Source: Flavisolibacter nicotianae (GTDB taxonomy: Bacteria; Bacteroidota; Bacteroidia; Chitinophagales; Chitinophagaceae). Taken from it: a stretch of DNA of 64,000 bases. Below the pieces are notes generated by a model. The model worked only from the letters and a program-made list of their open reading frames with translations, ran no database searches and was not told the origin of the DNA. Of this stretch, positions 1 to 64,000 are shown one piece after another. Position 1 is the first letter of the stretch; every line of letters begins with the position of its first letter. The stretch spans positions 248,001 through 312,000 of the forward strand of contig NZ_RBCI01000001.1 of the NCBI RefSeq assembly GCF_003628535.1. The letters are read 5' to 3'. The position numbers and the translations under genes are program-made.

Positions 1-707
1 ACGATGGCGTGGATGCTGTTGCAAAGCGCCTGAAACAGTGGAGAAAGAATGATGGCAGGTCGCAGAGGAAAGAGGACAGTCGCTACCCGCCAGCTCTGCT
101 CATCGGCGGCAACATCGGCAAGAACAAAACCACGCCCAACGAAGAAGCCTGGAAGGACTACGAGATTTGCTTTCGCACCCTGCATCCCTACGTGGATTTT
201 TTTGTGGTGAATGTCAGCTCGCCCAACACACCGGGCTTGCGGGAGTTGCAGGAGAAAGACGCGCTGAAGAAAATCCTGACGCATTTGCAGGAGATGAACA
301 AAACCTTTGCGCACCCAAGACCCATCCTTTTAAAAATTGCACCCGACCTTACCCTGGAGCAGATTGACGATGTGATAGACCTGGCCAAAGAGATCAGCCT
401 TGACGGCCTTGTGGCAACCAATACCACCATCAGCCGTGCGGGTCTTCAGACGGCCGCCGGCGAAGTGCAGGCCATCGGTGCCGGTGGCGTCAGCGGGAAG
501 CCGCTGGAACAGCGAAGCACGGAGATCGTTCGCTATATCCATCAAAAAACAGGCGGGCAAATTCCCCTCATTGGGTCCGGCGGCATTTTTACAGTTGATG
601 ATGCCCGAAACAAGCTGGCAGCAGGCGCTTCCCTTATCGAAGTGTGGACAGGTTTTATCTATGAAGGCCCGGGAATTGTAAAAAGAATTTGCGGGGCATT
701 TGCGTAA
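1..707 (+). CDS. pyrD: Dihydroorotate dehydrogenase (quinone), 5' end outside window
   Basis: C-terminal two thirds of a class 2, quinone-linked dihydroorotate dehydrogenase, which oxidises dihydroorotate to orotate in pyrimidine synthesis at the membrane. The frame is open to the left edge, so the true start is outside; the GTG at 9 is internal. Visible family motifs are [19 protein letters not shown] (carrying the catalytic serine), [22 protein letters not shown] and the FMN phosphate loop PLIGSGGIF. Odd: between the KRL that follows the first helix and GGNIGKNK there is a basic stretch (about residues 10-30 of the visible part, rich in K, R, D and S) that looks some 15 residues longer than I expect for this family. 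It is followed at 18 bp by the TerC gene on the same strand. Confidence 0.93.
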
Positions 708-725
708 TTATTTTTAATCAGTTTT

Positions 726-1529
726 ATGGCAGAATTATTCTCGGTAGAAAGTCTTGTTAGTTTTTTGGTATTGGTGATTCTAGAAGTCGTGCTGGGTATT
801 GATAATGTCATTTTTGTGAGCCTCATCTTAAACCGCCTGAAAGAAGACATGAAAAAAAAGGCACGGCGTGCCTGGATGATCAGCGGCATTATTATCCGCA
901 GCATATTATTAATGGGATTGAGCTGGCTGCTTTCGCAACGGGGCAAACCATTGTTTAGCGTTGGGGAAAAAGGCTTTGACCTGGCAAGCCTGGTGATGCT
1001 CGTAGGCGGGCTGTTTTTGATTTACAAGTCGGTAAAAGAAATTCATGGCAAGCTGGAAGGCGACGACGAAGAAGGCGGCCTTGGCAACGCGGCTTACCTT
1101 TCGTTTGGCAAAGCCATTCTGCAAATCATGCTCATTGATACCGTGTTTTCCTTCGACAGTGTGATTACAGCAGGCGGCACGGCCAAACACGTTGAAATTA
1201 TGATCGCCGCCGTTGTCATTGCCATGATCATCATGTTTTTATTCAGCCCCAAAATTTCATCCTTCATCCACAAACACCCAACGCTCAAAATGCTGGCACT
1301 TTCGTTTTTGGTGATGATCGGGTTAAGCCTTGTCATTGAAGGCTGGGCTGCGGAAAAGGCCGAAGAACTGCACCTGAAAAACTACATCTACTTTGGCATG
1401 GCCTTTTCGTTTGGCGTAGAATTGCTGAACATGACGATGTTCAAGCGCAAACGGCAAAGAAAAGTTGTAGAACTGCACGAACCGATCCTCCGTTCGAATG
1501 AAGAAAACATTTCAGACGAAGCGCATTAA
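726..1529 (+). CDS. TerC-family integral membrane protein
   Basis: A 267-residue polytopic membrane protein of the TerC/Alx family, implicated in metal (often manganese) export or tellurium resistance. The two acidic family motifs are present: EVVLGIDNVIF in the first membrane segment (about residues 20-30) and DTVFSFDSVITAGG in the middle of the protein, each with the conserved Asp of the transport site. About seven hydrophobic segments are visible, with an acidic cytoplasmic loop (GDDEEGG) near residue 115. It starts 18 bp after pyrD, so co-transcription is plausible, although no functional link is evident. The start ATG at 726 gives the expected N-terminus immediately before the first membrane helix. 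The actual substrate cannot be told from sequence. Confidence 0.88.
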   Translation: MAELFSVESLVSFLVLVILEVVLGIDNVIFVSLILNRLKEDMKKKARRAWMISGIIIRSILLMGLSWLLSQRGKPLFSVGEKGFDLASLVMLVGGLFLIYKSVKEIHGKLEGDDEEGGLGNAAYLSFGKAILQIMLIDTVFSFDSVITAGGTAKHVEIMIAAVVIAMIIMFLFSPKISSFIHKHPTLKMLALSFLVMIGLSLVIEGWAAEKAEELHLKNYIYFGMAFSFGVELLNMTMFKRKRQRKVVELHEPILRSNEENISDEAH

Positions 1530-1641
1530 ACAGGCACTCAACCAGCCCGCTGCCAAGCCATAGAGAAAGGTGAGACGGCAGACGTCAAACAAAAGGCCTT
1601 CCATTTCGCCTTTCCCGTCTTACTGATGCAGCCGCATCGTT

Positions 1642-2349
1642 TCATAGTAGTGAGGCATTCATCTTCAGAAGTGTGGCCGCTACAATGCCGGCTGTTTCGG
1701 TTCGCAGCCGCGTATTCCCCAGGGCAACGGGTTGAAAGCCTTCGTTCAGGGCCAGCGCAATTTCTTTGGGTGTAAAATCCCCTTCGGGGCCAATGAGGAT
1801 AAGGGCTGAGGGTTGGCGGATGCGGGATGACAGTTGAGTCTTTTGATCGGGCAGGCAATGGGCAATGAACCTGCTTTCCTGCTTTGCATTTTTTACCGCG
1901 TCCGGAAAATTTTGCGGCTCGTGTAAGAGGGGCAACCAGGCTTGCTGCGATTGCAGCATGGCGCTAACCAAAATACCTTTCATCCGGTCGTAGCGGAACT
2001 TTTCTTTTTCCGTCCGTTCGCAAAGAAGCGGAATGATTTCATTCACGCCGATCTCTGTTGCTTTTTCCAAAAACCATTCGAAGCGGGATGCATTCTTGAC
2101 AATGGAAATCGCAATGCTCACCCTGGGCATGCTTTCCGGTTCTTCCTTTACAGCCGAGACCTGTACGACGCAACGCTTGCGGTTGTCGTCAACGATCTGC
2201 GCCGTTGCTTTACGGCCCTGGCCATCGGTGAGCAAGACGTCCTCTCCTTTTTCCATGCGCAACACACCGATCATGTGCTTGGATGTGTCTTCCTCCAACT
2301 GCAGCAAGCCGTTGCTTATTTCCTCCACAAAAAAATACGAAAGCGCCAT
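1642..2349 (-). CDS. rsmE: 16S rRNA (uracil1498-N3)-methyltransferase
   Basis: A 235-residue RsmE, which methylates U1498 of 16S rRNA with S-adenosylmethionine. The N-terminal PUA-like part ends with LEEDTSKHMIGVLRMEKGED, and the C-terminal SPOUT (trefoil-knot) domain carries KNASRFEWFLEKATEIGV, the ERT/EK segment around residue 110, LILIGPEGDFTPKE and LGNTRLRTETA, all diagnostic of the family. Length is normal. It lies downstream of dnaB on the same strand, separated by a strong hairpin terminator, so it is probably transcribed separately. Confidence 0.93.
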   Translation of the reverse strand: MALSYFFVEEISNGLLQLEEDTSKHMIGVLRMEKGEDVLLTDGQGRKATAQIVDDNRKRCVVQVSAVKEEPESMPRVSIAISIVKNASRFEWFLEKATEIGVNEIIPLLCERTEKEKFRYDRMKGILVSAMLQSQQAWLPLLHEPQNFPDAVKNAKQESRFIAHCLPDQKTQLSSRIRQPSALILIGPEGDFTPKEIALALNEGFQPVALGNTRLRTETAGIVAATLLKMNASLL

Positions 2350-2399
2350 GCTGCGAAGCTAAGAGACAAAGAGAAATCTTATTCAGTACAGATAGGTTT

Positions 2400-2448
2400 A
2401 AAAAGAAAAGAGAGAAAGAGTGGCTTTGATGTCTCTTTCTCTCTTTTC
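2400..2448 (-). terminator. Intrinsic terminator of dnaB
   Basis: A perfect 16-bp inverted repeat (arms 2405-2420 and 2433-2448, sequence GAAAAGAGAGAAAGAG and its complement) with a 12-nt loop lies 20 bp after the dnaB stop. Read on the minus strand the second arm runs into TTTTCTTTTT, giving the U-rich tail of an intrinsic terminator. The arms are almost pure purine/pyrimidine, which is unusual for a terminator stem (low GC but long). Confidence 0.75.
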
Positions 2449-2468
2449 CATCTTTTGAACACTTAGCC

Positions 2469-4016
2469 TTAGAACGGATCGTCGTCATCCGGCAGGTCGT
2501 TCATCTTGCTGCCCGTTTGGATATAAAGCTTCGGTCCTTCGGAATCAGTTACCGGTTTCCAGTTGGGTGGCATGCTAAAGCCGCCGCCAAACTCATCGCC
2601 CGAGTCTTCAAAGAATTTCTGTATTTCCAGCCGTGCACGGAACTTCAGGTTCTCCAGCGAACCGTTCCGGTGTTTGGCGATCCGCAGGTGGGTTTCTCCC
2701 TTCACGCTTTCGCCCATCTCGTTTTGCTGGATTTCGTGGTATTCCGGACGGTAAATAAAGCACACCATGTCCGCATCCTGTTCGATAGCACCCGATTCAC
2801 GAAGGTCACTCAACTGCGGCATCTTATTGCCGTCTTTGCGTTTCTCCACCTCACGGCTTAACTGCGAAAGGGCAATCACCGGCACCTGCAATTCTTTGGC
2901 AAGACCTTTCAAGCTTCGCGAGATGTTCGAGATCTCCTGTTCACGGTTGGTATTTTTTCCCTCCCCGGTCCCGCTCATCAACTGCAGGTAGTCGATGATG
3001 ATCAACCCGATGTTGTGGGAGTTTTTCAGGCGGCGGCACTTGGCCCGCAGTTCAAAAATGTTCAGCGAGGCCGTATCGTCAATAAACAGTTTGGCATCGG
3101 CCAGCCGTTGGATTCCTTTTTTGTACAACTGCTCCATTTCGTAATCTTCCATCTTTCCCCGGGCAATCTTCTCCAGGTGAATTTCGCTTTCGGCCGAAAG
3201 AATACGTTGCACCAATTGCGCCGCACTCATCTCCAAAGAGAACACGGCAACAGGCGTAGGCTTGGTGGGATGCAGGGCCGCATTACGGGCAAGGTTAAGG
3301 GCAAAGGCCGTTTTACCCACCGAGGGACGAGCGGCCAGGATAATCAGGTCCGTGCTCTGCCAGCCGTAGGTGATTTTATCGAGGTGGGCAAAACCGCTGG
3401 GTACACCGGTGATCTCTTCGTTCCGGTTGCGCATGTCCTCGATGCGCTGGATCGTTTTTACCAACACCGTGTCGATCGTTTCCACGCTGTTGCGCAGGTG
3501 TTCGGAAGTCACCTTGTAGATCTTGCTTTCCGCATCATCGAGCAGGTCAAACACGTCGGTGCTTTCTTCGTACGCATCGGAAATAATCTCGCCGCTAATG
3601 CGGATCAGTTCGCGCTGAATAAATTTTTGCAGGATGATCCGCGAGTGGGCTTCGATGTGTGCCGAGGAGGTAACGGCATTGGTCAGCTTCGTGATATAAT
3701 AGGGGCCGCCAACAATGTCCAACTCTTCGTTGGAGCGAAGTTCTTCCACCACGGTCAGCATGTCGATCGGCTGGCTTTTGTTCGACAGGGTTTTCATGGC
3801 CCTGAAGATGCGCTGGTGTGCATCGACGTAATAACATTCCGATTTCAAAATCTCGGCGACCGTATCGAACGCACCTTTCTCCAGCATGATGGCACCCAGC
3901 ACCGCTTCTTCCAGTTCTCTTGCCTGCGGCGGCACCTTGCCGTAAACCATGGTACTTAGATCGAGCGACGCTTTGCGTCCCTTCTTTTTATCGCGGTTGA
4001 GATTCGTTAGATCCAT
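2469..4016 (-). CDS. dnaB: Replicative DNA helicase DnaB
   Basis: A 515-residue hexameric replicative helicase that unwinds DNA at the fork and loads primase. The N-terminal DnaB domain (about residues 25-130, beginning PPQARELEEAVLGAIMLE) is followed by the linker and the RecA-like motor with Walker A ARPSVGKT (229-236), SLEMSAAQLVQRILSAES, the Walker B region LIIIDYLQLM, and LRESGAIEQDADMV near the C-terminus. No intein is present and the length is typical. The C-terminal tail ends in acidic DDDDPF. The ~500 bp upstream is non-coding and carries DnaA-box-like repeats (see separate entry). Confidence 0.96.
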   Translation of the reverse strand: MDLTNLNRDKKKGRKASLDLSTMVYGKVPPQARELEEAVLGAIMLEKGAFDTVAEILKSECYYVDAHQRIFRAMKTLSNKSQPIDMLTVVEELRSNEELDIVGGPYYITKLTNAVTSSAHIEAHSRIILQKFIQRELIRISGEIISDAYEESTDVFDLLDDAESKIYKVTSEHLRNSVETIDTVLVKTIQRIEDMRNRNEEITGVPSGFAHLDKITYGWQSTDLIILAARPSVGKTAFALNLARNAALHPTKPTPVAVFSLEMSAAQLVQRILSAESEIHLEKIARGKMEDYEMEQLYKKGIQRLADAKLFIDDTASLNIFELRAKCRRLKNSHNIGLIIIDYLQLMSGTGEGKNTNREQEISNISRSLKGLAKELQVPVIALSQLSREVEKRKDGNKMPQLSDLRESGAIEQDADMVCFIYRPEYHEIQQNEMGESVKGETHLRIAKHRNGSLENLKFRARLEIQKFFEDSGDEFGGGFSMPPNWKPVTDSEGPKLYIQTGSKMNDLPDDDDPF

Positions 4017-4171
4017 ACAAAATTTTTTAGCATTGACGCCCCCTCACTTGACACGGAAAATTTGTACATCTATGAAGTTTGCTGGCAATTGGTGATCCGC
4101 AGGTTTCCGTCCGTCGGTTAACGAATATAGGCGGATAAAAGCCCCTGATAACAATTCCGTAACGTTTAAAT

Positions 4172-4441
4172 TAATCCACAGCGCTCTTCACAGGTTATAC
4201 ACAGCTTTCCGGCAGATATACACGCCTGCCGATCTGTTGTGCACAAAATTCCAATTTTTTTAGCATCTTTTGTCCAGTTGTGCACAAGTTTTTGTGCGAA
4301 AAAAAACCGCCTTTTTCTTGGTAACGTAAATCCGGCGAAAGCCCAGCCCGGGCGCCCTGCCCGATGCAAAAAAGGGTGCGCCTGCCCGTCGGTTTGCCAT
4401 CGCCAAACCCGAAAATCGGTTCGACCCAAGACTGTTGATAA
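4172..4441. promoter_or_regulatory. Phased DnaA-box-like 9-mers in the dnaB upstream gap
   Basis: The 508-bp gap between dnaB and the RsmI-like gene (4017-4524) shows no convincing gene. It contains TTATACACA at 4195-4203, matching TTATNCACA exactly, and near matches at 4172-4180 (8/9), 4216-4224 (7/9), 4237-4245, 4278-4286 and, on the other strand, 4433-4441. The 10-mer palindrome TTGTGCACAA occurs twice (4237-4246, 4278-4287). Starts are spaced 23, 21, 21 and 41 bp, that is about two helical turns, and AT-rich tracts lie between 4246 and 4310. This could be a DnaA-binding regulatory region or an origin-like element; flanking gene order does not decide. Confidence 0.35.
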
Positions 4442-4524
4442 ATTTTTGTGCGGTGCTTTGTGTTGTCAGGATGATAACCTTGGTTCAAAATAGCTTCCCG
4501 TTTTTTTCGACAGAAAGCTCTCCG

Positions 4525-5235
4525 TCAGGAGGTTGTGCCGCCGTAAAGAAGGAAAATGACCGGCCGTTTGTGCAACTGCGGTAGTCCCGCCTTCCACTGC
4601 TGTACCGTTTTTGTCTGTACGCTTTCCGATGTCCCGGTAAGGTCGGCCGCCACGCAAATCTGTGTTTGCGGCTGGCAGGTTTTCAGCAGCGCTTCCAAAA
4701 GCTGGTTGTTGCGATACGGTGTTTCAATAAAAATCTGCGTACAGTCTTTTTGCTTCGACTCGCTTTCGAGTGCACGAATGGCTTTTCCCCGCTCGCCTGA
4801 GTCGATCGGCAGGTAGCCCACGAACTGAAACCGCTGCCCGTTCATGCCACTGGCCATCAGGGCCAGCAAAATGGAATTGGGACCCACCAGCGGCTTTACG
4901 GTTGCCCTTTGTTGTTGCGCCAGGTGCACCAGCACCTGGCCCGGGTCGGCCACGCCGGGACAACCCGCCTCGCTGATCACACCGATCGTTCTCCCGTCTT
5001 TCAGCTTTTGCTGAAAGGCAGCAGCAATGGCCGGCGTCACTTCCTGCATGTTGTACCATTCATAGTCGTCGATCACCATTTCTTTCCAAAGCAACTTCAG
5101 GTAGCGCCGTGCCGTGCGTTCGTTTTCGACAAAGAAGACCGAACAGGCTTTTACCGCGTCCAGTAGATAAGCCGGCAGGCAGCCGGTAGCACCTTCAGCT
5201 AAAACGGTTGGTATCAGGTAAACGGTTGCAGGCAT
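4525..5235 (-). CDS. RsmI-like tetrapyrrole-methylase-family rRNA methyltransferase
   Basis: A 236-residue S-adenosylmethionine methyltransferase of the tetrapyrrole methylase fold, the family of RsmI (2'-O-methylation of C1402 in 16S rRNA). Family motifs visible are the N-terminal YLIPTVLAEG, FFVENERTARRYLK, the glycine-rich GVISEAGCPGVADPG that contacts the cofactor, VKPLVGPNSILLALMASG, FVGYLP, IFIETPYRNN and VAADLTG. Bacteroidota often carry this shorter form besides a canonical RsmI, so the exact substrate is inferred only at family level. It follows the EI24 gene on the same strand with a 54-bp gap. Confidence 0.85.
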   Translation of the reverse strand: MPATVYLIPTVLAEGATGCLPAYLLDAVKACSVFFVENERTARRYLKLLWKEMVIDDYEWYNMQEVTPAIAAAFQQKLKDGRTIGVISEAGCPGVADPGQVLVHLAQQQRATVKPLVGPNSILLALMASGMNGQRFQFVGYLPIDSGERGKAIRALESESKQKDCTQIFIETPYRNNQLLEALLKTCQPQTQICVAADLTGTSESVQTKTVQQWKAGLPQLHKRPVIFLLYGGTTS

Positions 5236-5289
5236 GAGAGCGTTTGTTGTTTCTTGTTCGGCGTTCGAGGTTTGCGTTCACTTCACTAT

Positions 5290-6066
5290 TCACCTGTTCT
5301 GCGGTTCCAACTGCTGCTGCACTTTATACAGGCTTAATGTGGCCGCAACAACTGCATACGCCGGTGCCAGTACCCAGCCCACCAGGACGACGGCGTGCAT
5401 CAGGTAAAACATCAGGCCATTGCCGATCGCCAGTCCGCGGTGATGCCCGATGTAATCGATGCTCGCCGAGGCCGGCACACGGTTGCGTTCGAGGCTGTAA
5501 TCCAGCATGGAAAAGCCATAGTAGTAACATTCCATGAACAAGCCTACCATCGGCGTTACCCAGCCAAACAACGGGATCAGCGAAAGCAGCAGGATGGAAA
5601 AAACATAGACCGTTTGCCACAGCGAATTGCGCAGCGCCACACGGATGCCACGCCACATGTCTTTCAGCAACTGCGAAAGCGAAAACGGGAAATCCTTGCC
5701 TTCGATGATGCTTGATGTTTTCTCGCTTAAATAGGCAAACACCGGCGAACCGATAATGAGGAAAAGGTATTTGAACCAGGAAAAATAAAAGAACACCAGC
5801 AGCAGCCGCAGGATCAGGCCGGCCATCACGAACAAAAAGCTGAGCCACTCGCTGCGCTCTTTTTGCAGCCAGGTCTCCAGCCCGATGCGCCGGCTAAGCC
5901 AGGTAACGGCTGCATCGGAAGAATTCCAGAAAAAGTACATGCCCACTATAAAAAGGATCATGTACACCACACCCGGAATCAGGATCCATTTCCACAACCG
6001 GTGCTTGCGGATGAAATTGTGCGCATCAAAAAAAGACTGTATCGCAATGATGATTTCTTTGAGCAA
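5290..6066 (-). CDS. EI24/CysZ-like membrane protein
   Basis: A 258-residue membrane protein with the EI24 domain pattern: several long hydrophobic helices, an N-terminal amphipathic segment (MLKEIIIAIQSFFDAHNFIRKHRLWKWIL) and the conserved central EGKDFPFSLSQLLKDMWRG loop followed by NSLWQTVYVF and LIPLFGWVTP. Bacterial EI24 relatives include CysZ, a sulfate permease, but many Bacteroidota members have no known role and there are no cysteine-biosynthesis genes nearby. It is transcribed divergently from the glycosylase gene, sharing a 96-bp intergenic region. Confidence 0.8.
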   Translation of the reverse strand: MLKEIIIAIQSFFDAHNFIRKHRLWKWILIPGVVYMILFIVGMYFFWNSSDAAVTWLSRRIGLETWLQKERSEWLSFLFVMAGLILRLLLVFFYFSWFKYLFLIIGSPVFAYLSEKTSSIIEGKDFPFSLSQLLKDMWRGIRVALRNSLWQTVYVFSILLLSLIPLFGWVTPMVGLFMECYYYGFSMLDYSLERNRVPASASIDYIGHHRGLAIGNGLMFYLMHAVVLVGWVLAPAYAVVAATLSLYKVQQQLEPQNR

Positions 6067-6162
6067 CCCGTAGATTTATGGCGGTAAATATAGACGTGAA
6101 AAGGCAAACGGCAGGCCTGAAACTGTGGCTGCAAAATTGTCTCCAAACAATCGTTCCTGCAA

Positions 6163-6783
6163 ATGAAGAAACTCCCCCTCTCCTTTTACCTCCGCGAAGA
6201 CGTGGTGACGATCGCAAAAGAGCTGCTCGGAAAAGTGCTGGTCACCAACTGGGATGGTGCACTCACGTCGGGCCGCATAGTTGAAACCGAAGCCTATGCA
6301 GGTGAACTGGACCGGGCTTCGCATGCATCGAAGGGCCGGACGCAACGAACGGAAGTGATGTACGGCGCCGGCGGACGGGCCTATGTATACCTCTGTTACG
6401 GCATACACCAGATGTTCAACATCGTGACGTCGACGGAAGGCGAACCGCACGCCATCCTGATCAGGGCCGTGGAACCGATCGCCGGCAAAGACATCATGCT
6501 GCAACGCACCGGAAAAAAGAAGTGGGATCCGTCTGTCACGAGTGGGCCGGGACGGGTGGGCAAGGCCTTTGGCTTTCACACCTCGCAGTGCGGGCTTTCG
6601 TTGACCAGTGCTGAACTTTATATTGCCGATGATGGTTTTCGCATCCGGGAAGAAGACATTGTTGCGTCGCCCCGAATCGGTGTTGACTATGCCGGTGCAC
6701 ATGCCGAATGGCATTACCGCTTTTACCTGAAAGACAATCCCTATGTCAGCGGCACCAGGGCCAACGGCAGGCGTGCGAAGTAA
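6163..6783 (+). CDS. mpg: DNA-3-methyladenine glycosylase (AAG/Mpg family)
   Basis: A 206-residue base-excision-repair glycosylase that removes alkylated purines such as 3-methyladenine and hypoxanthine. The catalytic motif GRIVETEAYAG (Glu about 43) is present, with the intercalating-loop region MYGAGGRAYVYLCYGIHQMFNIV, LIRAVEP and the DNA-contact segment SGPGRVGKAFG in which the family normally has GPGKL. The length matches bacterial members. The ATG at 6163 gives the usual MKKLPLSFYLREDVVTIAKELLG start. No partner repair gene is adjacent. Confidence 0.92.
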   Translation: MKKLPLSFYLREDVVTIAKELLGKVLVTNWDGALTSGRIVETEAYAGELDRASHASKGRTQRTEVMYGAGGRAYVYLCYGIHQMFNIVTSTEGEPHAILIRAVEPIAGKDIMLQRTGKKKWDPSVTSGPGRVGKAFGFHTSQCGLSLTSAELYIADDGFRIREEDIVASPRIGVDYAGAHAEWHYRFYLKDNPYVSGTRANGRRAK

Positions 6784-6819
6784 AAGGCTTCTTCCCGTTT
6801 AAATTTTGAGGTTTGCCGT

Positions 6820-8280
6820 TTGCATTCTTTCTTCGGCAAAACTTTTTCGTTGCAGATCAAATTTTCCAAACAACTGATTGCACTGATTTGTGTCACGCTT
6901 GCTGTGCTTATTTTCTTCACCAACCCGTTCGGCGTAAAACCGGAGGCTGCAAAAGTGATCAGCTTTGCGGTGCTCATGATCAGCCTGTGGGTGACCGAAG
7001 CGCTTCCCATGCCCGTTGTGGCCCTGTTGCCCTTGATCCTTTTCCCGCTTTTTGGAATTGCCCCGATCGACACAACCGCGTCCGGCTATGCCAACCCTGT
7101 CATTTACTTGTTCATGGGCGGCTTTATGCTGGGCCTTGCCATTGAAAAATGGAACCTTCACCGGCGCATTGCACTGAACATCGTACGCCTTACCGGCACC
7201 AGCGGCGACCGCATCATCCTCGGTTTTATCCTGTCCACGGGCTTGATCAGTATGTGGCTGAGCAACACCGCTACCACCATGATGATGTTTCCGATTGCCC
7301 TTTCTGTCGTGAAGGTGATGGAAGCCAACAGTCCTCACCAAAAAGGCCTGTCCAATTTTGCCATGTCCATCATGATCGCCATTGCGCTGGCATCGAATTT
7401 TGGCGGCATCGCCACCCTGATCGGCACGCCGCCCAATGTGGCCTATGCCGGCTTCTATAACAAACGCTATCAGGCAACGATTGCCTTTTCCGACTGGGCG
7501 ATGGTGTGTGCACCACTCTCCCTGCTGCTGCTTTTTTTGTTGTACCTCGTTATGGTAAAATGGCTCTATCCCAATGGCATGAAAAGCAACGAAACCACCC
7601 GGTCCATCATTCACAACGAGCTGCGGCAACTGGGTCCTTATTCAACGGCCGAAAAGCGGGTGCTGGTCATTTTCCTGGTAACGGCGCTGCTCTGGATTAC
7701 CAAAGACCTGCTGAACAAAATCGGTCCGCTAAAGCTCGACGACAACATGATTGCGATCCTGGGAGCCACGGCACTCTTCATCACCCCCAGCGGAGAAAAC
7801 AGCGATGCCTTGCTGGAATGGAAAGACACGAAGAACATGGCCTGGGGTATCCTGCTGCTGTTTGGCGGCGGCATTGCGCTGGCCGGCGCCCTTGAAAAAG
7901 CGGGGCTGATTGAACAATTGGGAAACTGGTTTGCCCATTTTGGCCTAAACACTTTTCTGCTCATTTTCCTGGTTACCCTGGTCTCGCTGTTTATTTCCGA
8001 AGTGATGAGCAACGTGGCGCAGGTGATTGTGTTTGCACCCGTGGTGAGCGGGCTGGCCGAAGCATCCCATATGCACCCGCTTCTCCTGGGTATTCCCATG
8101 ACACTGGCCTCCTGTGCCAGCATGCTGCCGATGGGCACACCGCCCAATGCCATTGCATTCTCCAGTGGCTACATCAAACTAAAACACATGACACGGGTAG
8201 GCTTTATCATGAATATCATTTCCGTTATCCTGATCACGCTGTTTTGCTGGCTGTTGTTGCCGCTGGTCTTTAACGTGTAA
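6820..8280 (+). CDS. DASS-family sodium:anion symporter (SLC13-like)
   Basis: A 486-residue inner-membrane transporter of the divalent anion:Na+ symporter family, which imports dicarboxylates, citrate or sulfate with sodium. Signature SNT motifs are visible: MWLSNTATTMMMFPIALSV in the first half and ISEVMSNVAQVIVFAPVV in the second, where the second has SNV rather than SNT. GTPPNVAYA and MGTPPNAIAF are the paired hairpin loops of the binding site. About twelve hydrophobic segments are seen. The start is a TTG at 6820; a second in-frame TTG about 11 codons later is also possible. It converges on the next gene with only 9 bp between stops. Confidence 0.88.
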   Translation: MHSFFGKTFSLQIKFSKQLIALICVTLAVLIFFTNPFGVKPEAAKVISFAVLMISLWVTEALPMPVVALLPLILFPLFGIAPIDTTASGYANPVIYLFMGGFMLGLAIEKWNLHRRIALNIVRLTGTSGDRIILGFILSTGLISMWLSNTATTMMMFPIALSVVKVMEANSPHQKGLSNFAMSIMIAIALASNFGGIATLIGTPPNVAYAGFYNKRYQATIAFSDWAMVCAPLSLLLLFLLYLVMVKWLYPNGMKSNETTRSIIHNELRQLGPYSTAEKRVLVIFLVTALLWITKDLLNKIGPLKLDDNMIAILGATALFITPSGENSDALLEWKDTKNMAWGILLLFGGGIALAGALEKAGLIEQLGNWFAHFGLNTFLLIFLVTLVSLFISEVMSNVAQVIVFAPVVSGLAEASHMHPLLLGIPMTLASCASMLPMGTPPNAIAFSSGYIKLKHMTRVGFIMNIISVILITLFCWLLLPLVFNV

Positions 8281-8289
8281 AGCGAAAAC

Positions 8290-8922
8290 TTAGAAGTCTA
8301 TTTTGGTGATTACCTTGACGACCCTGTATTCTTTTTCACTTGCCTGGTACACTTCCATTTCCCTGTACATGATCCTAAGTGGCTTGTTCAGGAGTGTAAT
8401 TGGGGCGGATTGCAGCTTCTCTGCGCCAGGGAAAAATTCCAACCAGTAAAATTTATCGGTGCGTCCCTGGCTGTTTTGCACCAGTAGGTATGTAAACGGT
8501 TTCCCTTCTATCCTAACCAGATTCCCCGAAAAAGTTTTGGATGCGCTTGTCGATTGGTTGGAGACAATTTCATTCATGTTGGCTTTGACATATTCCTGGA
8601 AAGAAGGGCAATTGAGCGTGGCCAGTTGTCCGATCCTCTCACCAATCGACCGGTAGTCGGTGGTTTTGCTGGTGCTCAGTCCCCACTCGCTTTCGATCTG
8701 CGTACTGTACTTTGAAAACAGCGGCAGGATCACCATGCCCATTTCAGTCGTCATGTTTTCCCTGCTCATATTCGGAAGCTTTTTGGAAAACGAATCGCAG
8801 AACTCGGCGATGATGGCTTTTTCAAACTCCGCTTTGTTTGCTGTTTGTGCATACACGGAAGTAACGGGCAGAAGGGCAATAAGAAACAAGAAACCAGCAG
8901 CAGTTTGGTTGATTTTTTTCAT
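8290..8922 (-). CDS. Secreted protein of unknown function
   Basis: A 210-residue protein with a clear Sec signal peptide (MKKINQTAAGFLFLIALLPV, cleavage likely after VYAQ near residue 26). The mature part has a helical N-terminal half (residues 30-120, with two cysteines, FCDSF and LNCPSF) and a C-terminal half (about 135-210) that reads as beta strands, including KTFSGNLVRIEGKPFTYLLVQ and FYWLEFFPGAE. I do not recognise a family; it resembles the many small periplasmic proteins of Bacteroidota. TATATTTC at 8934-8941 on the minus strand is a near match to the TAnnTTTG promoter box. Confidence 0.7.
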   Translation of the reverse strand: MKKINQTAAGFLFLIALLPVTSVYAQTANKAEFEKAIIAEFCDSFSKKLPNMSRENMTTEMGMVILPLFSKYSTQIESEWGLSTSKTTDYRSIGERIGQLATLNCPSFQEYVKANMNEIVSNQSTSASKTFSGNLVRIEGKPFTYLLVQNSQGRTDKFYWLEFFPGAEKLQSAPITLLNKPLRIMYREMEVYQASEKEYRVVKVITKIDF

Positions 8923-8951
8923 GAATTGAAATTGAAATATACAGGGGGAAT

Positions 8952-9962
8952 CTAAAACTTCGGGCAGTTTAGTTTTTTGGCGTTCGGGTCACTTGCCTTT
9001 TGAACGTAGATGAGTGAAAATTCCGCCCCGCCCCGCATGTTCGATCCGGGTTTCAGTTTGGAAAGGTTCACGTCATAGGTCGCCCCAAAATGCAGGGAGC
9101 CAAACTCCAGGCCGATGTATGGAATGGCGGCATCGCCGAGGCGGAACCAGGAACCCAGGTAAAGATTGCGCGGACTCTCCGGATCGTTGTCCAGGTTGAG
9201 CATGTAGGCACCGCCGATCACCGTGTTGTAGGCCCCGGCCTGCCGGCTGTGGATAGCACTGAAGTGAAAGGCGTTGTTATCGGCCAGTGGCATCATGCCG
9301 CCGGCCTGCAGCGTGAGCCGCGGATCTTTCAGGTAATTGCCTTCCTGGAAGGTTTCCTTCGGACGGGTGAGGTGGTACATCGATGCACCAACGTAATAGT
9401 TGTTGCTTCCATCTGTCGACCCGTTGAACAGCATGCCGGCGTTCAGATCGAAATAGGAAACATGCATGCTTGTCCCGGAAAATGATTCCGTGGTGATCCC
9501 GGTAAAACCATCGGACCGCAGCATGTCTTCAAAATGAAGCCCGTTGATGTTGAGTGTTTTTGTAACAAAAGTTCCCTGGAAACCCAGTCCCAACTGGTTA
9601 AAGCCGTTTTCGTCCAGCGCTTTGTGGTAAGCCGTGGACAGGCCGATAAAGTTGTTTTGCAGCACACCGTTGCCGCTCTTATCGGAAAATGCCAGCAGTC
9701 CCACGCCAAACTGGTCGAACTCGGGAACGTGGCTTTTCAGAATGCTGCCGTCGATCGAAGCCGTATAGGTGGTAAATGCGTTGTTGATGGTCGGCCATTG
9801 GTTGCGATAATTGCCTGCAACACGTAGCACCCCGTCGAACTTTCCGGTCAGTGCAGGATTCAGGGTCAGCGGAGAAGCGAAGAATTGCGAGAAGTTCGGG
9901 TCTTGCGCACTCGCCAGCCTCCCAATGCAAAGCAGGATTAAAAAGCAGACAGTTTTTTTCAT
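8952..9962 (-). CDS. PorP/SprF-family type IX secretion membrane protein
   Basis: A 336-residue outer membrane beta-barrel protein of the PorP/SprF family. These proteins assist surface attachment of type IX secretion substrates and often sit beside a partner adhesin. A start at 9962 places the signal peptide MKKTVCFLILLCIGRLASAQ at the N-terminus, followed by the typical DPNFSQFFASPLTLNPALTG. Later segments such as NQWPTINNAFTTYTASID, VGLLAFSDKSGNG, LGLGFQGTF and the C-terminal RGGAEFSLIY fit the family barrel. No type IX substrate gene or other por gene is next to it, so it may serve an adhesin elsewhere. Confidence 0.88.
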   Translation of the reverse strand: MKKTVCFLILLCIGRLASAQDPNFSQFFASPLTLNPALTGKFDGVLRVAGNYRNQWPTINNAFTTYTASIDGSILKSHVPEFDQFGVGLLAFSDKSGNGVLQNNFIGLSTAYHKALDENGFNQLGLGFQGTFVTKTLNINGLHFEDMLRSDGFTGITTESFSGTSMHVSYFDLNAGMLFNGSTDGSNNYYVGASMYHLTRPKETFQEGNYLKDPRLTLQAGGMMPLADNNAFHFSAIHSRQAGAYNTVIGGAYMLNLDNDPESPRNLYLGSWFRLGDAAIPYIGLEFGSLHFGATYDVNLSKLKPGSNMRGGAEFSLIYVQKASDPNAKKLNCPKF

Positions 9963-10017
9963 TATCTCAAAGTGGAAGTAAATTAAGCCAAAACGCCTTC
10001 CCGGCAATTTTTTTTTG

Positions 10018-10668
10018 TCAGGACTGCACTTTGGTACCGAACGCCAGGTCGCCGGCGTCGCCCAGCCCGGGTACAATGTAGCCCTTGGCGGTCAGTTCGT
10101 CGTCGATGGCGCCGCACCAGATGGCAGCTTCCGGAACGTGCAGGTGTACGAACTCGATTCCAACGGTGCAGGCAATAGCGGTAACGATATGGATGGATTT
10201 GGGCCTGCCTTCTTCTTTCAGGTATTCGATGGTCTTGACCAGGGAGGCACCGGTGGCCAGCATGGGATCGGAAATGATCAGCGTACGGCCATCGATCTCC
10301 GGGCAGGACAAATATTCCAGCATGATGTCGAAACTGCCATCGGGCTTGTGTTTGCGATAGGCCGAGACAAAGGCATTGTCGGCCCTGTCAAAATAACTCA
10401 GCAACCCGTTGTGCAGGGCAAGGCCGGCACGCAGGATGGTGGTTAATACAGGCTGCTCCTCCAGCACCTCGCAGATTGCTGTGCCCAGCGGTGTTTGAAT
10501 TTCTTTTTCGACATAGGGAAGGCGGCGGCTGATCTCGAAGGCCGCCACTTCGCCGATGCGCTCCAGGTTGCGGCGGAAACGCATGCGGTCGTTTTGTATT
10601 GTGACATCTCTCAACTCGGCTACCCAGTTACTCACTAAAGAATGTTCTTTGCTTAGATTAATTACCAT
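10018..10668 (-). CDS. upp: Uracil phosphoribosyltransferase
   Basis: A pyrimidine-salvage enzyme converting uracil and PRPP to UMP. Motifs include TILRAGLALHNGLLSYF, the PRPP loop LIISDPMLATGAS, VTAIACTVGIEFVHLHVPEA and the C-terminal uracil-binding YIVPGLGDAGDLAFGT. The 216-residue form starting at the ATG at 10668 (MVINLSKEHS) fits the family; a longer start at 10692 would add eight residues and approach anmK. It is divergent from anmK with a 56-bp shared promoter region. Confidence 0.94.
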   Translation of the reverse strand: MVINLSKEHSLVSNWVAELRDVTIQNDRMRFRRNLERIGEVAAFEISRRLPYVEKEIQTPLGTAICEVLEEQPVLTTILRAGLALHNGLLSYFDRADNAFVSAYRKHKPDGSFDIMLEYLSCPEIDGRTLIISDPMLATGASLVKTIEYLKEEGRPKSIHIVTAIACTVGIEFVHLHVPEAAIWCGAIDDELTAKGYIVPGLGDAGDLAFGTKVQS

Positions 10669-10724
10669 TGGTTCAAATTCTACCTTCGCCAAAATTAAAA
10701 TTCAGAAACTATAAATCGGAAATT

Positions 10725-11810
10725 ATGTTATACCGGGCCATTGGTGTTATGAGTGGAAGTTCCTTGGATGGATTGGACATTGCGTTTGTCGAACTGCTGC
10801 ACCAATCGGGCACCTGGCAGTTCGACATTGTTGCCGCTGACTGTTATGCCTATCCGGCCGACTGGAAAGAAAGGCTGCAAACTGCCACCTCTCTCACAGC
10901 GCTGGATTATCAACTGCTGCATGCGGAATACGGTCACTATATTGGCAAAGAAATCAATCGCTTTATTGACGAAAACAACCTCCATTACAAGGCCAGCCTG
11001 GTTTCTTCCCACGGTCATACAACCTTTCACATCCCGCCCAAAATGACCGCGCAACTGGGCGACGGCGCCGCCATTGCCGCCGAAACAGGACTGCCTGTTG
11101 TCAGCGATCTGCGGGCCCTCGACGTGGCCTTTGGCGGACAGGGAGCACCCATCGTTCCCATTGGCGAAAAATTGCTGCTGAAGAACTACGACTATTACCT
11201 GAACATCGGCGGCATTGCCAACATTTCGTTCCGCGAAAACGATGCGTATACCGCATTCGACGTGTGCCCGGCCAACCGTGTGCTGAACATGCTGGTGGCC
11301 CGGGAAGGAAAAGAGTACGATGCAGGTGGTGAAATGGCTTCCGGCGGAAGGATAAATGAAGCCCTGCTGCAGCAACTGGCCGGTCTTCCCTATTACAGCC
11401 AGCCCTACCCGAAATCGCTGGCCAATGAGTTCGGAACAAGCGAAGTGTACCCGCTGGTTGATTCATTCAATCTTTCTACCACCGATGCGTTGCGTACTTA
11501 TGTTGAACACATCGTGCAGCAAATAAAAGCGGCTATTCGCCCCAACCCGCAACGACCGGACGCCAAACTACTCGTCACCGGCGGTGGGGCCTTCAACACC
11601 TTTCTGGTACAGCGGCTGTCGGAAGAATTGCAGCCGCTGAACATCGCGGTCGTGGTACCGGAAGAAAAACTGGTGCAATACAAAGAAGCGCTGGTCATGG
11701 CCTTGATGGGTGTGTTGCGCTGGCGGCAGGAGTACAACGTGCTTTCGTCCGTTACCGGTGCCCAACGCGACAGCATCGGCGGCGCTTTGTGGATCGGGCA
11801 GGAAGCCTGA
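10725..11810 (+). CDS. anmK: Anhydro-N-acetylmuramic acid kinase
   Basis: A 361-residue sugar kinase of peptidoglycan recycling that opens and phosphorylates 1,6-anhydro-MurNAc to MurNAc-6-phosphate. The start at 10725 gives MLYRAIGVMSGSSLDGLDIA, the N-terminal ATPase motif. SSHGHTTFH, GDGAAIAAETGLPVVSDLRA, DVAFGGQGAPIVPIGE and LNIGGIANISF follow, and the ATP-binding C-terminal LLVTGGGAFNTFL is present. The segment that reads FDTGPGN in proteobacterial AnmK is FDVCPANRVLN here. No murQ or other recycling gene is adjacent. Confidence 0.92.
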   Translation: MLYRAIGVMSGSSLDGLDIAFVELLHQSGTWQFDIVAADCYAYPADWKERLQTATSLTALDYQLLHAEYGHYIGKEINRFIDENNLHYKASLVSSHGHTTFHIPPKMTAQLGDGAAIAAETGLPVVSDLRALDVAFGGQGAPIVPIGEKLLLKNYDYYLNIGGIANISFRENDAYTAFDVCPANRVLNMLVAREGKEYDAGGEMASGGRINEALLQQLAGLPYYSQPYPKSLANEFGTSEVYPLVDSFNLSTTDALRTYVEHIVQQIKAAIRPNPQRPDAKLLVTGGGAFNTFLVQRLSEELQPLNIAVVVPEEKLVQYKEALVMALMGVLRWRQEYNVLSSVTGAQRDSIGGALWIGQEA

Positions 11811-11856
11811 GGATCGCACACCTGCGTCACAGGTAAATTTGTGTGGTGCGAAGTTC

Positions 11857-13500
11857 TTACGACTTCGCCACTTGTCCATCGACAAACGAAAAGCTGTCGC
11901 CGTTGAACAAACCCAGGTCGCTTAGTTTCAAATGCGGGATCACCAGCAGGGCCATAAAGGACAGCGTCATGAACGGCGCAGACAGGGTACTTCCCAATTG
12001 CTTTGCGGCTTTGTCGATCGCGGCATAATTTTCCGCTACTTTGTAGCCGTCGTCGGTGCTCATTAGGCCGCCCACAGGCAAGGGAACAATCGCGTCCGCT
12101 TCGCCTACGCAACTAACACCGCCTTTTTCCTGGATGACAAGGTTGACGGCGCGGCAGATGCTTTCGTCATCCACGCCAACCGCAACGACGTTGTGCGAAT
12201 CATGGGCAACCGAAGATGCGATTGCCCCTTTTTTCAAACCGAAATTTTTAATGAAGGCCTTGGCCACAGGCGCATCGGCGTATCGATTCACCACAACGAT
12301 TTTCAAGACGTCGTTTTCTAGATCCGATACAATATTTCCCGCTTCGACGTTTGGTTGTACAGAAAGGTCGTTCGTAATTAATTGCCCGTCCAATGCTTCA
12401 ATCACAGAAAGTGTTGGCTGGCCGGTGAAAGGCACCACAAAATCTTCCGGCTTCTTCTTCGAACAATTGAACCGATTGATGGCTTTCCCCGTTGCCAATT
12501 GCGCATTTTCAATTAAGCTTTTTCCATTCTCCGCTACCAGTTCTCCGTTGACATAAGTTTGCAGCACCTCGAAATTTTCGAGGTCCTTCACCACGACAAA
12601 ATCGGCAAAATCGTTCTGCCGCAGCAAGCCGACTTTCAGCTTGTAATGCCCAACGGGATTCACGCAGGCCGCCTTTACGACCTTAAATACATCGATACCT
12701 TTTGCAACGGCCCGTGCACAAAGCTGGTTGATGTGTCCTTCCACCAGGCTGTCGGGATGCTTGTCATCGCTGCAGAACATGATGCTGTCGGGATGATCGT
12801 TCAACAGGCCAATCAGCGCCTCGAAGTTTTTGGCTGCGCTGCCTTCGCGGATCAGGATTTTCATGCCGTACTGCAGCTTATCCAGAGCTTCTTCTGCCGT
12901 AAAACATTCGTGGTCGGTAGAAATGCCGGCGTCGATGTATTGCTTCGCCGCCTCTCCCCGCAGGCCCGGCGCATGACCGTCAACAGGCTTGTTCCATTTT
13001 TTGGCTGCCGCAATTTTTTTCAGCACTTCCGCATCGCCGCTGAGCACACCGGGAAAGTTCATCATCTCGCTCAGATACAAAACATCTTCGCGCTGCAGCA
13101 GGTCTTCCACCGCTTTGCTGTCCAGCGCAGCTCCGGCCGTTTCAAAGGATGTTGCCGGCACACAACTGGGGGCACCAAAGTTGAATTTAAAGGGCACGGT
13201 TTTACCGTTTTCGATCATGAACGCCACACCATCGGCACCACACACGTTGGCAATTTCGTGTGGGTCGCTCACTGTGGCCACGGTGCCGTGCACCACGGCC
13301 AGCCGGGCAAACTCCGACGGGATCAGCATCGAGCTTTCGATGTGAATATGCGAATCCACAAAACCGGGCAGGATATAGTTCGGTGTTTGGAGCCCGGGGT
13401 TGGGCGTTATGGAAACAATCCGCTCTCCTTCGATTTGTATGTCTGCCGGGTAAATCCGCTGCTGGTGCACATCAACCAAATTGCCAATAACTGTCTTCAT
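11857..13500 (-). CDS. ade: Adenine deaminase
   Basis: A 547-residue metal-dependent amidohydrolase converting adenine to hypoxanthine for purine salvage. The start at 13500 gives [20 protein letters not shown], the usual N-terminus. Metal ligands and family motifs are visible: [14 protein letters not shown] (HxH), [37 protein letters not shown] and [12 protein letters not shown]. The C-terminal ade domain includes [14 protein letters not shown] and LPVGGLMS. Length matches the family. It converges with anmK and is divergent from the secreted protein gene at 13577. Its occurrence close to upp and anmK suggests a loose salvage neighbourhood but not an operon. Confidence 0.93.
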
Positions 13501-13576
13501 GCCTTTTCGATGAATGGTTCTTTTATTATAGGTGAGAAGTTTTATTTTTAAGTATTCTTCACTAAACCAAAACAAA

Positions 13577-14272
13577 ATGAAATTAGGGAAAGGCCTACTA
13601 ACACTTTTCATTTTCTTCTCCTGCCGGCTTTTTGCCCAGACAGCCGATGAAATCATCGCCAAACATGTGAACGCAATCGGCGGACTGGATGCCTGGAAAA
13701 AAGTGCAGACCATGAAGGTGGCCGGCGTCATCGACAACAATGGAACCGAGATCAATCTCGATATGGTGGTGGATCACAACAAAGGTGCAAAGCAAACCAT
13801 CTACGTGGCCGGCCTGCAGGGATATACGATCGTCACTCCCACAACCGGCTGGCGTTTCTATCCCTGGCAGGGACAAATGAAACCGGAAGCGCTGACGCCG
13901 GAAGATGTAAAAGAGTCGCAGGACGACATCGATGCGCAAACGCCGCTGATCGACTACAAAGCCAAAGGCCACACGGCCGAATATGTGGGCATGGATGAAT
14001 TTGAAGGTACCGACTGCTACAAGATCAAACTGACCGAAAAAGGCGGAAAACTGATCACCTACTACATCGATCCGTCCAATTACTTCATCATTCATTCCAT
14101 CACCATTACCAAAGCCAATGGGATGGAAAACGAGAACAAATCCAGTTTCAGCAATTACCAAAAATTGCCCGAAGGCATTTGGATGCCGATGAAAATCGAC
14201 AACCTCAAATTCAAAAGCGTGCAGGTGAATATACCTGTCGATGAAAACACATTCAAACCATCCACCAACTGA
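13577..14272 (+). CDS. Secreted LolA-like lipoprotein-sorting-fold protein
   Basis: A 231-residue secreted protein beginning [20 protein letters not shown], a Sec signal peptide, followed by [20 protein letters not shown]. This start, with an IGG x DAWKK segment, is typical of the LolA/outer-membrane lipoprotein-sorting fold widespread in Bacteroidota. The rest alternates beta strands ([31 protein letters not shown]) and ends with the usual PVDENTFKP tail. It lies 8 bp upstream of the first giant BNR protein on the same strand and is probably co-transcribed. A role in lipoprotein transport is not implied; many family members are of unknown function. Confidence 0.75.
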
Positions 14273-14280
14273 TTTCACAT

Positions 14281-17200
14281 ATGAGAAGAATAACATTCGG
14301 TCTGCTGTTGACCGTACTTGCCGGGACAACCGTTCAGGCACAAACGAAAATCTCTTCCTCCACTTTTGGCAAAATGGAAGCCCGCTGGCTGGGCCCCGGC
14401 ACCATGAGCGGCCGCATTTCCGCCATTGACGGCGTGGCCGGCGACGGCAAAACCATTTACGTCGGCACAGCCGGTGGCGGCGTGTGGAAGAGCACCAACG
14501 CCGGCGCTTCGTTCAAGCCCATTTTTGACAAATACACGCAATCCATCGGGGCCATCGCCATCGACCAGAAAAACCCGAAAGTGATTTACGTCGGCACAGG
14601 CGAAAGCAACATGCGCAACTCTGTATCGATCGGCGATGGCCTGTACAAAAGCACGGACGGCGGCGACAACTGGACCAGGATCGGGCTGGAAGGCACCGAG
14701 CACATTTCGAAAATTGTGATCGATCCTTCCAATTCCAACATCCTTTATGTGGCGGCACCCGGCCCGCTGTGGAGTGATGGCCCGGAAAGAGGGTTGTACA
14801 AATCGACCGATGCGGGAAAGACCTGGTCGAAAATTTTATACATCAACGAAAAAGCCGGCTGCGCAGATGTGGCCATCGATCCGTCCGACCCCGGTACCGT
14901 GTATGCATCCACGTGGGAGTTCCGGCGCCTGCCCTATGCCTTCAACTCCGGCGGCAACGGCAGCGGCATGTACAAAAGCACCGACGGCGGCAAGAGCTGG
15001 AAAGAACTGAGCAAGGGGCTTCCGAAAAAGCCGTTTGGCCGCATCGCCTTTGCGCTGGCGCCGTCATCGCCCAAAAACCTTTTGGCCATTGTGGAGTCAA
15101 ACGAAACAGGCTTGTACATTTCCTCGGATGGCGGCGAGAACTGGAAGCAGCAAAGCGCCACGGCCAATATCGTAGCCCGCCCGTTTTATTTCAGCACCAT
15201 CGTCATCGATCCCAACGATCCCAAGAGGGTGTACCGGCCGGCCTTTGAGTTTTCCTATTCCAGCGATGGTGGCTACTCCTTTGCCACGGCCTCCAACGAA
15301 GGCGGCTGGGTGCACAGCGACATGCATGCGCTCTGGATCAACCCTACCAACACCAACCAGCTTTACGTCGGCACCGATGGCGGTGTGTACTACAGCCTCG
15401 ACCGCGGCGCCACCTGGAACTTTATTCAAAGCCTGCCCGTGGGACAGTTTTACCATGTGGCCCTCGACAATCGCGAACCCTACAATGTCTATGGCGGCCT
15501 GCAGGACAACGGCAGCTGGATGGCGCCTTCTTCCGTTCCCGGCGGTGTGTCCAATGCCGCCTGGAAACCCATTTATTTTGGCGATGGCTTTTGGGTGCAA
15601 CCCGATCCGACTGACCCCAACATTGCCTATGCCGAAGCCCAGGGCGGTGAAATGGGCCGGGTGAATTTGACCACCATTAAAACCGTCAACATCAAGCCGC
15701 AGGAAGTGGGCAACGACGAAAAGCTGCGCTGGAACTGGAACACCCCAATCGTGACCGGCACGAAAAACAAAAAGAACCTTTACACAGGTGCACAGTTCCT
15801 CTATCGCTCTAGCGACCAGGGTCGCAACTGGCAAAAGATCTCTCCCGACCTCACCACCAACGACAAGAAAAAACAAAAGCAGGAAGAAAGTGGCGGGCTG
15901 AGTGCCGACAACACATCGGCGGAAAATCACTGCACCATTTTTACCATTGCCGAATCGCCGCTGGACGAAAACCTGGTGTGGGTAGGCACCGATGACGGCA
16001 ACCTGCAATACACGATCGATGGCGGCCGCACCTGGACCAACGTGGCCAAAAACTATGCAGCGGCCGGAATCCCGGCACAAACCTGGGTGAGCAGCATCGA
16101 GCCGAGTCCTTTCGATAAAAAAGTGGTATTTGCCACCTTCGACAACCACATGTACGGCGACCACAAAACCTACATCGGGATGTCGGGCGACATGGGCAAA
16201 ACCTGGAAGCTGTTTCAAAGTCCCGAGTTCACCGGCTTTGCCCACAAGATCCGGCAGGACACCAAGAACAAAGACCTGCTTTTTGCCGGCACGGAAAGAG
16301 GCCTGTTTGCTTCGGTGGATGGCGGCAGCAACTGGTTCCGCATGAAAAACCATATTCCCGATTACGCCATGGTACGCGACATCCAGATTCATCCCACCAC
16401 CAACGACCTCGTGATCGCCACGCATGGCCGCGGCATTATGATCGTGGACGACATCGCACCAATGCGTTCACTCACCCGGAGCACCGTAGACGAAGACGTC
16501 CATCTTTTCGACCTGAAACCGGTCACGCTGACGCTGGGCAAGTTTGGCAACAGCGGCTTTCCGTCAACCGGCGGGTGGATGGCGCCCAATGCACCGTCGA
16601 TTCCTCCCATTCAATATTACCTGAAAGAAAGGGTCAGCACCGCCGAAGTGAATATCGAGATTTACGATCCGGCCGGCAAGCTGGTAAAAACGATTCCCGG
16701 CACCATTCGCAAAGGCATTAACAAGATCACCTGGGACCTGAAAATGAAGCCGCCAAAAGTGGCCAGCGGCGGCACCAAGATCGACTACAGCGCCTTCGTG
16801 GCACCGATGGTACTTCCCGGCGACTATACCGTGAAATTAAAAGTCGGTGACAAGGTGTACACCAAGCCTCTGAAGGTGGTACACGACAGCAAGGACAAAG
16901 ACTTCACCCTGCTCGACAGGCAGGCACAATACAAGACGGCCATGCAACTGTATGGCCTCCACGAAAAACTGGCCCTAACCGTTGACAGCCTGAATAACAA
17001 ACAACGCCTGCTGCGAACCAACATGGCAAGGGTAAAAGACAGCACCACGAAAAAGCTGCTGCAGGAATACAGTACAAAGCTGGAAGAACTGCGCAGCACA
17101 CTGTTGGCCACCAAGCAAAAATCCATTTTTGCCGATGAGAAAAAACTTCGTGAAGAGATCACGGATGTGTATGTGGCCATCGTGAACCAGGAAGCCAAGC

Positions 17201-17352
17201 CATCGAACCTGCAAATGCAGCGCATTACGCAGCTGCAGCAAAAAGTAAGCAAGGCGGAAGACGACCGCAAAGCGCTCTTCAAACAATACCAGCAGCGCAT
17301 GGAGGCGGCGCTGGCAAAAGAAGGCCTTACCGAACAATTGAAAGTATCGTAA
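14281..17352 (+). CDS. Giant secreted BNR/Asp-box beta-propeller protein (paralogue 1)
   Basis: A 1023-residue secreted protein with signal peptide MRRITFGLLLTVLAGTTVQA. Repeated Asp-box (BNR) turns of the form S-x-D-x-G-x-x-W run through residues 60-720: KSTNAGASF, KSTDGGDNW, KSTDAGKTW, KSTDGGKSW, SSDGGENW, SLDRGATW, SSDQGRNW, TIDGGRTW, SVDGGSNW. They form sortilin/VPS10-like propellers. The C-terminal third has an Ig-like segment with PAGKLVKTIPGTIRKGINKITWDL, then a helical, coiled-coil-like tail. This architecture is often annotated as glycosyl hydrolase, but no catalytic motif is evident. It is followed by a strong terminator and a longer paralogue. Confidence 0.85.
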   Translation: MRRITFGLLLTVLAGTTVQAQTKISSSTFGKMEARWLGPGTMSGRISAIDGVAGDGKTIYVGTAGGGVWKSTNAGASFKPIFDKYTQSIGAIAIDQKNPKVIYVGTGESNMRNSVSIGDGLYKSTDGGDNWTRIGLEGTEHISKIVIDPSNSNILYVAAPGPLWSDGPERGLYKSTDAGKTWSKILYINEKAGCADVAIDPSDPGTVYASTWEFRRLPYAFNSGGNGSGMYKSTDGGKSWKELSKGLPKKPFGRIAFALAPSSPKNLLAIVESNETGLYISSDGGENWKQQSATANIVARPFYFSTIVIDPNDPKRVYRPAFEFSYSSDGGYSFATASNEGGWVHSDMHALWINPTNTNQLYVGTDGGVYYSLDRGATWNFIQSLPVGQFYHVALDNREPYNVYGGLQDNGSWMAPSSVPGGVSNAAWKPIYFGDGFWVQPDPTDPNIAYAEAQGGEMGRVNLTTIKTVNIKPQEVGNDEKLRWNWNTPIVTGTKNKKNLYTGAQFLYRSSDQGRNWQKISPDLTTNDKKKQKQEESGGLSADNTSAENHCTIFTIAESPLDENLVWVGTDDGNLQYTIDGGRTWTNVAKNYAAAGIPAQTWVSSIEPSPFDKKVVFATFDNHMYGDHKTYIGMSGDMGKTWKLFQSPEFTGFAHKIRQDTKNKDLLFAGTERGLFASVDGGSNWFRMKNHIPDYAMVRDIQIHPTTNDLVIATHGRGIMIVDDIAPMRSLTRSTVDEDVHLFDLKPVTLTLGKFGNSGFPSTGGWMAPNAPSIPPIQYYLKERVSTAEVNIEIYDPAGKLVKTIPGTIRKGINKITWDLKMKPPKVASGGTKIDYSAFVAPMVLPGDYTVKLKVGDKVYTKPLKVVHDSKDKDFTLLDRQAQYKTAMQLYGLHEKLALTVDSLNNKQRLLRTNMARVKDSTTKKLLQEYSTKLEELRSTLLATKQKSIFADEKKLREEITDVYVAIVNQEAKPSNLQMQRITQLQQKVSKAEDDRKALFKQYQQRMEAALAKEGLTEQLKVS

Positions 17353-17358
17353 CAGAAC

Positions 17359-17384
17359 GCCCCGCAGCAGCGGGGCTTCTTTTT
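17359..17384 (+). terminator. Intrinsic terminator after the first BNR gene
   Basis: A 7-bp GC stem (GCCCCGC 17359-17365, GCGGGGC 17370-17376) with an AGCA loop is followed by TTCTTTTT, seven bases after the stop codon. It separates the two BNR paralogues into distinct transcripts. The remaining gap to 17713 is AT-rich and shows no gene; TACCTTTTG around 17686 loosely resembles a promoter element for the next gene. Confidence 0.85.
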
Positions 17385-17713
17385 GGCAAGTGGCGTCCCG
17401 GTACCTGGCAACGTCATGTGCTTAGCACATCATCTCATTGCGCATTGCGCAAGCGGGAAATACAGGTCAGACAAAGCATTGCTCCAAAGCAAATACAGGT
17501 AATCAAATAAAACCGGTATAGCTGAAAAGATATTGGTTATTGGATAATTGATATTGACGGTAAACATCCCACTATCTACTTATCCCAATATCCTGCTTTC
17601 AAACTGTAACGGGCATAAGCCACTCGCCGGCCGTGCAGTATGTGGCCAATAGAAAATTTCCTTTTTCCTGAACCGGCATCCGTTGTACCTTTTGCCCTTT
17701 AATCCCTGGTAAC

Positions 17714-20700
17714 ATGAGAAGATTTTTATTGCTATTCGTGTGTGCATCGGCGAGCCTTTCTCTCGTTGCACAAAAAGGTGGTAAGCGAAAAACCACCATC
17801 GAAAACCCTGGCTCCGATTCCATGCTTTTCTCCCAAGTGAAATACCGCCTGGTAGGTCCGTTCCGTGGCGGACGCAGTGGTGCGGTAACCGGCAGCTACA
17901 AAAACAAGAACACGTTTTATTTTGGCGCTACCGGCGGCGGTGTATGGAAAACCACCGATGGCGGCAGCAACTGGAAAAACATTTCGGACAAATATTTTGG
18001 CGGTACCATCGGTGCGGTTGCCGTGGCGCCAAGCGATGAAGATGTCATTTATGTTGGCGAAGGCGAGAACACCATTCGCGGCAACGTGAGCGAAGGCAAG
18101 GACGGCATGTGGCGAAGCGATGACGGCGGCCGCACCTGGCGCAACATCGGGCTGAAAGACGCCAATCACATCATCCGCATTTTAGTGCATCCCAAAAACC
18201 CCGACATTGTCTGGGCCGGCGTGCTGGGACATGCCTTCGGTCCTAACGAAACCAGGGGTGTGTACAAATCGACCGATGGCGGCAAAACATGGAAACGCAC
18301 CTTGTTCATCAACAATCTTTCCGGCGTCTCCGACCTGGTGATGGAGCAGGGCAATCCCTCCGTGCTGTATGCCGGCACCTGGCGCATGATCCGCACGCCG
18401 TACAGTATGGAAAGCGGTGGCGAAGGCAGCGGCCTTTGGAAAAGCACCGACGGCGGCGAAACATGGACCAACCTTTCGGCAAAGAAAGGATTGCCTAAAG
18501 GAATCTGGGGCATCGTGGGTGTGGCAGTAGCGCCATCGAATCCCGACCGCCTGTATACCCTGATCGAAAACCCCGGCGGCGGTATGTTTACGTCTGCTGA
18601 TGGTGGTGAAACATGGACACTGACCAGCAGCGACAACAACATTCGCCAGCGGGCCTGGTACTATTCCAAAGTGTTTGTGGATCCCAAAAACGAGAATACG
18701 GTGTATGCACCAAACGTGAACTTCATGCGAAGCCGTGATGGCGGCAAGACCTTTCAGACCGTGCGCAGCACACCGCACGGCGATCACCACGACCTGTGGA
18801 TCGACCCGGAAAATCCCATGCGCATGATTGTTGCCGATGACGGCGGCGCGCAAATCTCGTTCGATGGTGCCGAGAACTGGAGCACCTACATGAACCAGCC
18901 AACTGCACAATTTTACCGCGTCACCACAGACAATGCTTTTCCCTATCGCATCCTGGGTGCCCAGCAGGACAACTCCACGGTTCGCATCAAAAGCAGGACG
19001 GCCGGTGCTGCCATTACAGAAAGCGACTGGGAGCCCACAGCCGGTGCCGAAAGCGGGTACGTTGTGGCCGACCCGCTGAACCCGGATGTAGTATATGGCG
19101 GCAACTACGGTGGCTATATTTCCCGGCTCGATCACCGCACCGGTGAGAACCGCGCCGTATCGCCCTGGCCCGACAACCCGATGGGTGCCGGCGCCGACGT
19201 GTTGAAATACCGCTTCCAGTGGAACTTCCCGATCTTTTTTTCGCCACACAATCCAAAGCGCCTGTACACGGCCGCCAACGTATTGTTCGTCACCGAAAAC
19301 GAGGGTGCAACCTGGGAGCAGATTTCTCCCGACCTGACGACAAACGACAAAACCAAACAGGTAGCGAGTGGCGGTCCCATTACAAAAGACAATACGTCTG
19401 TTGAATACTATTCGACGATTTTCACCGCAACCGAATCACCATACGAAAAGGACCTTTTGTGGACAGGGAGCGATGATGGCCTGATCCACGTCAGCCGCGA
19501 CGGCGGCAAGCATTGGGATAACGTGACACCGAAAGGCGCACCCAAATGGATGATGTGGAACAGCATCGACGCCGACCCGTTCAAAAAAGGTGCGGCCTAT
19601 GTTGTTGGCACCCGCTACAAACTGGATGACTTTACCCCCTACATCTACAAAACAGAGGACTACGGTAAAAGCTGGCAACTGATAACGACCGGTATCCCCA
19701 AAAATTATTTTGCCCGTGTAGTGCGTGCCGATCACCGCAAAGCCGGGTTGCTGTATGCCGGAACCGAATACGGCATGTTCATATCGTACGATGATGGCAA
19801 CAGTTGGAAACCGTTCCAGTTAAACCTGCCGATCGTTCCCATCACCGATTTAACCATCAAGGAAAACGACCTGATTGTGGCCACCCAAGGCCGCGCCTTC
19901 TGGTCCATTGACGATTTAACGGTGGTGCAGGAAATGAACAAAGACATTGCGAATAGTGCCTTGCATCTCTTCCCCGTTGAACCGGCCTTTCGCATGCAGG
20001 GCAGCGGTTTTTCCTTTGGCAGCACACCGCGCAATGCAGGTACCAACGCCCCCATCGGCGCCCTGATCAACTATTATGCGAAGGATGTAACCGACTCGAC
20101 AAAGGCATCGGTGACCATTCTTGACAAAGACCGCAAAGAGATCAAGACCTTCACCACCGAGGCCAAGGAGGCCAACAAAAAAGTGGAGGTCAACAAAGGC
20201 ATGAACCGGTTTGTCTGGAATCTTCGCTATCCCGAATCCGAAACCATCGAAGGCATGATCCTTTGGAACGGTGTGCCCAGTGGCATTGTGGCTCCTCCGG
20301 GATCTTATTTTGCAAAAGTGAAAGTCGGCAGCGATTCTGCGGAAGTACCGTTCACCGTCAAAGCCGATCCCAATTACAAGGTGACGCAGGCTGAATACGA
20401 ACAGCAGTTTGCCTTCCTGAAATCCGTGCAGGATAAATTCAACGAAACGCAAAAAGCCATCAAGGATATCCGTTCGCTGCGGACGCAGATCACCGACTTT
20501 GTGAGCAAGCAAGGCAAAGAGGTGCCGAAGGAGATCAGGTCGGCTGCCGACAGCATTACCAAAAACCTGACAACCATTGAAGAAACGCTGTACCAAACCA
20601 AGGCAAAGAGCGGGCAGGACGTGCTGAACTATCCCATTCGCCTGAACGATAAATTGTCCGGTGTGTTTGATGTAGCCAACAGCGGCAATTTTGCTCCCAG

Positions 20701-20851
20701 CAAGCAGGCGAAAGAAGTGTATGCCGATTTGGCGACACAGATCGATGCGCAGCTGGCCAGGTTCAGAAGCATTAAGGAAAAAGATTTACCGGCTTTCAAT
20801 GCGCTGATCCGCGAAAAAGCCTTGCCGGTGATCCGGGCGACAGCACCTTAA
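17714..20851 (+). CDS. Giant secreted BNR/Asp-box beta-propeller protein (paralogue 2)
   Basis: A 1045-residue secreted paralogue of the preceding gene, with signal peptide MRRFLLLFVCASASLSLVAQ. Asp-box turns include KTTDGGSNW, RSDDGGRTW, KSTDGGKTW, KSTDGGETW, TSADGGETW, RSRDGGKTF and SRDGGKHW. Shared landmarks with paralogue 1 include GGVWK near residue 75, NNTSVEYYSTIFTATESP-type segments after a LTTNDK motif, an Ig-like domain with KGMNRFVWNLRYPE, and a helical C-terminal tail. Order and spacing agree along the whole length, indicating tandem duplication. Function is unknown; propellers of this kind bind peptides or polysaccharides at the cell surface. Confidence 0.85.
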   Translation: MRRFLLLFVCASASLSLVAQKGGKRKTTIENPGSDSMLFSQVKYRLVGPFRGGRSGAVTGSYKNKNTFYFGATGGGVWKTTDGGSNWKNISDKYFGGTIGAVAVAPSDEDVIYVGEGENTIRGNVSEGKDGMWRSDDGGRTWRNIGLKDANHIIRILVHPKNPDIVWAGVLGHAFGPNETRGVYKSTDGGKTWKRTLFINNLSGVSDLVMEQGNPSVLYAGTWRMIRTPYSMESGGEGSGLWKSTDGGETWTNLSAKKGLPKGIWGIVGVAVAPSNPDRLYTLIENPGGGMFTSADGGETWTLTSSDNNIRQRAWYYSKVFVDPKNENTVYAPNVNFMRSRDGGKTFQTVRSTPHGDHHDLWIDPENPMRMIVADDGGAQISFDGAENWSTYMNQPTAQFYRVTTDNAFPYRILGAQQDNSTVRIKSRTAGAAITESDWEPTAGAESGYVVADPLNPDVVYGGNYGGYISRLDHRTGENRAVSPWPDNPMGAGADVLKYRFQWNFPIFFSPHNPKRLYTAANVLFVTENEGATWEQISPDLTTNDKTKQVASGGPITKDNTSVEYYSTIFTATESPYEKDLLWTGSDDGLIHVSRDGGKHWDNVTPKGAPKWMMWNSIDADPFKKGAAYVVGTRYKLDDFTPYIYKTEDYGKSWQLITTGIPKNYFARVVRADHRKAGLLYAGTEYGMFISYDDGNSWKPFQLNLPIVPITDLTIKENDLIVATQGRAFWSIDDLTVVQEMNKDIANSALHLFPVEPAFRMQGSGFSFGSTPRNAGTNAPIGALINYYAKDVTDSTKASVTILDKDRKEIKTFTTEAKEANKKVEVNKGMNRFVWNLRYPESETIEGMILWNGVPSGIVAPPGSYFAKVKVGSDSAEVPFTVKADPNYKVTQAEYEQQFAFLKSVQDKFNETQKAIKDIRSLRTQITDFVSKQGKEVPKEIRSAADSITKNLTTIEETLYQTKAKSGQDVLNYPIRLNDKLSGVFDVANSGNFAPSKQAKEVYADLATQIDAQLARFRSIKEKDLPAFNALIREKALPVIRATAP

Positions 20852-21147
20852 GCCCCTTGATCATCCAGGAGCCTCCTCAAACCCCTCCAGGGAGGGCTTT
20901 CCATCGCACAGACCCTTGCTTTTGCACGATACTTCAAAGCCTTCATCAGTCATTCTGATGGAGGCTTTTTGCTGCCGTTTGGCGTCCTCACCCACGTCTT
21001 TTTCTTTTGCCCCGGAGGGGCACCCTGTTAGTAGAAAGAAAGAACTATAGAGAGAACAAGCTCCGAAGGAGCGATATATTTTATGGTGCCAGCAACAAAA
21101 TACCAATTGAGCTTCCGTTGCACAGTTTATCCTGACGAAGGAAGGGC
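20852..21147 (+). repeat. Hairpin-rich dispersed repeat, copy A
   Basis: Begins immediately after the stop codon of the second BNR gene. Its core, 20877-21147, is matched by 25567-25838 in inverted orientation at roughly 90% identity by eye. The outer edge may begin at the shared GCCCCTTG (20852-20859). The repeat contains several short hairpins: CCCTCC/GGGAGGG near 20883, a long terminator-like hairpin at 20937-20970, GCCCCGGAGGGGC near 21009, and GCTCCGAAGGAGC near 21060. No transposase is encoded. The remaining gap to 21502 shows no gene. Confidence 0.85.
20937..20970 (+). terminator. Terminator hairpin inside repeat copy A
   Basis: AAGCCTTCATCAG (20937-20949) pairs with CTGATGGAGGCTT (20955-20967) with one G-T wobble around a TCATT loop, followed by T residues to 20970. 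It is in the right place and orientation to end transcription of the second BNR gene. The same hairpin recurs in copy B at 25747-25782. Confidence 0.7.
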
Positions 21148-21480
21148 GCCATTCAACGTTCGGAAACGCTGATCATCCCTTTTTAATTCTTTACCTGCAC
21201 CCATCCGGCTGCCGGGGCAAGCCTGCGGGCTAATCGTTTTACCAGCATCCATGCACGTTGGCCTGGATACCGCAAAGCTTAGAAGAAAACCGGGCAAGCA
21301 ACCGCCATCTTGTGTAAATACGCCGACAGGTCATCTAAATCAATTTACTGTCTCTTGGGCTGAAAGGGGGTGAATAAATAAACTTCATACTCACTGTTCA
21401 CTCCTCCCCCTTCACAACCCGGCACGCAGACCGGGAATTTTGGCAATCGCTTCTAATTTTTTCCATTCCACTCATGGTGT

Positions 21481-21488
21481 TATATTTG
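21481..21488 (+). promoter_or_regulatory. Bacteroidota -7 promoter box (TATATTTG) for the LytTR regulator
   Basis: TATATTTG is an exact match to the Bacteroidota TAnnTTTG -7 element and lies 14 nt upstream of the ATG at 21503. No clear TTTG -33 element is seen at the usual distance; a T-rich run is present there instead. Confidence 0.55.
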
Positions 21489-21502
21489 TTGCACCCTTAA
21501 TT

Positions 21503-22198
21503 ATGAAGTGTTTAATTGTTGACGATAACAAAATGGCCCGCATGGCCCTGAAGCAGCTCGTAAGCCAAATACAAACACTGGAACTTGTTGGTGAATGCTC
21601 AAATGCAATTGAGGCTTACAACCAACTGGCCAATGGCCCCATTGACCTGCTCTTCCTCGACATTGAAATGCCCGATATCAGCGGCATCGACCTCATTAAA
21701 AAGCTGGGTAACAAAAAGCCCCTCATCATCTTCACAACAGCCAAGAAAGAGTACGCTGTGGAAGCCTTTGAACTAAATGTGGTGGATTACCTGGTAAAGC
21801 CCGTTTCGCAGGCCCGCCTGCTGCAGGCCGTGGAGAAGGCCCAGGAAGCCCTCGACAGCAACAAAGAAGAGGTCAAGATCGAAGAGCAAAGTTTTGTGTT
21901 TGTGAAAGACAATGGCATGCTCAAGCGCATTTCTATCGACGACATACTTTTCCTGGAAGCCATGGGCGATTACGTGAAAGTGCACACGCCGCAAAAATTC
22001 CACGTCGTGCATGCCACGCTGAAGTCCATTGAAGAAAAGCTCCCGGCCAGCAAGTTCCTGCGGGTGCACCGGAGCTATATTGTTGCCATTAATAAAATTG
22101 ACTTTATCCAGGAAGGCACCATCACCATAGGCAAGACCACCATCCCTGTTGCCGACACGCATAAAACAAGTCTCAACAAACGCCTGAATTTGCTCTAA
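21503..22198 (+). CDS. LytTR-family response regulator
   Basis: A 231-residue two-component regulator. The start at 21503 gives MKCLIVDDNKMARMALKQLV, the start of a receiver domain with acidic pair DD near residue 9, phosphoacceptor Asp53 in FLDIEMPD, and the conserved Lys in YLVKPVS near residue 103. A LytTR DNA-binding domain occupies about residues 130-231, with ILFLEAMGDYVKVHT and FLRVHRSYIVAINKI. In Bacteroidota such regulators normally pair with a sensor kinase of the LytS/YehU type, but the neighbour here is a hybrid kinase with its own receiver and Hpt domain, so cognate pairing is uncertain. The locus is bracketed by the inverted repeat pair. Confidence 0.92.
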   Translation: MKCLIVDDNKMARMALKQLVSQIQTLELVGECSNAIEAYNQLANGPIDLLFLDIEMPDISGIDLIKKLGNKKPLIIFTTAKKEYAVEAFELNVVDYLVKPVSQARLLQAVEKAQEALDSNKEEVKIEEQSFVFVKDNGMLKRISIDDILFLEAMGDYVKVHTPQKFHVVHATLKSIEEKLPASKFLRVHRSYIVAINKIDFIQEGTITIGKTTIPVADTHKTSLNKRLNLL

Positions 22199-22591
22199 AC
22201 CGTCCGTCTTTTTGCAGTTTCGAACAGCCATCCACGACAGGCTGCGCAGCATTTTTTGTTCTGCCTGTTTGAGGCTGCTGCACTACCCATCATCTGCTGT
22301 TTATCCTATGTGCAGTTCCGTTTGCCTTTCCATTTTTGCCAAAACCCGTTTTGTTCGCCGTTTCGATTGGAGAGTTCACCGAAGGCTTTTTTTGTTTAGC
22401 CTAACAGTTACCCATCCGCCCATGCCACGTTCTATTTTCGCTGTGTCAGACCGATATCCTATCCATGAAAAACCACTAACAGAGAAACTGCTGCATCCCA
22501 ATTCGCCGGTACACCAGGGGGGTCGCAACCAAAACAAACTTCCGTGAAAGAACCAGTTGAAATTGTATCGACCCGAAGGGAAACAAGCAGA

Positions 22592-22624
22592 AGAGTGGCT
22601 AAGACCAAAGTAGCCTCTCTTTTT
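22592..22624 (+). terminator. Possible intrinsic terminator downstream of the LytTR gene
   Basis: AGAGTGGCTA (22592-22601) pairs with TAGCCTCTCT (22611-22620) with one mismatch and is followed by TTTT. It lies only 10 bp before the ATG of the small membrane protein at 22634, so it either ends the LytTR transcript or acts as an attenuator of the small gene. The gap 22199-22591 shows no convincing gene. Confidence 0.45.
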
Positions 22625-22633
22625 CCAGACACC

Positions 22634-22813
22634 ATGAAAAAGTTTCTGATTTTCATATTGATCCTTTCGCTGCTGATCGTGTCGGAATACTATTTCTTCA
22701 CCGAGATCTTCACGCAGAAACGCATCCCGGTAATTGCCGTGACCGGCCTTGTCATTCTCATTTGCCTGTATCGACTGATCCGCATTTTCAAGCGGTCGAT
22801 TCTTTCCTCCTGA
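22634..22813 (+). CDS. Small hydrophobic protein (59 aa)
   Basis: A 59-residue open frame starting MKKFLIFILILSLLIVSEYY, with two hydrophobic segments (about residues 4-18 and 33-48) separated by FTEIFTQKRIP and a basic C-terminus (RLIRIFKRSI). This is the pattern of a small two-pass inner membrane protein. It lies 48 bp upstream of the hybrid kinase. No family is recognised. A terminator-like hairpin just before its ATG and the lack of a visible promoter make expression uncertain. Confidence 0.4.
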   Translation: MKKFLIFILILSLLIVSEYYFFTEIFTQKRIPVIAVTGLVILICLYRLIRIFKRSILSS

Positions 22814-22835
22814 GCAAGCTTGTTCTCACTTGGCC

Positions 22836-22843
22836 TAATTTTG
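22836..22843 (+). promoter_or_regulatory. Bacteroidota -7 promoter box (TAATTTTG) for the hybrid kinase
   Basis: TAATTTTG matches the TAnnTTTG consensus and ends 18 nt before the ATG at 22862, giving a short leader. TTG triplets upstream (around 22820 and 22830) are candidate -33 contacts, but spacing is not clean. Confidence 0.5.
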
Positions 22844-22861
22844 TATATTCGGCAGCCTTAG

Positions 22862-25036
22862 ATGCGAAAACCGGATTTACGATATTGGGTGTTGTGGCTG
22901 TTCCTGCTGGGTATTGTCTTTATTGTTTTTCTCCAGGTAGTCTCCGGTTACAACATTACCCGCCTGCTGGACGGAAACAGGAGGCTTGCCCGTGAAATGC
23001 AGGTGCAAAATGACCTGCGCAAACTGCAAAGCGACCTGCTGACCATCGAAAGCGATATCCGCGGCGCCATCCTCACCAACAATGCTGTTTACGTTACGGG
23101 TGTAGAAGAGAAAATTCAGCACATCGATACCCAGCTCGGGCAAATGCGGCAATGGTTTGCTGCACCGGCTTATAGTCGTCATTACCAAAAACTCGATGCG
23201 CTGATCCACCGCAAAATTGCTATCAGCAGCGAGACGCTGACTGCGTTTCGCAAGGGTGGAAAAACCGAAGCCGAAGCGATGGTGAAAACCGGCCGTGGCC
23301 GCACCCTGCGTGACAGTATTGAGCAGGTGATTTACGAGCTAGACAATGTGCGAAAGGCCGAATTAAACCACATCACCGGCGCCATTGAAAAAAGTGGCCA
23401 GTCAACCCGCTTCTGGGCCTTTGGCATTGGGGCGATTGCGTTGATTGCGGTGATCTCTGCATTCTGGTTTATGCTGAACCAGGGACGGCAACAACAAAAA
23501 ATCATCAACCTGCTCAACGAGTCGGAAAGGCGCAGCAAAGACCTGGCGAACATGAAGGAGCAATTCCTCGCCAATATGAGCCACGAGATCCGAACCCCCA
23601 TGAATGCCATTCTTGGTTTTACCAATCTCCTGCGGCGCACACAGCTCAATGGTGAACAGCGGCAATATGTGCAAAATATTCATTCGGCAGGCGAAAACCT
23701 GCTGGCCCTTGTAAACGATATACTCGATCTTTCCAAGATCGAAGCCGGCATGATGTCGCTGGAAGAAACCCGCTTTAGCCTGCACAGCCTTTTGAGTTCA
23801 GTTGGTGCCATGTTCAGTGAAAAAATCCGGGAAAAAAATCTCGACTTCGCTGTCCGCATCGACCCGGCGGTACCGGATATTTTGTCGGGCGACGCCGTGC
23901 GGCTGACGCAAATCATGGTAAACCTAATCAGCAATGCCGTCAAGTTTACCGAGCAGGGAAAGGTAGATGTGGAGATCAGCCTGGTAACGCAGAAAAAAGA
24001 TGAAGTGCGCCTGCAAATTCATATTGCCGATACCGGGATCGGCATCTCGCCGGAAAAGCAACGGGCCATTTTCGAACGCTTTCAACAGGCGGACACCGAG
24101 ACGACACGGCGCTTTGGTGGTACCGGCCTGGGGCTTGCCATTGTAAAGCAACTGGTGGCGCTGCAAAATGGAAGCATCACGGTAAAAAGCGAACAAGGCA
24201 AAGGCTCCACGTTCGTTCTTCAACTGACCTATAAGGTTCCTGACGTGAACCTGCTCTACGCCGCCGCACTTTCGGCGCAGGAAGAGGCCGTGCCCCTGCA
24301 AAAAATTACGGTGCTGATTGCCGAAGACAATATCATGAACCAGCAACTGGTGTCGCACCTTATGAAAAGCTGGGGCATCGACTTTGTGCTGGTGAGCAGC
24401 GGCAGCGAGGCCGTGGAGGAATTAAAACGAAAAGCGTATTCCATCGTGCTGATGGACATCCAGATGCCGGGCATGGACGGCTATACCGCCACGCAGGTTA
24501 TTCGCAACGAGTTGAAGCTGGCAACACCCATCATCGCCATGACAGCCCATGCCATGGCGGGTGAACGGGAAAAATGCCTGCGCCTGGGTATGAACGATTA
24601 TGTTTCCAAACCCATTAAGGAAACCGTGTTATACAACATGATTGGCCAGCATGCACAAAACCTTCCGGATTCCGAAGCGCCTGCCACAGCCATCATCAGC
24701 ATGGATTATTTGAACGAACTGTCGGGAGGCGACAAGACATTTGAAAGGCAAATCCTGGAGCAGTTCCTTGTGCAAATGCCCGAAGAACTGCAGCAACTGG
24801 AAGACGCGATTGAAAACAAGGCATTTGATCTTATCAAACAAACATCCCACAGCCTGAAATCAACCGTCGGCTACGTAGGACTTTCCGAAGAACTGCACCC
24901 CCCACTCGACCGGATTGAAAAAGATGCCATCAATGGCGAGGAAAGCAATTTCCGTGTTGATTTGGATTATGTAAAAAATCATTGCGATCGGGCAAAGGCT
25001 GAAGTGGAAAGCCTTTTGCAAAGCGAAGCTGTTTAA
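22862..25036 (+). CDS. Hybrid sensor histidine kinase with receiver and Hpt domains
   Basis: A 724-residue inner-membrane hybrid kinase. Two membrane helices (about 8-28 and 183-204) bracket a ~155-residue helical periplasmic region resembling CHASE3 (DLRKLQSDLLTIESDIRGAI). The phosphoacceptor is His241 in MSHEIRTPMNAILGF. The ATPase domain has the N-box around Asn354/Asn358, DTGIGI near 390 and FGGTGLGLAI near 419-427. A receiver domain follows (LIAEDN near 485-490, Asp532 in VLMDIQMPG, Lys583 in SKP), then an Hpt domain with His663 in TSHSLKSTVG. All phosphorelay residues are intact, so a full His-Asp-His relay is possible, with the LytTR protein as a candidate final acceptor. Confidence 0.93.
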   Translation: MRKPDLRYWVLWLFLLGIVFIVFLQVVSGYNITRLLDGNRRLAREMQVQNDLRKLQSDLLTIESDIRGAILTNNAVYVTGVEEKIQHIDTQLGQMRQWFAAPAYSRHYQKLDALIHRKIAISSETLTAFRKGGKTEAEAMVKTGRGRTLRDSIEQVIYELDNVRKAELNHITGAIEKSGQSTRFWAFGIGAIALIAVISAFWFMLNQGRQQQKIINLLNESERRSKDLANMKEQFLANMSHEIRTPMNAILGFTNLLRRTQLNGEQRQYVQNIHSAGENLLALVNDILDLSKIEAGMMSLEETRFSLHSLLSSVGAMFSEKIREKNLDFAVRIDPAVPDILSGDAVRLTQIMVNLISNAVKFTEQGKVDVEISLVTQKKDEVRLQIHIADTGIGISPEKQRAIFERFQQADTETTRRFGGTGLGLAIVKQLVALQNGSITVKSEQGKGSTFVLQLTYKVPDVNLLYAAALSAQEEAVPLQKITVLIAEDNIMNQQLVSHLMKSWGIDFVLVSSGSEAVEELKRKAYSIVLMDIQMPGMDGYTATQVIRNELKLATPIIAMTAHAMAGEREKCLRLGMNDYVSKPIKETVLYNMIGQHAQNLPDSEAPATAIISMDYLNELSGGDKTFERQILEQFLVQMPEELQQLEDAIENKAFDLIKQTSHSLKSTVGYVGLSEELHPPLDRIEKDAINGEESNFRVDLDYVKNHCDRAKAEVESLLQSEAV

Positions 25037-25255
25037 CAAAACCTTCAGTACTTCCCCCCTGCCCGGTGGCAACCTTCATATTTGGCGATTCGTCTGTTAT
25101 TTGAACCGATAAATTAGTGGGTTTCGCCGAAACGGCTTTGAAACTAAGTTTTGCGTATGCTACTTTTACACTGTCAACCGAGACAAACATCCGACAGACA
25201 GTAGATCGAAAGATTCGATATATAAAAAACTTGGTTTCGTATGGTTAAGGGTGAA

Positions 25256-25287
25256 GCCCTGCTATTCTTAGCGGGGCACTTTTTTTA
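25256..25287 (+). terminator. Intrinsic terminator downstream of the hybrid kinase
   Basis: GCCCTGCT (25256-25263) pairs with AGCGGGGC (25270-25277), one G-T wobble, loop ATTCTT, followed by ACTTTTTTTATT. It lies about 220 bp after the kinase stop. The intervening stretch 25037-25255 has no gene I can support; it contains the palindrome GTTTCGCCGAAAC near 25116. Confidence 0.7.
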
Positions 25288-25377
25288 TTAGAACCCTGCC
25301 CCTTCATCAACCGAATCCTGCAAAAAAAATTGAAAGAAGCTGCCCGCGCCATAACCGGGCTGCAATGTCCTAATCAA

Positions 25378-25408
25378 AGCGTCCTGTGTCTACAGGGGGC
25401 TTTTTTTT
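25378..25408 (+). terminator. Second terminator-like hairpin in the same gap
   Basis: AGCGTCCTGT pairs imperfectly with ACAGGGGGCT around a GTCT loop, followed by eight T residues (to 25408). It is a weaker stem than the previous one and may be a back-up terminator or a remnant. Confidence 0.45.
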
Positions 25409-25566
25409 GCTCCCTGATCCTACGTAAGTCTCAATTACCCCCGGCGCAGGTTAGCTAAAGCATAACGCGGAACGCGGCAAGATGCTTTTTCACAGGCCAA
25501 CGAATTCCATTCTTGAAAAGTTGCATTTCCTTTTTTTGCCCATTTGCATCCTGGACGACGAACGGA

Positions 25567-25851
25567 GCCCTTCCTTCGTCAGGATAAACTGTGCAACGGA
25601 AGCTCAATTGGTATTTTGTCGCTGGTGACATAAAAAAATATTCCGCTCCTTCGGAGCTTTGTTCTCTCTATTGTTCTTTCTTTCTACTAACAGGGTGCCC
25701 CTCCGGGGCAAAAGAAAAGCCGTTGGCGGGGGCGCCAAACGGCAGCAAAAAGCCTCCATCAGAATGACTGATGAAGGCTTTGAAGTATCGTGCAAAGCAA
25801 GGGTCTGTGCGATGGAAAACCCTCCCTGGAGGGTTTGAAGGGCCAAGGGGC
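25567..25851 (-). repeat. Hairpin-rich dispersed repeat, copy B (inverted relative to A)
   Basis: The reverse complement of 25567-25838 matches 20877-21147 with a few indels and one divergent ~20-bp stretch; shared GCCCCTTG may extend it to 25851. It lies just downstream of the stop of crtZ in the same orientation relative to that gene as copy A has to the second BNR gene. It includes the terminator hairpin (25747-25782) and the GGAGC/GCTCC and CCCGGAGGGG hairpins. Open frames across it are not coding in my view. Confidence 0.85.
25747..25782 (-). terminator. Terminator hairpin inside repeat copy B, end of the carotenoid operon
   Basis: On the minus strand this reads AAGCCTTCATCAG, loop TCATT, CTGATGGAGGCTTTTT, the same as in copy A. 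It lies 77-112 bp past the crtZ stop and can terminate the sigma-crt operon. Confidence 0.7.
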
Positions 25852-25858
25852 GGGTACG

Positions 25859-26365
25859 CTACTCCGGCGCATAGCCAACTTTTTTGTCGGCCATCAGCTT
25901 TCGGTCGCGTTGCACTTTTTGCCAATAGCGTTTATGCACGAGCAACATGCCAAAGCTTTCGCCTTCGTGTTTGTCGAGGTGCTTATGGTGCATCTTGTGG
26001 GCCCAGCGAATGGCCCGGACATAAGTGCTGTTGCTGCGGCTGAACCATTTGAAACGCTGGTGAATAATGACATCGTGCACAATGAAATAGGCCGCACCGT
26101 ATAGCATGATCCCAAAGCCAATGGCCTGCATCCACCAGTTGGGTAGGTAGGTTCCAAATCCAATCAGGCACATGCTGGGAATGGCAAAAATCACAAAGAA
26201 CCAATCGTTCTTTTCAAAAAAACCCGGCTCCTTTTGGTGATGGTCGCGGTGCAGCGACCACAGAAAACCATGCATCACATAGCGATGCGTGAGCCAGGTG
26301 ATTCCTTCCATCACCAAAAAAGTTCCCAGCAAAACGGCCAAATAAAACACTGTGCTCATGCGCAT
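25859..26365 (-). CDS. crtZ: Beta-carotene hydroxylase (CrtZ type)
   Basis: A 168-residue di-iron membrane hydroxylase of the fatty acid hydroxylase/CrtZ family, which adds 3-hydroxyl groups to the beta-ionone rings of beta-carotene to give zeaxanthin. The histidine clusters are visible in order: THRYVMHG, LHRDHHQ, IVHDVIIHQRF and HKMHHKHLDKHEG, with hydrophobic helices between. Start is the ATG at 26365 or, two codons later, at 26359 (MSTVFYLAVL). It is the last gene of the carotenoid operon, 12 bp after idi. The lycopene cyclase that would make its substrate is not in the window. Confidence 0.92.
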   Translation of the reverse strand: MRMSTVFYLAVLLGTFLVMEGITWLTHRYVMHGFLWSLHRDHHQKEPGFFEKNDWFFVIFAIPSMCLIGFGTYLPNWWMQAIGFGIMLYGAAYFIVHDVIIHQRFKWFSRSNSTYVRAIRWAHKMHHKHLDKHEGESFGMLLVHKRYWQKVQRDRKLMADKKVGYAPE

Positions 26366-26377
26366 TCATTTTCTTGT

Positions 26378-26932
26378 TCACGAATTGACTTTCCAATTTT
26401 CCCGGTTTGCGTACTGGCCATTCCACCAGGCTTCGATCTGCGGAAAGGCGATCCCGAACCAACTTGTAAACTGCTCTGGCTTTTCCTGCAACAAGGTTTT
26501 TATTTCTGCCACGTCGCGATAGGCATAATCGCAGACTTCTTCTTTGTTCATTGCAATGCAGCCTTCGTATTCACCGGCAAAAACATGGTCGTATTCATGC
26601 TCGATCAAATTGTTTTCAACCGTGGCCCGATAAGTGAATTCGAATATTTTTTGCAGCGGCGCCGTAAAGCCCAATTCCTCCATCAGGCGGCGCCTGGCCG
26701 CATCTTCCACCGGTTCGTTCCACATCGGGTGACTGCAACAGGCATTGGTCCAAAGAAAGGCACCGTGATATTTTTGCGGCGCTCGTTGCTGCAGCAGCAT
26801 GCGTCCTTTTTTGTCGAAAATAAAGACAGAAAAAGCCCGGTGCAGCAAGCCCTTTTGGTGGGCTTCCATTTTTTCCATGACACCAATGGCTTCGTCGTGC
26901 GGTGTTACCAATATGACTTCTTGCGGACTCAT
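26378..26932 (-). CDS. idi: Isopentenyl-diphosphate delta-isomerase, type 1
   Basis: A 184-residue Nudix-fold isomerase interconverting IPP and DMAPP, feeding isoprenoid precursors to the carotenoid enzymes. Catalytic Cys lies in TNACCSHPMW and catalytic Glu in IEHEYDHVFAGE; the Nudix-like helix is AARRRLMEELGF and the substrate loop LLQQRAPQKYHG. Length is normal. The start overlaps the crtB stop by 4 bp (ATGA), showing translational coupling within the operon. An idi inside a crt operon suggests precursor supply is induced together with pigment synthesis. Confidence 0.94.
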   Translation of the reverse strand: MSPQEVILVTPHDEAIGVMEKMEAHQKGLLHRAFSVFIFDKKGRMLLQQRAPQKYHGAFLWTNACCSHPMWNEPVEDAARRRLMEELGFTAPLQKIFEFTYRATVENNLIEHEYDHVFAGEYEGCIAMNKEEVCDYAYRDVAEIKTLLQEKPEQFTSWFGIAFPQIEAWWNGQYANRENWKVNS

Positions 26933-27771
26933 TCAATCAAATTCAGGCGGTTTTTCACACTGGCCCTGAGCACAATATACGCCTTGTGATAATTGGGTAT
27001 GCGGATGCGCTTTTGCAGGATGTGCTTTGGTTCGATCTGCTTGATTTTCCGGAACAGCGAATAATAATATTTGTACGCAACATACACACCAAACTTGGCC
27101 TTGATGGGCAGGTGCAGGATACCCTTGTAGGCTTCGCGAAAATCCGACTCGATATCGTCCTGTATCTGCAGCTTGTCACGCTCTGTAAAATTGTGAAAAT
27201 CACAACCGGGAAAGTAAATCCGCGACAAGTCGACAAAATCAGCCTTGATATCCCGCAGAAAATTCACTTTTTGAAACGCTGCGCCAAGCGCACGGGCCGG
27301 ACTTGTGAGTCGTTCAAAAAGGGCCGTATTGCCCTCGCAGAACACGCAAAGGCACATCAGGCCTACCACTTCGGCCGAGCCATAGATGTATTCTTCATAG
27401 CCCTGGCGGTCGTAGCGGTTTTGCGTGAGGTCGCTTTCCATGCTGCAGAAAAAAGCATGAATGAGCTTGTGGTTGATTTTGTACCGGTTGACGGTACGTT
27501 GAAAACTGTTCAGAACGGGATTGAGACTGATTCCTCTTTCGATGGCGGCAAAGGTTTCGTCTTTGAACTGCTGCAGCAACGCCTGCTTGTCGTGCTGGTG
27601 AAACGTATCGACAATTTCATCGGCAAACCGTACAAAGCCATAGATGTCGAAAACCGGCTGCCGCAGGTCGCGGTGAAGCAGTTTGATCGCCGATGAAAAC
27701 GAGGTGCTGTACCGGATTGTGACGTTCCGACTGCATTCGTGGCCAACCTTGTGAAATAGCTCTATCGTCAT
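26929..27771 (-). CDS. crtB: Phytoene synthase (squalene/phytoene synthase family)
   Basis: A 280-residue head-to-head prenyl transferase condensing two GGPP to phytoene. The first aspartate-rich motif is YGFVRFADEIVDTFH (about residues 44-58) and the second is NFLRDIKADFVDLSRIYFPG. The N-terminal TIRYSTSFSSAIKLL is also characteristic. It is coupled to idi by a 4-bp overlap and follows crtI after 3 bp. A squalene or dehydrosqualene synthase is unlikely given the crtI and crtZ neighbours. Confidence 0.93.
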   Translation of the reverse strand: MTIELFHKVGHECSRNVTIRYSTSFSSAIKLLHRDLRQPVFDIYGFVRFADEIVDTFHQHDKQALLQQFKDETFAAIERGISLNPVLNSFQRTVNRYKINHKLIHAFFCSMESDLTQNRYDRQGYEEYIYGSAEVVGLMCLCVFCEGNTALFERLTSPARALGAAFQKVNFLRDIKADFVDLSRIYFPGCDFHNFTERDKLQIQDDIESDFREAYKGILHLPIKAKFGVYVAYKYYYSLFRKIKQIEPKHILQKRIRIPNYHKAYIVLRASVKNRLNLIE

Positions 27772-27774
27772 GTC

Positions 27775-29250
27775 CTATTCTTTAAACGATTGAATCAATT
27801 TTTTTGATACCACTTCACCGCTGATGAGACTTGGCGGCACGCCAGGTCCCGGTACCGTAAACTGGCCGGTATAAAAAAGATTAGGCACTTTTTTACTCCG
27901 GCACGAAGGCTTGAAAACTGCAGTTTGCAACAGGGTGTTGGCAAGGCCATACGCATTGCCTTTGTACGCGTTGTACTCCGCCTTAAAATCCGATACGGAA
28001 AATGTTTTTTTGAAAGCAATGGCGCCGGCCAGGTTCTGTCCTGTGTGCTGTTCCAACCGTTGTACTACTTTTTGAAAGTAGTGTTCCCGCAATTCATCTG
28101 TATCGTCTGCCAGGCCCGACGCCACCGGTATCAGGACCATTGCATTTTCGCAACCCGCAGGGGCGCAGGCAGGATCTGTTTTCGACGGAAGGTTCAGGTA
28201 AAAAAGTGGTTCGCCGGGCCATTGCGGACGGGTATAAATCTGGTCCGCATGTTCATCAAACGGCACATCGAAAAACAGGTTGTGGTGCAGTAAGCCACTG
28301 ACTTTTTTATTCAATCCTATATAATACAAAAGGCACGAAGGTGCTAGCACCCGTTTATCCCAATAGTTGTCCGAATAGGTGCGGTAGGCCGGTGGCAGCA
28401 AGGCGCTTTCGGTAAAGCGGTAATCGGCGCCGCTGATGATGGCGTCGGCGGTGTATTCGCTTTTTTCGGTCACCAGTCTTTTTGCCTTGCCGCTTTCGAT
28501 CACGATCTCTTTCGCCGCTTCACCAAAGCGAAAGGTGACACCCAGGCGCACGGCCAGTTGCTGCATGGCTTTTACAATGCTGTACATGCCGCCTTCCGGG
28601 TACCAGGTGCCTCCCATGATATCGGCATAATTCATCAGGCTGTAAAGCGCCGGCGTATTTTTCGGCAAGGCCCCGAGAAAGAGCACCGGGAACTCCATGA
28701 TCTGGCGCAGCTTTTCGCTTTGGAAATGCTTTGCCACGTGTGATTTGATGGACGTAAATACATCGAGGCGGAAAACATTTTTCAGCATATGCCAATCGAC
28801 AAACTCGGTAAGTGACTGCCCCGGCTTATACACCAGGTCCTGCATACCGATGCGGTACTTGACCGTTGCTTCTTTGAGGTATTTTTCCAGCTTTTGTGCG
28901 CTTCCCTTTTCGATCGTTTCAAAAACGGCTTTCAGCGCATCGAAGCTGGCCGGCAGGTCGGTGTGGCCATCCTGCCAGTACACCCGGTATGAGGGGTCGA
29001 GACGGGTAAGTGAATAGTAATCGGAAACAGATTGGCCAAACTGGTTAAAGTAGCGTTCAAACACGTCGGGCATCCAATACCAGCTTGGGCCCATGTCGAA
29101 GGTGAAACCATCGGCCACCAGTTGCCCGGCGCGGCCGCCGGCCGTGGCGTTTTTCTCCACGACGGTTACCGTCCAGCCGCCCTTTGCCATAAAGGCAGCA
29201 GCCGAAAGTCCCGCAAAGCCTGCTCCTATGATCACCACTGATTTGCTCAC
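27775..29250 (-). CDS. crtI: Phytoene desaturase (CrtI type)
   Basis: A 491-residue FAD-dependent desaturase converting phytoene to lycopene. The dinucleotide-binding motif VVIIGAGFAGLSAAAFMAKGG occupies residues 5-25. FTFDMGPSWYWMPDVFERYF, PALYSLMNYADIMGGTWYPEGG and the C-terminal YTGQFTVPGPGVPPSLISG signature follow. Its start overlaps the sigma-factor stop by 4 bp (ATGA), tying pigment synthesis directly to the sigma gene. Length and motifs fit a complete bacterial CrtI. Confidence 0.95.
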   Translation of the reverse strand: MSKSVVIIGAGFAGLSAAAFMAKGGWTVTVVEKNATAGGRAGQLVADGFTFDMGPSWYWMPDVFERYFNQFGQSVSDYYSLTRLDPSYRVYWQDGHTDLPASFDALKAVFETIEKGSAQKLEKYLKEATVKYRIGMQDLVYKPGQSLTEFVDWHMLKNVFRLDVFTSIKSHVAKHFQSEKLRQIMEFPVLFLGALPKNTPALYSLMNYADIMGGTWYPEGGMYSIVKAMQQLAVRLGVTFRFGEAAKEIVIESGKAKRLVTEKSEYTADAIISGADYRFTESALLPPAYRTYSDNYWDKRVLAPSCLLYYIGLNKKVSGLLHHNLFFDVPFDEHADQIYTRPQWPGEPLFYLNLPSKTDPACAPAGCENAMVLIPVASGLADDTDELREHYFQKVVQRLEQHTGQNLAGAIAFKKTFSVSDFKAEYNAYKGNAYGLANTLLQTAVFKPSCRSKKVPNLFYTGQFTVPGPGVPPSLISGEVVSKKLIQSFKE

Positions 29251-29726
29251 CGGTCGATTTGTTTTTGCAACATCTTTTTCGCAAAATGGATACGGCTCTT
29301 GATTGTTCCCAGGGGTTCGTTCAGTGCCAGGGCAATCTCATGGTATTTATAACCTTGGAGATACAGCAGGCAGGCAGTTTTAAAGATAGCGGGTAATTGG
29401 TGAAGAGCCGCATGAATCTCCTTCAACCGCACCGTGTTTTCGGGGGAAAGTGCATAAGGCGTTACCGAACCTTTCACCGTATCCATGACTCCCTTTTTGC
29501 GCTGGTTACGGCGGTAATCGTTGATAAAAATGTTGCGCATGATAGTAAACAGCCAGGCCTTGATGTTGGTTCCCGGCTCGTATTTTTCGCGGTAGGTAAA
29601 GGCTTTGCACAAGGTTTCCTGGCAAAGGTCCCTGGCCGCCTCCTGGTCCCTGGTCAGCGTAATGGCAAAGGGCTTCAGACCATCGGCATTGTGCAAAACC
29701 AAACTGCTAAACTCCTGAATGCTCAT
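29247..29726 (-). CDS. ECF-type RNA polymerase sigma factor
   Basis: A 159-residue sigma-70 family factor with only regions 2 and 4. Region 2 spans about residues 10-75 (RDQEAARDLCQETLCKAFT, then NIKAWLFTIMRNIFINDYRR); region 4 spans about 100-155 (LHQLPAIFKTACLLYLQGYKYHEIALALNEPLGTIKSRIHFAKKML). No anti-sigma gene is adjacent; control seems to come from the CarH-type regulator gene just upstream and the half-site array between them. It is the first gene of the crt operon and is translationally coupled to crtI. Confidence 0.93.
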   Translation of the reverse strand: MSIQEFSSLVLHNADGLKPFAITLTRDQEAARDLCQETLCKAFTYREKYEPGTNIKAWLFTIMRNIFINDYRRNQRKKGVMDTVKGSVTPYALSPENTVRLKEIHAALHQLPAIFKTACLLYLQGYKYHEIALALNEPLGTIKSRIHFAKKMLQKQIDR

Positions 29727-29818
29727 TTTGTCTAATCTTTACTTTGATAAAGTTAAACAACAGTTTTGGAAAAAAGATCATTTTGTTTAAATAAAATTTC
29801 CATTTTCTTAAACAAAAT
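29725..29818 (-). promoter_or_regulatory. Operator array of alternating TTGTTTAA half-sites before the sigma-crt operon
   Basis: The 104-bp gap between the CarH-type gene and the sigma gene contains four related half-sites in alternating orientation: ATTTTGTCTAA (29725-29735, overlapping the sigma start), TTAAACAA (29753-29760), ATTTTGTTTAA (29780-29790) and TTAAACAAAAT (29808-29818). The last two form a perfect 11-bp inverted repeat with a 17-bp spacer. Centres are about 27-28 bp apart. Position between a CarH-like repressor and its presumed target operon makes this the likely operator; TAACTTTA within it may be a promoter element. Confidence 0.7.
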
Positions 29819-29830
29819 CGCCTTCCGAAA

Positions 29831-30709
29831 CTATTGCAGGGAGTTTATATACGATGCGACAGCCTGGAGCGATTGTAGCAGCGTGATTTTTTCGGCGGGT
29901 CCTTTCCGGTACACCTGGGCGAGGTGGCCCGACAGGATCAGCGAAGCGTGACCGGCTGCGTTTTGGAGCTGGTGCAGCAGGCGGTTCAGACGGGAAAGAT
30001 TGGGAAACGTGGTCAGGTGGGAATAAACATAATCGGGCTTCTTGACCTCGATGATGTATTCCATATCGTTCAGGGGCACATTGGCGCCAAGATAGATCAC
30101 TGGGAGCCCCTGTTTGCGGAGTAAATAATACACGTACAAAAGGCCCAGTTCGTGGTGTTCGCCTTCGGGCAGGAACAAGATGAACAGCGGTTGCGTTTTC
30201 CCGGCAAAAGGCAGGCCTTCAATCGCATGGATGATCTTCTGGCGGATGATGGCCGAGACGATGTGCTCCTGCACCGGGCGCAGGCGGTTTGTTTGCCAAA
30301 GAATACCAACACGGTCCAGGAAAGAAAACACAAGTCCCGTAATGGTTTGTTCGATGCCCCGTTCACGGATCTGCTGGTTGAGAAGTGATTCAAAGTCGGT
30401 GCTCTTTAAATCGATCATGCAGCCGATCAGTTCATTGATGATGTATTCATCGCGGGCATTGGGTTCCTGTAGCCGCAGGGCAGCTTCGGTTCGCTGCTCC
30501 GGCTGCATTTCATCAATATGGGAGATCTTGTAGCCATACTTGTTCAGCAAGGCGATTGTTAGCAGGGTCTTGAGCTCGTCGTTGTTGTAACGGCGGATGT
30601 TTGTCGTGGTCCGCGAGGGTTTTAGAAACTGGTAGCGTTGCTCCCAAATGCGGATGGTGTGGGCTTTAATTCCCGACAACGATTCCAGTTCTTTGATCGT
30701 AAAGCTCAT
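29831..30709 (-). CDS. CarH-type B12-dependent photoreceptor repressor (MerR family)
   Basis: A 292-residue protein with an N-terminal MerR helix-turn-helix (residues 1-70, FTIKELESLSGIKAHTIRIW), a helical B12-binding-2 cap domain (about 85-165) and a Rossmann-like cobalamin-binding domain (about 172-290). The CarH light-sensing signature W-x9-EH is intact (Trp138, Glu148, His149), and the lower axial ligand motif E-x-H-x-x-G is present (Glu184, His186, Gly189). In characterised CarH proteins adenosylcobalamin allows a tetramer to bind DNA in the dark and light breaks it. The gene lies directly upstream of the sigma-crt operon, so light-induced carotenoid synthesis is the likely role. Confidence 0.9.
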   Translation of the reverse strand: MSFTIKELESLSGIKAHTIRIWEQRYQFLKPSRTTTNIRRYNNDELKTLLTIALLNKYGYKISHIDEMQPEQRTEAALRLQEPNARDEYIINELIGCMIDLKSTDFESLLNQQIRERGIEQTITGLVFSFLDRVGILWQTNRLRPVQEHIVSAIIRQKIIHAIEGLPFAGKTQPLFILFLPEGEHHELGLLYVYYLLRKQGLPVIYLGANVPLNDMEYIIEVKKPDYVYSHLTTFPNLSRLNRLLHQLQNAAGHASLILSGHLAQVYRKGPAEKITLLQSLQAVASYINSLQ

Positions 30710-30745
30710 GCGAAGTATGACAATCCAAAAGGAATTTGGTTGAAA

Positions 30746-31483
30746 TCAGAGTTCTGCATTTTTCAGCACGCCGGCTTCCCGCAAACGGGCCAGGGTTCCA
30801 TTCGAAGCCGCCTTTCGCAACGCCATAATATGGCGCTCGTGGTGCAAATCGGTTCCGGCGAAATCATAATAATTTTTCTTACACAGGTATTCGGCCAGTT
30901 CCTGCACGCCCTTGCCGTAGTAGCCAATCAGGGAAAGCAGGTTAAGCTGGAAAAGACAACCCGCTTCTTTCAACTCGTCGAAAAACTCCTTGCGGCCGGC
31001 CAGGTACACATACCGCTCGGGGTGCGCAATGATCGGCTGGTACTGCTGGATCTGCATTTCGAACAGCACGTGCTGCAGGTCCATCGGCGCCGTTACCATC
31101 GAAAACTCCACCAGCACTTTATTACCGCTGACGGGCAGCAACGGCTTTTTGTTGCGCAGGGCTTCTTCAAAGTGTTCGTCGATGAAATATTCGGCAGCGG
31201 CCTTCAGCTCGATCTCGATGCCTTCTTCCTGCAACGCTTTTTGCAGCCAGTCCAGCTTTTCAGCAATAATTTCGGGGGTGTTGGGATAAAGTTCCCAAAA
31301 GATGTGGGGCGTGGTAATGAGTTTGCGATACCCGAGGCTGTGCAGGCCGCGGATCAATTCGAGCGATGTTGCCAGGTTGCCGGAGCCATCGTCGATTCCC
31401 GGCAGCAGGTGCGAATGCATATCGGTACCGAGCCAGCTCAGGTCCGCACTTTCCGTTGCCTTCTTTCTACCGAAGAACCACAT
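30746..31483 (-). CDS. CpsB/YwqE-type tyrosine-protein phosphatase
   Basis: A 245-residue PHP-domain metal-dependent phosphatase of the CpsB/YwqE family, which removes phosphate from bacterial tyrosine kinases controlling capsule synthesis. The metal-binding motif DMHSHLLPGIDDGS is at about residues 21-34; ITTPHIFWELYPN, VEFSMVTAPMDL, PIIAHPERY and DFAGTDLHHERH supply further ligands. It is the last gene of the long polysaccharide locus and overlaps the preceding glycosyltransferase by 17 bp. Its natural substrate is probably the C-terminal tyrosines of the Wzc-like kinase at the head of the same locus (59445-61847). Confidence 0.9.
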   Translation of the reverse strand: MWFFGRKKATESADLSWLGTDMHSHLLPGIDDGSGNLATSLELIRGLHSLGYRKLITTPHIFWELYPNTPEIIAEKLDWLQKALQEEGIEIELKAAAEYFIDEHFEEALRNKKPLLPVSGNKVLVEFSMVTAPMDLQHVLFEMQIQQYQPIIAHPERYVYLAGRKEFFDELKEAGCLFQLNLLSLIGYYGKGVQELAEYLCKKNYYDFAGTDLHHERHIMALRKAASNGTLARLREAGVLKNAEL

Positions 31484-32681
31484 CCGCCGTTATTTTTTTT
31501 TGAAGCAATTCGTAATAAAGTTCCGACATATCCCGCATCAGGCGCTGGTAGCTGAACCGCTGCAGCACATAAGGGCTGCTGTTGCTGCCCAGGCGCACCC
31601 GGAGGGCTTCGTCTTCCACCAGCTTCAGAAGGTGGCGGCAAAAGGTTTCCTCATCATCCAGGGCAGCCAGCAAGGCGGTTTCGCCTTCCAGCACAATGTC
31701 GCCGATGCCACCGACCCTGGTGCTGACAATGGGCTTGCCGGCGGCCTGCGCCTCGATTAAACTAACCGGCGTGCCTTCATTAAAAGAAGTCAGCGCAATG
31801 ATATCCAGGCCGGCGGTGATGGTGTCCACATCACTTCGCCACGAAGTAAAAACAAGCGGATGCGGATGGGTGTCGCTGTCCTGCACCGAGAACGGGATAC
31901 CCAGCCGCGACGCTTCGGCTTCCAGGTCGGCCCTTGTTTCGCCGTCACCAATGATAAAGGCCTTGATCTTGCGGCTGCTCTGCTGCAGTACGTGTTGTAT
32001 GGCTTTTAAAAACAGCGGGTGATTTTTTACCGGTACCAGCCGGCCGATGATACCGATGGCCACGACCTCATCATCCAGCCCGAACTCCGCCCGGAACGAG
32101 CGGCGTTTTTCCGGCATGTCCCGCTGAAACTTGTCCAGGTCCAGGCCGAGCGGTATGATGCGGAATTTGTGTTCCGGTGCGATCCTGAACTCCTGCGACA
32201 GCTCTTTCTTTTGCGCTTCGCTGATGGCCACGATGGCGCTTGACTTGCTGGCCAGGTAGCGTTCGAGGTTGATGTAAAAACCGGATTTGACTTTATTAAA
32301 ATACGAGTGAAAGACATGGCCGTGATAGGTATGCACGATGGCCGGAACGCCGCAGGCCGACGCCGCCAGGCGACCCAGCGCCCCTGGTTTGGCCGCATGG
32401 GTGTGCACGATGTCGGGCTTGAAATCCCGGATCAGTTTTTTCAGCTTGTTGTACGCCTGCACGTCCTTCATCGGACTGATGGACCGGCCCATTTCGGGAA
32501 TGGTGACGTAATTGATCCCCAACTGCCCGGCGAGGTAATCTGCGCTTTTCTCGTGTACTTCCTTTTCCCCCACAACCAGCAGCGTATCAAACTCCGGGGA
32601 GAGATACTTCGTAAGGTAGGTTGCATTCAGCACAGGCCCACCGACGATTAACCGGTTTAATATCCGCAAAATTTTTGGCAT
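31467..32681 (-). CDS. GT4-family glycosyltransferase
   Basis: A 404-residue retaining glycosyltransferase with the GT-B fold. The N-terminal acceptor domain has the early glycine loop NRLIVGGPVLN and DIVHTHAAKPGALGRLAA; the donor domain has AIGIIGRLVPVKNHPLFLKA, IIGDGETRADLE and the sugar-nucleotide site SFNEGTPVSLIEAQAAGKPIV with the E-x7-E spacing. Probably cytoplasmic, adding a sugar to the lipid-linked repeat unit; the sugar cannot be told. The stop overlaps the start of the phosphatase gene. Confidence 0.87.
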   Translation of the reverse strand: MPKILRILNRLIVGGPVLNATYLTKYLSPEFDTLLVVGEKEVHEKSADYLAGQLGINYVTIPEMGRSISPMKDVQAYNKLKKLIRDFKPDIVHTHAAKPGALGRLAASACGVPAIVHTYHGHVFHSYFNKVKSGFYINLERYLASKSSAIVAISEAQKKELSQEFRIAPEHKFRIIPLGLDLDKFQRDMPEKRRSFRAEFGLDDEVVAIGIIGRLVPVKNHPLFLKAIQHVLQQSSRKIKAFIIGDGETRADLEAEASRLGIPFSVQDSDTHPHPLVFTSWRSDVDTITAGLDIIALTSFNEGTPVSLIEAQAAGKPIVSTRVGGIGDIVLEGETALLAALDDEETFCRHLLKLVEDEALRVRLGSNSSPYVLQRFSYQRLMRDMSELYYELLQKKITADVVLR

Positions 32682-32776
32682 ACAGCGGCACGAAAATAAG
32701 GGAGAATAGGGTTCTTTGAAAATAAGGAGGCGGGCAGGACGGCTTGGCGTGTAAGTGTCGGCCTGCCGGTTGCGCC

Positions 32777-33934
32777 TTATTTTTCTTCGTTATTGGGAAA
32801 AACCGGTGGCCTGTCACCGGCAGCAATAGCCGCCAAAAAAGCCTTTGAAAAATCGAGCGCCTCCCCGATCACATGATGCATGTCCATGTAGCGGTAGGTG
32901 GCCAGGCGACCCAGGAAGCTTACATTGGAAAGTGCTTCGGCTTCGCTGCGGTAACGATGAAGCTTTTCCTTGTCGCCGGCAAGCCGTTTGGGATAGTAGG
33001 GAATATCCTCTTCTCCTGTTTCCTTGCTGTATTCTTTGAAGTACACCGTGCCTTCGTGCTGCTCCCAGGGTGTAAAATGTTTGTGCTCGTGCACACGGGT
33101 GTAGGGCACTTCCTGGTTGCAGTAATTGATGACGGCATTGCCCTGGTAATCGCCTTCGGCATAGCCTTTTTCAAAATAGACGGTGCGGTACGAAAGCCGG
33201 CCATACCGGTAGTGAAAGTACTGATCGAGCGGACCGGTGAAAAACACATGGTCGTAGCCGGCAACGTCTTCCTTGCTGTCGAACTTCCGGTTCAGCGTCA
33301 CGGTAATGTTAGGATGATCGAGTAGCTTGTCGAACATTTCTGTGAACCCGTTGCGGGGAATCCCCTGGAGCGGGTTGTTGTAATAGTTGTCGTTGTAATT
33401 GAACCGTACCGGGATTCGCTTGAGAATGGCCGCCGGCAGTTCGGTGGGTTCGCAGCCCCACTGCTTTTTGGTGTACCCGTAGAAAAACGCCTTGTACAAA
33501 TCCTTCCCGATAAATTTCATGGCCTGCTCCTCGAAATTCTGCGGCTCGTCAATGCTCTTGTCGGCAATGGAGTCCAGAAACTCCTTTGCCTCGGTTGGCG
33601 AAAGTGCTTTGTTAAAAAACTGGTTGATCGTGTGCAAGTTTACCGGCATGGAATAAACCGTTCCATTGAATACGGCTTTTACCCGGTTGATAAAAGGCAC
33701 CATCTCGATAAACCGGTTGACATAATCCCAAATGTCCTGGCGGTCCGTGTTAAAAATATGCGGACCATAAATGTGCACCATCACATCTGTTTTTTTGTCT
33801 CTTTCTGTGTAACAATTACCCCCGATGTGGGAGCGTTCGTCGATTACCTCTACCTGGCAATCCAGGTTGTTTACCAGTTCGTTTGCCAGCACTGCACCGG
33901 AAAAGCCGGCGCCGACCACTAAGTATTTTTTCAT
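32777..33934 (-). CDS. glf: UDP-galactopyranose mutase
   Basis: A 385-residue flavoenzyme that ring-contracts UDP-galactopyranose to UDP-galactofuranose. The start at 33934 gives MKKYLVVGAGFSGAVLANEL (FAD-binding GxGxxG). HIGGNCYTERD, HIYGPHIFNT, YGYTKKQWG, RIPVRFNYNDNYY and YTRVHEHKHF are all family signatures. It implies that galactofuranose is part of the polymer made by this locus; a dedicated Galf transferase is not identified among the GT genes. It is divergent from the membrane protein gene at 34093 with a 158-bp promoter region. Confidence 0.95.
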   Translation of the reverse strand: MKKYLVVGAGFSGAVLANELVNNLDCQVEVIDERSHIGGNCYTERDKKTDVMVHIYGPHIFNTDRQDIWDYVNRFIEMVPFINRVKAVFNGTVYSMPVNLHTINQFFNKALSPTEAKEFLDSIADKSIDEPQNFEEQAMKFIGKDLYKAFFYGYTKKQWGCEPTELPAAILKRIPVRFNYNDNYYNNPLQGIPRNGFTEMFDKLLDHPNITVTLNRKFDSKEDVAGYDHVFFTGPLDQYFHYRYGRLSYRTVYFEKGYAEGDYQGNAVINYCNQEVPYTRVHEHKHFTPWEQHEGTVYFKEYSKETGEEDIPYYPKRLAGDKEKLHRYRSEAEALSNVSFLGRLATYRYMDMHHVIGEALDFSKAFLAAIAAGDRPPVFPNNEEK

Positions 33935-34092
33935 TCCTGTTTCGGATTTCTGCTGTAAAAAATTAGGGATGACCCGTTGCCTTTCTAAAAAAATCAAACC
34001 AACACCTGACAAAGAAGGATACGGTGTCATTGCGCTTGACCGGTTTCAATTTCACTGCTCCAGCGGCTGAAAGCAGGCCGGAACCCTTTTCT

Positions 34093-35496
34093 ATGCTATT
34101 TTCGCCGGCAGAAAGATTTATTGTGGAGCAACAATTCTTGACGATCTGGGACCTGGTGTTGACACCTTTGTACCTGCTGGCTCTCGTGTTCATTGCCATA
34201 CGGTACCGGGACAACAAATATCCGCCCGGGCACCCGCTGCGGAAGTATTACCTGCCCGGCCTTTATTCCAAAATTGGCGGGGCGATCTTTATCGGTTTGC
34301 TCTATGCATTTTATTACAAAGGTGGCGACACCTTCAACTATTTCAGGCATGCACAGATCATCAATTCGGCACTGGGTGATTCCATCGATCGGTGGCTTAA
34401 ACTTATTCTGCATTATTCGCCAGATCAATCGCCTGAAATTTATAAATACACATCACAATTATACTGGTACGATTCGCCTTCCGAATACATGGTGGCTGTG
34501 ATAACGGCATTGCTAAGTATTCTCACTTTCAACACCTATCTGCCAACGGCGCTTTTGTTCGCCGCTATTTCCTTCACAGGGATTTGGGCCATGTACAAAA
34601 CATTTGCACAACTCTATCCCAAAAACACGGCCTCTCTGGCCATCGCGTTTTTATTCATACCCAGTACAGTGGTTTGGGGCTCCGGCATTTTCAAAGACAC
34701 GATTTGTATGTTTGGCGTTGGATGGATCACACATGCCACGTTTCGCCTTTTTATCAACAAGGATTTCTCCGTCCGGAATATTTTTTTGATCATCTTAAGC
34801 TTTATCCTGGTTGCCAAGATTAAATTGTACATCCTGCTCGCCTTTTTGCCCGCCCTGGCCATGTGGCTGCTGCTGACCTATTCCAAAAAAATTGAGCGGC
34901 CGGCGATGCGCTGGCTTACCAATGCATTTTTTATTCTCCTGACAGTTGTGGGGTCTGTTTTTTTCATGCAACGCTTTGCCGATGAACTGAACAAGTATTC
35001 GCTGGAAAAAATTACACAGACGGCGAAAGTTACACAGGACTGGACCAGCCTTGCTGCCGGTGAAGAAGGATCGGTTTATAATATTGGAGAAATCAGCGAT
35101 GATCCGGCCAGCCTGATTGCCCTTTTTCCCAAGGCGGTGGTAGTCACCTTCTTCCGGCCCTTTCCATGGGAGGCCAAAAAAATCATCATGGTGTTGTCGA
35201 TGATTGAAGCGCTGGCCTTTATCTATTTCACGCTGCAAATGTTTTTCAACCGGAAGTCCAAACCCGTGCGCACCCTTATCCAAGACCCGAACATTCTATT
35301 TTGCCTGGTGTTCGCCCTGATCTTTGGTTTTGCCGTCGGAGTCTCTTCGGGCAACTTTGGTACCTTGTCGCGTTACAAGATTCCCTGTCTCCCGTTTTAT
35401 GGCGCCATGCTGGCCATTATGCTGGGAGAAAAAAAAGAAGGGGCCGAAAACAGCCCCAACAAAAGTTCCAGACGACAGTATCAACCGGCGATATAA
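34093..35496 (+). CDS. Polytopic membrane protein, possible polysaccharide polymerase
   Basis: A 467-residue protein (start ATG at 34093, MLFSPAERFIVEQQFLTIWD; an upstream GTG at 34024 is less likely) with about ten hydrophobic segments. Larger hydrophilic parts are YKGGDTFNYFRHAQIINSALGDS with IYKYTSQLYWYDSPSEYM near residues 80-135 and a segment around 300-340. VWGSGIFKDTICMFGVGW and RPFPWEAKKIIM are conserved-looking. No named family is recognised. As the locus has Wzx, Wza and Wzc but no other candidate polymerase, a Wzy-like role is an inference from context and topology. It is on the opposite strand to most of the locus, overlapping the asnB end by 16 bp. Confidence 0.55.
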   Translation: MLFSPAERFIVEQQFLTIWDLVLTPLYLLALVFIAIRYRDNKYPPGHPLRKYYLPGLYSKIGGAIFIGLLYAFYYKGGDTFNYFRHAQIINSALGDSIDRWLKLILHYSPDQSPEIYKYTSQLYWYDSPSEYMVAVITALLSILTFNTYLPTALLFAAISFTGIWAMYKTFAQLYPKNTASLAIAFLFIPSTVVWGSGIFKDTICMFGVGWITHATFRLFINKDFSVRNIFLIILSFILVAKIKLYILLAFLPALAMWLLLTYSKKIERPAMRWLTNAFFILLTVVGSVFFMQRFADELNKYSLEKITQTAKVTQDWTSLAAGEEGSVYNIGEISDDPASLIALFPKAVVVTFFRPFPWEAKKIIMVLSMIEALAFIYFTLQMFFNRKSKPVRTLIQDPNILFCLVFALIFGFAVGVSSGNFGTLSRYKIPCLPFYGAMLAIMLGEKKEGAENSPNKSSRRQYQPAI

Positions 35497-37376
35497 CGCT
35501 TCCACCAATGCTGAAAAACGATCAGCGCCCACACGGTGGCGTGGCTGTCGCCGGGATTGGAAGAATGCAACTGCGTTTTCAATTGCCGAATGGCACCGAC
35601 GTCAAAAATTCCCTGCTCCTCGACGAAGCGGTCGTGCAGTAAGTCGTCGTTGATCAATCCCCATAGTTCGTTGCGGAACCAGTCCAACAAAGGAATTTCA
35701 AAACCTTTTTTAGGCCGGTTATACAGTTCGGGCGGAAGCCTGTCGCGGAAGGCATCCTGTACGATCTTCTTTTTCAGGTTCCGGTCAATCTTCTGTTCCG
35801 TGGGAAGGCCAAAGGCAAACTCCACCACGTCCTGGTCAAGAAAAGGACTGCGGATCTCGAGGCTGTTGGCCATGCTCATCAGGTCGACCTTGACCAGCAT
35901 ATCACTTAACAACACCAGGTTCATGTCGGCAAGGAGCACTTCGTTGAAATCGGCGGTTTGAATTGCCCCTGTGTATTCCTGCTCGATTGCCTGTGCAACT
36001 TTCGTGTTGATGCGCTGTGTTATATTGGTTGAAAATAAACCCCTGGCTGTGGCATTGTCCATGAACGTGGCCCAACGCCAGTAACGCTGTGCAGGTGCCA
36101 GGCGGCTCCCTTCCGAAAACCGGTGAAGCTGGCGAAAAATATTGGTGATTTTGTTGTTGCGGCTTTTTGGCAGGACAGACCAAAGTGGGTGGCCCATTTT
36201 TACGAGGCTGTTGGCCATCCCGCCGCTGCGCATGCGGAATTCGGCCGCATGCTTGTTATAGCCGGCAAACACTTCGTCGCCGCCATCGCCCGATAAGGCC
36301 ACAGTTACGTGCTTACGGGTGTAGTAGCTTAAAATAAATTCGGGTATGGCCGATGAATCTGCAAATGGCTCGTCAATGTATTGCAACACGCTGTCCACGT
36401 GTTCAAGGAAATCGTTGTTGCTCAGCGAAAAGACCGTGTGATCGGTGTTGAATTTTTTTGCAACGAGGTTGGCGTAGGCCGTCTCGTCAAAAAAGGGATG
36501 GTCTTTGTAGCCGATGGAAAACGTCCGGAGTTGATCGGTATGCTGCGAAGCCAGTGCCACCACAACCGAAGAATCGATTCCGCCACTTAAAAAGGCACCC
36601 AGCGGCACATCGGAGATCAGCCGCATTTGAACGGCCTTGTCCATCAACGACACCAGCTGTTGCTTGGCATCTTCATAGCCAACTGCCCGGTACCGTTCGG
36701 GATGAACGCGGAGTTCGTAGTAGGCTTTTTCTTCGCTGCCGGAACGGGTGATTGTCAGGTAATGGCCCGGCGACAGTTTTTGCACGCCTTTCACCAGGCT
36801 GTAAGGTTGCGGGACGTAGTTGAGTTGAAAATAAACCGGCAGCAAATCCCAGTTGACCTGTTTGGGAATACCGGCCGCGAAGAGCGCTTTCATTTCTGAA
36901 GCGAACAAAAGTTTATCCTCGTCCTTGTAATATAACAATGGTTTTTTCCCATAGCGATCCCGCACCAGGACCAGGGTTTCTTCTGCATGGTCGTAAATCG
37001 CCGCTGCGAAGAAACCGCGGAGAAGCGCAAAGGTTTTTTCCTTTAACCGCGTGTAGAGCAGCAGGAAAATTTCGGTGTCCGAATGCGAACGAAGCGGCTC
37101 GTCCGGCAAGTATTTATCCCGCAGTTCCGCGAAATTGAAAATTTCTCCGTTAAAGACGATCGTGTACCGGCCGTCGGGTGTGTGCATGGGCTGGTCGCCG
37201 GCACAACTTACATCAATGATGGAAAGGCGGCGGTGTCCCAATGCAACCCGGGAATAATAGGAAACAGCTCCGCCATCCGGACCCCGCTTTTGCAGTTGCG
37301 CATTGGCCGCAGCGACTTGCTGCAAAAAACCGGTTCCCCCGGAAGTAAACGCATACGCACCGCTAATTCCACACAT
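35481..37376 (-). CDS. asnB: Glutamine-dependent asparagine synthetase-like amidotransferase
   Basis: A 631-residue AsnB-type enzyme. Cys2 (MCGISGAYAF) is the glutaminase nucleophile; RGPDGG, GHRRLSIID and FNGEIFNF complete the class II amidotransferase domain (residues 1-200). The synthetase domain has the PP-loop LGAFLSGGIDSS (about 255-266), TFSIGY and SGDGGDEVFAGY. Lying inside a polysaccharide locus between glycosyltransferases, it may amidate a sugar carboxylate or another substrate rather than serve asparagine supply; this cannot be decided from sequence. Confidence 0.9.
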   Translation of the reverse strand: MCGISGAYAFTSGGTGFLQQVAAANAQLQKRGPDGGAVSYYSRVALGHRRLSIIDVSCAGDQPMHTPDGRYTIVFNGEIFNFAELRDKYLPDEPLRSHSDTEIFLLLYTRLKEKTFALLRGFFAAAIYDHAEETLVLVRDRYGKKPLLYYKDEDKLLFASEMKALFAAGIPKQVNWDLLPVYFQLNYVPQPYSLVKGVQKLSPGHYLTITRSGSEEKAYYELRVHPERYRAVGYEDAKQQLVSLMDKAVQMRLISDVPLGAFLSGGIDSSVVVALASQHTDQLRTFSIGYKDHPFFDETAYANLVAKKFNTDHTVFSLSNNDFLEHVDSVLQYIDEPFADSSAIPEFILSYYTRKHVTVALSGDGGDEVFAGYNKHAAEFRMRSGGMANSLVKMGHPLWSVLPKSRNNKITNIFRQLHRFSEGSRLAPAQRYWRWATFMDNATARGLFSTNITQRINTKVAQAIEQEYTGAIQTADFNEVLLADMNLVLLSDMLVKVDLMSMANSLEIRSPFLDQDVVEFAFGLPTEQKIDRNLKKKIVQDAFRDRLPPELYNRPKKGFEIPLLDWFRNELWGLINDDLLHDRFVEEQGIFDVGAIRQLKTQLHSSNPGDSHATVWALIVFQHWWKRYIAG

Positions 37377-37385
37377 AGACGATTG

Positions 37386-38459
37386 TTAAGTGAGCAAAGA
37401 AAGGAAATTCGACGCATTGGACTGCGTACTGAAATGTTCGACAATTTTCTCCCGTCCCTTTTCTCCAAATTTGGTCCGCATGTCTTCGTCGGTCAAAAGA
37501 CGGCGCAATGCTTCTTTCCATTCTTCCCGCGTTTGGCACAGGAAGCCATTTTTTCCCGGTTCAATGATTTCGCGGTTCACGCCTACCGGGCTGGCAACTG
37601 ATGGAATGCCCAGCGCCATGTATTGAATTAATTTAAAGCCGCATTTGCCTTCACTCCATTCGTCCTGTTCGAGCGGCATAACCCCAATATTGATCGACAG
37701 CAAATCTTCGATTTCTGTGGCTTCGCGCCATTTCACGAACTCAAGGTGCTGTAAGGAGAAAGCGGGCTTCCTGTCGCAGATCACACGGAAGGTAAAGGGA
37801 ATTTCATTTTCAAGTTCTTTCAAGACATCATAAAGCAGGTCCAGGTATTTCATGGTGGAGTGCGAGCCTGTCCACCCGATAGAGACGAGGTCAGTTTCCT
37901 GGTGTTTTTGTTGGTTATAACGGTTCTCCGTGTCAACACAGGTTGGATTGATCACCACGCTGGTATTCTGCTTTGCCGCCCAGGCAGCGAGGTATTGATT
38001 CCCGGCAGAAACCTTGTATGCCCATTTTGAGATGTGTTTCACCTTCCAGAAACATTTCACATACCGCGCAACATAATTGGATTTCGAAATATTGGGTATC
38101 CAGATGGCATCGTCGAAATCGTAAATGATTTTTTTGCGGAAGACCCTGGCCAGCAGCCATTCAAAAACTGGTGGGCCCAGGGGTGCTGCTTCGCGGTGAA
38201 TGAAAATGTAATCGTATTTCTTGCTTTTGAAAAGAATGGTTTTCAGTCGTCGGGCAAACCCCTTCAGCACAGCGCCGGCCTTTTGCAGCGCCGAGCCTTC
38301 TTCGTAGAGGATTTTCCAGGCCTCGTTGTCGAAAAAGACATCCGTGTCGTAGTGAATGTTTTGCTGCGCCAGCAGCGGGAAATAGGTTTCCACACGGAAC
38401 CGTTGCGAAGGCGCACGGTGTAATGGGTAAGGCAAAATAAATAAAACGTGTTTGGCCAT
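37386..38459 (-). CDS. GT4-family glycosyltransferase
   Basis: A 357-residue glycosyltransferase starting MAKHVLFILPYPLHRAPSQR at 38459. The N-terminal S-Q-R-F-R-x-E motif and a central YDYIFIHREAAPLGPP with KKIIYDFDDAIWIPN are typical of a GT4 subgroup common in Bacteroidota capsule loci. The donor part includes VSIGWTGSHSTMKYLDLL and IGVMPLEQDEWSEGKCGFKLIQYMALGIPSVASPVG. One base separates it from the stop of the upstream GT4 gene, so they are co-transcribed. Confidence 0.85.
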   Translation of the reverse strand: MAKHVLFILPYPLHRAPSQRFRVETYFPLLAQQNIHYDTDVFFDNEAWKILYEEGSALQKAGAVLKGFARRLKTILFKSKKYDYIFIHREAAPLGPPVFEWLLARVFRKKIIYDFDDAIWIPNISKSNYVARYVKCFWKVKHISKWAYKVSAGNQYLAAWAAKQNTSVVINPTCVDTENRYNQQKHQETDLVSIGWTGSHSTMKYLDLLYDVLKELENEIPFTFRVICDRKPAFSLQHLEFVKWREATEIEDLLSINIGVMPLEQDEWSEGKCGFKLIQYMALGIPSVASPVGVNREIIEPGKNGFLCQTREEWKEALRRLLTDEDMRTKFGEKGREKIVEHFSTQSNASNFLSLLT

Positions 38460-38460
38460 G

Positions 38461-39600
38461 CTAGTGTCCCGTGGTGCCGATGATACTTTCATACGTATGG
38501 CTACAGGCGGCCGCAAAACTATGCAAGCTGAATTTCTCCCGCACATGTTTTTTGCCCGCTTCACCAAAGGTTTTTTGCAATGCGGGGTTTCGACTCAAAT
38601 ACACCATGGCTGCAGTCATTTCTTCAAGATTCCTGTTGGCCACCAGCAGACCAGTTTCGCCGTCGACGATAATCTCTTCAGGTCCCCCGCACCTTGTGGC
38701 GATCACGGGCAGACCAAAATAACAGGCTTCCGCCACGGTCATGGAAAAAGATTCTGCTTCGGAAAAATTCAGGACAACATCGGCCGACTTGATCAGCGTT
38801 TCCACATCCGAAGCAAAAGACAGGAAACGCACGGCATGTGAAATCTGGTGTTGCGCTGCAAAATCAAGCAGGCTCTGTTTAAACCGCCTGTTTTTTTCCA
38901 GACCCATGTCGCCGCCCGCAAATACAAGACTGATCGCCGGGTTTTGCCGGAATGCCTTTTCGAAGGCTTGCAATGCATAATCGTGTCCTTTGCCTTTAAT
39001 ATAATTGCCGAGGTATAAAAAAGAAGTGACAGGCGATTTGATCCACCGTTTGGGGGGCAGGTTTTCCTTGAAGTCGACCGCATTGTAAAGCCGGAGCGTG
39101 TTGCTTTTTTCCGGAAGTTGCTTTAACACGGCATCCGAAACAGCAAGCATCCTGTCGGAATACTTCTGTCCCAGGCGGGTCCATATTTTCCGCAAGGGCG
39201 CAAACTGCGTTTCAGGTAGAAACCGCACGTAGGTGACCAGCCGTACAGCAGGACACATGCGTTTGATCAGCACACCCACCATGTTGTAAAAATCATTGAC
39301 GATCACAATGGACGCTTTTTCCTTCGCAATGATTTCTTTTACAGCTTTGGCATTGCGCCATAACCGGGGAAGATAGGAAAGCAAAACAACCGGATCCTTC
39401 CGGATCTCCAGCAGGGGAACCTTGTAAACACGAAAGCCGTGTTCTTCCAAAATGCCGCTAAGGGTTGAACGCGAGTCCAGGACAAACACTATCCGAAAAT
39501 CCTCTCGCTGGATCATTGCCTGCTGCAGCGCACTCTTAAATGCACCGGTAAACGAAACGGAGTTCTCAATGAGTATAATCGTCGGTTTCTCTCCCATCAT
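38461..39600 (-). CDS. GT4-family glycosyltransferase
   Basis: A 379-residue GT-B fold glycosyltransferase. Motifs: ENSVSFTGAFKSALQ in the N-terminal acceptor domain, KASIVIVNDFYNMVGVLIKR, then SFLYLGNYIKGKGHDYALQAFEKA, LVFAGGDMG and NFSEAESFSMTVAEACYFGLPVIATRCGG with the E-x7-E donor site. The start is ATG 39600 or 39597. It is the first gene of a short run with the following GT4 gene and is divergent from the beta-helix gene, with a 58-bp shared region. Confidence 0.85.
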   Translation of the reverse strand: MMGEKPTIILIENSVSFTGAFKSALQQAMIQREDFRIVFVLDSRSTLSGILEEHGFRVYKVPLLEIRKDPVVLLSYLPRLWRNAKAVKEIIAKEKASIVIVNDFYNMVGVLIKRMCPAVRLVTYVRFLPETQFAPLRKIWTRLGQKYSDRMLAVSDAVLKQLPEKSNTLRLYNAVDFKENLPPKRWIKSPVTSFLYLGNYIKGKGHDYALQAFEKAFRQNPAISLVFAGGDMGLEKNRRFKQSLLDFAAQHQISHAVRFLSFASDVETLIKSADVVLNFSEAESFSMTVAEACYFGLPVIATRCGGPEEIIVDGETGLLVANRNLEEMTAAMVYLSRNPALQKTFGEAGKKHVREKFSLHSFAAACSHTYESIIGTTGH

Positions 39601-39658
39601 TAACAGACTGTTGTAAGCCGCGAAGGTGATGAAAAACTACTTTTAGCAAAAATCAGTT

Positions 39659-41092
39659 TTGTTGAAACCATACGTTTTCTTTTTCGCCTTCTTCCTGCTG
39701 GCCAGTGGTGTGCATGCCCAAAACTTTTCCATTCGGACAATTACCTCCTTCGGCGCCAAAGGCGATGGCAAAACCAACGACCAGGCAGCGTTTGAACTGG
39801 CGGCGCAGTTTTTCAACAACCGCAAAGGACAGGGCAAACTGGTGATCCCCAAAGGTGTTTACATCGTTGGCAAACAGGAATTCACCCGTGGTAAAAACGG
39901 GAAACCGGCTTTTGAAGGACACGATGTGTTGCATCTCACCAATGTAAAAAACTTCGCCATTGAAGGTGCAAAGGGGGCAACGCTGAAATACACTCCCGGT
40001 TTAAAGTTCGGGTCTTTTGAACCGGAAACCGGGTTGCCATACGTGGCAAAAGGATATTTCGTCAACTGGGCTTACGCGGCCATGATCGGGCACTGCATTT
40101 TTATTGACCAAAGCGAAAATGTAACGGTATCGGGCCTTGAACTGGATGGCAATAGCAAAACATTTGTCCTGGGTGGTTCCTATGGCGACGTCGGGCGGCA
40201 ACTGCCCCATTATGGTGTGTTTATTCAAAACAGCCGGTCGGTGAACATAAAGACGGTTTGGGCTCACCACTTTGCACTCGATGGAATTTGTGTGGCCAAC
40301 AAAGCTGCAGAAAAGGACGATGACATTGAGATCAACGACAGCCGGTTTGAGTACAACAGCCGGCAGGGCTTATCGTGGATCGGGGGCAACGATTTGAAGG
40401 TAAAAAATTGCGCATTCAACCATACCGGCCAGGGCGCATTCAATTCTGCACCCGGCGCCGGCGTTGACATCGAAGCGGAGTATGGCCCTGTGAAAAACGG
40501 AAAGTTCAAGAACTGCGAATTCACCAACAACAAGGGATGTGCACTCGTGGCCGATTCGGGCAACAGCAGTGATTGCGAATTTGAATCCTGTACCTTTTGG
40601 GGCGTAGAGAACTGGTCGGTGTGGGTCAACAAACCCGGCTTCACATTCAGGAAATGCAATCTTTACGGGTCCATTGTGCATGGTTACAATGCATCGACGG
40701 AGAAAGAAGCAACGAAATTCATCGATTGCTGGTTCGAGGACAAGGCTTACCAGGCCAAAGAACCATTCGGAAATTTTTTAATTGAGAGCAACGGCATGCG
40801 CCGCGTTAGCTTTATCAACTGTACAATGGTAGCTAACAAGAAAAAGTTATTCTGGCTTTCGATCTCACCAATATTAAAACCGGAAGAAAAATACCAGTTT
40901 GATGGGTGCCGGATTATTTCCAAAGCCAGTTTTGCACCCCACGATTATTCGGCCATATTCAGGGGTGTTCGCTACCGGAACACCACGTTTGAATTTCAAA
41001 ACCCAAAAGCAAAATTGAATGGCAACGGTCTGAATGATTGTTGCGAGGCGTTTAATGTGGATGCGGGCGGGAATAAAACCATCTGGAAGTAA
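39659..41092 (+). CDS. Secreted right-handed beta-helix (pectate-lyase-superfamily) protein
   Basis: A 477-residue secreted protein; the start is a TTG at 39659 (or the next codon) giving a signal peptide KPYVFFFAFFLLASGVHAQ. The mature N-terminus ITSFGAKGDGKTNDQAAFELAA is the signature of pectate-lyase-superfamily beta-helices, and the remainder alternates short strands with N and C rich turns (CAFNHTGQGAFNSAPGAGVD, CEFTNNKGCALVADSGNSSDC). It is one of the few plus-strand genes in the locus. It may cleave, bind or epimerise the exported polymer; no catalytic residues can be assigned. Confidence 0.8.
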   Translation: MLKPYVFFFAFFLLASGVHAQNFSIRTITSFGAKGDGKTNDQAAFELAAQFFNNRKGQGKLVIPKGVYIVGKQEFTRGKNGKPAFEGHDVLHLTNVKNFAIEGAKGATLKYTPGLKFGSFEPETGLPYVAKGYFVNWAYAAMIGHCIFIDQSENVTVSGLELDGNSKTFVLGGSYGDVGRQLPHYGVFIQNSRSVNIKTVWAHHFALDGICVANKAAEKDDDIEINDSRFEYNSRQGLSWIGGNDLKVKNCAFNHTGQGAFNSAPGAGVDIEAEYGPVKNGKFKNCEFTNNKGCALVADSGNSSDCEFESCTFWGVENWSVWVNKPGFTFRKCNLYGSIVHGYNASTEKEATKFIDCWFEDKAYQAKEPFGNFLIESNGMRRVSFINCTMVANKKKLFWLSISPILKPEEKYQFDGCRIISKASFAPHDYSAIFRGVRYRNTTFEFQNPKAKLNGNGLNDCCEAFNVDAGGNKTIWK

Positions 41093-41105
41093 ACAATAAG
41101 GTGGT

Positions 41106-42779
41106 TCAGTGCCTGTGTGCGAGGAGACGGAAAACGTGCCGTTTCATATCAACCAAAAGGAAATCGTCGTTGACAACGGCAACTGTATGCAGGCCGTCCT
41201 TGTAATACGAATCGAACGGCTTTACCTCGCCAATTTCCTCTTCGGCATAGTCGGTTGTCGACAGGGTGGTAATCTTATTTAAGACCACACTGCCACCATA
41301 TGTACGGCAGAAATTTTGTGCCGGGCGGATCAGGTTTCCATCGGGGTCAAGGTAGGGTGTGCCGGCCGGCCGAGCCGAGCGGGCAGATATTTTGACAGGA
41401 TTTTGCGGATGGGAGGTAAATGCATTTCCCAGGCTGGTGCTGTACGCAAGATGAAGGTGGAGGTCAGCGTCAAATTGGTTGCTGTGTATGGTAAAAAAGA
41501 GCCAATACATTCCCTGGTGATGAAGTAACGTAGCATCTGAAATGGCCTGTCCTTTCAACAAATCCGCTTCCCAGGTCCACCGTGCAGGAAACTCCTCGGA
41601 ACGAAAAAGCGATACTTTTTTAGCCGCACCTGTTTCAGGGATCATAAAAACTGCCCCATTTTCGCGAAACAAATAGGGATAGGATGCATGGGTCTGGATA
41701 TCCAGTCCTTCCGGAATCGCATAGCCGATTTCCTTACCTCCCCGATCAAACTTCGCCAGTTTGATTTCGCCTTTCCCCTGCTTGCTGTAATCCAGTTCCT
41801 CATAAAAAACAGCGATGCCTTCCTCTGTAGCTGCGCCAAAGCAGTCGGCATTGAAACTGTGTTTATTTCTCTGTTTTAAAAATGTCCTGGGCAGACTGTG
41901 CGGAGTCGTTTGCAGCATTGCCATATTTCCTTTGAGCAGGGCAACATTCCAGCGCTGCATGACAAACAGCCGGAAATACACATGTCGCAAAAAATTGGCG
42001 AAAAGGATCCAGCCAAAACGGAAAAATTGGCTGTTGGTTGGGTACCGGTAAATGGGCGCCTGCGTGGGAGTGGGCGGATTGCCGATGTAAGCCGCGCTTC
42101 CGTTTACAATGTCCCTGCACACCCAGGCCGGCCACTTGGCACTTTCGTAATAAGCCTGGTCAACGTTTTTTTGGTAAGAATAACGCTTGGTCCGGAAGAT
42201 GCCTTTTTTTAGCACCACGCCGCCGTCCAGTTTATCCGTTAGCTTTTGCAAAACAGCGCCGGTCTCCGGGTCACCGCGGTAAATTTCCCAAAAACAGGGT
42301 GGCCCTCCGCGATATTTCATCTCGTCATCATGGTGAAACGACCACACGCCGTACGTGGCAGTCTTCAGGATTTCACCCCGTATAATATTAAAGCCAAAAC
42401 GAAGAATGATGTCCAGTTGATAAGAGCGAATAACCTGGATGTCGTCGGTGGAAAAGTATTGCGAGTACTTCCCTTTTTTCTGAACAACGCAGGAAATAAC
42501 AGGAATATCCGCAAAAAGGGACGATGCATCCTGTGTTGCAACTGAACGAGGCTTGTACAGAATTTTTGTATAGGCAGTAAACAGGAGCTTCGAAGATTCA
42601 ATATGCCTGACCTTGTTCCAGGAGGACGTCGACGGGTAGTTTTCAGGAGCATCCAAAATTACAAGGCTCAATTCCACATGGCCGGTCGCCAGCATGTTGT
42701 CGATACAGCGCTTTTGCCAGTCCGGCAACGCCTGACCAAGACACATGACCCCCAGACGAAGTTTTTCAGTTTTCTTCAT
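41106..42779 (-). CDS. Formyltransferase-like domain fused to a GINT1-like propeller domain
   Basis: A 557-residue two-domain protein. Residues 1-230 resemble a formyltransferase: IQVIRSYQLDIILRFGFNII, then FHHDDEMKYRGGPP, where His149 aligns with the catalytic His of methionyl-tRNA formyltransferase, and LTDKLDGG with Asp185 aligned to the catalytic Asp. The usual Asn two residues before the His is Ser147. Residues 275-545 resemble the N-terminal domain of plant GINT1-type glucosaminyl transferases and GH43-like propellers (HASYPYLFRENGAVFMIPE, ISDATLLHHQGMYWLFFT, NLIRPAQNF). It may formylate an amino sugar and process the chain. It overlaps the upstream GT4 by 4 bp. Confidence 0.75.
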   Translation of the reverse strand: MKKTEKLRLGVMCLGQALPDWQKRCIDNMLATGHVELSLVILDAPENYPSTSSWNKVRHIESSKLLFTAYTKILYKPRSVATQDASSLFADIPVISCVVQKKGKYSQYFSTDDIQVIRSYQLDIILRFGFNIIRGEILKTATYGVWSFHHDDEMKYRGGPPCFWEIYRGDPETGAVLQKLTDKLDGGVVLKKGIFRTKRYSYQKNVDQAYYESAKWPAWVCRDIVNGSAAYIGNPPTPTQAPIYRYPTNSQFFRFGWILFANFLRHVYFRLFVMQRWNVALLKGNMAMLQTTPHSLPRTFLKQRNKHSFNADCFGAATEEGIAVFYEELDYSKQGKGEIKLAKFDRGGKEIGYAIPEGLDIQTHASYPYLFRENGAVFMIPETGAAKKVSLFRSEEFPARWTWEADLLKGQAISDATLLHHQGMYWLFFTIHSNQFDADLHLHLAYSTSLGNAFTSHPQNPVKISARSARPAGTPYLDPDGNLIRPAQNFCRTYGGSVVLNKITTLSTTDYAEEEIGEVKPFDSYYKDGLHTVAVVNDDFLLVDMKRHVFRLLAHRH

Positions 42780-44005
42780 ACGTTATCTATCAACTGCAGC
42801 CATTTTTCAACGATCACTTCCTGGCTGTATTGGCGCACTTTCTGGCGACATGCCTGCTTCACAGCTGCATACCATGGTTGGTCGGAAAGCGTTTCAATAG
42901 CCGTGACCCAAGTGTTTTTTTGAGCAGGACTGAGGGAGTTTGTATAAAAATCGGGCACCAGGATGCCGCACGCTACGCTATCGGAATACGTTTTATTTTG
43001 CGGACGAAACGAGCCATCATCGCTCAGAATTTCCCGGGGCCCGGTTTCGCAATCGACAGCGATGACAGGCGTTGCACAAGCAAGTGATTCACCAAGCACC
43101 AGCGGAAAGCCTTCAAAAAAAGAACTTAACAAAAAAGCCTGCGCACGGGCCATGAACCGATACGGGTTGGTTTGCTTACCCAAAAAATAAATATCCCTTT
43201 CGCCTGCCGGCACATCACTGGTTTCATGATCATAAACGGATAGGCCCCGCTCCTTCGCGTACTGCAAAAGATCGCTTTTCAACGGCCCTTCCCCTACAAT
43301 ACAAAGCTTTTTGCGGATGCCCTTTTCCTTTAATCCATGCATCACGTCGACCAGCACCCGCTGGTTTTTTTGAAGGCTCAACCGCCCGACATGAATTAGC
43401 ACCTCTCCTGCTTCGAATATTGGTGCAAACGTATCTAATGGCTCCCTGCTCAATGCTTCGATCCGACCGAGGTCAAAGAAATTGGGGATGGCAATGACTT
43501 TCGCAGCCGGAAGCCCGATTGATATCAGTTCTTCCTGCATTGCCCTGCTCACCGCCACAATGCTGCGGGCCCGCCGGTAACTGAGGGGCAAAACAGCTTT
43601 GTTGAGGATCGCCTTTTTCAGCGCATGTTTCCCGCTATCGCCTTTTATTGAACCGTGAATACAAATTATTTTTTTACAACTTCCCAGGCGGCTCCAGCAC
43701 AGTAGGATATTTGCACCCTCCATGTGGCTGATGCAAACGTCTATCCGGTGTTCTTTTACCAATGTTTCCAGCCTTTTTTTCCGGTATTGAAACCGTTGCA
43801 AACTACCCTTTACAGGTTGATCATCCAGTTCAAGCACAGGGTAATGGCTCCGGAAAGCAGGCTCGAAACCAGCCATTGTAAACACGCAGGCAATAACGTT
43901 GTGTTCCGCAGAAAAAGCTTCTGCATGGTCATAAAAGACCCTTTCGGCTCCGCCCATGCTCATTTGTGTAATGAGCATCAGTATATTCTTTCGCTTCACG
44001 GTCAT
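42776..44005 (-). CDS. GT4-family glycosyltransferase
   Basis: A 409-residue glycosyltransferase. The start at 44005 overlaps the stop of the upstream gene by 4 bp (ATGA), which favours MTVKRKNILMLITQMSMGGA over a longer form at 44041. The acceptor-side loop MSMGGAERVFYDHAEAF, IVAVSRAMQEELISIGLPAAKVIAIPN, VLIHVGRLSLQKNQRVLVDV, LCIVGEGPLKSDL and SFFEGFPLVLGESLACATPVIAVD (E-x7-E) are clear. Its own stop overlaps the formyltransferase-fusion start by 4 bp, so the three genes 41106-45183 form one coupled unit. Confidence 0.88.
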   Translation of the reverse strand: MTVKRKNILMLITQMSMGGAERVFYDHAEAFSAEHNVIACVFTMAGFEPAFRSHYPVLELDDQPVKGSLQRFQYRKKRLETLVKEHRIDVCISHMEGANILLCWSRLGSCKKIICIHGSIKGDSGKHALKKAILNKAVLPLSYRRARSIVAVSRAMQEELISIGLPAAKVIAIPNFFDLGRIEALSREPLDTFAPIFEAGEVLIHVGRLSLQKNQRVLVDVMHGLKEKGIRKKLCIVGEGPLKSDLLQYAKERGLSVYDHETSDVPAGERDIYFLGKQTNPYRFMARAQAFLLSSFFEGFPLVLGESLACATPVIAVDCETGPREILSDDGSFRPQNKTYSDSVACGILVPDFYTNSLSPAQKNTWVTAIETLSDQPWYAAVKQACRQKVRQYSQEVIVEKWLQLIDNV

Positions 44006-45183
44006 GCAGACTGGTATAGATTGAGATAAGACCGGACACAATTGTCCATACGAAATTTTTCAAAAGCGCCACCCGCTACCTCGGCAAATGCTTTTCGTGT
44101 TTCCTCACCGGCCAGTTTCTGCATGCTTTCGGCAAGTTGCGCAACCGAAACGTCACCGTTGAAAAAGTCGAGCAGATGGCCCGCTTCATTCCCGTTGCGA
44201 TCAGTGATCATTTTTTTTATTTCGCCAACATGTGTGGCAATAACAGGCTTCCTGCAGAACAAATACTCCATGATTACAGTCGGCAAACTTTCGTACGGGA
44301 ACAGGGTAGGCAGGAGACAGAAATCAAAATGTTGAATGTAGTGCAAGGGGTTGGCCGAAAAGCCTGCAAACAATATGTTGGAAGAAGCATACTTTTCTTT
44401 CAGCCCGGCCATGTAATCGCTCCAGCCCACCAACACCAAAACGGCATTGGCTAGCGATGCCTGCTGAAAGGCAGCAATCGCTTTTTCCCAGCCCTTTTTA
44501 GGGACACCACGGGAAACCATCCCGATCAGCAGGATGTTTTCGGGCAGTCCCAGCATCCTCTTTGTTTGCGTTTGATAGGCTTCGTCGGCCGGTTTGTAGC
44601 CATTGTAGATCAGGTGCAATTTCGAACCGGTCGCCTGGGGGAACTGTGTTTCAAAAAACGCACGGTGTTCTTCACACAGGCAAGCCAAGACATCCAGGCA
44701 GGCAACGGTAAACTGCATTTTTTCCCGGAGGTGCAACATCCTTGCATTGCCTTCGCCGTGGTAAAACGAAGAATAGTCGCCGTGGATCGTTGTAACGTGT
44801 CGAAACGAAAACCCGTGGAACTTCTTCAGCCGGGCAAACAGATGATCCGTTTTGAACAAGTGCGAGTGCACCACGTCGGGCCGGAACGCCGCCACGACGT
44901 TTTTTGCAGCCGTTAGTATTTCTTTGTCTTCCAGGGAAAAATCTATACGTAGTTTTCGGAATCCGCTGTCGGCTTTTTGTTTTACTCGTCGCGCCGCAAT
45001 AAAACACGGAAAAAGTTTCACTTGCGGCCGGAGCTGTTGGACGAGTTCTTCCCTGATCATTTCGCTGTGCGCCACAAAAAGGGCTACAGAATGCGACAAG
45101 CTCAGTTCATTGCACAACCGCACGACAAACGTCTCCGCCCCGCCAACCACCAGCGTCTCGGTTGCAATCAAAATATTCATCAT
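44002..45183 (-). CDS. GT4-family glycosyltransferase
   Basis: A 393-residue glycosyltransferase starting MMNILIATETLVVGGAETFV at 45183 (or the second Met at 45180); an upstream frame from 45240 adds a poorly matching extension. The GGAETFVVRLCNEL loop, DVVHSHLFKTDHLFARL, LIGMVSRGVPKKGWEKAIAAF, LVLVGWSDYMAGL and LLPTLFPYESLPTVIMEYLFCRKPVIATHVGE show a complete GT4 enzyme. A decayed homologue of its N-terminal region lies 117 bp upstream (45300-45552). Confidence 0.87.
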   Translation of the reverse strand: MMNILIATETLVVGGAETFVVRLCNELSLSHSVALFVAHSEMIREELVQQLRPQVKLFPCFIAARRVKQKADSGFRKLRIDFSLEDKEILTAAKNVVAAFRPDVVHSHLFKTDHLFARLKKFHGFSFRHVTTIHGDYSSFYHGEGNARMLHLREKMQFTVACLDVLACLCEEHRAFFETQFPQATGSKLHLIYNGYKPADEAYQTQTKRMLGLPENILLIGMVSRGVPKKGWEKAIAAFQQASLANAVLVLVGWSDYMAGLKEKYASSNILFAGFSANPLHYIQHFDFCLLPTLFPYESLPTVIMEYLFCRKPVIATHVGEIKKMITDRNGNEAGHLLDFFNGDVSVAQLAESMQKLAGEETRKAFAEVAGGAFEKFRMDNCVRSYLNLYQSA

Positions 45184-45299
45184 GGTAACCGGTATGGTCG
45201 TGAACCGCATCTGCAAAAACACGATTCGTTTTTTTATCATCCAAAAAGTCCTTACTTCTTACAGTTGTTAGCCAGGACTTTGTTGTAACTTTCTCAATC

Positions 45300-45552
45300 T
45301 GCTTTAGTGTATAGACCTAATCGGCAAGAAAGCTGACTCCATTTTTGTGTAAAGACGTTGTAGCAGTTCTGCTGCCGGGCGGAACAAAAGCGTGTCAACA
45401 TTCTACCTTAACCTCCCGGTCTATCAAAAATCTTTTCGCTGTACACAAAGCAGCAATTCATGCGAACGACCTTCAAGACCATTTGACAAACGCAACGCAA
45501 ATGTTTAGGTCCTACCAGGAGATGCTGTGCCAGCCACAATCGAAATCTTCAT
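45300..45552 (-). pseudogene. Decayed N-terminal fragment of a GT4 glycosyltransferase
   Basis: The 430-bp gap upstream of the intact GT4 is not empty. On the minus strand from the ATG at 45552 one frame reads MKISIVAGTASPGRT, stop, then TFALRLSNGLEGRSHELLLC VQRKDF, two stops, and further fragments (NVDTLLFRPAAELLQRLY). This aligns with the N-terminus of the intact GT4 (T-x3-GGAETF, RLCNEL). The GGAE codons appear here as GGT AGG ACC TAA, each of the last three one substitution from GGG GCC GAA. At least five in-frame stops are present and the C-terminal domains are absent. The stretch 45184-45299 shows nothing recognisable. Confidence 0.7.
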
Positions 45553-45613
45553 AGAGACAAAGTTCTTCGGGGTAGTTTTCCTAAATACTATCCGATGCGT
45601 AGCTAAAAAAGTC

Positions 45614-46576
45614 TTATGCGCTTATGTTGTTTTCACTCAATACCCTATTGTACTTGAAATAATAAATAAGCGTACGATAAAAATTGAGACTAAAAGGATT
45701 GTTTTTGAATGACTTGATCAGAAACGCTTTGGCAGATCTTTTGTCCTTGTAGTCGAGACGAACAGCCGCCGCCTGCCGGTATTTTTCAGCCAACCACTTT
45801 TTGTCCCTTATCAAAGCCTGCTCATAGGCCAGGGCCTTGTCATATTGCTTTACTTCCAGCCAGTCGGTACCGGACTTCAGGCGCTGTTCCTTTAGCTCTT
45901 TTAGCAAACACACAATAGTGAGTTTACGCATGTTATTGAAACTGGCGGTAATGGAGTTCTCGTTTGCACGGTAGTAGTAAAGAGCCTGATTTAAATAATA
46001 GAAAGGGAATTTTTCTGCAACCCGAAAAGCCCAATAGCTGTCGTCACCTAATAATCGATCGAAATACGGTTCAAAGCCACCAACGGATTCTACGACCGTG
46101 CGGCTGAACATGATTCCGGCGCCGGCAAAAACCATTTCTTCATTCGCTGTAACGATAAAACGGCTGGAAGGATAAAAATCCATTTTTACGCATGTTCCGT
46201 CCGGCTGCACACGCCAGTAGTTACACATACAAGCACCCAAACCGTTGTGGATAAAGAACTGTGCAAGCTGAACCTCGAGACGCTCTTTTGCCATCCAATC
46301 ATCGGCATCGAGAAAACAGGCGTATTCACCCGCAAACTGCTTTAATAAAACATTCTTAGAAGCCACATAACCGATGTTCTTCGGGTTGTAGATCCGCTTT
46401 ATTCTTTTGTCAGTAAACGAGTCAATCACCTCTCTTGTGTTATCGCTGGAAACATCATCGAGAATTAGAAGTTCCCAATTGGCATATGTTTGCTCCAACA
46501 CACTCTGGATGGCCTTGGCAATGAAGGGCTCTGCGTTGTAGACCGTCATCAATACAGAAACAAGCGGTTTGTTCAT
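45614..46576 (-). CDS. GT2-family glycosyltransferase
   Basis: A 320-residue inverting GT-A glycosyltransferase. The start at 46576 gives MNKPLVSVLMTVYNAEPFIA, the usual GT2 N-terminus. LLILDDVSSDNTREVIDSF and CFLDADDWMAKERLEVQL carry the nucleotide-binding and DxD metal motifs, and LLGDDSYWAFRVAEKFPFYY has the catalytic-base ED/DD region. The C-terminal ~90 residues are helical and basic. It is separated from the upstream nucleotidyltransferase stop by one base. Confidence 0.88.
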   Translation of the reverse strand: MNKPLVSVLMTVYNAEPFIAKAIQSVLEQTYANWELLILDDVSSDNTREVIDSFTDKRIKRIYNPKNIGYVASKNVLLKQFAGEYACFLDADDWMAKERLEVQLAQFFIHNGLGACMCNYWRVQPDGTCVKMDFYPSSRFIVTANEEMVFAGAGIMFSRTVVESVGGFEPYFDRLLGDDSYWAFRVAEKFPFYYLNQALYYYRANENSITASFNNMRKLTIVCLLKELKEQRLKSGTDWLEVKQYDKALAYEQALIRDKKWLAEKYRQAAAVRLDYKDKRSAKAFLIKSFKNNPFSLNFYRTLIYYFKYNRVLSENNISA

Positions 46577-46577
46577 G

Positions 46578-47675
46578 TTAGCGGATTGAAACAATGTCTT
46601 TAAAGCCGAGTTTTTGTACCGTTTTGTTGTATTCACTCCACTCACCAATGTCCATCCATGCTCCTTCGCTAACGGGAAAGACACCTATTCGTCCATTCCG
46701 CAACCTGACTTTCTCAATCAACTCTGTAATGTGGAAATGCTGATTTTCAGGAATTTCGTCCAGGAGATGCGCTTCCAGGATATACATACCGGAGTTGATC
46801 TTGAACGTATACTCCGGTTTTTCCTGAATACTTTGCAGCATGCCTCCCTCCTTGGTTTCCAGTACACCATAGGGGATGGGATAATGCTTTAATACCCCCA
46901 CAATGGTAATCTCGTTTTTATTCTCCTGGTGGTACTTGTAAATCTCCGAGTAATCACAATCGATGATAATATCGCAATTCGACACAAAAAAGGGTTTCGT
47001 GATTTTCCCTTTTAACAAGTACAGACTGCCTGCTGTACCTAAAAAATTCTCTTCGTGGATGTACTCCAGTTGATATTGGCTGTTGTTCAGCGTGTCGAAA
47101 TAGTGCCGGATCATTTCCGCTTTGTAATTTACCGTCATCACAAAAGAATGGCAGTTAACAGCGACAAAACGATCGAGAATGTGCTCCAAAATCGTTTTGT
47201 CCCCGACTGGAATAAGGGGCTTGGGCAGCACATTGGTAATGGGTTTCAGGCGAGAACCTTTGCCGCCGGCCATAATCACGACAGGTAAGCCCAGATCGGC
47301 GCTAGGAATCTTTTTATCGTAACCAAAAACCTCCTCCCAGAAATAGACACGTTCTAAAGTTGCTCCTTCACTTACTACGGGCATACACTCTGTGCGGTAC
47401 TGAAGCATGCGGTTTTTGATGATCTCAAAGTCTTCATCAGGCTTTGCTACCAATATACCATTTTGGCGAATGATGTTACCGATCGGAGCATCAACGGAAA
47501 CATTCTTAATAATACCTCTTTGTATGTCCCCAATGCTTAAAAGGCCCACAAATTGCTTGTCATCCATCACCAATAATAGCTTTGCCTGCAGTTCATCCAT
47601 TTTTTTCAATGCGGTTAGAATGCTGGTTTGCGGTGCGATGGTGATCTCCCGTATCCTTTCTTTGTTTTCTTTCAT
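46578..47675 (-). CDS. CBS-domain sugar nucleotidyltransferase (PtmE-like)
   Basis: A 365-residue protein with an N-terminal pair of CBS domains (about 1-120; LLLVMDDKQFVGLLSIGDIQ) and a C-terminal nucleotidyltransferase domain (130-365) with AGGKGSRLKP (136-145), PLIPVGDKTILEHILDRF, FFVSNCDIIIDCDY and GEWSEYNKTV. This arrangement matches PtmE, the GDP-GlcN-forming enzyme of the GDP-linked legionaminic acid pathway. Its location two genes from a LegB-like dehydratase supports that relation, but the other legionaminate genes are absent, so the final sugar is unknown. The start overlaps the upstream epimerase stop by 4 bp. Confidence 0.82.
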   Translation of the reverse strand: MKENKERIREITIAPQTSILTALKKMDELQAKLLLVMDDKQFVGLLSIGDIQRGIIKNVSVDAPIGNIIRQNGILVAKPDEDFEIIKNRMLQYRTECMPVVSEGATLERVYFWEEVFGYDKKIPSADLGLPVVIMAGGKGSRLKPITNVLPKPLIPVGDKTILEHILDRFVAVNCHSFVMTVNYKAEMIRHYFDTLNNSQYQLEYIHEENFLGTAGSLYLLKGKITKPFFVSNCDIIIDCDYSEIYKYHQENKNEITIVGVLKHYPIPYGVLETKEGGMLQSIQEKPEYTFKINSGMYILEAHLLDEIPENQHFHITELIEKVRLRNGRIGVFPVSEGAWMDIGEWSEYNKTVQKLGFKDIVSIR

Positions 47676-48535
47676 ATGGAAACTTTGCCCTTTGTTGCCA
47701 ACATCTCCTCAAGTCCCTGTTCAAAGGTAACAGACGGTTGCCAGCACAGTTTTTCTTTTGCCTTGGCATTGTTGCAAATGGTGTCGAGAATTTCGGCAGG
47801 CCGCCGCTGATCCACAGTCTTCAGACGTAACGCTTTCCCGGTCAGCGCTTGTAACAGCTGTGCAATTTCAGGAATGGAGTAGCTGATTCCGCCGCCAAGA
47901 TTAAAAATCTCGCAACCGGTACCTTCATCGGTTGTTGCCAGTAAAATTGCTTTGGCAACATCCCGTGCATGCACATAATCTCTTTTCGGTCGAACATCAA
48001 AGACAGTCACTTCTTCATTCTTGATGTGGTGCGAAACCAGTTTGGGTAAAAGAAAATGTTCGGCTTGCCCTAAGCCATAAATATTAAAAGGACGGAGAAT
48101 GGTGCAGGGAACGTCAAAATCGCGGTGATACGCTCGGCAAAGCTCTTCTGCGAGCACCTTACTTTGGGCATAGGGATTGAATGGTTGCACCGGATGTCTT
48201 TCATCAATAGGCTGGTAAAGTGGTTGTCCGTAAACATACGAGCTGACGTAAACCATCCTTGCCCTGCAGCGGCGCACCTGTTCCAGCATGTTCAAGGTGC
48301 CGTTGACATTGGTATCATAAAAAAAATGCGGCTTTGTATACGAGTCGGGCACGTAAGAAACGGCAGCAAGATGAACCAGCACATCAAAGGGCGGTATTCC
48401 CCCCAGCGACTCAATCTGCCGAATGTCATGGCCGGTCCTTCTGCTCACAGGAATGATGTTGATTCCCTGTTCATGCAGCAGGGTTTTTACATAGCTGCCC
48501 AAAAAGCCATCGATCCCGGTAACGGCTACTCTCAC
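47672..48535 (-). CDS. NAD-dependent sugar epimerase/dehydratase (SDR)
   Basis: A 287-residue extended SDR enzyme: GIDGFLGSYVKTLL near the N-terminus for NAD binding (the first glycine motif is TGxxGFLG), VHLAAVSY, MVYVSSYVYGQPL, catalytic YAQSKVLAEELC (YxxxK), LRPFNIYGLGQ and DYVHARDVAKAILLA. It probably acts on the nucleotide sugar made by the two flanking genes (LegB-like and PtmE-like). It lies 2 bp after the LegB-like gene and overlaps the nucleotidyltransferase by 4 bp. The exact reaction (epimerisation, reduction or dehydration) is not visible. Confidence 0.8.
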   Translation of the reverse strand: MRVAVTGIDGFLGSYVKTLLHEQGINIIPVSRRTGHDIRQIESLGGIPPFDVLVHLAAVSYVPDSYTKPHFFYDTNVNGTLNMLEQVRRCRARMVYVSSYVYGQPLYQPIDERHPVQPFNPYAQSKVLAEELCRAYHRDFDVPCTILRPFNIYGLGQAEHFLLPKLVSHHIKNEEVTVFDVRPKRDYVHARDVAKAILLATTDEGTGCEIFNLGGGISYSIPEIAQLLQALTGKALRLKTVDQRRPAEILDTICNNAKAKEKLCWQPSVTFEQGLEEMLATKGKVSI

Positions 48536-48537
48536 GG

Positions 48538-49536
48538 TTAAATATTATAAATGCCAGCCTTGTATTGGTGAATGTTCTCTGGCTGCCGGAACCACGCGAC
48601 CGTTTCCTCCAGGCCTGCCTTGAAACTATACTCCTGCTGCCAGAGGGTATGTTGCTTTAGTTTTTCATTTGACCCATAAAGGCGGAACACCTCGCTCTTT
48701 GCAGGTCGAAGCCTGTCATTGTCTGTCGCAATGTTGGCTTTCGGATTGATGATGTCGATCAGCGTTTGTGCTACATCTTTGACACTGATCTCGGACTGTG
48801 TGGCAATGTTGCAATCTTCGCCAATCAACGAATCTGCTTTGGCTATTTCCACAAAACCGCTGACAGTATCTTTTACGTAAAGAAGATCTCGGGTCGGCGA
48901 CAGGTCGCCCAGTTGGATGGTGGAATAACCGTTCAATAACTGGGTGATAATCGTGGGGATTACGGCTCTTGCCGATTGGCGTGGACCAAAGGTATTAAAC
49001 GGTCGCACGATAGTAAGCGGCAGGTTGAAGCTCCGGTAAAATGATTCTGCAATGCAATCCGCTCCAATCTTGGAGGCGGAATACGGTGATTGTGGCTGCC
49101 GCGGATGTTTTTCGTTGATGGGAATGTATTGTGCTGTTCCGTACACTTCGGACGTAGAGGTTACCAGGACCCGCTCGATGCCAAGGTCCCTTGCAGCCTG
49201 TACAATGTTGAGGGTACCTTTGATGTTGGTATCAATATACGAATCTGGCGAATGGTAACTATAAGGAATCGCAATCAGGGCGGCGAGGTGGAAGACGACT
49301 TCCGTACCCTTCAATGCAGTCCGTACGCCGTTGGGGTCCCTGATGTCCCCCGTAAAGACATCGATTTGCTGGCGTTTCTCTGCTGTTAACGTATCGAGCC
49401 AGCCCCAGGAGTTGAACGAATTGTAATAACAAAATGCCTTGACCTTGCAGCCTTCAGCTAATAGTCTTTCTACTAAGTGGCTTCCGATGAATCCGTCGGC
49501 GCCGGTAACGAGAACTCTTTTATTTAACAGGTCCAT
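48538..49536 (-). CDS. LegB-like nucleotide-sugar 4,6-dehydratase
   Basis: A 332-residue extended SDR. The TGADGFIGSHLVERLL NAD motif is followed by CYYNSFNSWGWLD, the segment I associate with LegB (GDP-GlcNAc 4,6-dehydratase of legionaminic acid synthesis). VLVTSTSEVYGTA, YSASKIGADCIAESFY (YxxxK) and RPFNTFGPRQSARAVIPT complete the active site. With the PtmE-like enzyme it would form a GDP-linked 4-keto-6-deoxy amino sugar; no LegC, LegG, LegI or LegF follows in the window. It lies 7 bp upstream of nothing on this strand but the GT2 at 49544 precedes it in transcription order. Confidence 0.82.
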   Translation of the reverse strand: MDLLNKRVLVTGADGFIGSHLVERLLAEGCKVKAFCYYNSFNSWGWLDTLTAEKRQQIDVFTGDIRDPNGVRTALKGTEVVFHLAALIAIPYSYHSPDSYIDTNIKGTLNIVQAARDLGIERVLVTSTSEVYGTAQYIPINEKHPRQPQSPYSASKIGADCIAESFYRSFNLPLTIVRPFNTFGPRQSARAVIPTIITQLLNGYSTIQLGDLSPTRDLLYVKDTVSGFVEIAKADSLIGEDCNIATQSEISVKDVAQTLIDIINPKANIATDNDRLRPAKSEVFRLYGSNEKLKQHTLWQQEYSFKAGLEETVAWFRQPENIHQYKAGIYNI

Positions 49537-49543
49537 AATTAAT

Positions 49544-50434
49544 TCAGTGCGTTACTTTAGGCTTTCGGAGAAGCCCGAAGAGTTTCAGAAAATTGTGCTT
49601 CAGAATAGCAAACCGGTAAACGGATCCATCCTGAACTTTCAGCGTATCAAAAATGTTTTTTAAACCAGGCCGCTCCCGTGTTAGGTGCAGAAACTGCTGG
49701 TAGACGATCTCCTGCTTGCCGCTCTTGTAGTACCGGTGGTCTCTGTACCTCTCAATAGTCTGAAGCATTCCCTGGATGTACGTTGGATTGCTCGCTTGTG
49801 ACATGTTGCTTGCATGTCGTCGATAGTATACCAAGAAATCATTTACAAAACCGATTTTGTATCGCTGACTCAACCGGATCCATAAATCCCAATCTTCAAT
49901 CAGCAAATCTTCGTTGAAACCACCCACTTCATGGGCCTTTGTTACATCCAGCAACACACCTGGTGCCACAAGAAAGTTCCCTTTGATCAGTTCATCGAAC
50001 ACATACCCTTCGTAGCGTCTTTCGCCTCTTTGCTCAACTAACTCTTGCGTATCATCATAAAATGTAAACGCCTCCGAATAAACAACGGCAATGGTATCAT
50101 CGGCTGCGATTTTCGAAACCTTGGCGGCGATGTTTGTTTCCGCCATCCAGTCATCTGCAGAGATGATGCAGGCATAGCGGCCCCGAGCCCGTTTCAACAG
50201 CCAGTTGAAATTGGCTGCGATACCACAGGGACTTTCCCTTTTAAAAGCCTGAAACGAAACATGTTGTTTTTCCAGAAACGCCTGCGCCACGTCAAACGTA
50301 TGATCGGAGGAATGATTATCAAGATATACAATCTCAAGATTGCTGAATGTTTGCTGACAGATCGATTGCAGGCATTGCACCACGTAAGGTGCATGATTCC
50401 AGGACAATACACAAACAGATATGACCGGGCTCAT
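49544..50434 (-). CDS. GT2-family glycosyltransferase
   Basis: A 296-residue GT-A enzyme. The start at 50434 (MSPVISVCVLSWNHAPYVVQ) overlaps the flippase stop by 4 bp, which settles the start against a longer frame. IVYLDNHSSDHTFDVAQAFL and ACIISADDWMAETNIAAKVS give the nucleotide-binding and DxD-type motifs, and GGFNEDLLIEDWDLWIRLSQ the ED catalytic region. It belongs to the same transcription unit as wzx upstream and legB downstream. Confidence 0.88.
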   Translation of the reverse strand: MSPVISVCVLSWNHAPYVVQCLQSICQQTFSNLEIVYLDNHSSDHTFDVAQAFLEKQHVSFQAFKRESPCGIAANFNWLLKRARGRYACIISADDWMAETNIAAKVSKIAADDTIAVVYSEAFTFYDDTQELVEQRGERRYEGYVFDELIKGNFLVAPGVLLDVTKAHEVGGFNEDLLIEDWDLWIRLSQRYKIGFVNDFLVYYRRHASNMSQASNPTYIQGMLQTIERYRDHRYYKSGKQEIVYQQFLHLTRERPGLKNIFDTLKVQDGSVYRFAILKHNFLKLFGLLRKPKVTH

Positions 50435-51672
50435 AGAATATACTTCCAGACAATTACGAGTTGTGCAATGAGATATAAAAATGAGTTCAAAGAAAAAGCG
50501 TAAACAGTCCCGACCAATCCAAAGTGATTGATGAAAACATAGCTCACCGCCGTGGAAACGACTGCAAAGCCGATTTCTGTAAGGATGAAAGCTTTTTTCA
50601 TGGCTTTGGCAATGACCAGATAAGCCAATATCCATGAAGCAATCTTAATAACGTCGCCAAAGAGTTGCCACTTCATTAGCGAGAGCATTTCAATAAATTG
50701 ATGTGACAAAAGATATTTCACAATGAGATCACGCATCAGCCACACACTGATTGTTATAAGAAGAACGAGTGGCATGATGCGCAGGTATCCCAACAGCAAC
50801 TCCTTTTTGATGTCTGCCTTTTCTTTCAATTGCGACAGTTTGGGAAGATAATAGACGCCCATCACGGCATAGACAAAATTCAAATAATAATCACTCAAAC
50901 GGGTATTGGCCTGCCACAGCCCTGCTGCAAATGGATTTAAATTGTGCAGGAGCTTTGTACGGATAAACAGTTGAACAGTAGGAGCCAGAATGCCACTGAC
51001 AACAGTCATCAAAGAAAAACCGAGCAACAGGCGAATGATGGCGGGATCCGGCTTGCGAATTTGTGGCCAGGAAGGGGCAAGACCAGTTTTTTTAAGGATC
51101 GTATAAAAGAGATAGAACATGACAGCAGAAGAAGTGATGTTGGCCAGCAATACCCCTTTTATTCCCCAGAAATGTTTACCAAATAAAAGAAAAGCAATGT
51201 TTGCAACAGCCATCGTGATGTTCAAAATAGCCATTTGATGGATCTTGCCAAGTGCATTCAAGATCGAAGTCACAATATTGTTGAAAACAGAAAAAACCAG
51301 AAAGGATCCAAAAACGATAAAGACAATCGTGAATTCCGGCGTATCAAAAATAAGCTTTGAAAGAAAATAAGAGAACACGATGCACACAAGACTTACAACC
51401 AATGTACAGGAAAGCACTAGCGCCAAAGAACTGCTAATGATTACCCGCCGCTTCGCCTCTTCTTTGTATTCGGATACATATTTGACCACACCTGACCCGC
51501 AGGCAGCGGATGCCAGAAAGCTCAGCATCATCGTGGCATTCGTAAACTGTCCCACATAAGCCATCCCCTGCGGTCCAATAATGACAGCAACGTATTTCGT
51601 CGTAATCAGTCCGCACAACATGGTGACGCCAGTGGAAAGAGAAGCCCAAAAAGAGGTTTTTAAAAAATTCAT
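50431..51672 (-). CDS. wzx: Polysaccharide repeat-unit flippase (Wzx/MATE-like)
   Basis: A 413-residue inner membrane protein with about twelve hydrophobic helices, of the Wzx/RfbX oligosaccharide flippase type and closest in flavour to WzxE-like O-antigen translocases. It would flip undecaprenyl-linked repeat units to the periplasm. MNFLKTSFWASLSTGVTMLC at 51672 is the usual family start; a longer start at 51699 would overlap the aminotransferase by 11 bp. Polar or charged breaks occur at KYVSEYKEEAKRR, ANTRLSDYYLNF and SQLKEKADIKKE. Confidence 0.87.
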   Translation of the reverse strand: MNFLKTSFWASLSTGVTMLCGLITTKYVAVIIGPQGMAYVGQFTNATMMLSFLASAACGSGVVKYVSEYKEEAKRRVIISSSLALVLSCTLVVSLVCIVFSYFLSKLIFDTPEFTIVFIVFGSFLVFSVFNNIVTSILNALGKIHQMAILNITMAVANIAFLLFGKHFWGIKGVLLANITSSAVMFYLFYTILKKTGLAPSWPQIRKPDPAIIRLLLGFSLMTVVSGILAPTVQLFIRTKLLHNLNPFAAGLWQANTRLSDYYLNFVYAVMGVYYLPKLSQLKEKADIKKELLLGYLRIMPLVLLITISVWLMRDLIVKYLLSHQFIEMLSLMKWQLFGDVIKIASWILAYLVIAKAMKKAFILTEIGFAVVSTAVSYVFINHFGLVGTVYAFSLNSFLYLIAQLVIVWKYIL

Positions 51673-51688
51673 TCCAATAACCCTGTCC

Positions 51689-52795
51689 TTACCGGCCAAA
51701 AAATGATTTAATTTCCTGTGCGACTAAGCCAACATCCTGCTGCGTCATTCCAATCCACAAAGGCAGGCTTAGGCAGGTATTGGCAATTTCTTCAGCAATC
51801 GGGAAGTCTCCCTTTTGAAAGTCCAAGGATTGGTAGGCTTTCTGTAGGTGCGGCGGGATCGGATAATGAATCAATGTTCCGATCCCGGCATTTGAAAGAT
51901 GCTGCTGCAGCGCGTCTCGCGCTGCAGTTCGGATGACATATAGATGGTAAACATGCGTGGCGCCAGGAGCAACGTACGGCAGTACCACTTCCTGTATGTC
52001 CTTTAATTCATTGTTGTACCAGACTGCTATCTGCTGACGCATCTCGGTCCATTCAGGAAGGTATTTGAGCTTAACACTCAGAAATCCGGCCTGGCACTCG
52101 TCGAGCCGCATATTGAAGCCAATGGTTTCATTGAAATATTTTTTTTGTGAGCCGTAGTTCCGCAGCACTACCGCTTTCTGCGCCAGCAGTTCATCATTGG
52201 TTGTAACCGCTCCGGCATCACCCAAGGCTCCCAAGTTTTTTCCGGGATAGAAGCTTGTGCCGTTTATATGGCCCCAGCTGCCGGCCGGCTTCCCATTGAA
52301 AGCAGCGCCCTGCGCCTGGGCGTTATCTTCGACAACATACAGGTTGTACGTTTCGGCAATGGCCATAATGGCTTTCATATTGCAGCACTGCCCGTACAGG
52401 TGGACCGGCATTATTGCTTTGGTTCGGGACGTGATAGCCGCTTCAATATTGGCCGGATCAATATTAAAGGTCTGCAAGTTGGGCTCGGCAAAAACTGGTG
52501 TCGCACCCACGTAGGATACTGCCAACGCTGTGGCGATATATGTATTAGAGGGGACAATCACTTCGTCGCCTTCGCCGATCTTCAATGCCCTAAGTGCAAT
52601 ATGCAGTGCGTCGAGGCCATTACTGACACCCACAGTGTGTGCAACCTTGTTGAACGCGCTGTACTCCTCTTCAAATTGCTTTAACCGGTTGCCTAAAATA
52701 TACCAACCTTCATCAAAAAATGTCTCGAACGATTTCAGAATTTCTTCCCGGATCAAACGGTTACCGTGTGCAAACGACAAAAAGGGTACTCTCAT
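51689..52795 (-). CDS. DegT/DnrJ-family sugar aminotransferase (FdtB/QdtB-like)
   Basis: A 368-residue PLP enzyme that aminates a 3-keto-6-deoxy nucleotide sugar. The N-terminal [31 protein letters not shown] and [14 protein letters not shown], the central [11 protein letters not shown] and the PLP lysine region [15 protein letters not shown], and [13 protein letters not shown] are family motifs. With RmlA, RmlB, a ketoisomerase and the N-acetyltransferase in the same locus it completes a dTDP-Fuc3NAc/Qui3NAc type pathway. It is the intact aminotransferase; a decayed homologue lies at 54748-55068. Confidence 0.88.
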
Positions 52796-52801
52796 TTTTG
52801 A

Positions 52802-53134
52802 CTAACTTGTTATTGTATACGCTATACTTCTCTCCACCGGCGTCAATGAACTCGTGATTTCCCGCCGCCTGCAATTTATCCCTTTTTTCGTTGAGTCATC
52901 CGACAGCGCTGGCCGGGTTTCCAATTCCGAGGCTTGCGAAAGTACTTTTTTGGTAACGACAGTTCCAGCACCCACAATCGCAAAAGCGCCGACTTCCACC
53001 CCGCCTGGCACAACATATTTCCAGAAAGTTCGGGCCAAAGAGAAGGATAGCTGGGTTTCATTTTCAAAAAATGAAAGGTTTCCTCTTTCGTCCAAAATTC
53101 CAGGTAGTTGTATACGTCTGACCTGATCAAGCAT
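52802..53134 (-). pseudogene. Relic: ketoisomerase 5' part fused to acetyltransferase 3' part
   Basis: The frame starts like a FdtA-type cupin (IQLPGILDERGNLSFFENET, then TFWKYVVPGG), close to the intact ketoisomerase at 56045, but at the conserved PGG it switches to the end of a left-handed-helix acetyltransferase (VEVGAFAIVGAGTVVTKK). This indicates an internal deletion joining two adjacent genes. Beyond it the acetyltransferase continues in another frame as FASLGIGNPASAVG, a stop TGA (52896-52898) where Trp is expected, then LNEKRDKLQ and [14 protein letters not shown] one-base deletion near 52941 explains the frame change. The product cannot be active in either role. Confidence 0.8.
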
Positions 53135-53152
53135 CTAAAGAAATCTTTTGGA

Positions 53153-54007
53153 TCAAAGTCGAATCCATTCTTTGGGGATAAAGTCATTCATCTCTCTTTC
53201 CTGCTCTGCAATCCATACTTTTGGTGCTACCACCGTTTTTTCCGGATTTTGATTTAGCCATGCACCCCACCAACTAAAACCACTGTTGGCAATGATGTTG
53301 TGCCGGCAGTTTTTCATGAGTTCCATATCCCAGTAATTGTTTTCATCACGGTTAAAGTTGACAACCTCATAGTTGAATGGGAACCGGATATTGTCAATTA
53401 CCCACTCAGGTTCATCAGAAAAAATATACAGATAAGGGTCGGCCAGTTGGCTACAAATTTTATCAATGGCGGCTTCATAATAGTCTTTTGTGAGCATCCC
53501 GTGGAATGAAGTGAGTGCATAATCACCCCGTCTGAAATGGACGCTTACCGCATTTGTCGCCCTGATTTTGTGAAGACAGCTGCTGTTTTTTTGATTTGGC
53601 TGTTCATTTGGTGTAAATTCTCTTAAGAGACAATCTCTGACTTCCTCAAAATATTTGTAGCTGTTAAAATAACCATCCAGCACACTGTTGTTCTTCGTTT
53701 CAATGATTGACGGATCAAACCGCGAAAAATCTTTTTCTTTCACCACAACCAGAGAGAATGGATTCAGGCTTTTGAGCCGGTGCATCGTTCTTATCTTCCA
53801 GTACAAACGAGAATAATCAACTTCTTTGTATTGGACGTTCAACTTGTCCAACTTAAACGTTCTGGGAAAAGTAGAATTTTGATTTTCTGACTTATACCAA
53901 CTTAGATCAAGATATAATTCTGTTTGGTTTTTCAAGCTAAGGTTTCGGCCAAGGGCATATTGTAGCATTTGTCCGGCAAGACCTCCGTATAGTTTCGAGA
54001 CAATCAT
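53153..54007 (-). CDS. GT11-family alpha-1,2-fucosyltransferase-like enzyme
   Basis: A 284-residue GT11 glycosyltransferase. The N-terminal MIVSKLYGGLAGQMLQYALG, the donor-binding VSVHFRRGDY (HxRRGDY, around residue 155-165), YLYIFSDEPEWV and NIIANSGFSWWGAWLNQNPE are diagnostic. It would transfer fucose from GDP-fucose, although no GDP-fucose synthesis genes lie in the window. The gene is AT-rich compared with its surroundings (for example 17 G+C in the 60 bases 53881-53940) and overlaps fkbM by 4 bp. It sits between the two relics of the 3-amino-sugar cassette. Confidence 0.9.
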   Translation of the reverse strand: MIVSKLYGGLAGQMLQYALGRNLSLKNQTELYLDLSWYKSENQNSTFPRTFKLDKLNVQYKEVDYSRLYWKIRTMHRLKSLNPFSLVVVKEKDFSRFDPSIIETKNNSVLDGYFNSYKYFEEVRDCLLREFTPNEQPNQKNSSCLHKIRATNAVSVHFRRGDYALTSFHGMLTKDYYEAAIDKICSQLADPYLYIFSDEPEWVIDNIRFPFNYEVVNFNRDENNYWDMELMKNCRHNIIANSGFSWWGAWLNQNPEKTVVAPKVWIAEQEREMNDFIPKEWIRL

Positions 54008-54738
54008 TTGGCGGGGTACAGGGATTTCAGGTACTGTTGATCAATAAAGATGGTGTTGTTGAATGTATCTGCGTAAACGATATAATCGCAGCTCTTAAGA
54101 TAATCTATGGCCTCGTATTCTTTTTTGCCCGGCGGCACCGGATCGAATTCAGCGGTCTCTACACAGATAACATTGGGTCTGTATTGAGACAGGTCCATGG
54201 ATTTCAAAATTTCAAAGTCCAAGCCTTCCACATCAATCGAGAGGAAATCCGGCACAAAGTAATCCCGGAATAACTGATGAATATGAACGACTGGTATCTT
54301 CTTGACCTCTTTTATTCTATAGGTTCCTTCCGCATCCAGCCGTTCAGCCTCTTGCTTCGAAAACGTGTTCAGGGTTCGCACAGACATAATGTAGAAATCA
54401 AGCTTCTCGGCAACGTTGTCGTTTTGAGAAAAGCAAACGCCTACATTCAGGTTGCGGTCTTCAGGTCTTGTGATGGTTAATTCACTGTGCAAGATTGGAT
54501 CCGGTTCAATGGAAACGCCGCGCATGCCTGCTTTGTAAAAAAGATACGTATTGCTCAAATAAGTTGGATGGTGAGCACCAATGTCAAAATACGTGAAGGT
54601 TGGTTTTTGAAGAATATTTTTAAAGATAAAGTAAGTAATGACATCTTCTCCGGTTTGCGCATAGGACTCAACATAAGGTCTTCCACCTTTTGCCAAAGCA
54701 TAAATCTTCCGGTACACACGTTTCAGGTTATTCATCAT
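54004..54738 (-). CDS. FkbM-family methyltransferase
   Basis: A 244-residue SAM-dependent methyltransferase. YAQTGEDVITYFIFKNIL, FTYFDIGAHHPTYLSNTYLF (SAM-binding GxH region), SIEPDPILHSEL and FLSIDVEGLDFEILKSMDLS match the FkbM fold. It likely O-methylates a sugar hydroxyl in the repeat unit. The start is ATG 54738 or 54735. The stop overlaps the GT11 start by 4 bp, so both form a unit that shares low GC content and is flanked by gene relics. Confidence 0.85.
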   Translation of the reverse strand: MMNNLKRVYRKIYALAKGGRPYVESYAQTGEDVITYFIFKNILQKPTFTYFDIGAHHPTYLSNTYLFYKAGMRGVSIEPDPILHSELTITRPEDRNLNVGVCFSQNDNVAEKLDFYIMSVRTLNTFSKQEAERLDAEGTYRIKEVKKIPVVHIHQLFRDYFVPDFLSIDVEGLDFEILKSMDLSQYRPNVICVETAEFDPVPPGKKEYEAIDYLKSCDYIVYADTFNNTIFIDQQYLKSLYPAK

Positions 54739-54747
54739 CGAAACAAA

Positions 54748-55068
54748 TTAGAGTTCGGTTACAAACATACGATTTTGACGATAGCTCATGCTTTCATTGA
54801 CACTTCTGATAGGAAGAAATATTGCTTTTCAAAAATCCCTTGCAGACAATCTCTATGCATCGAATACTGGGTGGGCAATGACACAGCAGCGTACCAAAGC
54901 CATTGCTCACTCCAACACAAGGTTCCACCTGACAGAAGGCAGCAAAAGCGCTTTCAAATCCTTACACATGCTGGCCAAGGATATACCGTTTGCTTTCCAA
55001 AATATCCTGAAATGCCTGGTTGATTCGGGTTGAATTTGTTGTTTTGTCGGCGTAAAAGATAAAAGGCA
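54748..55068 (-). pseudogene. Relic of a DegT-family sugar aminotransferase
   Basis: The gap between the acetyltransferase and fkbM holds a fossil. On the minus strand from about 55068 one frame reads LPFIFYADKTTNSTRINQAF, DILESKRYILGQHV, stop TAA (54962-54964), GFESAFAAFCQVE and PCVGVSNGFGTLL, matching the N-terminus of the intact aminotransferase ([33 protein letters not shown]). In another frame IFLPIRSVNESMSYRQNRMF VTEL then TAA (54748-54750) resembles the family's C-terminal end. About 280 central codons are missing, so a large deletion plus point decay is inferred. The C-terminal match is weaker than the N-terminal one. Confidence 0.7.
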
Positions 55069-55072
55069 ATAT

Positions 55073-55624
55073 TCATATTTTTTTCAATACATAATTTTTA
55101 AGCTGATAATGGCACCCGTCTTCTCCTTGCCAATGTTCTTCACCAATTTGCTTAAGCTTCCGGCCTCGTTCATCAACCCATCCTTTAATACGTCCGGGAT
55201 TACCATATACTAATGCATAGGCCGGTATGTCGCGAGTGATCACAGTGGCAATTCCTGTCATTGCATAAGCACCAACTGTGACGCCTGCTAAGATGGTAGA
55301 GTTAGCCCCGATAGAGGCACCTTTTTGAATGGTGGTTATAGGATAGTTAATTCGTTGTTTGCTTCGGGGACGCAGGTCATTTGTGAACACAACATTCGGA
55401 CCGATGAATACGTCATCCTCGATTCGTGTGGCATCCCAGATAAATGTCCCGCTCTTTATAGTTACATTTTCGCCTATAATAACGTCGTTTTCGATAAAGG
55501 TATGAGAGTTGATATTGCAGTTCCGTCCAATGATCGCTCCTTTTAATACGACTGCAAACTGCCAGATGGTTGTCCCTTCTCCGACTTGGCAAGACTGTAC
55601 ATCAGCTAATGGGTGAATTTTCAT
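55073..55624 (-). CDS. Sugar N-acetyltransferase, left-handed beta-helix (FdtC/QdtC/WbpD-like)
   Basis: A 183-residue hexapeptide-repeat acetyltransferase. Repeats of the [LIV]-G-x4 type run from residue 10 to 140 ([60 protein letters not shown]), followed by [19 protein letters not shown]. With two ketoisomerase genes directly upstream (4-bp overlap) and RmlA/RmlB beyond, it most likely acetylates dTDP-3-amino-3,6-dideoxyhexose. It is the intact counterpart of the acetyltransferase part of the relic at 52802-53134. Confidence 0.85.
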
Positions 55625-56043
55625 GAGCCGTGAATAAATTGTTTAAACTGTTCGTAATCTCGTATGTAGTCGCTTGCAGAATAGGGTTCAGATGCAAGAA
55701 CCAAACAAATCGACCCCGACGAAAAATTGACCTCGCTGGCCCAGATCATGGGCGGTATATGCAGCCCGATATAGGGGCGGTTGAGCTGGATGAGCCGTTG
55801 GGTGCGGCCGTCGTCGAGCAGCACTTCAAAGCTGCCGCTGGCAGCAATTAAAAACTGGTGACATTCCTTGTGTGCATGGGCACCACGGCTTTCGCCCCCG
55901 GGCACATCGTATAAATAAAAGATACGACTGACATTAAACGGCAGTTCCTGGGAGTTGTGTACAGGTGTGATATTGCCCGCCCTGTTTTTAATCTTGGGCA
56001 GCGTCACAATGCTGCAGTCAAATACAGATGGATTGGGCCGCAT
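55621..56043 (-). CDS. dTDP-sugar 3,4-ketoisomerase-like cupin (HxH type)
   Basis: A 140-residue FdtA/QdtA-type cupin. The start at 56043 gives [20 protein letters not shown]; the longer frame overlaps the upstream gene and lacks support. Cupin motifs: [20 protein letters not shown] (catalytic HxH around residue 55-57), [24 protein letters not shown] and the C-terminal YIRDYEQF. It converts dTDP-4-keto-6-deoxyglucose to the 3-keto isomer. It is coupled to the acetyltransferase by a 4-bp overlap and follows a second, divergent ketoisomerase paralogue after one base. Confidence 0.87.
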
Positions 56044-56044
56044 A

Positions 56045-56446
56045 TCAGTGAAGTTGTTTGAACTGCTCAAAGTCTCGTATGTAGTCCGTTTCATTGTAGG
56101 GTTGATCGGCTACGATCAGGGCCAGCGAATTGGTGGAAAAACTCTCCATGTGACGCCAGATCATTTTGGGCACATACAAGCCGAAATACGAGCGGTTCAG
56201 CGTAAACCGCTTTTCTTCTTTTCCGTCATTCAGTATGACGTCAAAACTACCGGAAAGTGCCACGATGAATTCCTGCAGGCTATGGTAAGCATGTCCGCCC
56301 CTTGCCTCTCCGCCCGGCACGTCATAAATCCAATAGGTTCGCCGGATCGGAAACGGGATTTGATTGTTGCTTTCGAAAAACGAAAGGTTACCCCGTTCAT
56401 CCAGGATCTTCGGAAGCTGAATTAATTTGACATGTTCGAGAGTCAT
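56045..56446 (-). CDS. dTDP-sugar 3,4-ketoisomerase-like cupin (HAYH type)
   Basis: A 133-residue paralogue of the next gene, starting MTLEHVKLIQLPKILDERGN at 56446. YWIYDVPGGEARGGHAYHSL shows the cupin centre, but where the canonical pair reads HxH this copy has His-Ala-Tyr-His. LSGSFDVILNDGKEEKRFTL, FGLYVPKMIWRHM and DYIRDFEQFKQ complete the fold. Two unlike tandem ketoisomerases suggest either two 3-keto products or a hetero-oligomer. The relic at 52802-53134 derives from this subtype. It follows rmlA after 80 bp. Confidence 0.82.
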   Translation of the reverse strand: MTLEHVKLIQLPKILDERGNLSFFESNNQIPFPIRRTYWIYDVPGGEARGGHAYHSLQEFIVALSGSFDVILNDGKEEKRFTLNRSYFGLYVPKMIWRHMESFSTNSLALIVADQPYNETDYIRDFEQFKQLH

Positions 56447-56526
56447 GGGCCGGATCGTTGGAGGTCTTGCCAAACGCTGTTGCGTATTTCTCTCCAGCAT
56501 TGCTACCGGAAAAAAACGCTGGCTGT

Positions 56527-57396
56527 TTACCGTGTTTTTTTAATTACTTCTTCGAGGTATTTTCCATAGCCGCTTTTCATGAGGATGGCGGCTTGTTCGC
56601 GCAGTTGGTCTTCCGTAATAAAGCCCATGCGGTAGGCCACTTCTTCGATGCAGCCGATCTTGGTGCCTTGGCGTTTTTCAATCACCCGCACAAATTCGGA
56701 GGCATCGCTTAGGCTGTCAAAGGTGCCCGTGTCGAGCCAGGCCGTGCCGCGGTCCAGGATGGCCACATGCAGCGCACCGCGCCGGAGGTATTCCCGGTTC
56801 ACGTCCGTGATCTCGTACTCACCCCGCGCCGAGGGCTGCAGGTTTTTAGCAATCGACACCACGTCGTTGTCGTAAAAATAAAGGCCCGGTACGGCGTAGT
56901 TGGACTTGGGTGCGGCGGGCTTTTCTTCAATGGAAAGCACTTTTTGCTCGCCGTCGAACTCGACCACGCCGTAGCGCTCCGGGTCGGAGACTTCGTAGGC
57001 AAACACGTAGCCGCCCCCGATGTTGTTGAGCGACTGCAGCTGGCGGCCCAGCCGGGAGCCGTAAAAGATGTTGTCGCCCAGCACCAGCGCCACCTTGTCC
57101 CTACCGATGAAGCTCTCCCCGATCACAAAAGCCTGTGCCAGCCCGTTGGGCACTTCCTGGATGGCATACTCAAAACGGCAGCCCACCTGCGAGCCGTCGC
57201 CCAGCAGGCGCCGGAAAGAGGCGTTGTCCTCGGGGGTGGTGATGATCAGGATTTCCTTGATGCCTGCCATCATCAGCACCGACAGGGGATAATAGATCAT
57301 CGGCTTGTCGTAGATGGGCATGAGCTGCTTGGAAATCGCCTTGGTAATTGGATAAAGCCGGGTACCGCTGCCACCCGCTAAAATGATTCCTTTCAT
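56527..57396 (-). CDS. rmlA: Glucose-1-phosphate thymidylyltransferase
   Basis: A 289-residue nucleotidyltransferase making dTDP-glucose. The start at 57396 gives [84 protein letters not shown] and [11 protein letters not shown] are classical RmlA motifs. It overlaps rmlB by 4 bp. Without RmlC and RmlD in the window the dTDP-4-keto-6-deoxyglucose formed by RmlAB probably goes to the 3-acetamido sugar branch rather than to rhamnose. Confidence 0.96.
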
Positions 57397-58463
57397 GATG
57401 CGTGCGCCGTGGTGTATTGGGTTTGGTAATATTGCTGGTACTCGCCGGACGTTACATGCTTCAGCCATTCTTCGTTTTCGAGGTACCAGTCGATGGTCTG
57501 GCTCAGGCCCTCTTCAAAAGTTACACTTGGTTTCCAGCCCAGCTCGCGGTTGATCTTGCCGGCATCGATCGCATAGCGGCGGTCGTGGCCGGGCCGGTCT
57601 TTTACATAGGTGATGAGCGCTTCGCTCTCGCCTTCCCGGCGATTCAGCTTCTGGTCCATCAGGCGGCAGAGCAGCTTGACCAGTTCAATATTTTTCCACT
57701 CGTTGAAACCGCCAATATTGTAGGTTTCACCGTTTTTCCCCTGGTGATACACCAGGTCGATGGCGGCCGCATGGTCTTTGACAAAAAGCCAGTCCCGTGT
57801 GTACAAACCGTCGCCATACACCGGCAGGGGCTTTTTGTTGATGATGTTGTTGATGAAAAGCGGGATGAGTTTTTCGGGGAAATGATACGGTCCGTAGTTG
57901 TTGGAGCAGTTGGTAACCACCGCCGGCAGCCCGTAGGTGTCGTGGTAAGCCCGCACAAAATGGTCCGATGCGGCCTTCGACGCCGAGTAGGGCGAATGGG
58001 GATCGTACGGCGTTTTCTCGGTAAAGAGTCCCTCATCGCCAAGGGCGCCGTAAACTTCGTCGGTGGAGACGTGGTAAAAAAGTTTGCCCCCGAAGTTGCC
58101 GCTCCAATGTGTTTTGGCAGCATTGAGCAAATTCACCGTTCCCACCACATTGGTATAGACAAAATCCAGCGGGGAGAGAATGGAGCGGTCGACGTGCGAC
58201 TCGGCTGCCAGGTGAATGACCCCGTCGGGAGCATACTGCACAAACAGGCGTTCGAGTGCTCCCGCATCCAGCAGGTTTACTTTTTCAAAACAGTAGTTCG
58301 GTGCGTTTTCAATGTCCCGCAGGTTTTCCAGGTTCCCTGCATAGGTGAGTGCATCGAGGTTGACGATTCGGTAATGCGGATATTTGTTCACAAACAGCCG
58401 CACCACGTGCGAACCGATAAACCCAGCCCCGCCCGTTATAACAATGGTCTTTGACTCATTCAT
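57393..58463 (-). CDS. rmlB: dTDP-glucose 4,6-dehydratase
   Basis: A 356-residue extended SDR. The start at 58463 gives [63 protein letters not shown] (catalytic Thr-Asp-Glu), [15 protein letters not shown] (YxxxK), [16 protein letters not shown] and [13 protein letters not shown] are all RmlB signatures. It is followed with 4-bp overlap by rmlA and preceded by the WbpP-like epimerase; its GC content is high compared with the AT-rich genes downstream. Confidence 0.96.
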
Positions 58464-58479
58464 GGTAGAAGAGTGGCTT

Positions 58480-59445
58480 TTATGAATATGAAAAATGGTG
58501 TTGCTTCCGGTACCAGTCAAACGTGGGCTTCAGTCCTTCGCGGATGGTGAAACCGGGCTTGTAGCCAAGCAGGTTGCCGGCCTTGGTGATGTCGGCCAGG
58601 CTGTGTTTGACATCGCCTTTGCGTTCCGGGCCGTATTGGGGTGCCAGGTCGCTGCCGGCGACATTTTTAATCATCTCAAACAGCTCGTTCAAGCTGGTTT
58701 GCTCGCCGCAGGCGATATTGTAAACCTGGTTCACAGCGTCCTTGTTTTGCGTGAACAGGGCCAGTTCGTTGGCTTGTACCGCGTTGGCCACGTAGGTGAA
58801 ATCGCGGCTGTGTTCACCGGAGCCGTTGATCAAAGGCGGTTCGTTGCTCAAGACGGCTTTGACGAAAAGCGGCACAACGGCAGCATACGGCCCTTGCGGA
58901 TTTTGCCGTGGGCCAAAAATATTAAAGTACCGCAACCCGATTAGCTCCATACCGTACAGGCTTGCATACACTTTTGCATACAACTCGTTTACCAGCTTCG
59001 TCACTGCGTAAGGCGAAAGCGGGTTGCCGATCCGGTCTTCCTGCTTGGGAAGGCCCGGATGATCGCCATAGGTAGAAGAGGAAGCTGCATACACAACCCG
59101 TTTGATCCCGGCTTCTTTGGCTGCAGTGAAGACATTGAGCGTACCGGTGATATTGACGTCGTTGGAAGTCAGCGGATCGTTGATGGAACGGGGCACGGAG
59201 CCCAGGGCCGCCTGGTGCGAGATCAGGTCAATATCGGTGCAGGCCTGCTGGCAGGTCTCGTAACTGCGGATATCGCCTTCAAGAAATTCGAACTTGGGAT
59301 CACCCTGGAAGCTTTCGATGTTTTTCAGCGAACCGGTTGCGAGGTTATCCAGCACCCGCACCTTCGTAACCTGTGGATTTTGCAACAGGTGTTCCACTAG
59401 ATTGGAGCCAATAAACCCGGCTCCCCCGGTAATCAAAATGCGCAT
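58480..59445 (-). CDS. WbpP/Gne-like UDP-N-acetylglucosamine 4-epimerase
   Basis: A 321-residue extended SDR. The start at 59445 gives [20 protein letters not shown] and shares one base with the wzc stop (TAATG), which fixes it. [56 protein letters not shown] and [13 protein letters not shown] (YxxxK) match WbpP, which interconverts UDP-GlcNAc/GlcNAcA and UDP-GalNAc/GalNAcA. The [11 protein letters not shown] segment separates it from GalE and RmlB. It would provide the N-acetylhexosamine that commonly starts the repeat unit. Confidence 0.88.
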
Positions 59446-61847
59446 TATACTTTTTTGCTTTTGCGTTTCGTGGTTGTTCCATTTTTTGAACCCAGCCAGC
59501 CAAACCATTTGCTCAAACCTGTTGGCTCCGTTTCATCGTCTTCAAAATAGCCGGCACCGTAGCCATACCCATAGCCATAACCATACCCATAACCATATCC
59601 ATAACCTCCTTTCGTCTTCACGTCGTTAAGCACAATAGAAATTTTGGGCAGCTTACCCTGGCTATTGTATTCCTCCACAAGGTGGATCTGTTTTTTGAAA
59701 GTGCGCCCCTGGCGTACAATGTAAAGTGTGCAATCGGCGTATTTGCTCAGTGTCATGGCATCGCTTACCATGCCAACAGGGGCCGTGTCCATAACAACCA
59801 CATCAAACGCCTGGCGAAGATAGACAAACAATTCGTCCAGCTTGGCGTCGAGCAGCAACTCCGAAGGGTTGGGCGGGATGGGGCCGCAGGGCAACACAAA
59901 CAGGTTTTCGTAGCCTGGCACCCGTACCGGCAACTCATCCAGTGTTGCCTGTCCCAAAATGTAGTTGGTCAATCCTGCGTGCTTGGGCAAATCCAGGCCC
60001 AACATCACTTTGGGTTTGCGAATGTCGAATTCAAGAATGATCGTTTTTTTGTTGGTCAGCGCCAGGACGGCGCCCATGTTGGTGCTGACGAATGATTTTC
60101 CCTCGCCGCTAAACGAAGACGTAACCATGACCACCGGTTTTGGGGTGTGCGGCAAAATGTATTGCAGGTTGGAGCGCAGGATGCGGAACTGTTCAGCAAT
60201 AAACTTTCGGTTATTGACCGTTACCACCAGGTTCTTATCACCGGAGGAGTGCCCCACTTCGCCAAGAATCGTGGCGTCAGTAAGCTTTTCAATATCGCTA
60301 CGGGAGGTTATCTTGTCGTTCAGCAATTCCATCACTACAATAATAATGGTTGGGATGACGAGACCAATGAGCACCGCCAGGATCTTTGTACTACGCCGGT
60401 TGGGTTTCACAGGTACAAGGTTGGGTGTGGCTTCCAGCAGCACTTTGGTATTGGAAATAGTGGAGGCCAAGGCAATTGCGGATTCTTCGCGTTTGGCCAG
60501 TAGAGTATTGTAGATCCCGGCCTTGCTTTCCAGTTGTTGCTGGATGTTGACTAGTTCCTGCTTCTTATTCGGCAATGTTCTGATTTGTGAGACGGCCTCG
60601 CCACTCGCTGAGCGTACAGTGCCGATGGCCGAACTGTAAGCGGACCGGATATTTTTTATATTCTCGATAATCTTGCCGCGCAAGACTTCCACTTCCTCTG
60701 CCTTCTGCTGCACCATGACGTTGCCCGAAGGTGCATTGTTGAGCAGTTCCTTGCGTTCCATCTGTGCGTTGTTATACCCCAGCACCAGTACGTTCAGCGT
60801 TGGGTCTGAGAGACCAAGGGAAGATGGCACAATGCTTTGGGCTGTTTCTTCATTGCGGAGATAATCCAATAATTGATTCGCTGTATTCAGCAGCATGCGT
60901 TGTTGTTGCTCTGATTTTAGCGCATCTTCCACCCGTGCCAAATAATTGGATGTCTGTGCTCCAGGATCCACAATATTGTTTGCCCGCTGAAAGGCCACGA
61001 AGATCTGCTTAATGCTGTCGAGTTCCCGTTCCCGCTCTTTCAGGGTCGCATCGATGAAAACAAGCGACTTACGGTTTGTTTCATTTTTGTCTTCGATCGT
61101 AATTTCTTTGTAGTCTTCCACCAGGCGGTTGATCACCTCAGCCGCTAAATAAGGGCTGCTGCTTTCCATGGAAATGGTCAAAATTCCTGTGCTTTGCTTG
61201 GGAGCAACGGCCAGCCCACCCAACAACAAACCCGCCTGCACGGTCGTCGGATTCCAGGTTATCCGGCACTCAGTACTGATGGCATCCTGGCTGATCCGGT
61301 TGATCCGGAATTCTCCAAACTGGTTTTTAAAAACCTGCCCAAAAGCATAACGCTCCTTTGAGCCATTGACGGTGAACGATTGCTGCGTGGGAAGAAAAAG
61401 ATCCAGTGTAAAACTTTGCGATGAGTCAGCAATTTTCAGGGCCTCGATCCTGAATGGCGCTACCTTGTAAATATTCGTTTCGCGGAAGCGGCCTTTTGAT
61501 GAATAGTTGAAATTGAGGTTCAGTGCTTCCACGACCCGGTTCATCACCGGGCGGGATTGCAGCACTTCCAGTTCGGTCTGCACGTTTTTGCGGGAATCCG
61601 TCTGCATCAGCACATCCAGTTTGTCGCCGCTCCCGCTACCCGCCGTTTTTTCGTCCCTGATCATAATCTGTCCCGTCGACCGGTAGACTTCTGTTGTATA
61701 CCGCAGGTAGATGTATGCGCCAATCAGCGAAAGGGCAACAAAGATGATATAGAGCGGCAGAAACCGCACATAGGTAAAAAAAAGTTCCTTTAGATTTCGT
61801 CCCGATAGATTGCCTTTTTGCTTCTGCAGAAGTACTTGCTCCTCCAT
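59445..61847 (-). CDS. wzc: Wzc-like polysaccharide co-polymerase and tyrosine autokinase
   Basis: An 800-residue BY-kinase. The N-terminal Wzz domain follows a membrane helix at 29-48; a long coiled-coil periplasmic part (about 260-470) ends at a second helix (488-507). The cytoplasmic kinase has Walker A TSSFSGEGKS (576-585), Walker A' ILEFDIRKPKV (605-613) and Walker B VVVMDTAP (683-690). The C-terminal tyrosine cluster is a Gly-Tyr dipeptide repeated eight times (748-763) plus a ninth Tyr at 767. Autophosphorylation of such clusters controls chain length and export through Wza. It overlaps the WbpP-like gene by one base. Confidence 0.95.
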   Translation of the reverse strand: MEEQVLLQKQKGNLSGRNLKELFFTYVRFLPLYIIFVALSLIGAYIYLRYTTEVYRSTGQIMIRDEKTAGSGSGDKLDVLMQTDSRKNVQTELEVLQSRPVMNRVVEALNLNFNYSSKGRFRETNIYKVAPFRIEALKIADSSQSFTLDLFLPTQQSFTVNGSKERYAFGQVFKNQFGEFRINRISQDAISTECRITWNPTTVQAGLLLGGLAVAPKQSTGILTISMESSSPYLAAEVINRLVEDYKEITIEDKNETNRKSLVFIDATLKERERELDSIKQIFVAFQRANNIVDPGAQTSNYLARVEDALKSEQQQRMLLNTANQLLDYLRNEETAQSIVPSSLGLSDPTLNVLVLGYNNAQMERKELLNNAPSGNVMVQQKAEEVEVLRGKIIENIKNIRSAYSSAIGTVRSASGEAVSQIRTLPNKKQELVNIQQQLESKAGIYNTLLAKREESAIALASTISNTKVLLEATPNLVPVKPNRRSTKILAVLIGLVIPTIIIVVMELLNDKITSRSDIEKLTDATILGEVGHSSGDKNLVVTVNNRKFIAEQFRILRSNLQYILPHTPKPVVMVTSSFSGEGKSFVSTNMGAVLALTNKKTIILEFDIRKPKVMLGLDLPKHAGLTNYILGQATLDELPVRVPGYENLFVLPCGPIPPNPSELLLDAKLDELFVYLRQAFDVVVMDTAPVGMVSDAMTLSKYADCTLYIVRQGRTFKKQIHLVEEYNSQGKLPKISIVLNDVKTKGGYGYGYGYGYGYGYGYGAGYFEDDETEPTGLSKWFGWLGSKNGTTTKRKSKKV
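59547..59606 (-). repeat. Hexanucleotide repeat encoding the (Gly-Tyr)8 tail of Wzc
   Basis: About nine units of a 6-bp motif (on the plus strand CCATAN with N varying: CCATAC, CCATAG, CCATAA, CCATAT) encode alternating Gly and Tyr at residues 748-767. The third bases vary, so the repeat is not perfect at DNA level, yet units could still expand or contract in frame, changing the number of phosphorylatable tyrosines. Confidence 0.85.
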
Positions 61848-61867
61848 CCCTTGTGTTGTTTATGCGG

Positions 61868-62641
61868 TTAGCGGATAATGTTAATGACCAGTGCAATGGT
61901 TGCAAGGATGCCCGTAGCAATCCCAAGTTGCTGTGCAAAGCTCTGTTGCTCCTGCTGGCGTATCTTCCTCCGGGTTTGGTCTACAAAGACGACATCATTT
62001 TGCTGCAAGCGGAAATAAGGCGAACGAAACAGATCCCCTGAAGTCAAGGGCACGTAGCCAATTTGGATTTGCCCGTTCACTTCACGGGCCACTTTTACCG
62101 TATCGCGTTTGCCGGATTCCGTTACATCGCCGGCCATGCCCAGGGCCTCCAGCAAGGTAATCCTCTCCGTTGGGATCGAAAATGTGCCTGGCGACTTTAC
62201 CTCACCCAAAACCGTGACCCGGTAATTTAAAAACCGCACGATCACCGAAGGGCTGTTCAGGACATTTGACAATTTTTCCCGGACCTGCTGGGCCAGTTCT
62301 GTTTTTGTCAGCCCCTCCACGTGCAGCAGACCGATGCGGGGGTATTCGATATTGCCTTTCTCGTCCACCAAAAACCCGGTTGTGGAAGCGGAACCGCCCT
62401 GCGCGGCCGTTTCCGGCAGGTTGTAGGGAATATCTGTACGGGGATCGGCGCTTAAACTATAGACCTTAATAGAAAGAAGATCGTTTTTTTGGATCCGGGG
62501 CTCGGCCAGGTTGATCAGTGCCCGCTGCGAGGTATCAATCAGCTGCAAATAGCTGGTCATAGCTGATTTTTGGCTTTTGCACGACAGCAGGAAAAGTGCA
62601 AAGAACAGAACCGGAAAGGGGAAAAAGCGCATGTTTATCAT
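61868..62641 (-). CDS. wza: Wza-like polysaccharide export lipoprotein
   Basis: A 257-residue outer membrane export protein. The start at 62641 overlaps the UpxY-like stop by 4 bp. A lipoprotein signal peptide ends at LFLLSCKSQ (lipobox Cys near residue 21). The polysaccharide export domain follows (RIQKNDLLSIKVYSLSADP, VDEKGNIEYPRIGLLHVEGL, LAQQVREKLSNVLNSPSVIV), then an SLBB domain (VTVLGEVKSPGTFSIPTERI TLLEALGMAG). A C-terminal hydrophobic helix (about 240-256) matches the Wza barrel helix. It works with Wzc to export the polymer. Confidence 0.93.
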   Translation of the reverse strand: MINMRFFPFPVLFFALFLLSCKSQKSAMTSYLQLIDTSQRALINLAEPRIQKNDLLSIKVYSLSADPRTDIPYNLPETAAQGGSASTTGFLVDEKGNIEYPRIGLLHVEGLTKTELAQQVREKLSNVLNSPSVIVRFLNYRVTVLGEVKSPGTFSIPTERITLLEALGMAGDVTESGKRDTVKVAREVNGQIQIGYVPLTSGDLFRSPYFRLQQNDVVFVDQTRRKIRQQEQQSFAQQLGIATGILATIALVINIIR

Positions 62642-63102
62642 TTATCAGTCGTTGTTTCGATATGTTCAGATTGAGACAGACGGGGAACCAGCAAAAGGTC
62701 CAGGCCTTCGATCCACAGGGAAGGGGCCTTGTGTTTTCCCTGCTCTGCCGGCGTCCCCCCGTTTTGCAAATTCACCGCTTTTACCACATCAACTGCCGGG
62801 TGGGCATGCTGAAACTTGCGGATGTTGTTGATGAGTTTTTCTTTCACCAGGACAGGCTTGCCGCTTCGGTACACAAAATTCACCACCCCGTCGGTTAAAC
62901 GTACAAGGGTGCGCTGTTCCTGGGCCACTTTCACAAAAACATAAGATTTCAGGATAGGCTTTTCCACGGTTTTCAGGCGATCGCTCCACTGGTGCTTTAA
63001 CCGGAGCACCGGGCAAAAAGCATCGATACCTTTTTGTACAAGCAGCCGAACCACTTTTTTCTCCCAGCGGGATCTCGTTTTGATGACAAACCAATTGTTC
63101 AT
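62638..63102 (-). CDS. UpxY/NusG-family transcription antiterminator
   Basis: A 154-residue NusG-like protein. The NGN domain begins MNNWFVIKTRSRWEKKVVRL and continues with KSYVFVKVAQEQRTLVRL and GVVNFVYRSGKPVLVKE. It belongs to the specialised NusG paralogues (UpxY/LoaP type) that head capsule operons of Bacteroidota and let RNA polymerase read through long polysaccharide clusters. As the first gene of a minus-strand unit of more than 30 kb it probably acts in cis on that unit. A consensus promoter box lies ~70 bp upstream. Confidence 0.9.
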   Translation of the reverse strand: MNNWFVIKTRSRWEKKVVRLLVQKGIDAFCPVLRLKHQWSDRLKTVEKPILKSYVFVKVAQEQRTLVRLTDGVVNFVYRSGKPVLVKEKLINNIRKFQHAHPAVDVVKAVNLQNGGTPAEQGKHKAPSLWIEGLDLLLVPRLSQSEHIETTTDK

Positions 63103-63170
63103 ATAGCGGCAAGGCTTCGCCCCCCTCAGTCACGTGTGAATTGCAACCGGGTGGCCTGGTTAAGGCGGTG

Positions 63171-63178
63171 CAAATATA
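63171..63178 (-). promoter_or_regulatory. Bacteroidota -7 promoter box for the polysaccharide operon
   Basis: On the minus strand this reads TATATTTG, an exact TAnnTTTG match, 69 nt upstream of the antiterminator ATG at 63102. A T-rich TTTTTAC (63194-63200) lies near the expected -33 position. Transcription from here would give a leader of roughly 60 nt, the expected target of the UpxY-like protein. Confidence 0.65.
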
Positions 63179-63241
63179 GGGTGGTCGTGTGAGTGTAAAA
63201 ACAGCAAAATGAGCAGAAAATGAAGGCGTTATTTATAAAAA

Positions 63242-63814
63242 CTAAATCGACTGTACTCGGTTGTCTATCAGCCGATAGCGTTCCCCAGTACCAGGGCAGG
63301 CAGCCGTGTCGCCGGCAAAATGAAGAGAATGGCCGGCCTTGCTTATCCATCCCCGCTGCTCGGCCGGGTTGCCATAGACCATGGCAAACGGGGGTACATT
63401 TTTCGTCACCACGCTGCCGGCTCCTACCAGCGCATACGCACCAATTTCCACTCCGCAAACGATTGTGGCGTTGGCCCCAATGGAAGCACCTTTCCGTACA
63501 ACGGTGGGTTTGAACTCCTGCTTCCGCTCAATAAAACTGCGGGGGTTGATCACATTGGTAAAGACCATGGAAGGACCGAGGAAAACGTCATCTTCCACCA
63601 GCACACCGTTGTACACCGATACATTGTTTTGAATTTTCACGCCGTTGCCGATCCGGGTATTGTTGTCCACGAACACATTTTGCCCCAGGATACAGTTGCT
63701 CCCAATCTCGGCACGGGGCATGATATGGCAGAAATGCCAGATTTTGGTTCCGGCGCCAATGACGGCTCCCGCATCGACGATGGCGGTGGGGTGCTGAAAG
63801 AATTGCTCGTTCAT
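63242..63814 (-). CDS. WbpD/WlbB-like nucleotide-sugar N-acetyltransferase
   Basis: A 190-residue left-handed beta-helix acetyltransferase starting [20 protein letters not shown] at 63814. Repeats run through [40 protein letters not shown] and [20 protein letters not shown], followed by [21 protein letters not shown]. The HFCHIMP segment is typical of WbpD, which acetylates the 3-amino group of UDP-2-acetamido-3-amino glucuronate. It lies just upstream of the antiterminator but about 140 bp away and seems to be a separate transcription unit. Confidence 0.85.
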
Positions 63815-63862
63815 GGCGGACGAAAGTAAGACTTCGCTACATTTAAGGTAAATCTGTCTGCT

Positions 63863-64000
63863 TTGAAACAACGCTATTACTCCCTGGATGTCTTTCGCGG
63901 GGCTACCGTGTGCCTGATGATTCTGGTGAACAACCCCGGAAGCTGGGGCCATATTTATGGTCCCTTGGAACATGCTCCCTGGCATGGACTGACACCCACC
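63863..64000 (+). CDS. HGSNAT-like/DUF5009 membrane acyltransferase, 3' end outside window
   Basis: The first 46 codons of a gene that runs off the right edge, starting with a TTG at 63863. The frame reads [20 protein letters not shown], then [25 protein letters not shown], the highly characteristic start of heparan-alpha-glucosaminide N-acetyltransferase-like membrane proteins of Bacteroidota. These carry a first membrane helix with the Arg-Gly pair and a loop with His residues. It is divergent from the WbpD-like gene; TACATTTA in the 48-bp gap is a near match to the promoter box. Its role with the polysaccharide locus is unknown. Confidence 0.8.

Follow-up and report, generated by a model that had tools for sequence, protein, structure and literature searches.

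The locus analysed here raises the question of how a single gene cluster came to hold one intact set of genes for a 3-amino sugar together with pieces of a second set. It lies in a 64,000-nucleotide stretch, hereafter the window, of the 6.09-Mb genome of Flavisolibacter nicotianae (70 contigs). The initial annotation had proposed that two cassettes of the same order (ketoisomerase, acetyltransferase, aminotransferase) once existed here, either by tandem duplication or by the joining of two clusters, and that each had lost what the other retained.

Organization of the cluster and its two relics

The genes follow one another on the minus strand in the order rmlB, rmlA, fdtA1, fdtA2, fdtC, relic A, fkbM, family 11 glycosyltransferase, relic B, fdtB and wzx. 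The first two open reading frames, putative rml genes by their sequences, are an rmlB-like dTDP-glucose 4,6-dehydratase gene (57393–58463, probable start), an upstream neighbour with labelled homologues in relatives, and an rmlA-like glucose-1-phosphate thymidylyltransferase gene (56527–57396, probable start), whose DNA is 66–81% identical in 14 of the 17 other genomes of the genus. Next come two intact ketoisomerase paralogues, the upstream fdtA1 (56045–56500; Pfam PF05523, 173.4 bits) and the downstream fdtA2 (55621–56043; PF05523, 175.8 bits), the latter with its probable start at 56043, right behind the fdtA1 stop. The ketoisomerases previously placed at 55621–56446 are intact as described, and are delimited here as two genes; a PF05523 profile search of this genome gave no match outside the locus. 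The following genes are fdtC (55073–55624), an intact hexapeptide acetyltransferase gene recognised by a Pfam profile and a structure match, an fkbM-family methyltransferase gene (54004–54738; PF05050, TIGR01444) and a fucosyltransferase-like gene of glycosyltransferase family 11 (53153–54007; PF01531, 82.8 bits). Further downstream lie fdtB (51689–52795), an intact PLP sugar aminotransferase gene (PF01041, 393.8 bits), and a wzx-like flippase gene (50431–51672, probable start; NCBIfam NF011679, 200.3 bits, under the cut-off of 325), a similar form of which stands beside fdtB in some relatives. At the gathering score, no Rfam family was found within the window.

With ketoisomerase, acetyltransferase and PLP aminotransferase genes beside rmlA and rmlB, the intact genes are predicted to form an Fdt/Qdt cassette for a 3-amino-3,6-dideoxyhexose. 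The closest solved relative of FdtB by sequence is QdtB (3frk, E 9.7e-123); sequence by itself does not identify the 3-amino sugar product of the intact enzyme. A like order, rmlB-rmlA-fdtA-fdtC-fdtB ahead of wzx, is given for the Escherichia coli O103 H515b and Salmonella Pomona O28 O-antigen clusters (PMC2905691); unlike these, the cluster in the window has a pair of ketoisomerase genes and, in addition, the remains of another cassette.

Relic A (54899–55076, minus strand) is the decayed start of an fdtB gene, of which only codons 1–60 are recognisable. It shares 34% identity with intact FdtB over 62 amino acids (E 6e-8), matches Pfam PF01041 with 29.6 bits (cut-off 19.8) and reaches a frameshift-aware alignment score of 181.5, compared with a mean of 31.9 (sd 4.6, maximum 41.5) for 25 shuffles. 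Three frameshifts and one stop fall within these 178 bases. Its start at 55076 lies inside an ATGA shared with the fdtC stop, and fdtC and fdtB likewise overlap by 4 bp in genome G246 (locus L161). The 160-bp tail that separates it from fkbM (54739–54898, minus strand) has no FdtB match above shuffles, nor any convincing DNA or translated match in the relatives' loci compared. The decayed aminotransferase formerly assigned to 54748–55068 is thus confirmed for the first part only.

Relic B (52797–53134, minus strand), directly upstream of intact fdtB, is the 5' end of an fdtA1 gene fused to the 3' end of an fdtC gene. Its 5' part (53000–53134) corresponds to codons 1–45 of a gene of the fdtA1 type, as supported by tblastn with intact FdtA1 (59% over 51 amino acids, E 3e-19 when nothing but the two relics was searched), by Pfam PF05523 (33.0 bits, cut-off 23; 30.1 bits in the profile scan of the own genome) and by phylogenetic placement, and fdtA2 is 40% identical over 45 residues. 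Its 3' part (52797–53002), with one frameshift and one stop, matches FdtC at 46% over 24 amino acids and, after a frame change, at 30% over 46 amino acids including the stop (joint E 1e-5). The junction is a Gly-Gly common to FdtA1 and FdtC, across which the frame continues into the FdtC end; the Gly-Gly codons on both sides possibly provided a short homology at the deletion. This second cassette is without any of fdtA2, the greater part of fdtA1 and some 60% of fdtC. Relic B shares its two domains with the WxcM-like bifunctional acetyltransferase-ketoisomerase (4mzu), but in that protein the acetyltransferase part is N-terminal, whereas the order in relic B is reversed and most of both domains is gone. 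Compared with full-length relatives, both segments are disrupted by truncation, frameshift or stop, as expected of pseudogene relics, and translated alignment to the FdtA, FdtB and FdtC families revealed significant similarity, which bears out the earlier reading of a decayed aminotransferase and a decayed ketoisomerase/acetyltransferase.

Origin of the two cassettes

Within the outer frame rmlB-rmlA ... wzx, relic A stands where fdtB is expected and relic B where fdtA1...fdtC is expected. We consider it probable that two related but distinct cassettes were joined in one cluster and that one deletion in each, with point decay, left a single set. A surface-polysaccharide cluster would have received two related dTDP-3-acetamido-3,6-dideoxyhexose cassettes of order fdtA1-fdtA2-fdtC-fdtB, both perhaps once complete in this genome and working side by side. 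In the upstream copy, fdtB would have been deleted beyond codon 60, where nothing recognisable is left; in the downstream copy, a single deletion of about 1.0 kb (by arithmetic from the intact genes) would have joined the start of fdtA1 to the end of fdtC, and point decay would have followed. The pathway, if running, would then use fdtA1, fdtA2 and fdtC from one copy and fdtB from the other, and may in this sense have been rebuilt from complementary halves, as first suggested. Such a pattern would usually arise where genes are lost independently while selection maintains a single functional set, a selection that we presume here: with four genes, one copy of each kept and independent losses, 14 of 16 outcomes are mosaic by simple reasoning, and complementary decay is therefore expected rather than remarkable.

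The identities of the relics support two cassettes of one order, each without what the other retains, and this order is common in relatives. Among 20 family and genus loci, eight have exactly fdtA1-fdtA2-fdtC-fdtB, nine have fdtA1-fdtA2, other genes at the fdtC position and then fdtB, and three have a single ketoisomerase only. The genes of such cassettes are loosely coupled, so that parts seem to be swapped often: a comparison of 14 complete tandem cassettes showed coupling of the two ketoisomerases (rho 0.26, p 0.04), while the other five gene pairs gave p values of 0.17 to 0.98. The intact genes of the window also differ in their nearest relatives. fdtA1 is closest to the same-genus genome G006 (78%), fdtA2 to G006 (81%) and G182 (84%), and fdtC to G246 (65%) and G006, whereas fdtB is closest to G281 (75%) and only 64% identical to G006, its nearest cassette being in a different genome from that of fdtA1 and fdtA2.

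Tandem duplication of one cassette in this lineage, followed by divergence and complementary loss, is the strongest alternative, although we regard it as unlikely. Order and neighbourhood are alike in both copies, and the FdtA1 piece of relic B, placed within the 34-row FdtA1 set, groups with intact FdtA1, G006 and G182; by identity (62%), intact FdtA1 ranks second of 121 for this piece. Such closeness would be equally expected from duplication in one lineage, and is a counterpoint to joining. In the same columns, however, intact FdtA1 shares 76–80% with four other genomes, compared with 62% with the relic, a value lowered by decay. Also against duplication, the two copies of FdtC belong to different classes: the relic B piece scored 133.2 when compared with the 11-row clade of the intact gene, but 196.2 when compared with a class of 24 further FdtC rows. 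Leave-one-out assignment was right for 11/11 and 24/24 rows, in classes that were drawn after the tree was seen, with 13 distant rows excluded and with the 24 rows not forming a single clade. An AU test against intact FdtC and the relic as one clade gave p 0.037, with a single model, about 69 columns of relic sequence and a bootstrap that had not settled. The copies of FdtC are therefore not nearest relatives, as recent tandem copies would be, and those of FdtA1 come near to it. Relic A is not placed: a tree constrained to make it the sister of intact FdtB is not rejected (p 0.97), the unconstrained search having scored worse than this tree, and when ordered by identity to the relic, intact FdtB comes 59th of 121, a weak measure over 60 decayed columns. 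The first residues of relic A had led us to expect membership of a second FdtB class, the one seen in G102; a two-profile test gave the opposite result, with 166.6 for the broad class of the intact gene and 134.3 for the second class (leave-one-out assignment was correct for 57/59 and 38/40 rows; 23 of the 122 rows, in neither class, were unused). Of the two origins first offered, the joining of two related cassettes is thus favoured by these phylogenetic data, through the FdtC classes and the AU test, over recent tandem duplication.

Somewhat less likely still is that the relics are the edges of a truncated incoming block, the partial cassettes having arrived broken through the recombination that introduced fkbM and the glycosyltransferase gene, so that two complete sets never coexisted. 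The G+C content of 0.40–0.43 from fdtC to the family 11 gene is below that of fdtA2 and fdtB, but wzx, outside the block, is equally low (0.42), and there is no clean border. An fkbM match at E 1e-40 was found in 27 of 374 family genomes (that of the window counted), and in four of the others (G102, G111, G294 and G311) the gene directly behind fkbM is of family 11. One cluster of G102, from the same family, combines an intact cassette, an acetyltransferase-like gene, wzx, a family 2 transferase gene, fkbM and the family 11 gene, though the last two are only 37–39% like the pair of the window. Clusters of this type and the recurrent fkbM-family 11 neighbours fit mobile gene blocks, and the joining of cassettes is the origin that we favour. 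Against a block that arrived broken, relic B keeps both ends of fdtA1...fdtC in the right order beside fdtB, and that DNA must therefore once have carried a whole cassette somewhere.

To look for comparable relics, 90 loci of at least 8 kb (89 and the window slice; 94 before crude duplicate removal) were scanned with diverse FdtA, FdtB and FdtC queries at E 1e-4, yielding 261 full-length matches and 6 fragments. Four fragments lie inside long stop-free frames (210–407 codons), and the other two are relic A and the FdtA1 piece of relic B; no comparable relic was thus detected in the 89 other loci, by a scan that missed the FdtC piece of relic B and may therefore have missed weaker relics elsewhere. 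A conserved regulatory or coding role of the two segments, with 52802–53134 for instance encoding a real 110-amino-acid protein, is hardly credible: relic B does hold an open frame of 110 codons there, but this frame departs from FdtC homology at the frame change, the FdtA part ends ahead of His49 and His51, under half of each protein remains, and no similar segment was detected in the 89 other loci.

Down to single bases, the relics illustrate a route by which polysaccharide clusters may swap parts of a biosynthetic cassette, a second set coming in, each set suffering a deletion and a mosaic remaining; such intermediates seem rare among the loci scanned. By themselves, the relics are one more case of mosaic surface-sugar clusters, a kind already known, and no article on such relics was found in the open-licence literature judged by title or abstract start.

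The asymmetric ketoisomerase pair

According to PMC2943079, the known ketoisomerase active site comprises His49, His51 and His95, of which His49 and His51 are called strictly conserved, position 95 is His in inverting and Arg in retaining enzymes, and strands two and three are swapped in the dimer. Although it matches the FdtA family profile, fdtA1 keeps only His49 of the two, residue 51 being Tyr and residue 95 Arg, and fdtA2 has both His49 and His51 but Ala at 95; neither paralogue alone carries catalytic residues at 49, 51 and 95 together. As a marker of Fdt (Fuc3NAc) versus Qdt (Qui3NAc), position 95 gives an Arg without His51 in fdtA1 and an Ala in fdtA2. FdtA of Aneurinibacillus thermoaerophilus (2pa7) is matched by fdtA1 without gaps (E 3.8e-31) and by fdtA2 at E 8.4e-31; the Tyr of fdtA1 and the Ala of fdtA2 are differences from both this enzyme and QdtA (4o9e).

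Campylobacter jejuni has two ketoisomerases, WlaRA and WlaRB, in one organism. The best structure match of fdtA2 is 5tpu (E 7.6e-32), identified as WlaRB in PMC9095892, and 5tpv is WlaRA of this bacterium by its structure-match name.

The asymmetry extends well beyond the window. In the first loci, His51 is absent upstream and present downstream in 27/27 tandem pairs, and 50 further pairs, identified by their spacing among the matches of family and phylum surveys (ketoisomerase matches in at least 102 of 394 family genomes and at least 136 of 395 phylum genomes, among the matches listed), have the same pattern when taken with the window (51/51). Over distinct tandem pairs, His51 occurs in 0/77 upstream copies (Tyr in 52, Phe in 23, Lys and Leu in one each), while Asp13, Arg15, His49, Glu56, Arg95 and Asn103 are each present in 77/77. 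Downstream copies have His51 in 77/77 and, at position 95, Ala in 40, Arg in 34 and other residues in three; since Arg95 is this frequent downstream, the split triad of the window is not general. Unpaired copies, of which at least two (L030 and L049) probably come from pairs truncated where the compared stretch stops, have His51 in 74/77 (two Asn, one Leu) and never Tyr or Phe (0/77). The upstream gene is therefore tightly constrained and is seen only beside the downstream gene. Complementation of fdtA2 by Arg15 of fdtA1 was considered and rejected: this residue, present upstream in 77/77 and absent downstream in 75/77, is also absent in 42/77 unpaired copies and is therefore no general catalytic residue.

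The simplest reading of these alignments is a heteromeric ketoisomerase formed by fdtA1 and fdtA2. We tentatively propose, with somewhat less than even confidence, that these Bacteroidota cassettes encode an obligate asymmetric pair, in which fdtA2 would give the catalytic histidines and fdtA1 would be a strictly conserved partner minus His51, the heterodimer having one live, possibly composite, active site. If so, complementary loss would have occurred at two levels, within an enzyme and between cassettes, and the pair may outweigh the relics in importance. What we rate as new is that, of two genes recognised by a single family model, one is without a residue called strictly conserved; the top-ranked matches in the open-licence literature, judged by title or abstract start, included no article on such a pair, and we make no claim of a first report. 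In genome G398, both ketoisomerase domains lie in one open frame of 347 codons.

Tandem ketoisomerase paralogues

The tandem ketoisomerase paralogues form an asymmetric pair: in all 77 distinct pairs, among them the one in the window and pairs at L163–L212, the catalytic residue His51 is absent from the upstream copy (fdtA1, 56045–56500 in the window) and present in the downstream copy (fdtA2, 55621–56043). A natural fusion of the two paralogues was found in a single case (L183).

Asparagine occupies position 51 in two distinct unpaired ketoisomerases (L039 and L160), and the same residue is found at this position of the alignment in the structure entry 2pak.

Neighbouring genes and segments

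The slot between fdtA2 and the aminotransferase gene fdtB is occupied by genes other than the acetyltransferase gene fdtC in 9 of the 20 family and genus loci (L143–L162), as if the acyl-group step of the cassette were exchangeable.

The 160 bp (54739–54898) separating the fdtB remnant (relic A) from the methyltransferase gene fkbM gave no convincing match to FdtB, nor to DNA or translated sequence of the loci compared. Elsewhere, the wzc-like ORF (59445–61847) carries a run of Gly-Tyr repeats close to its end.
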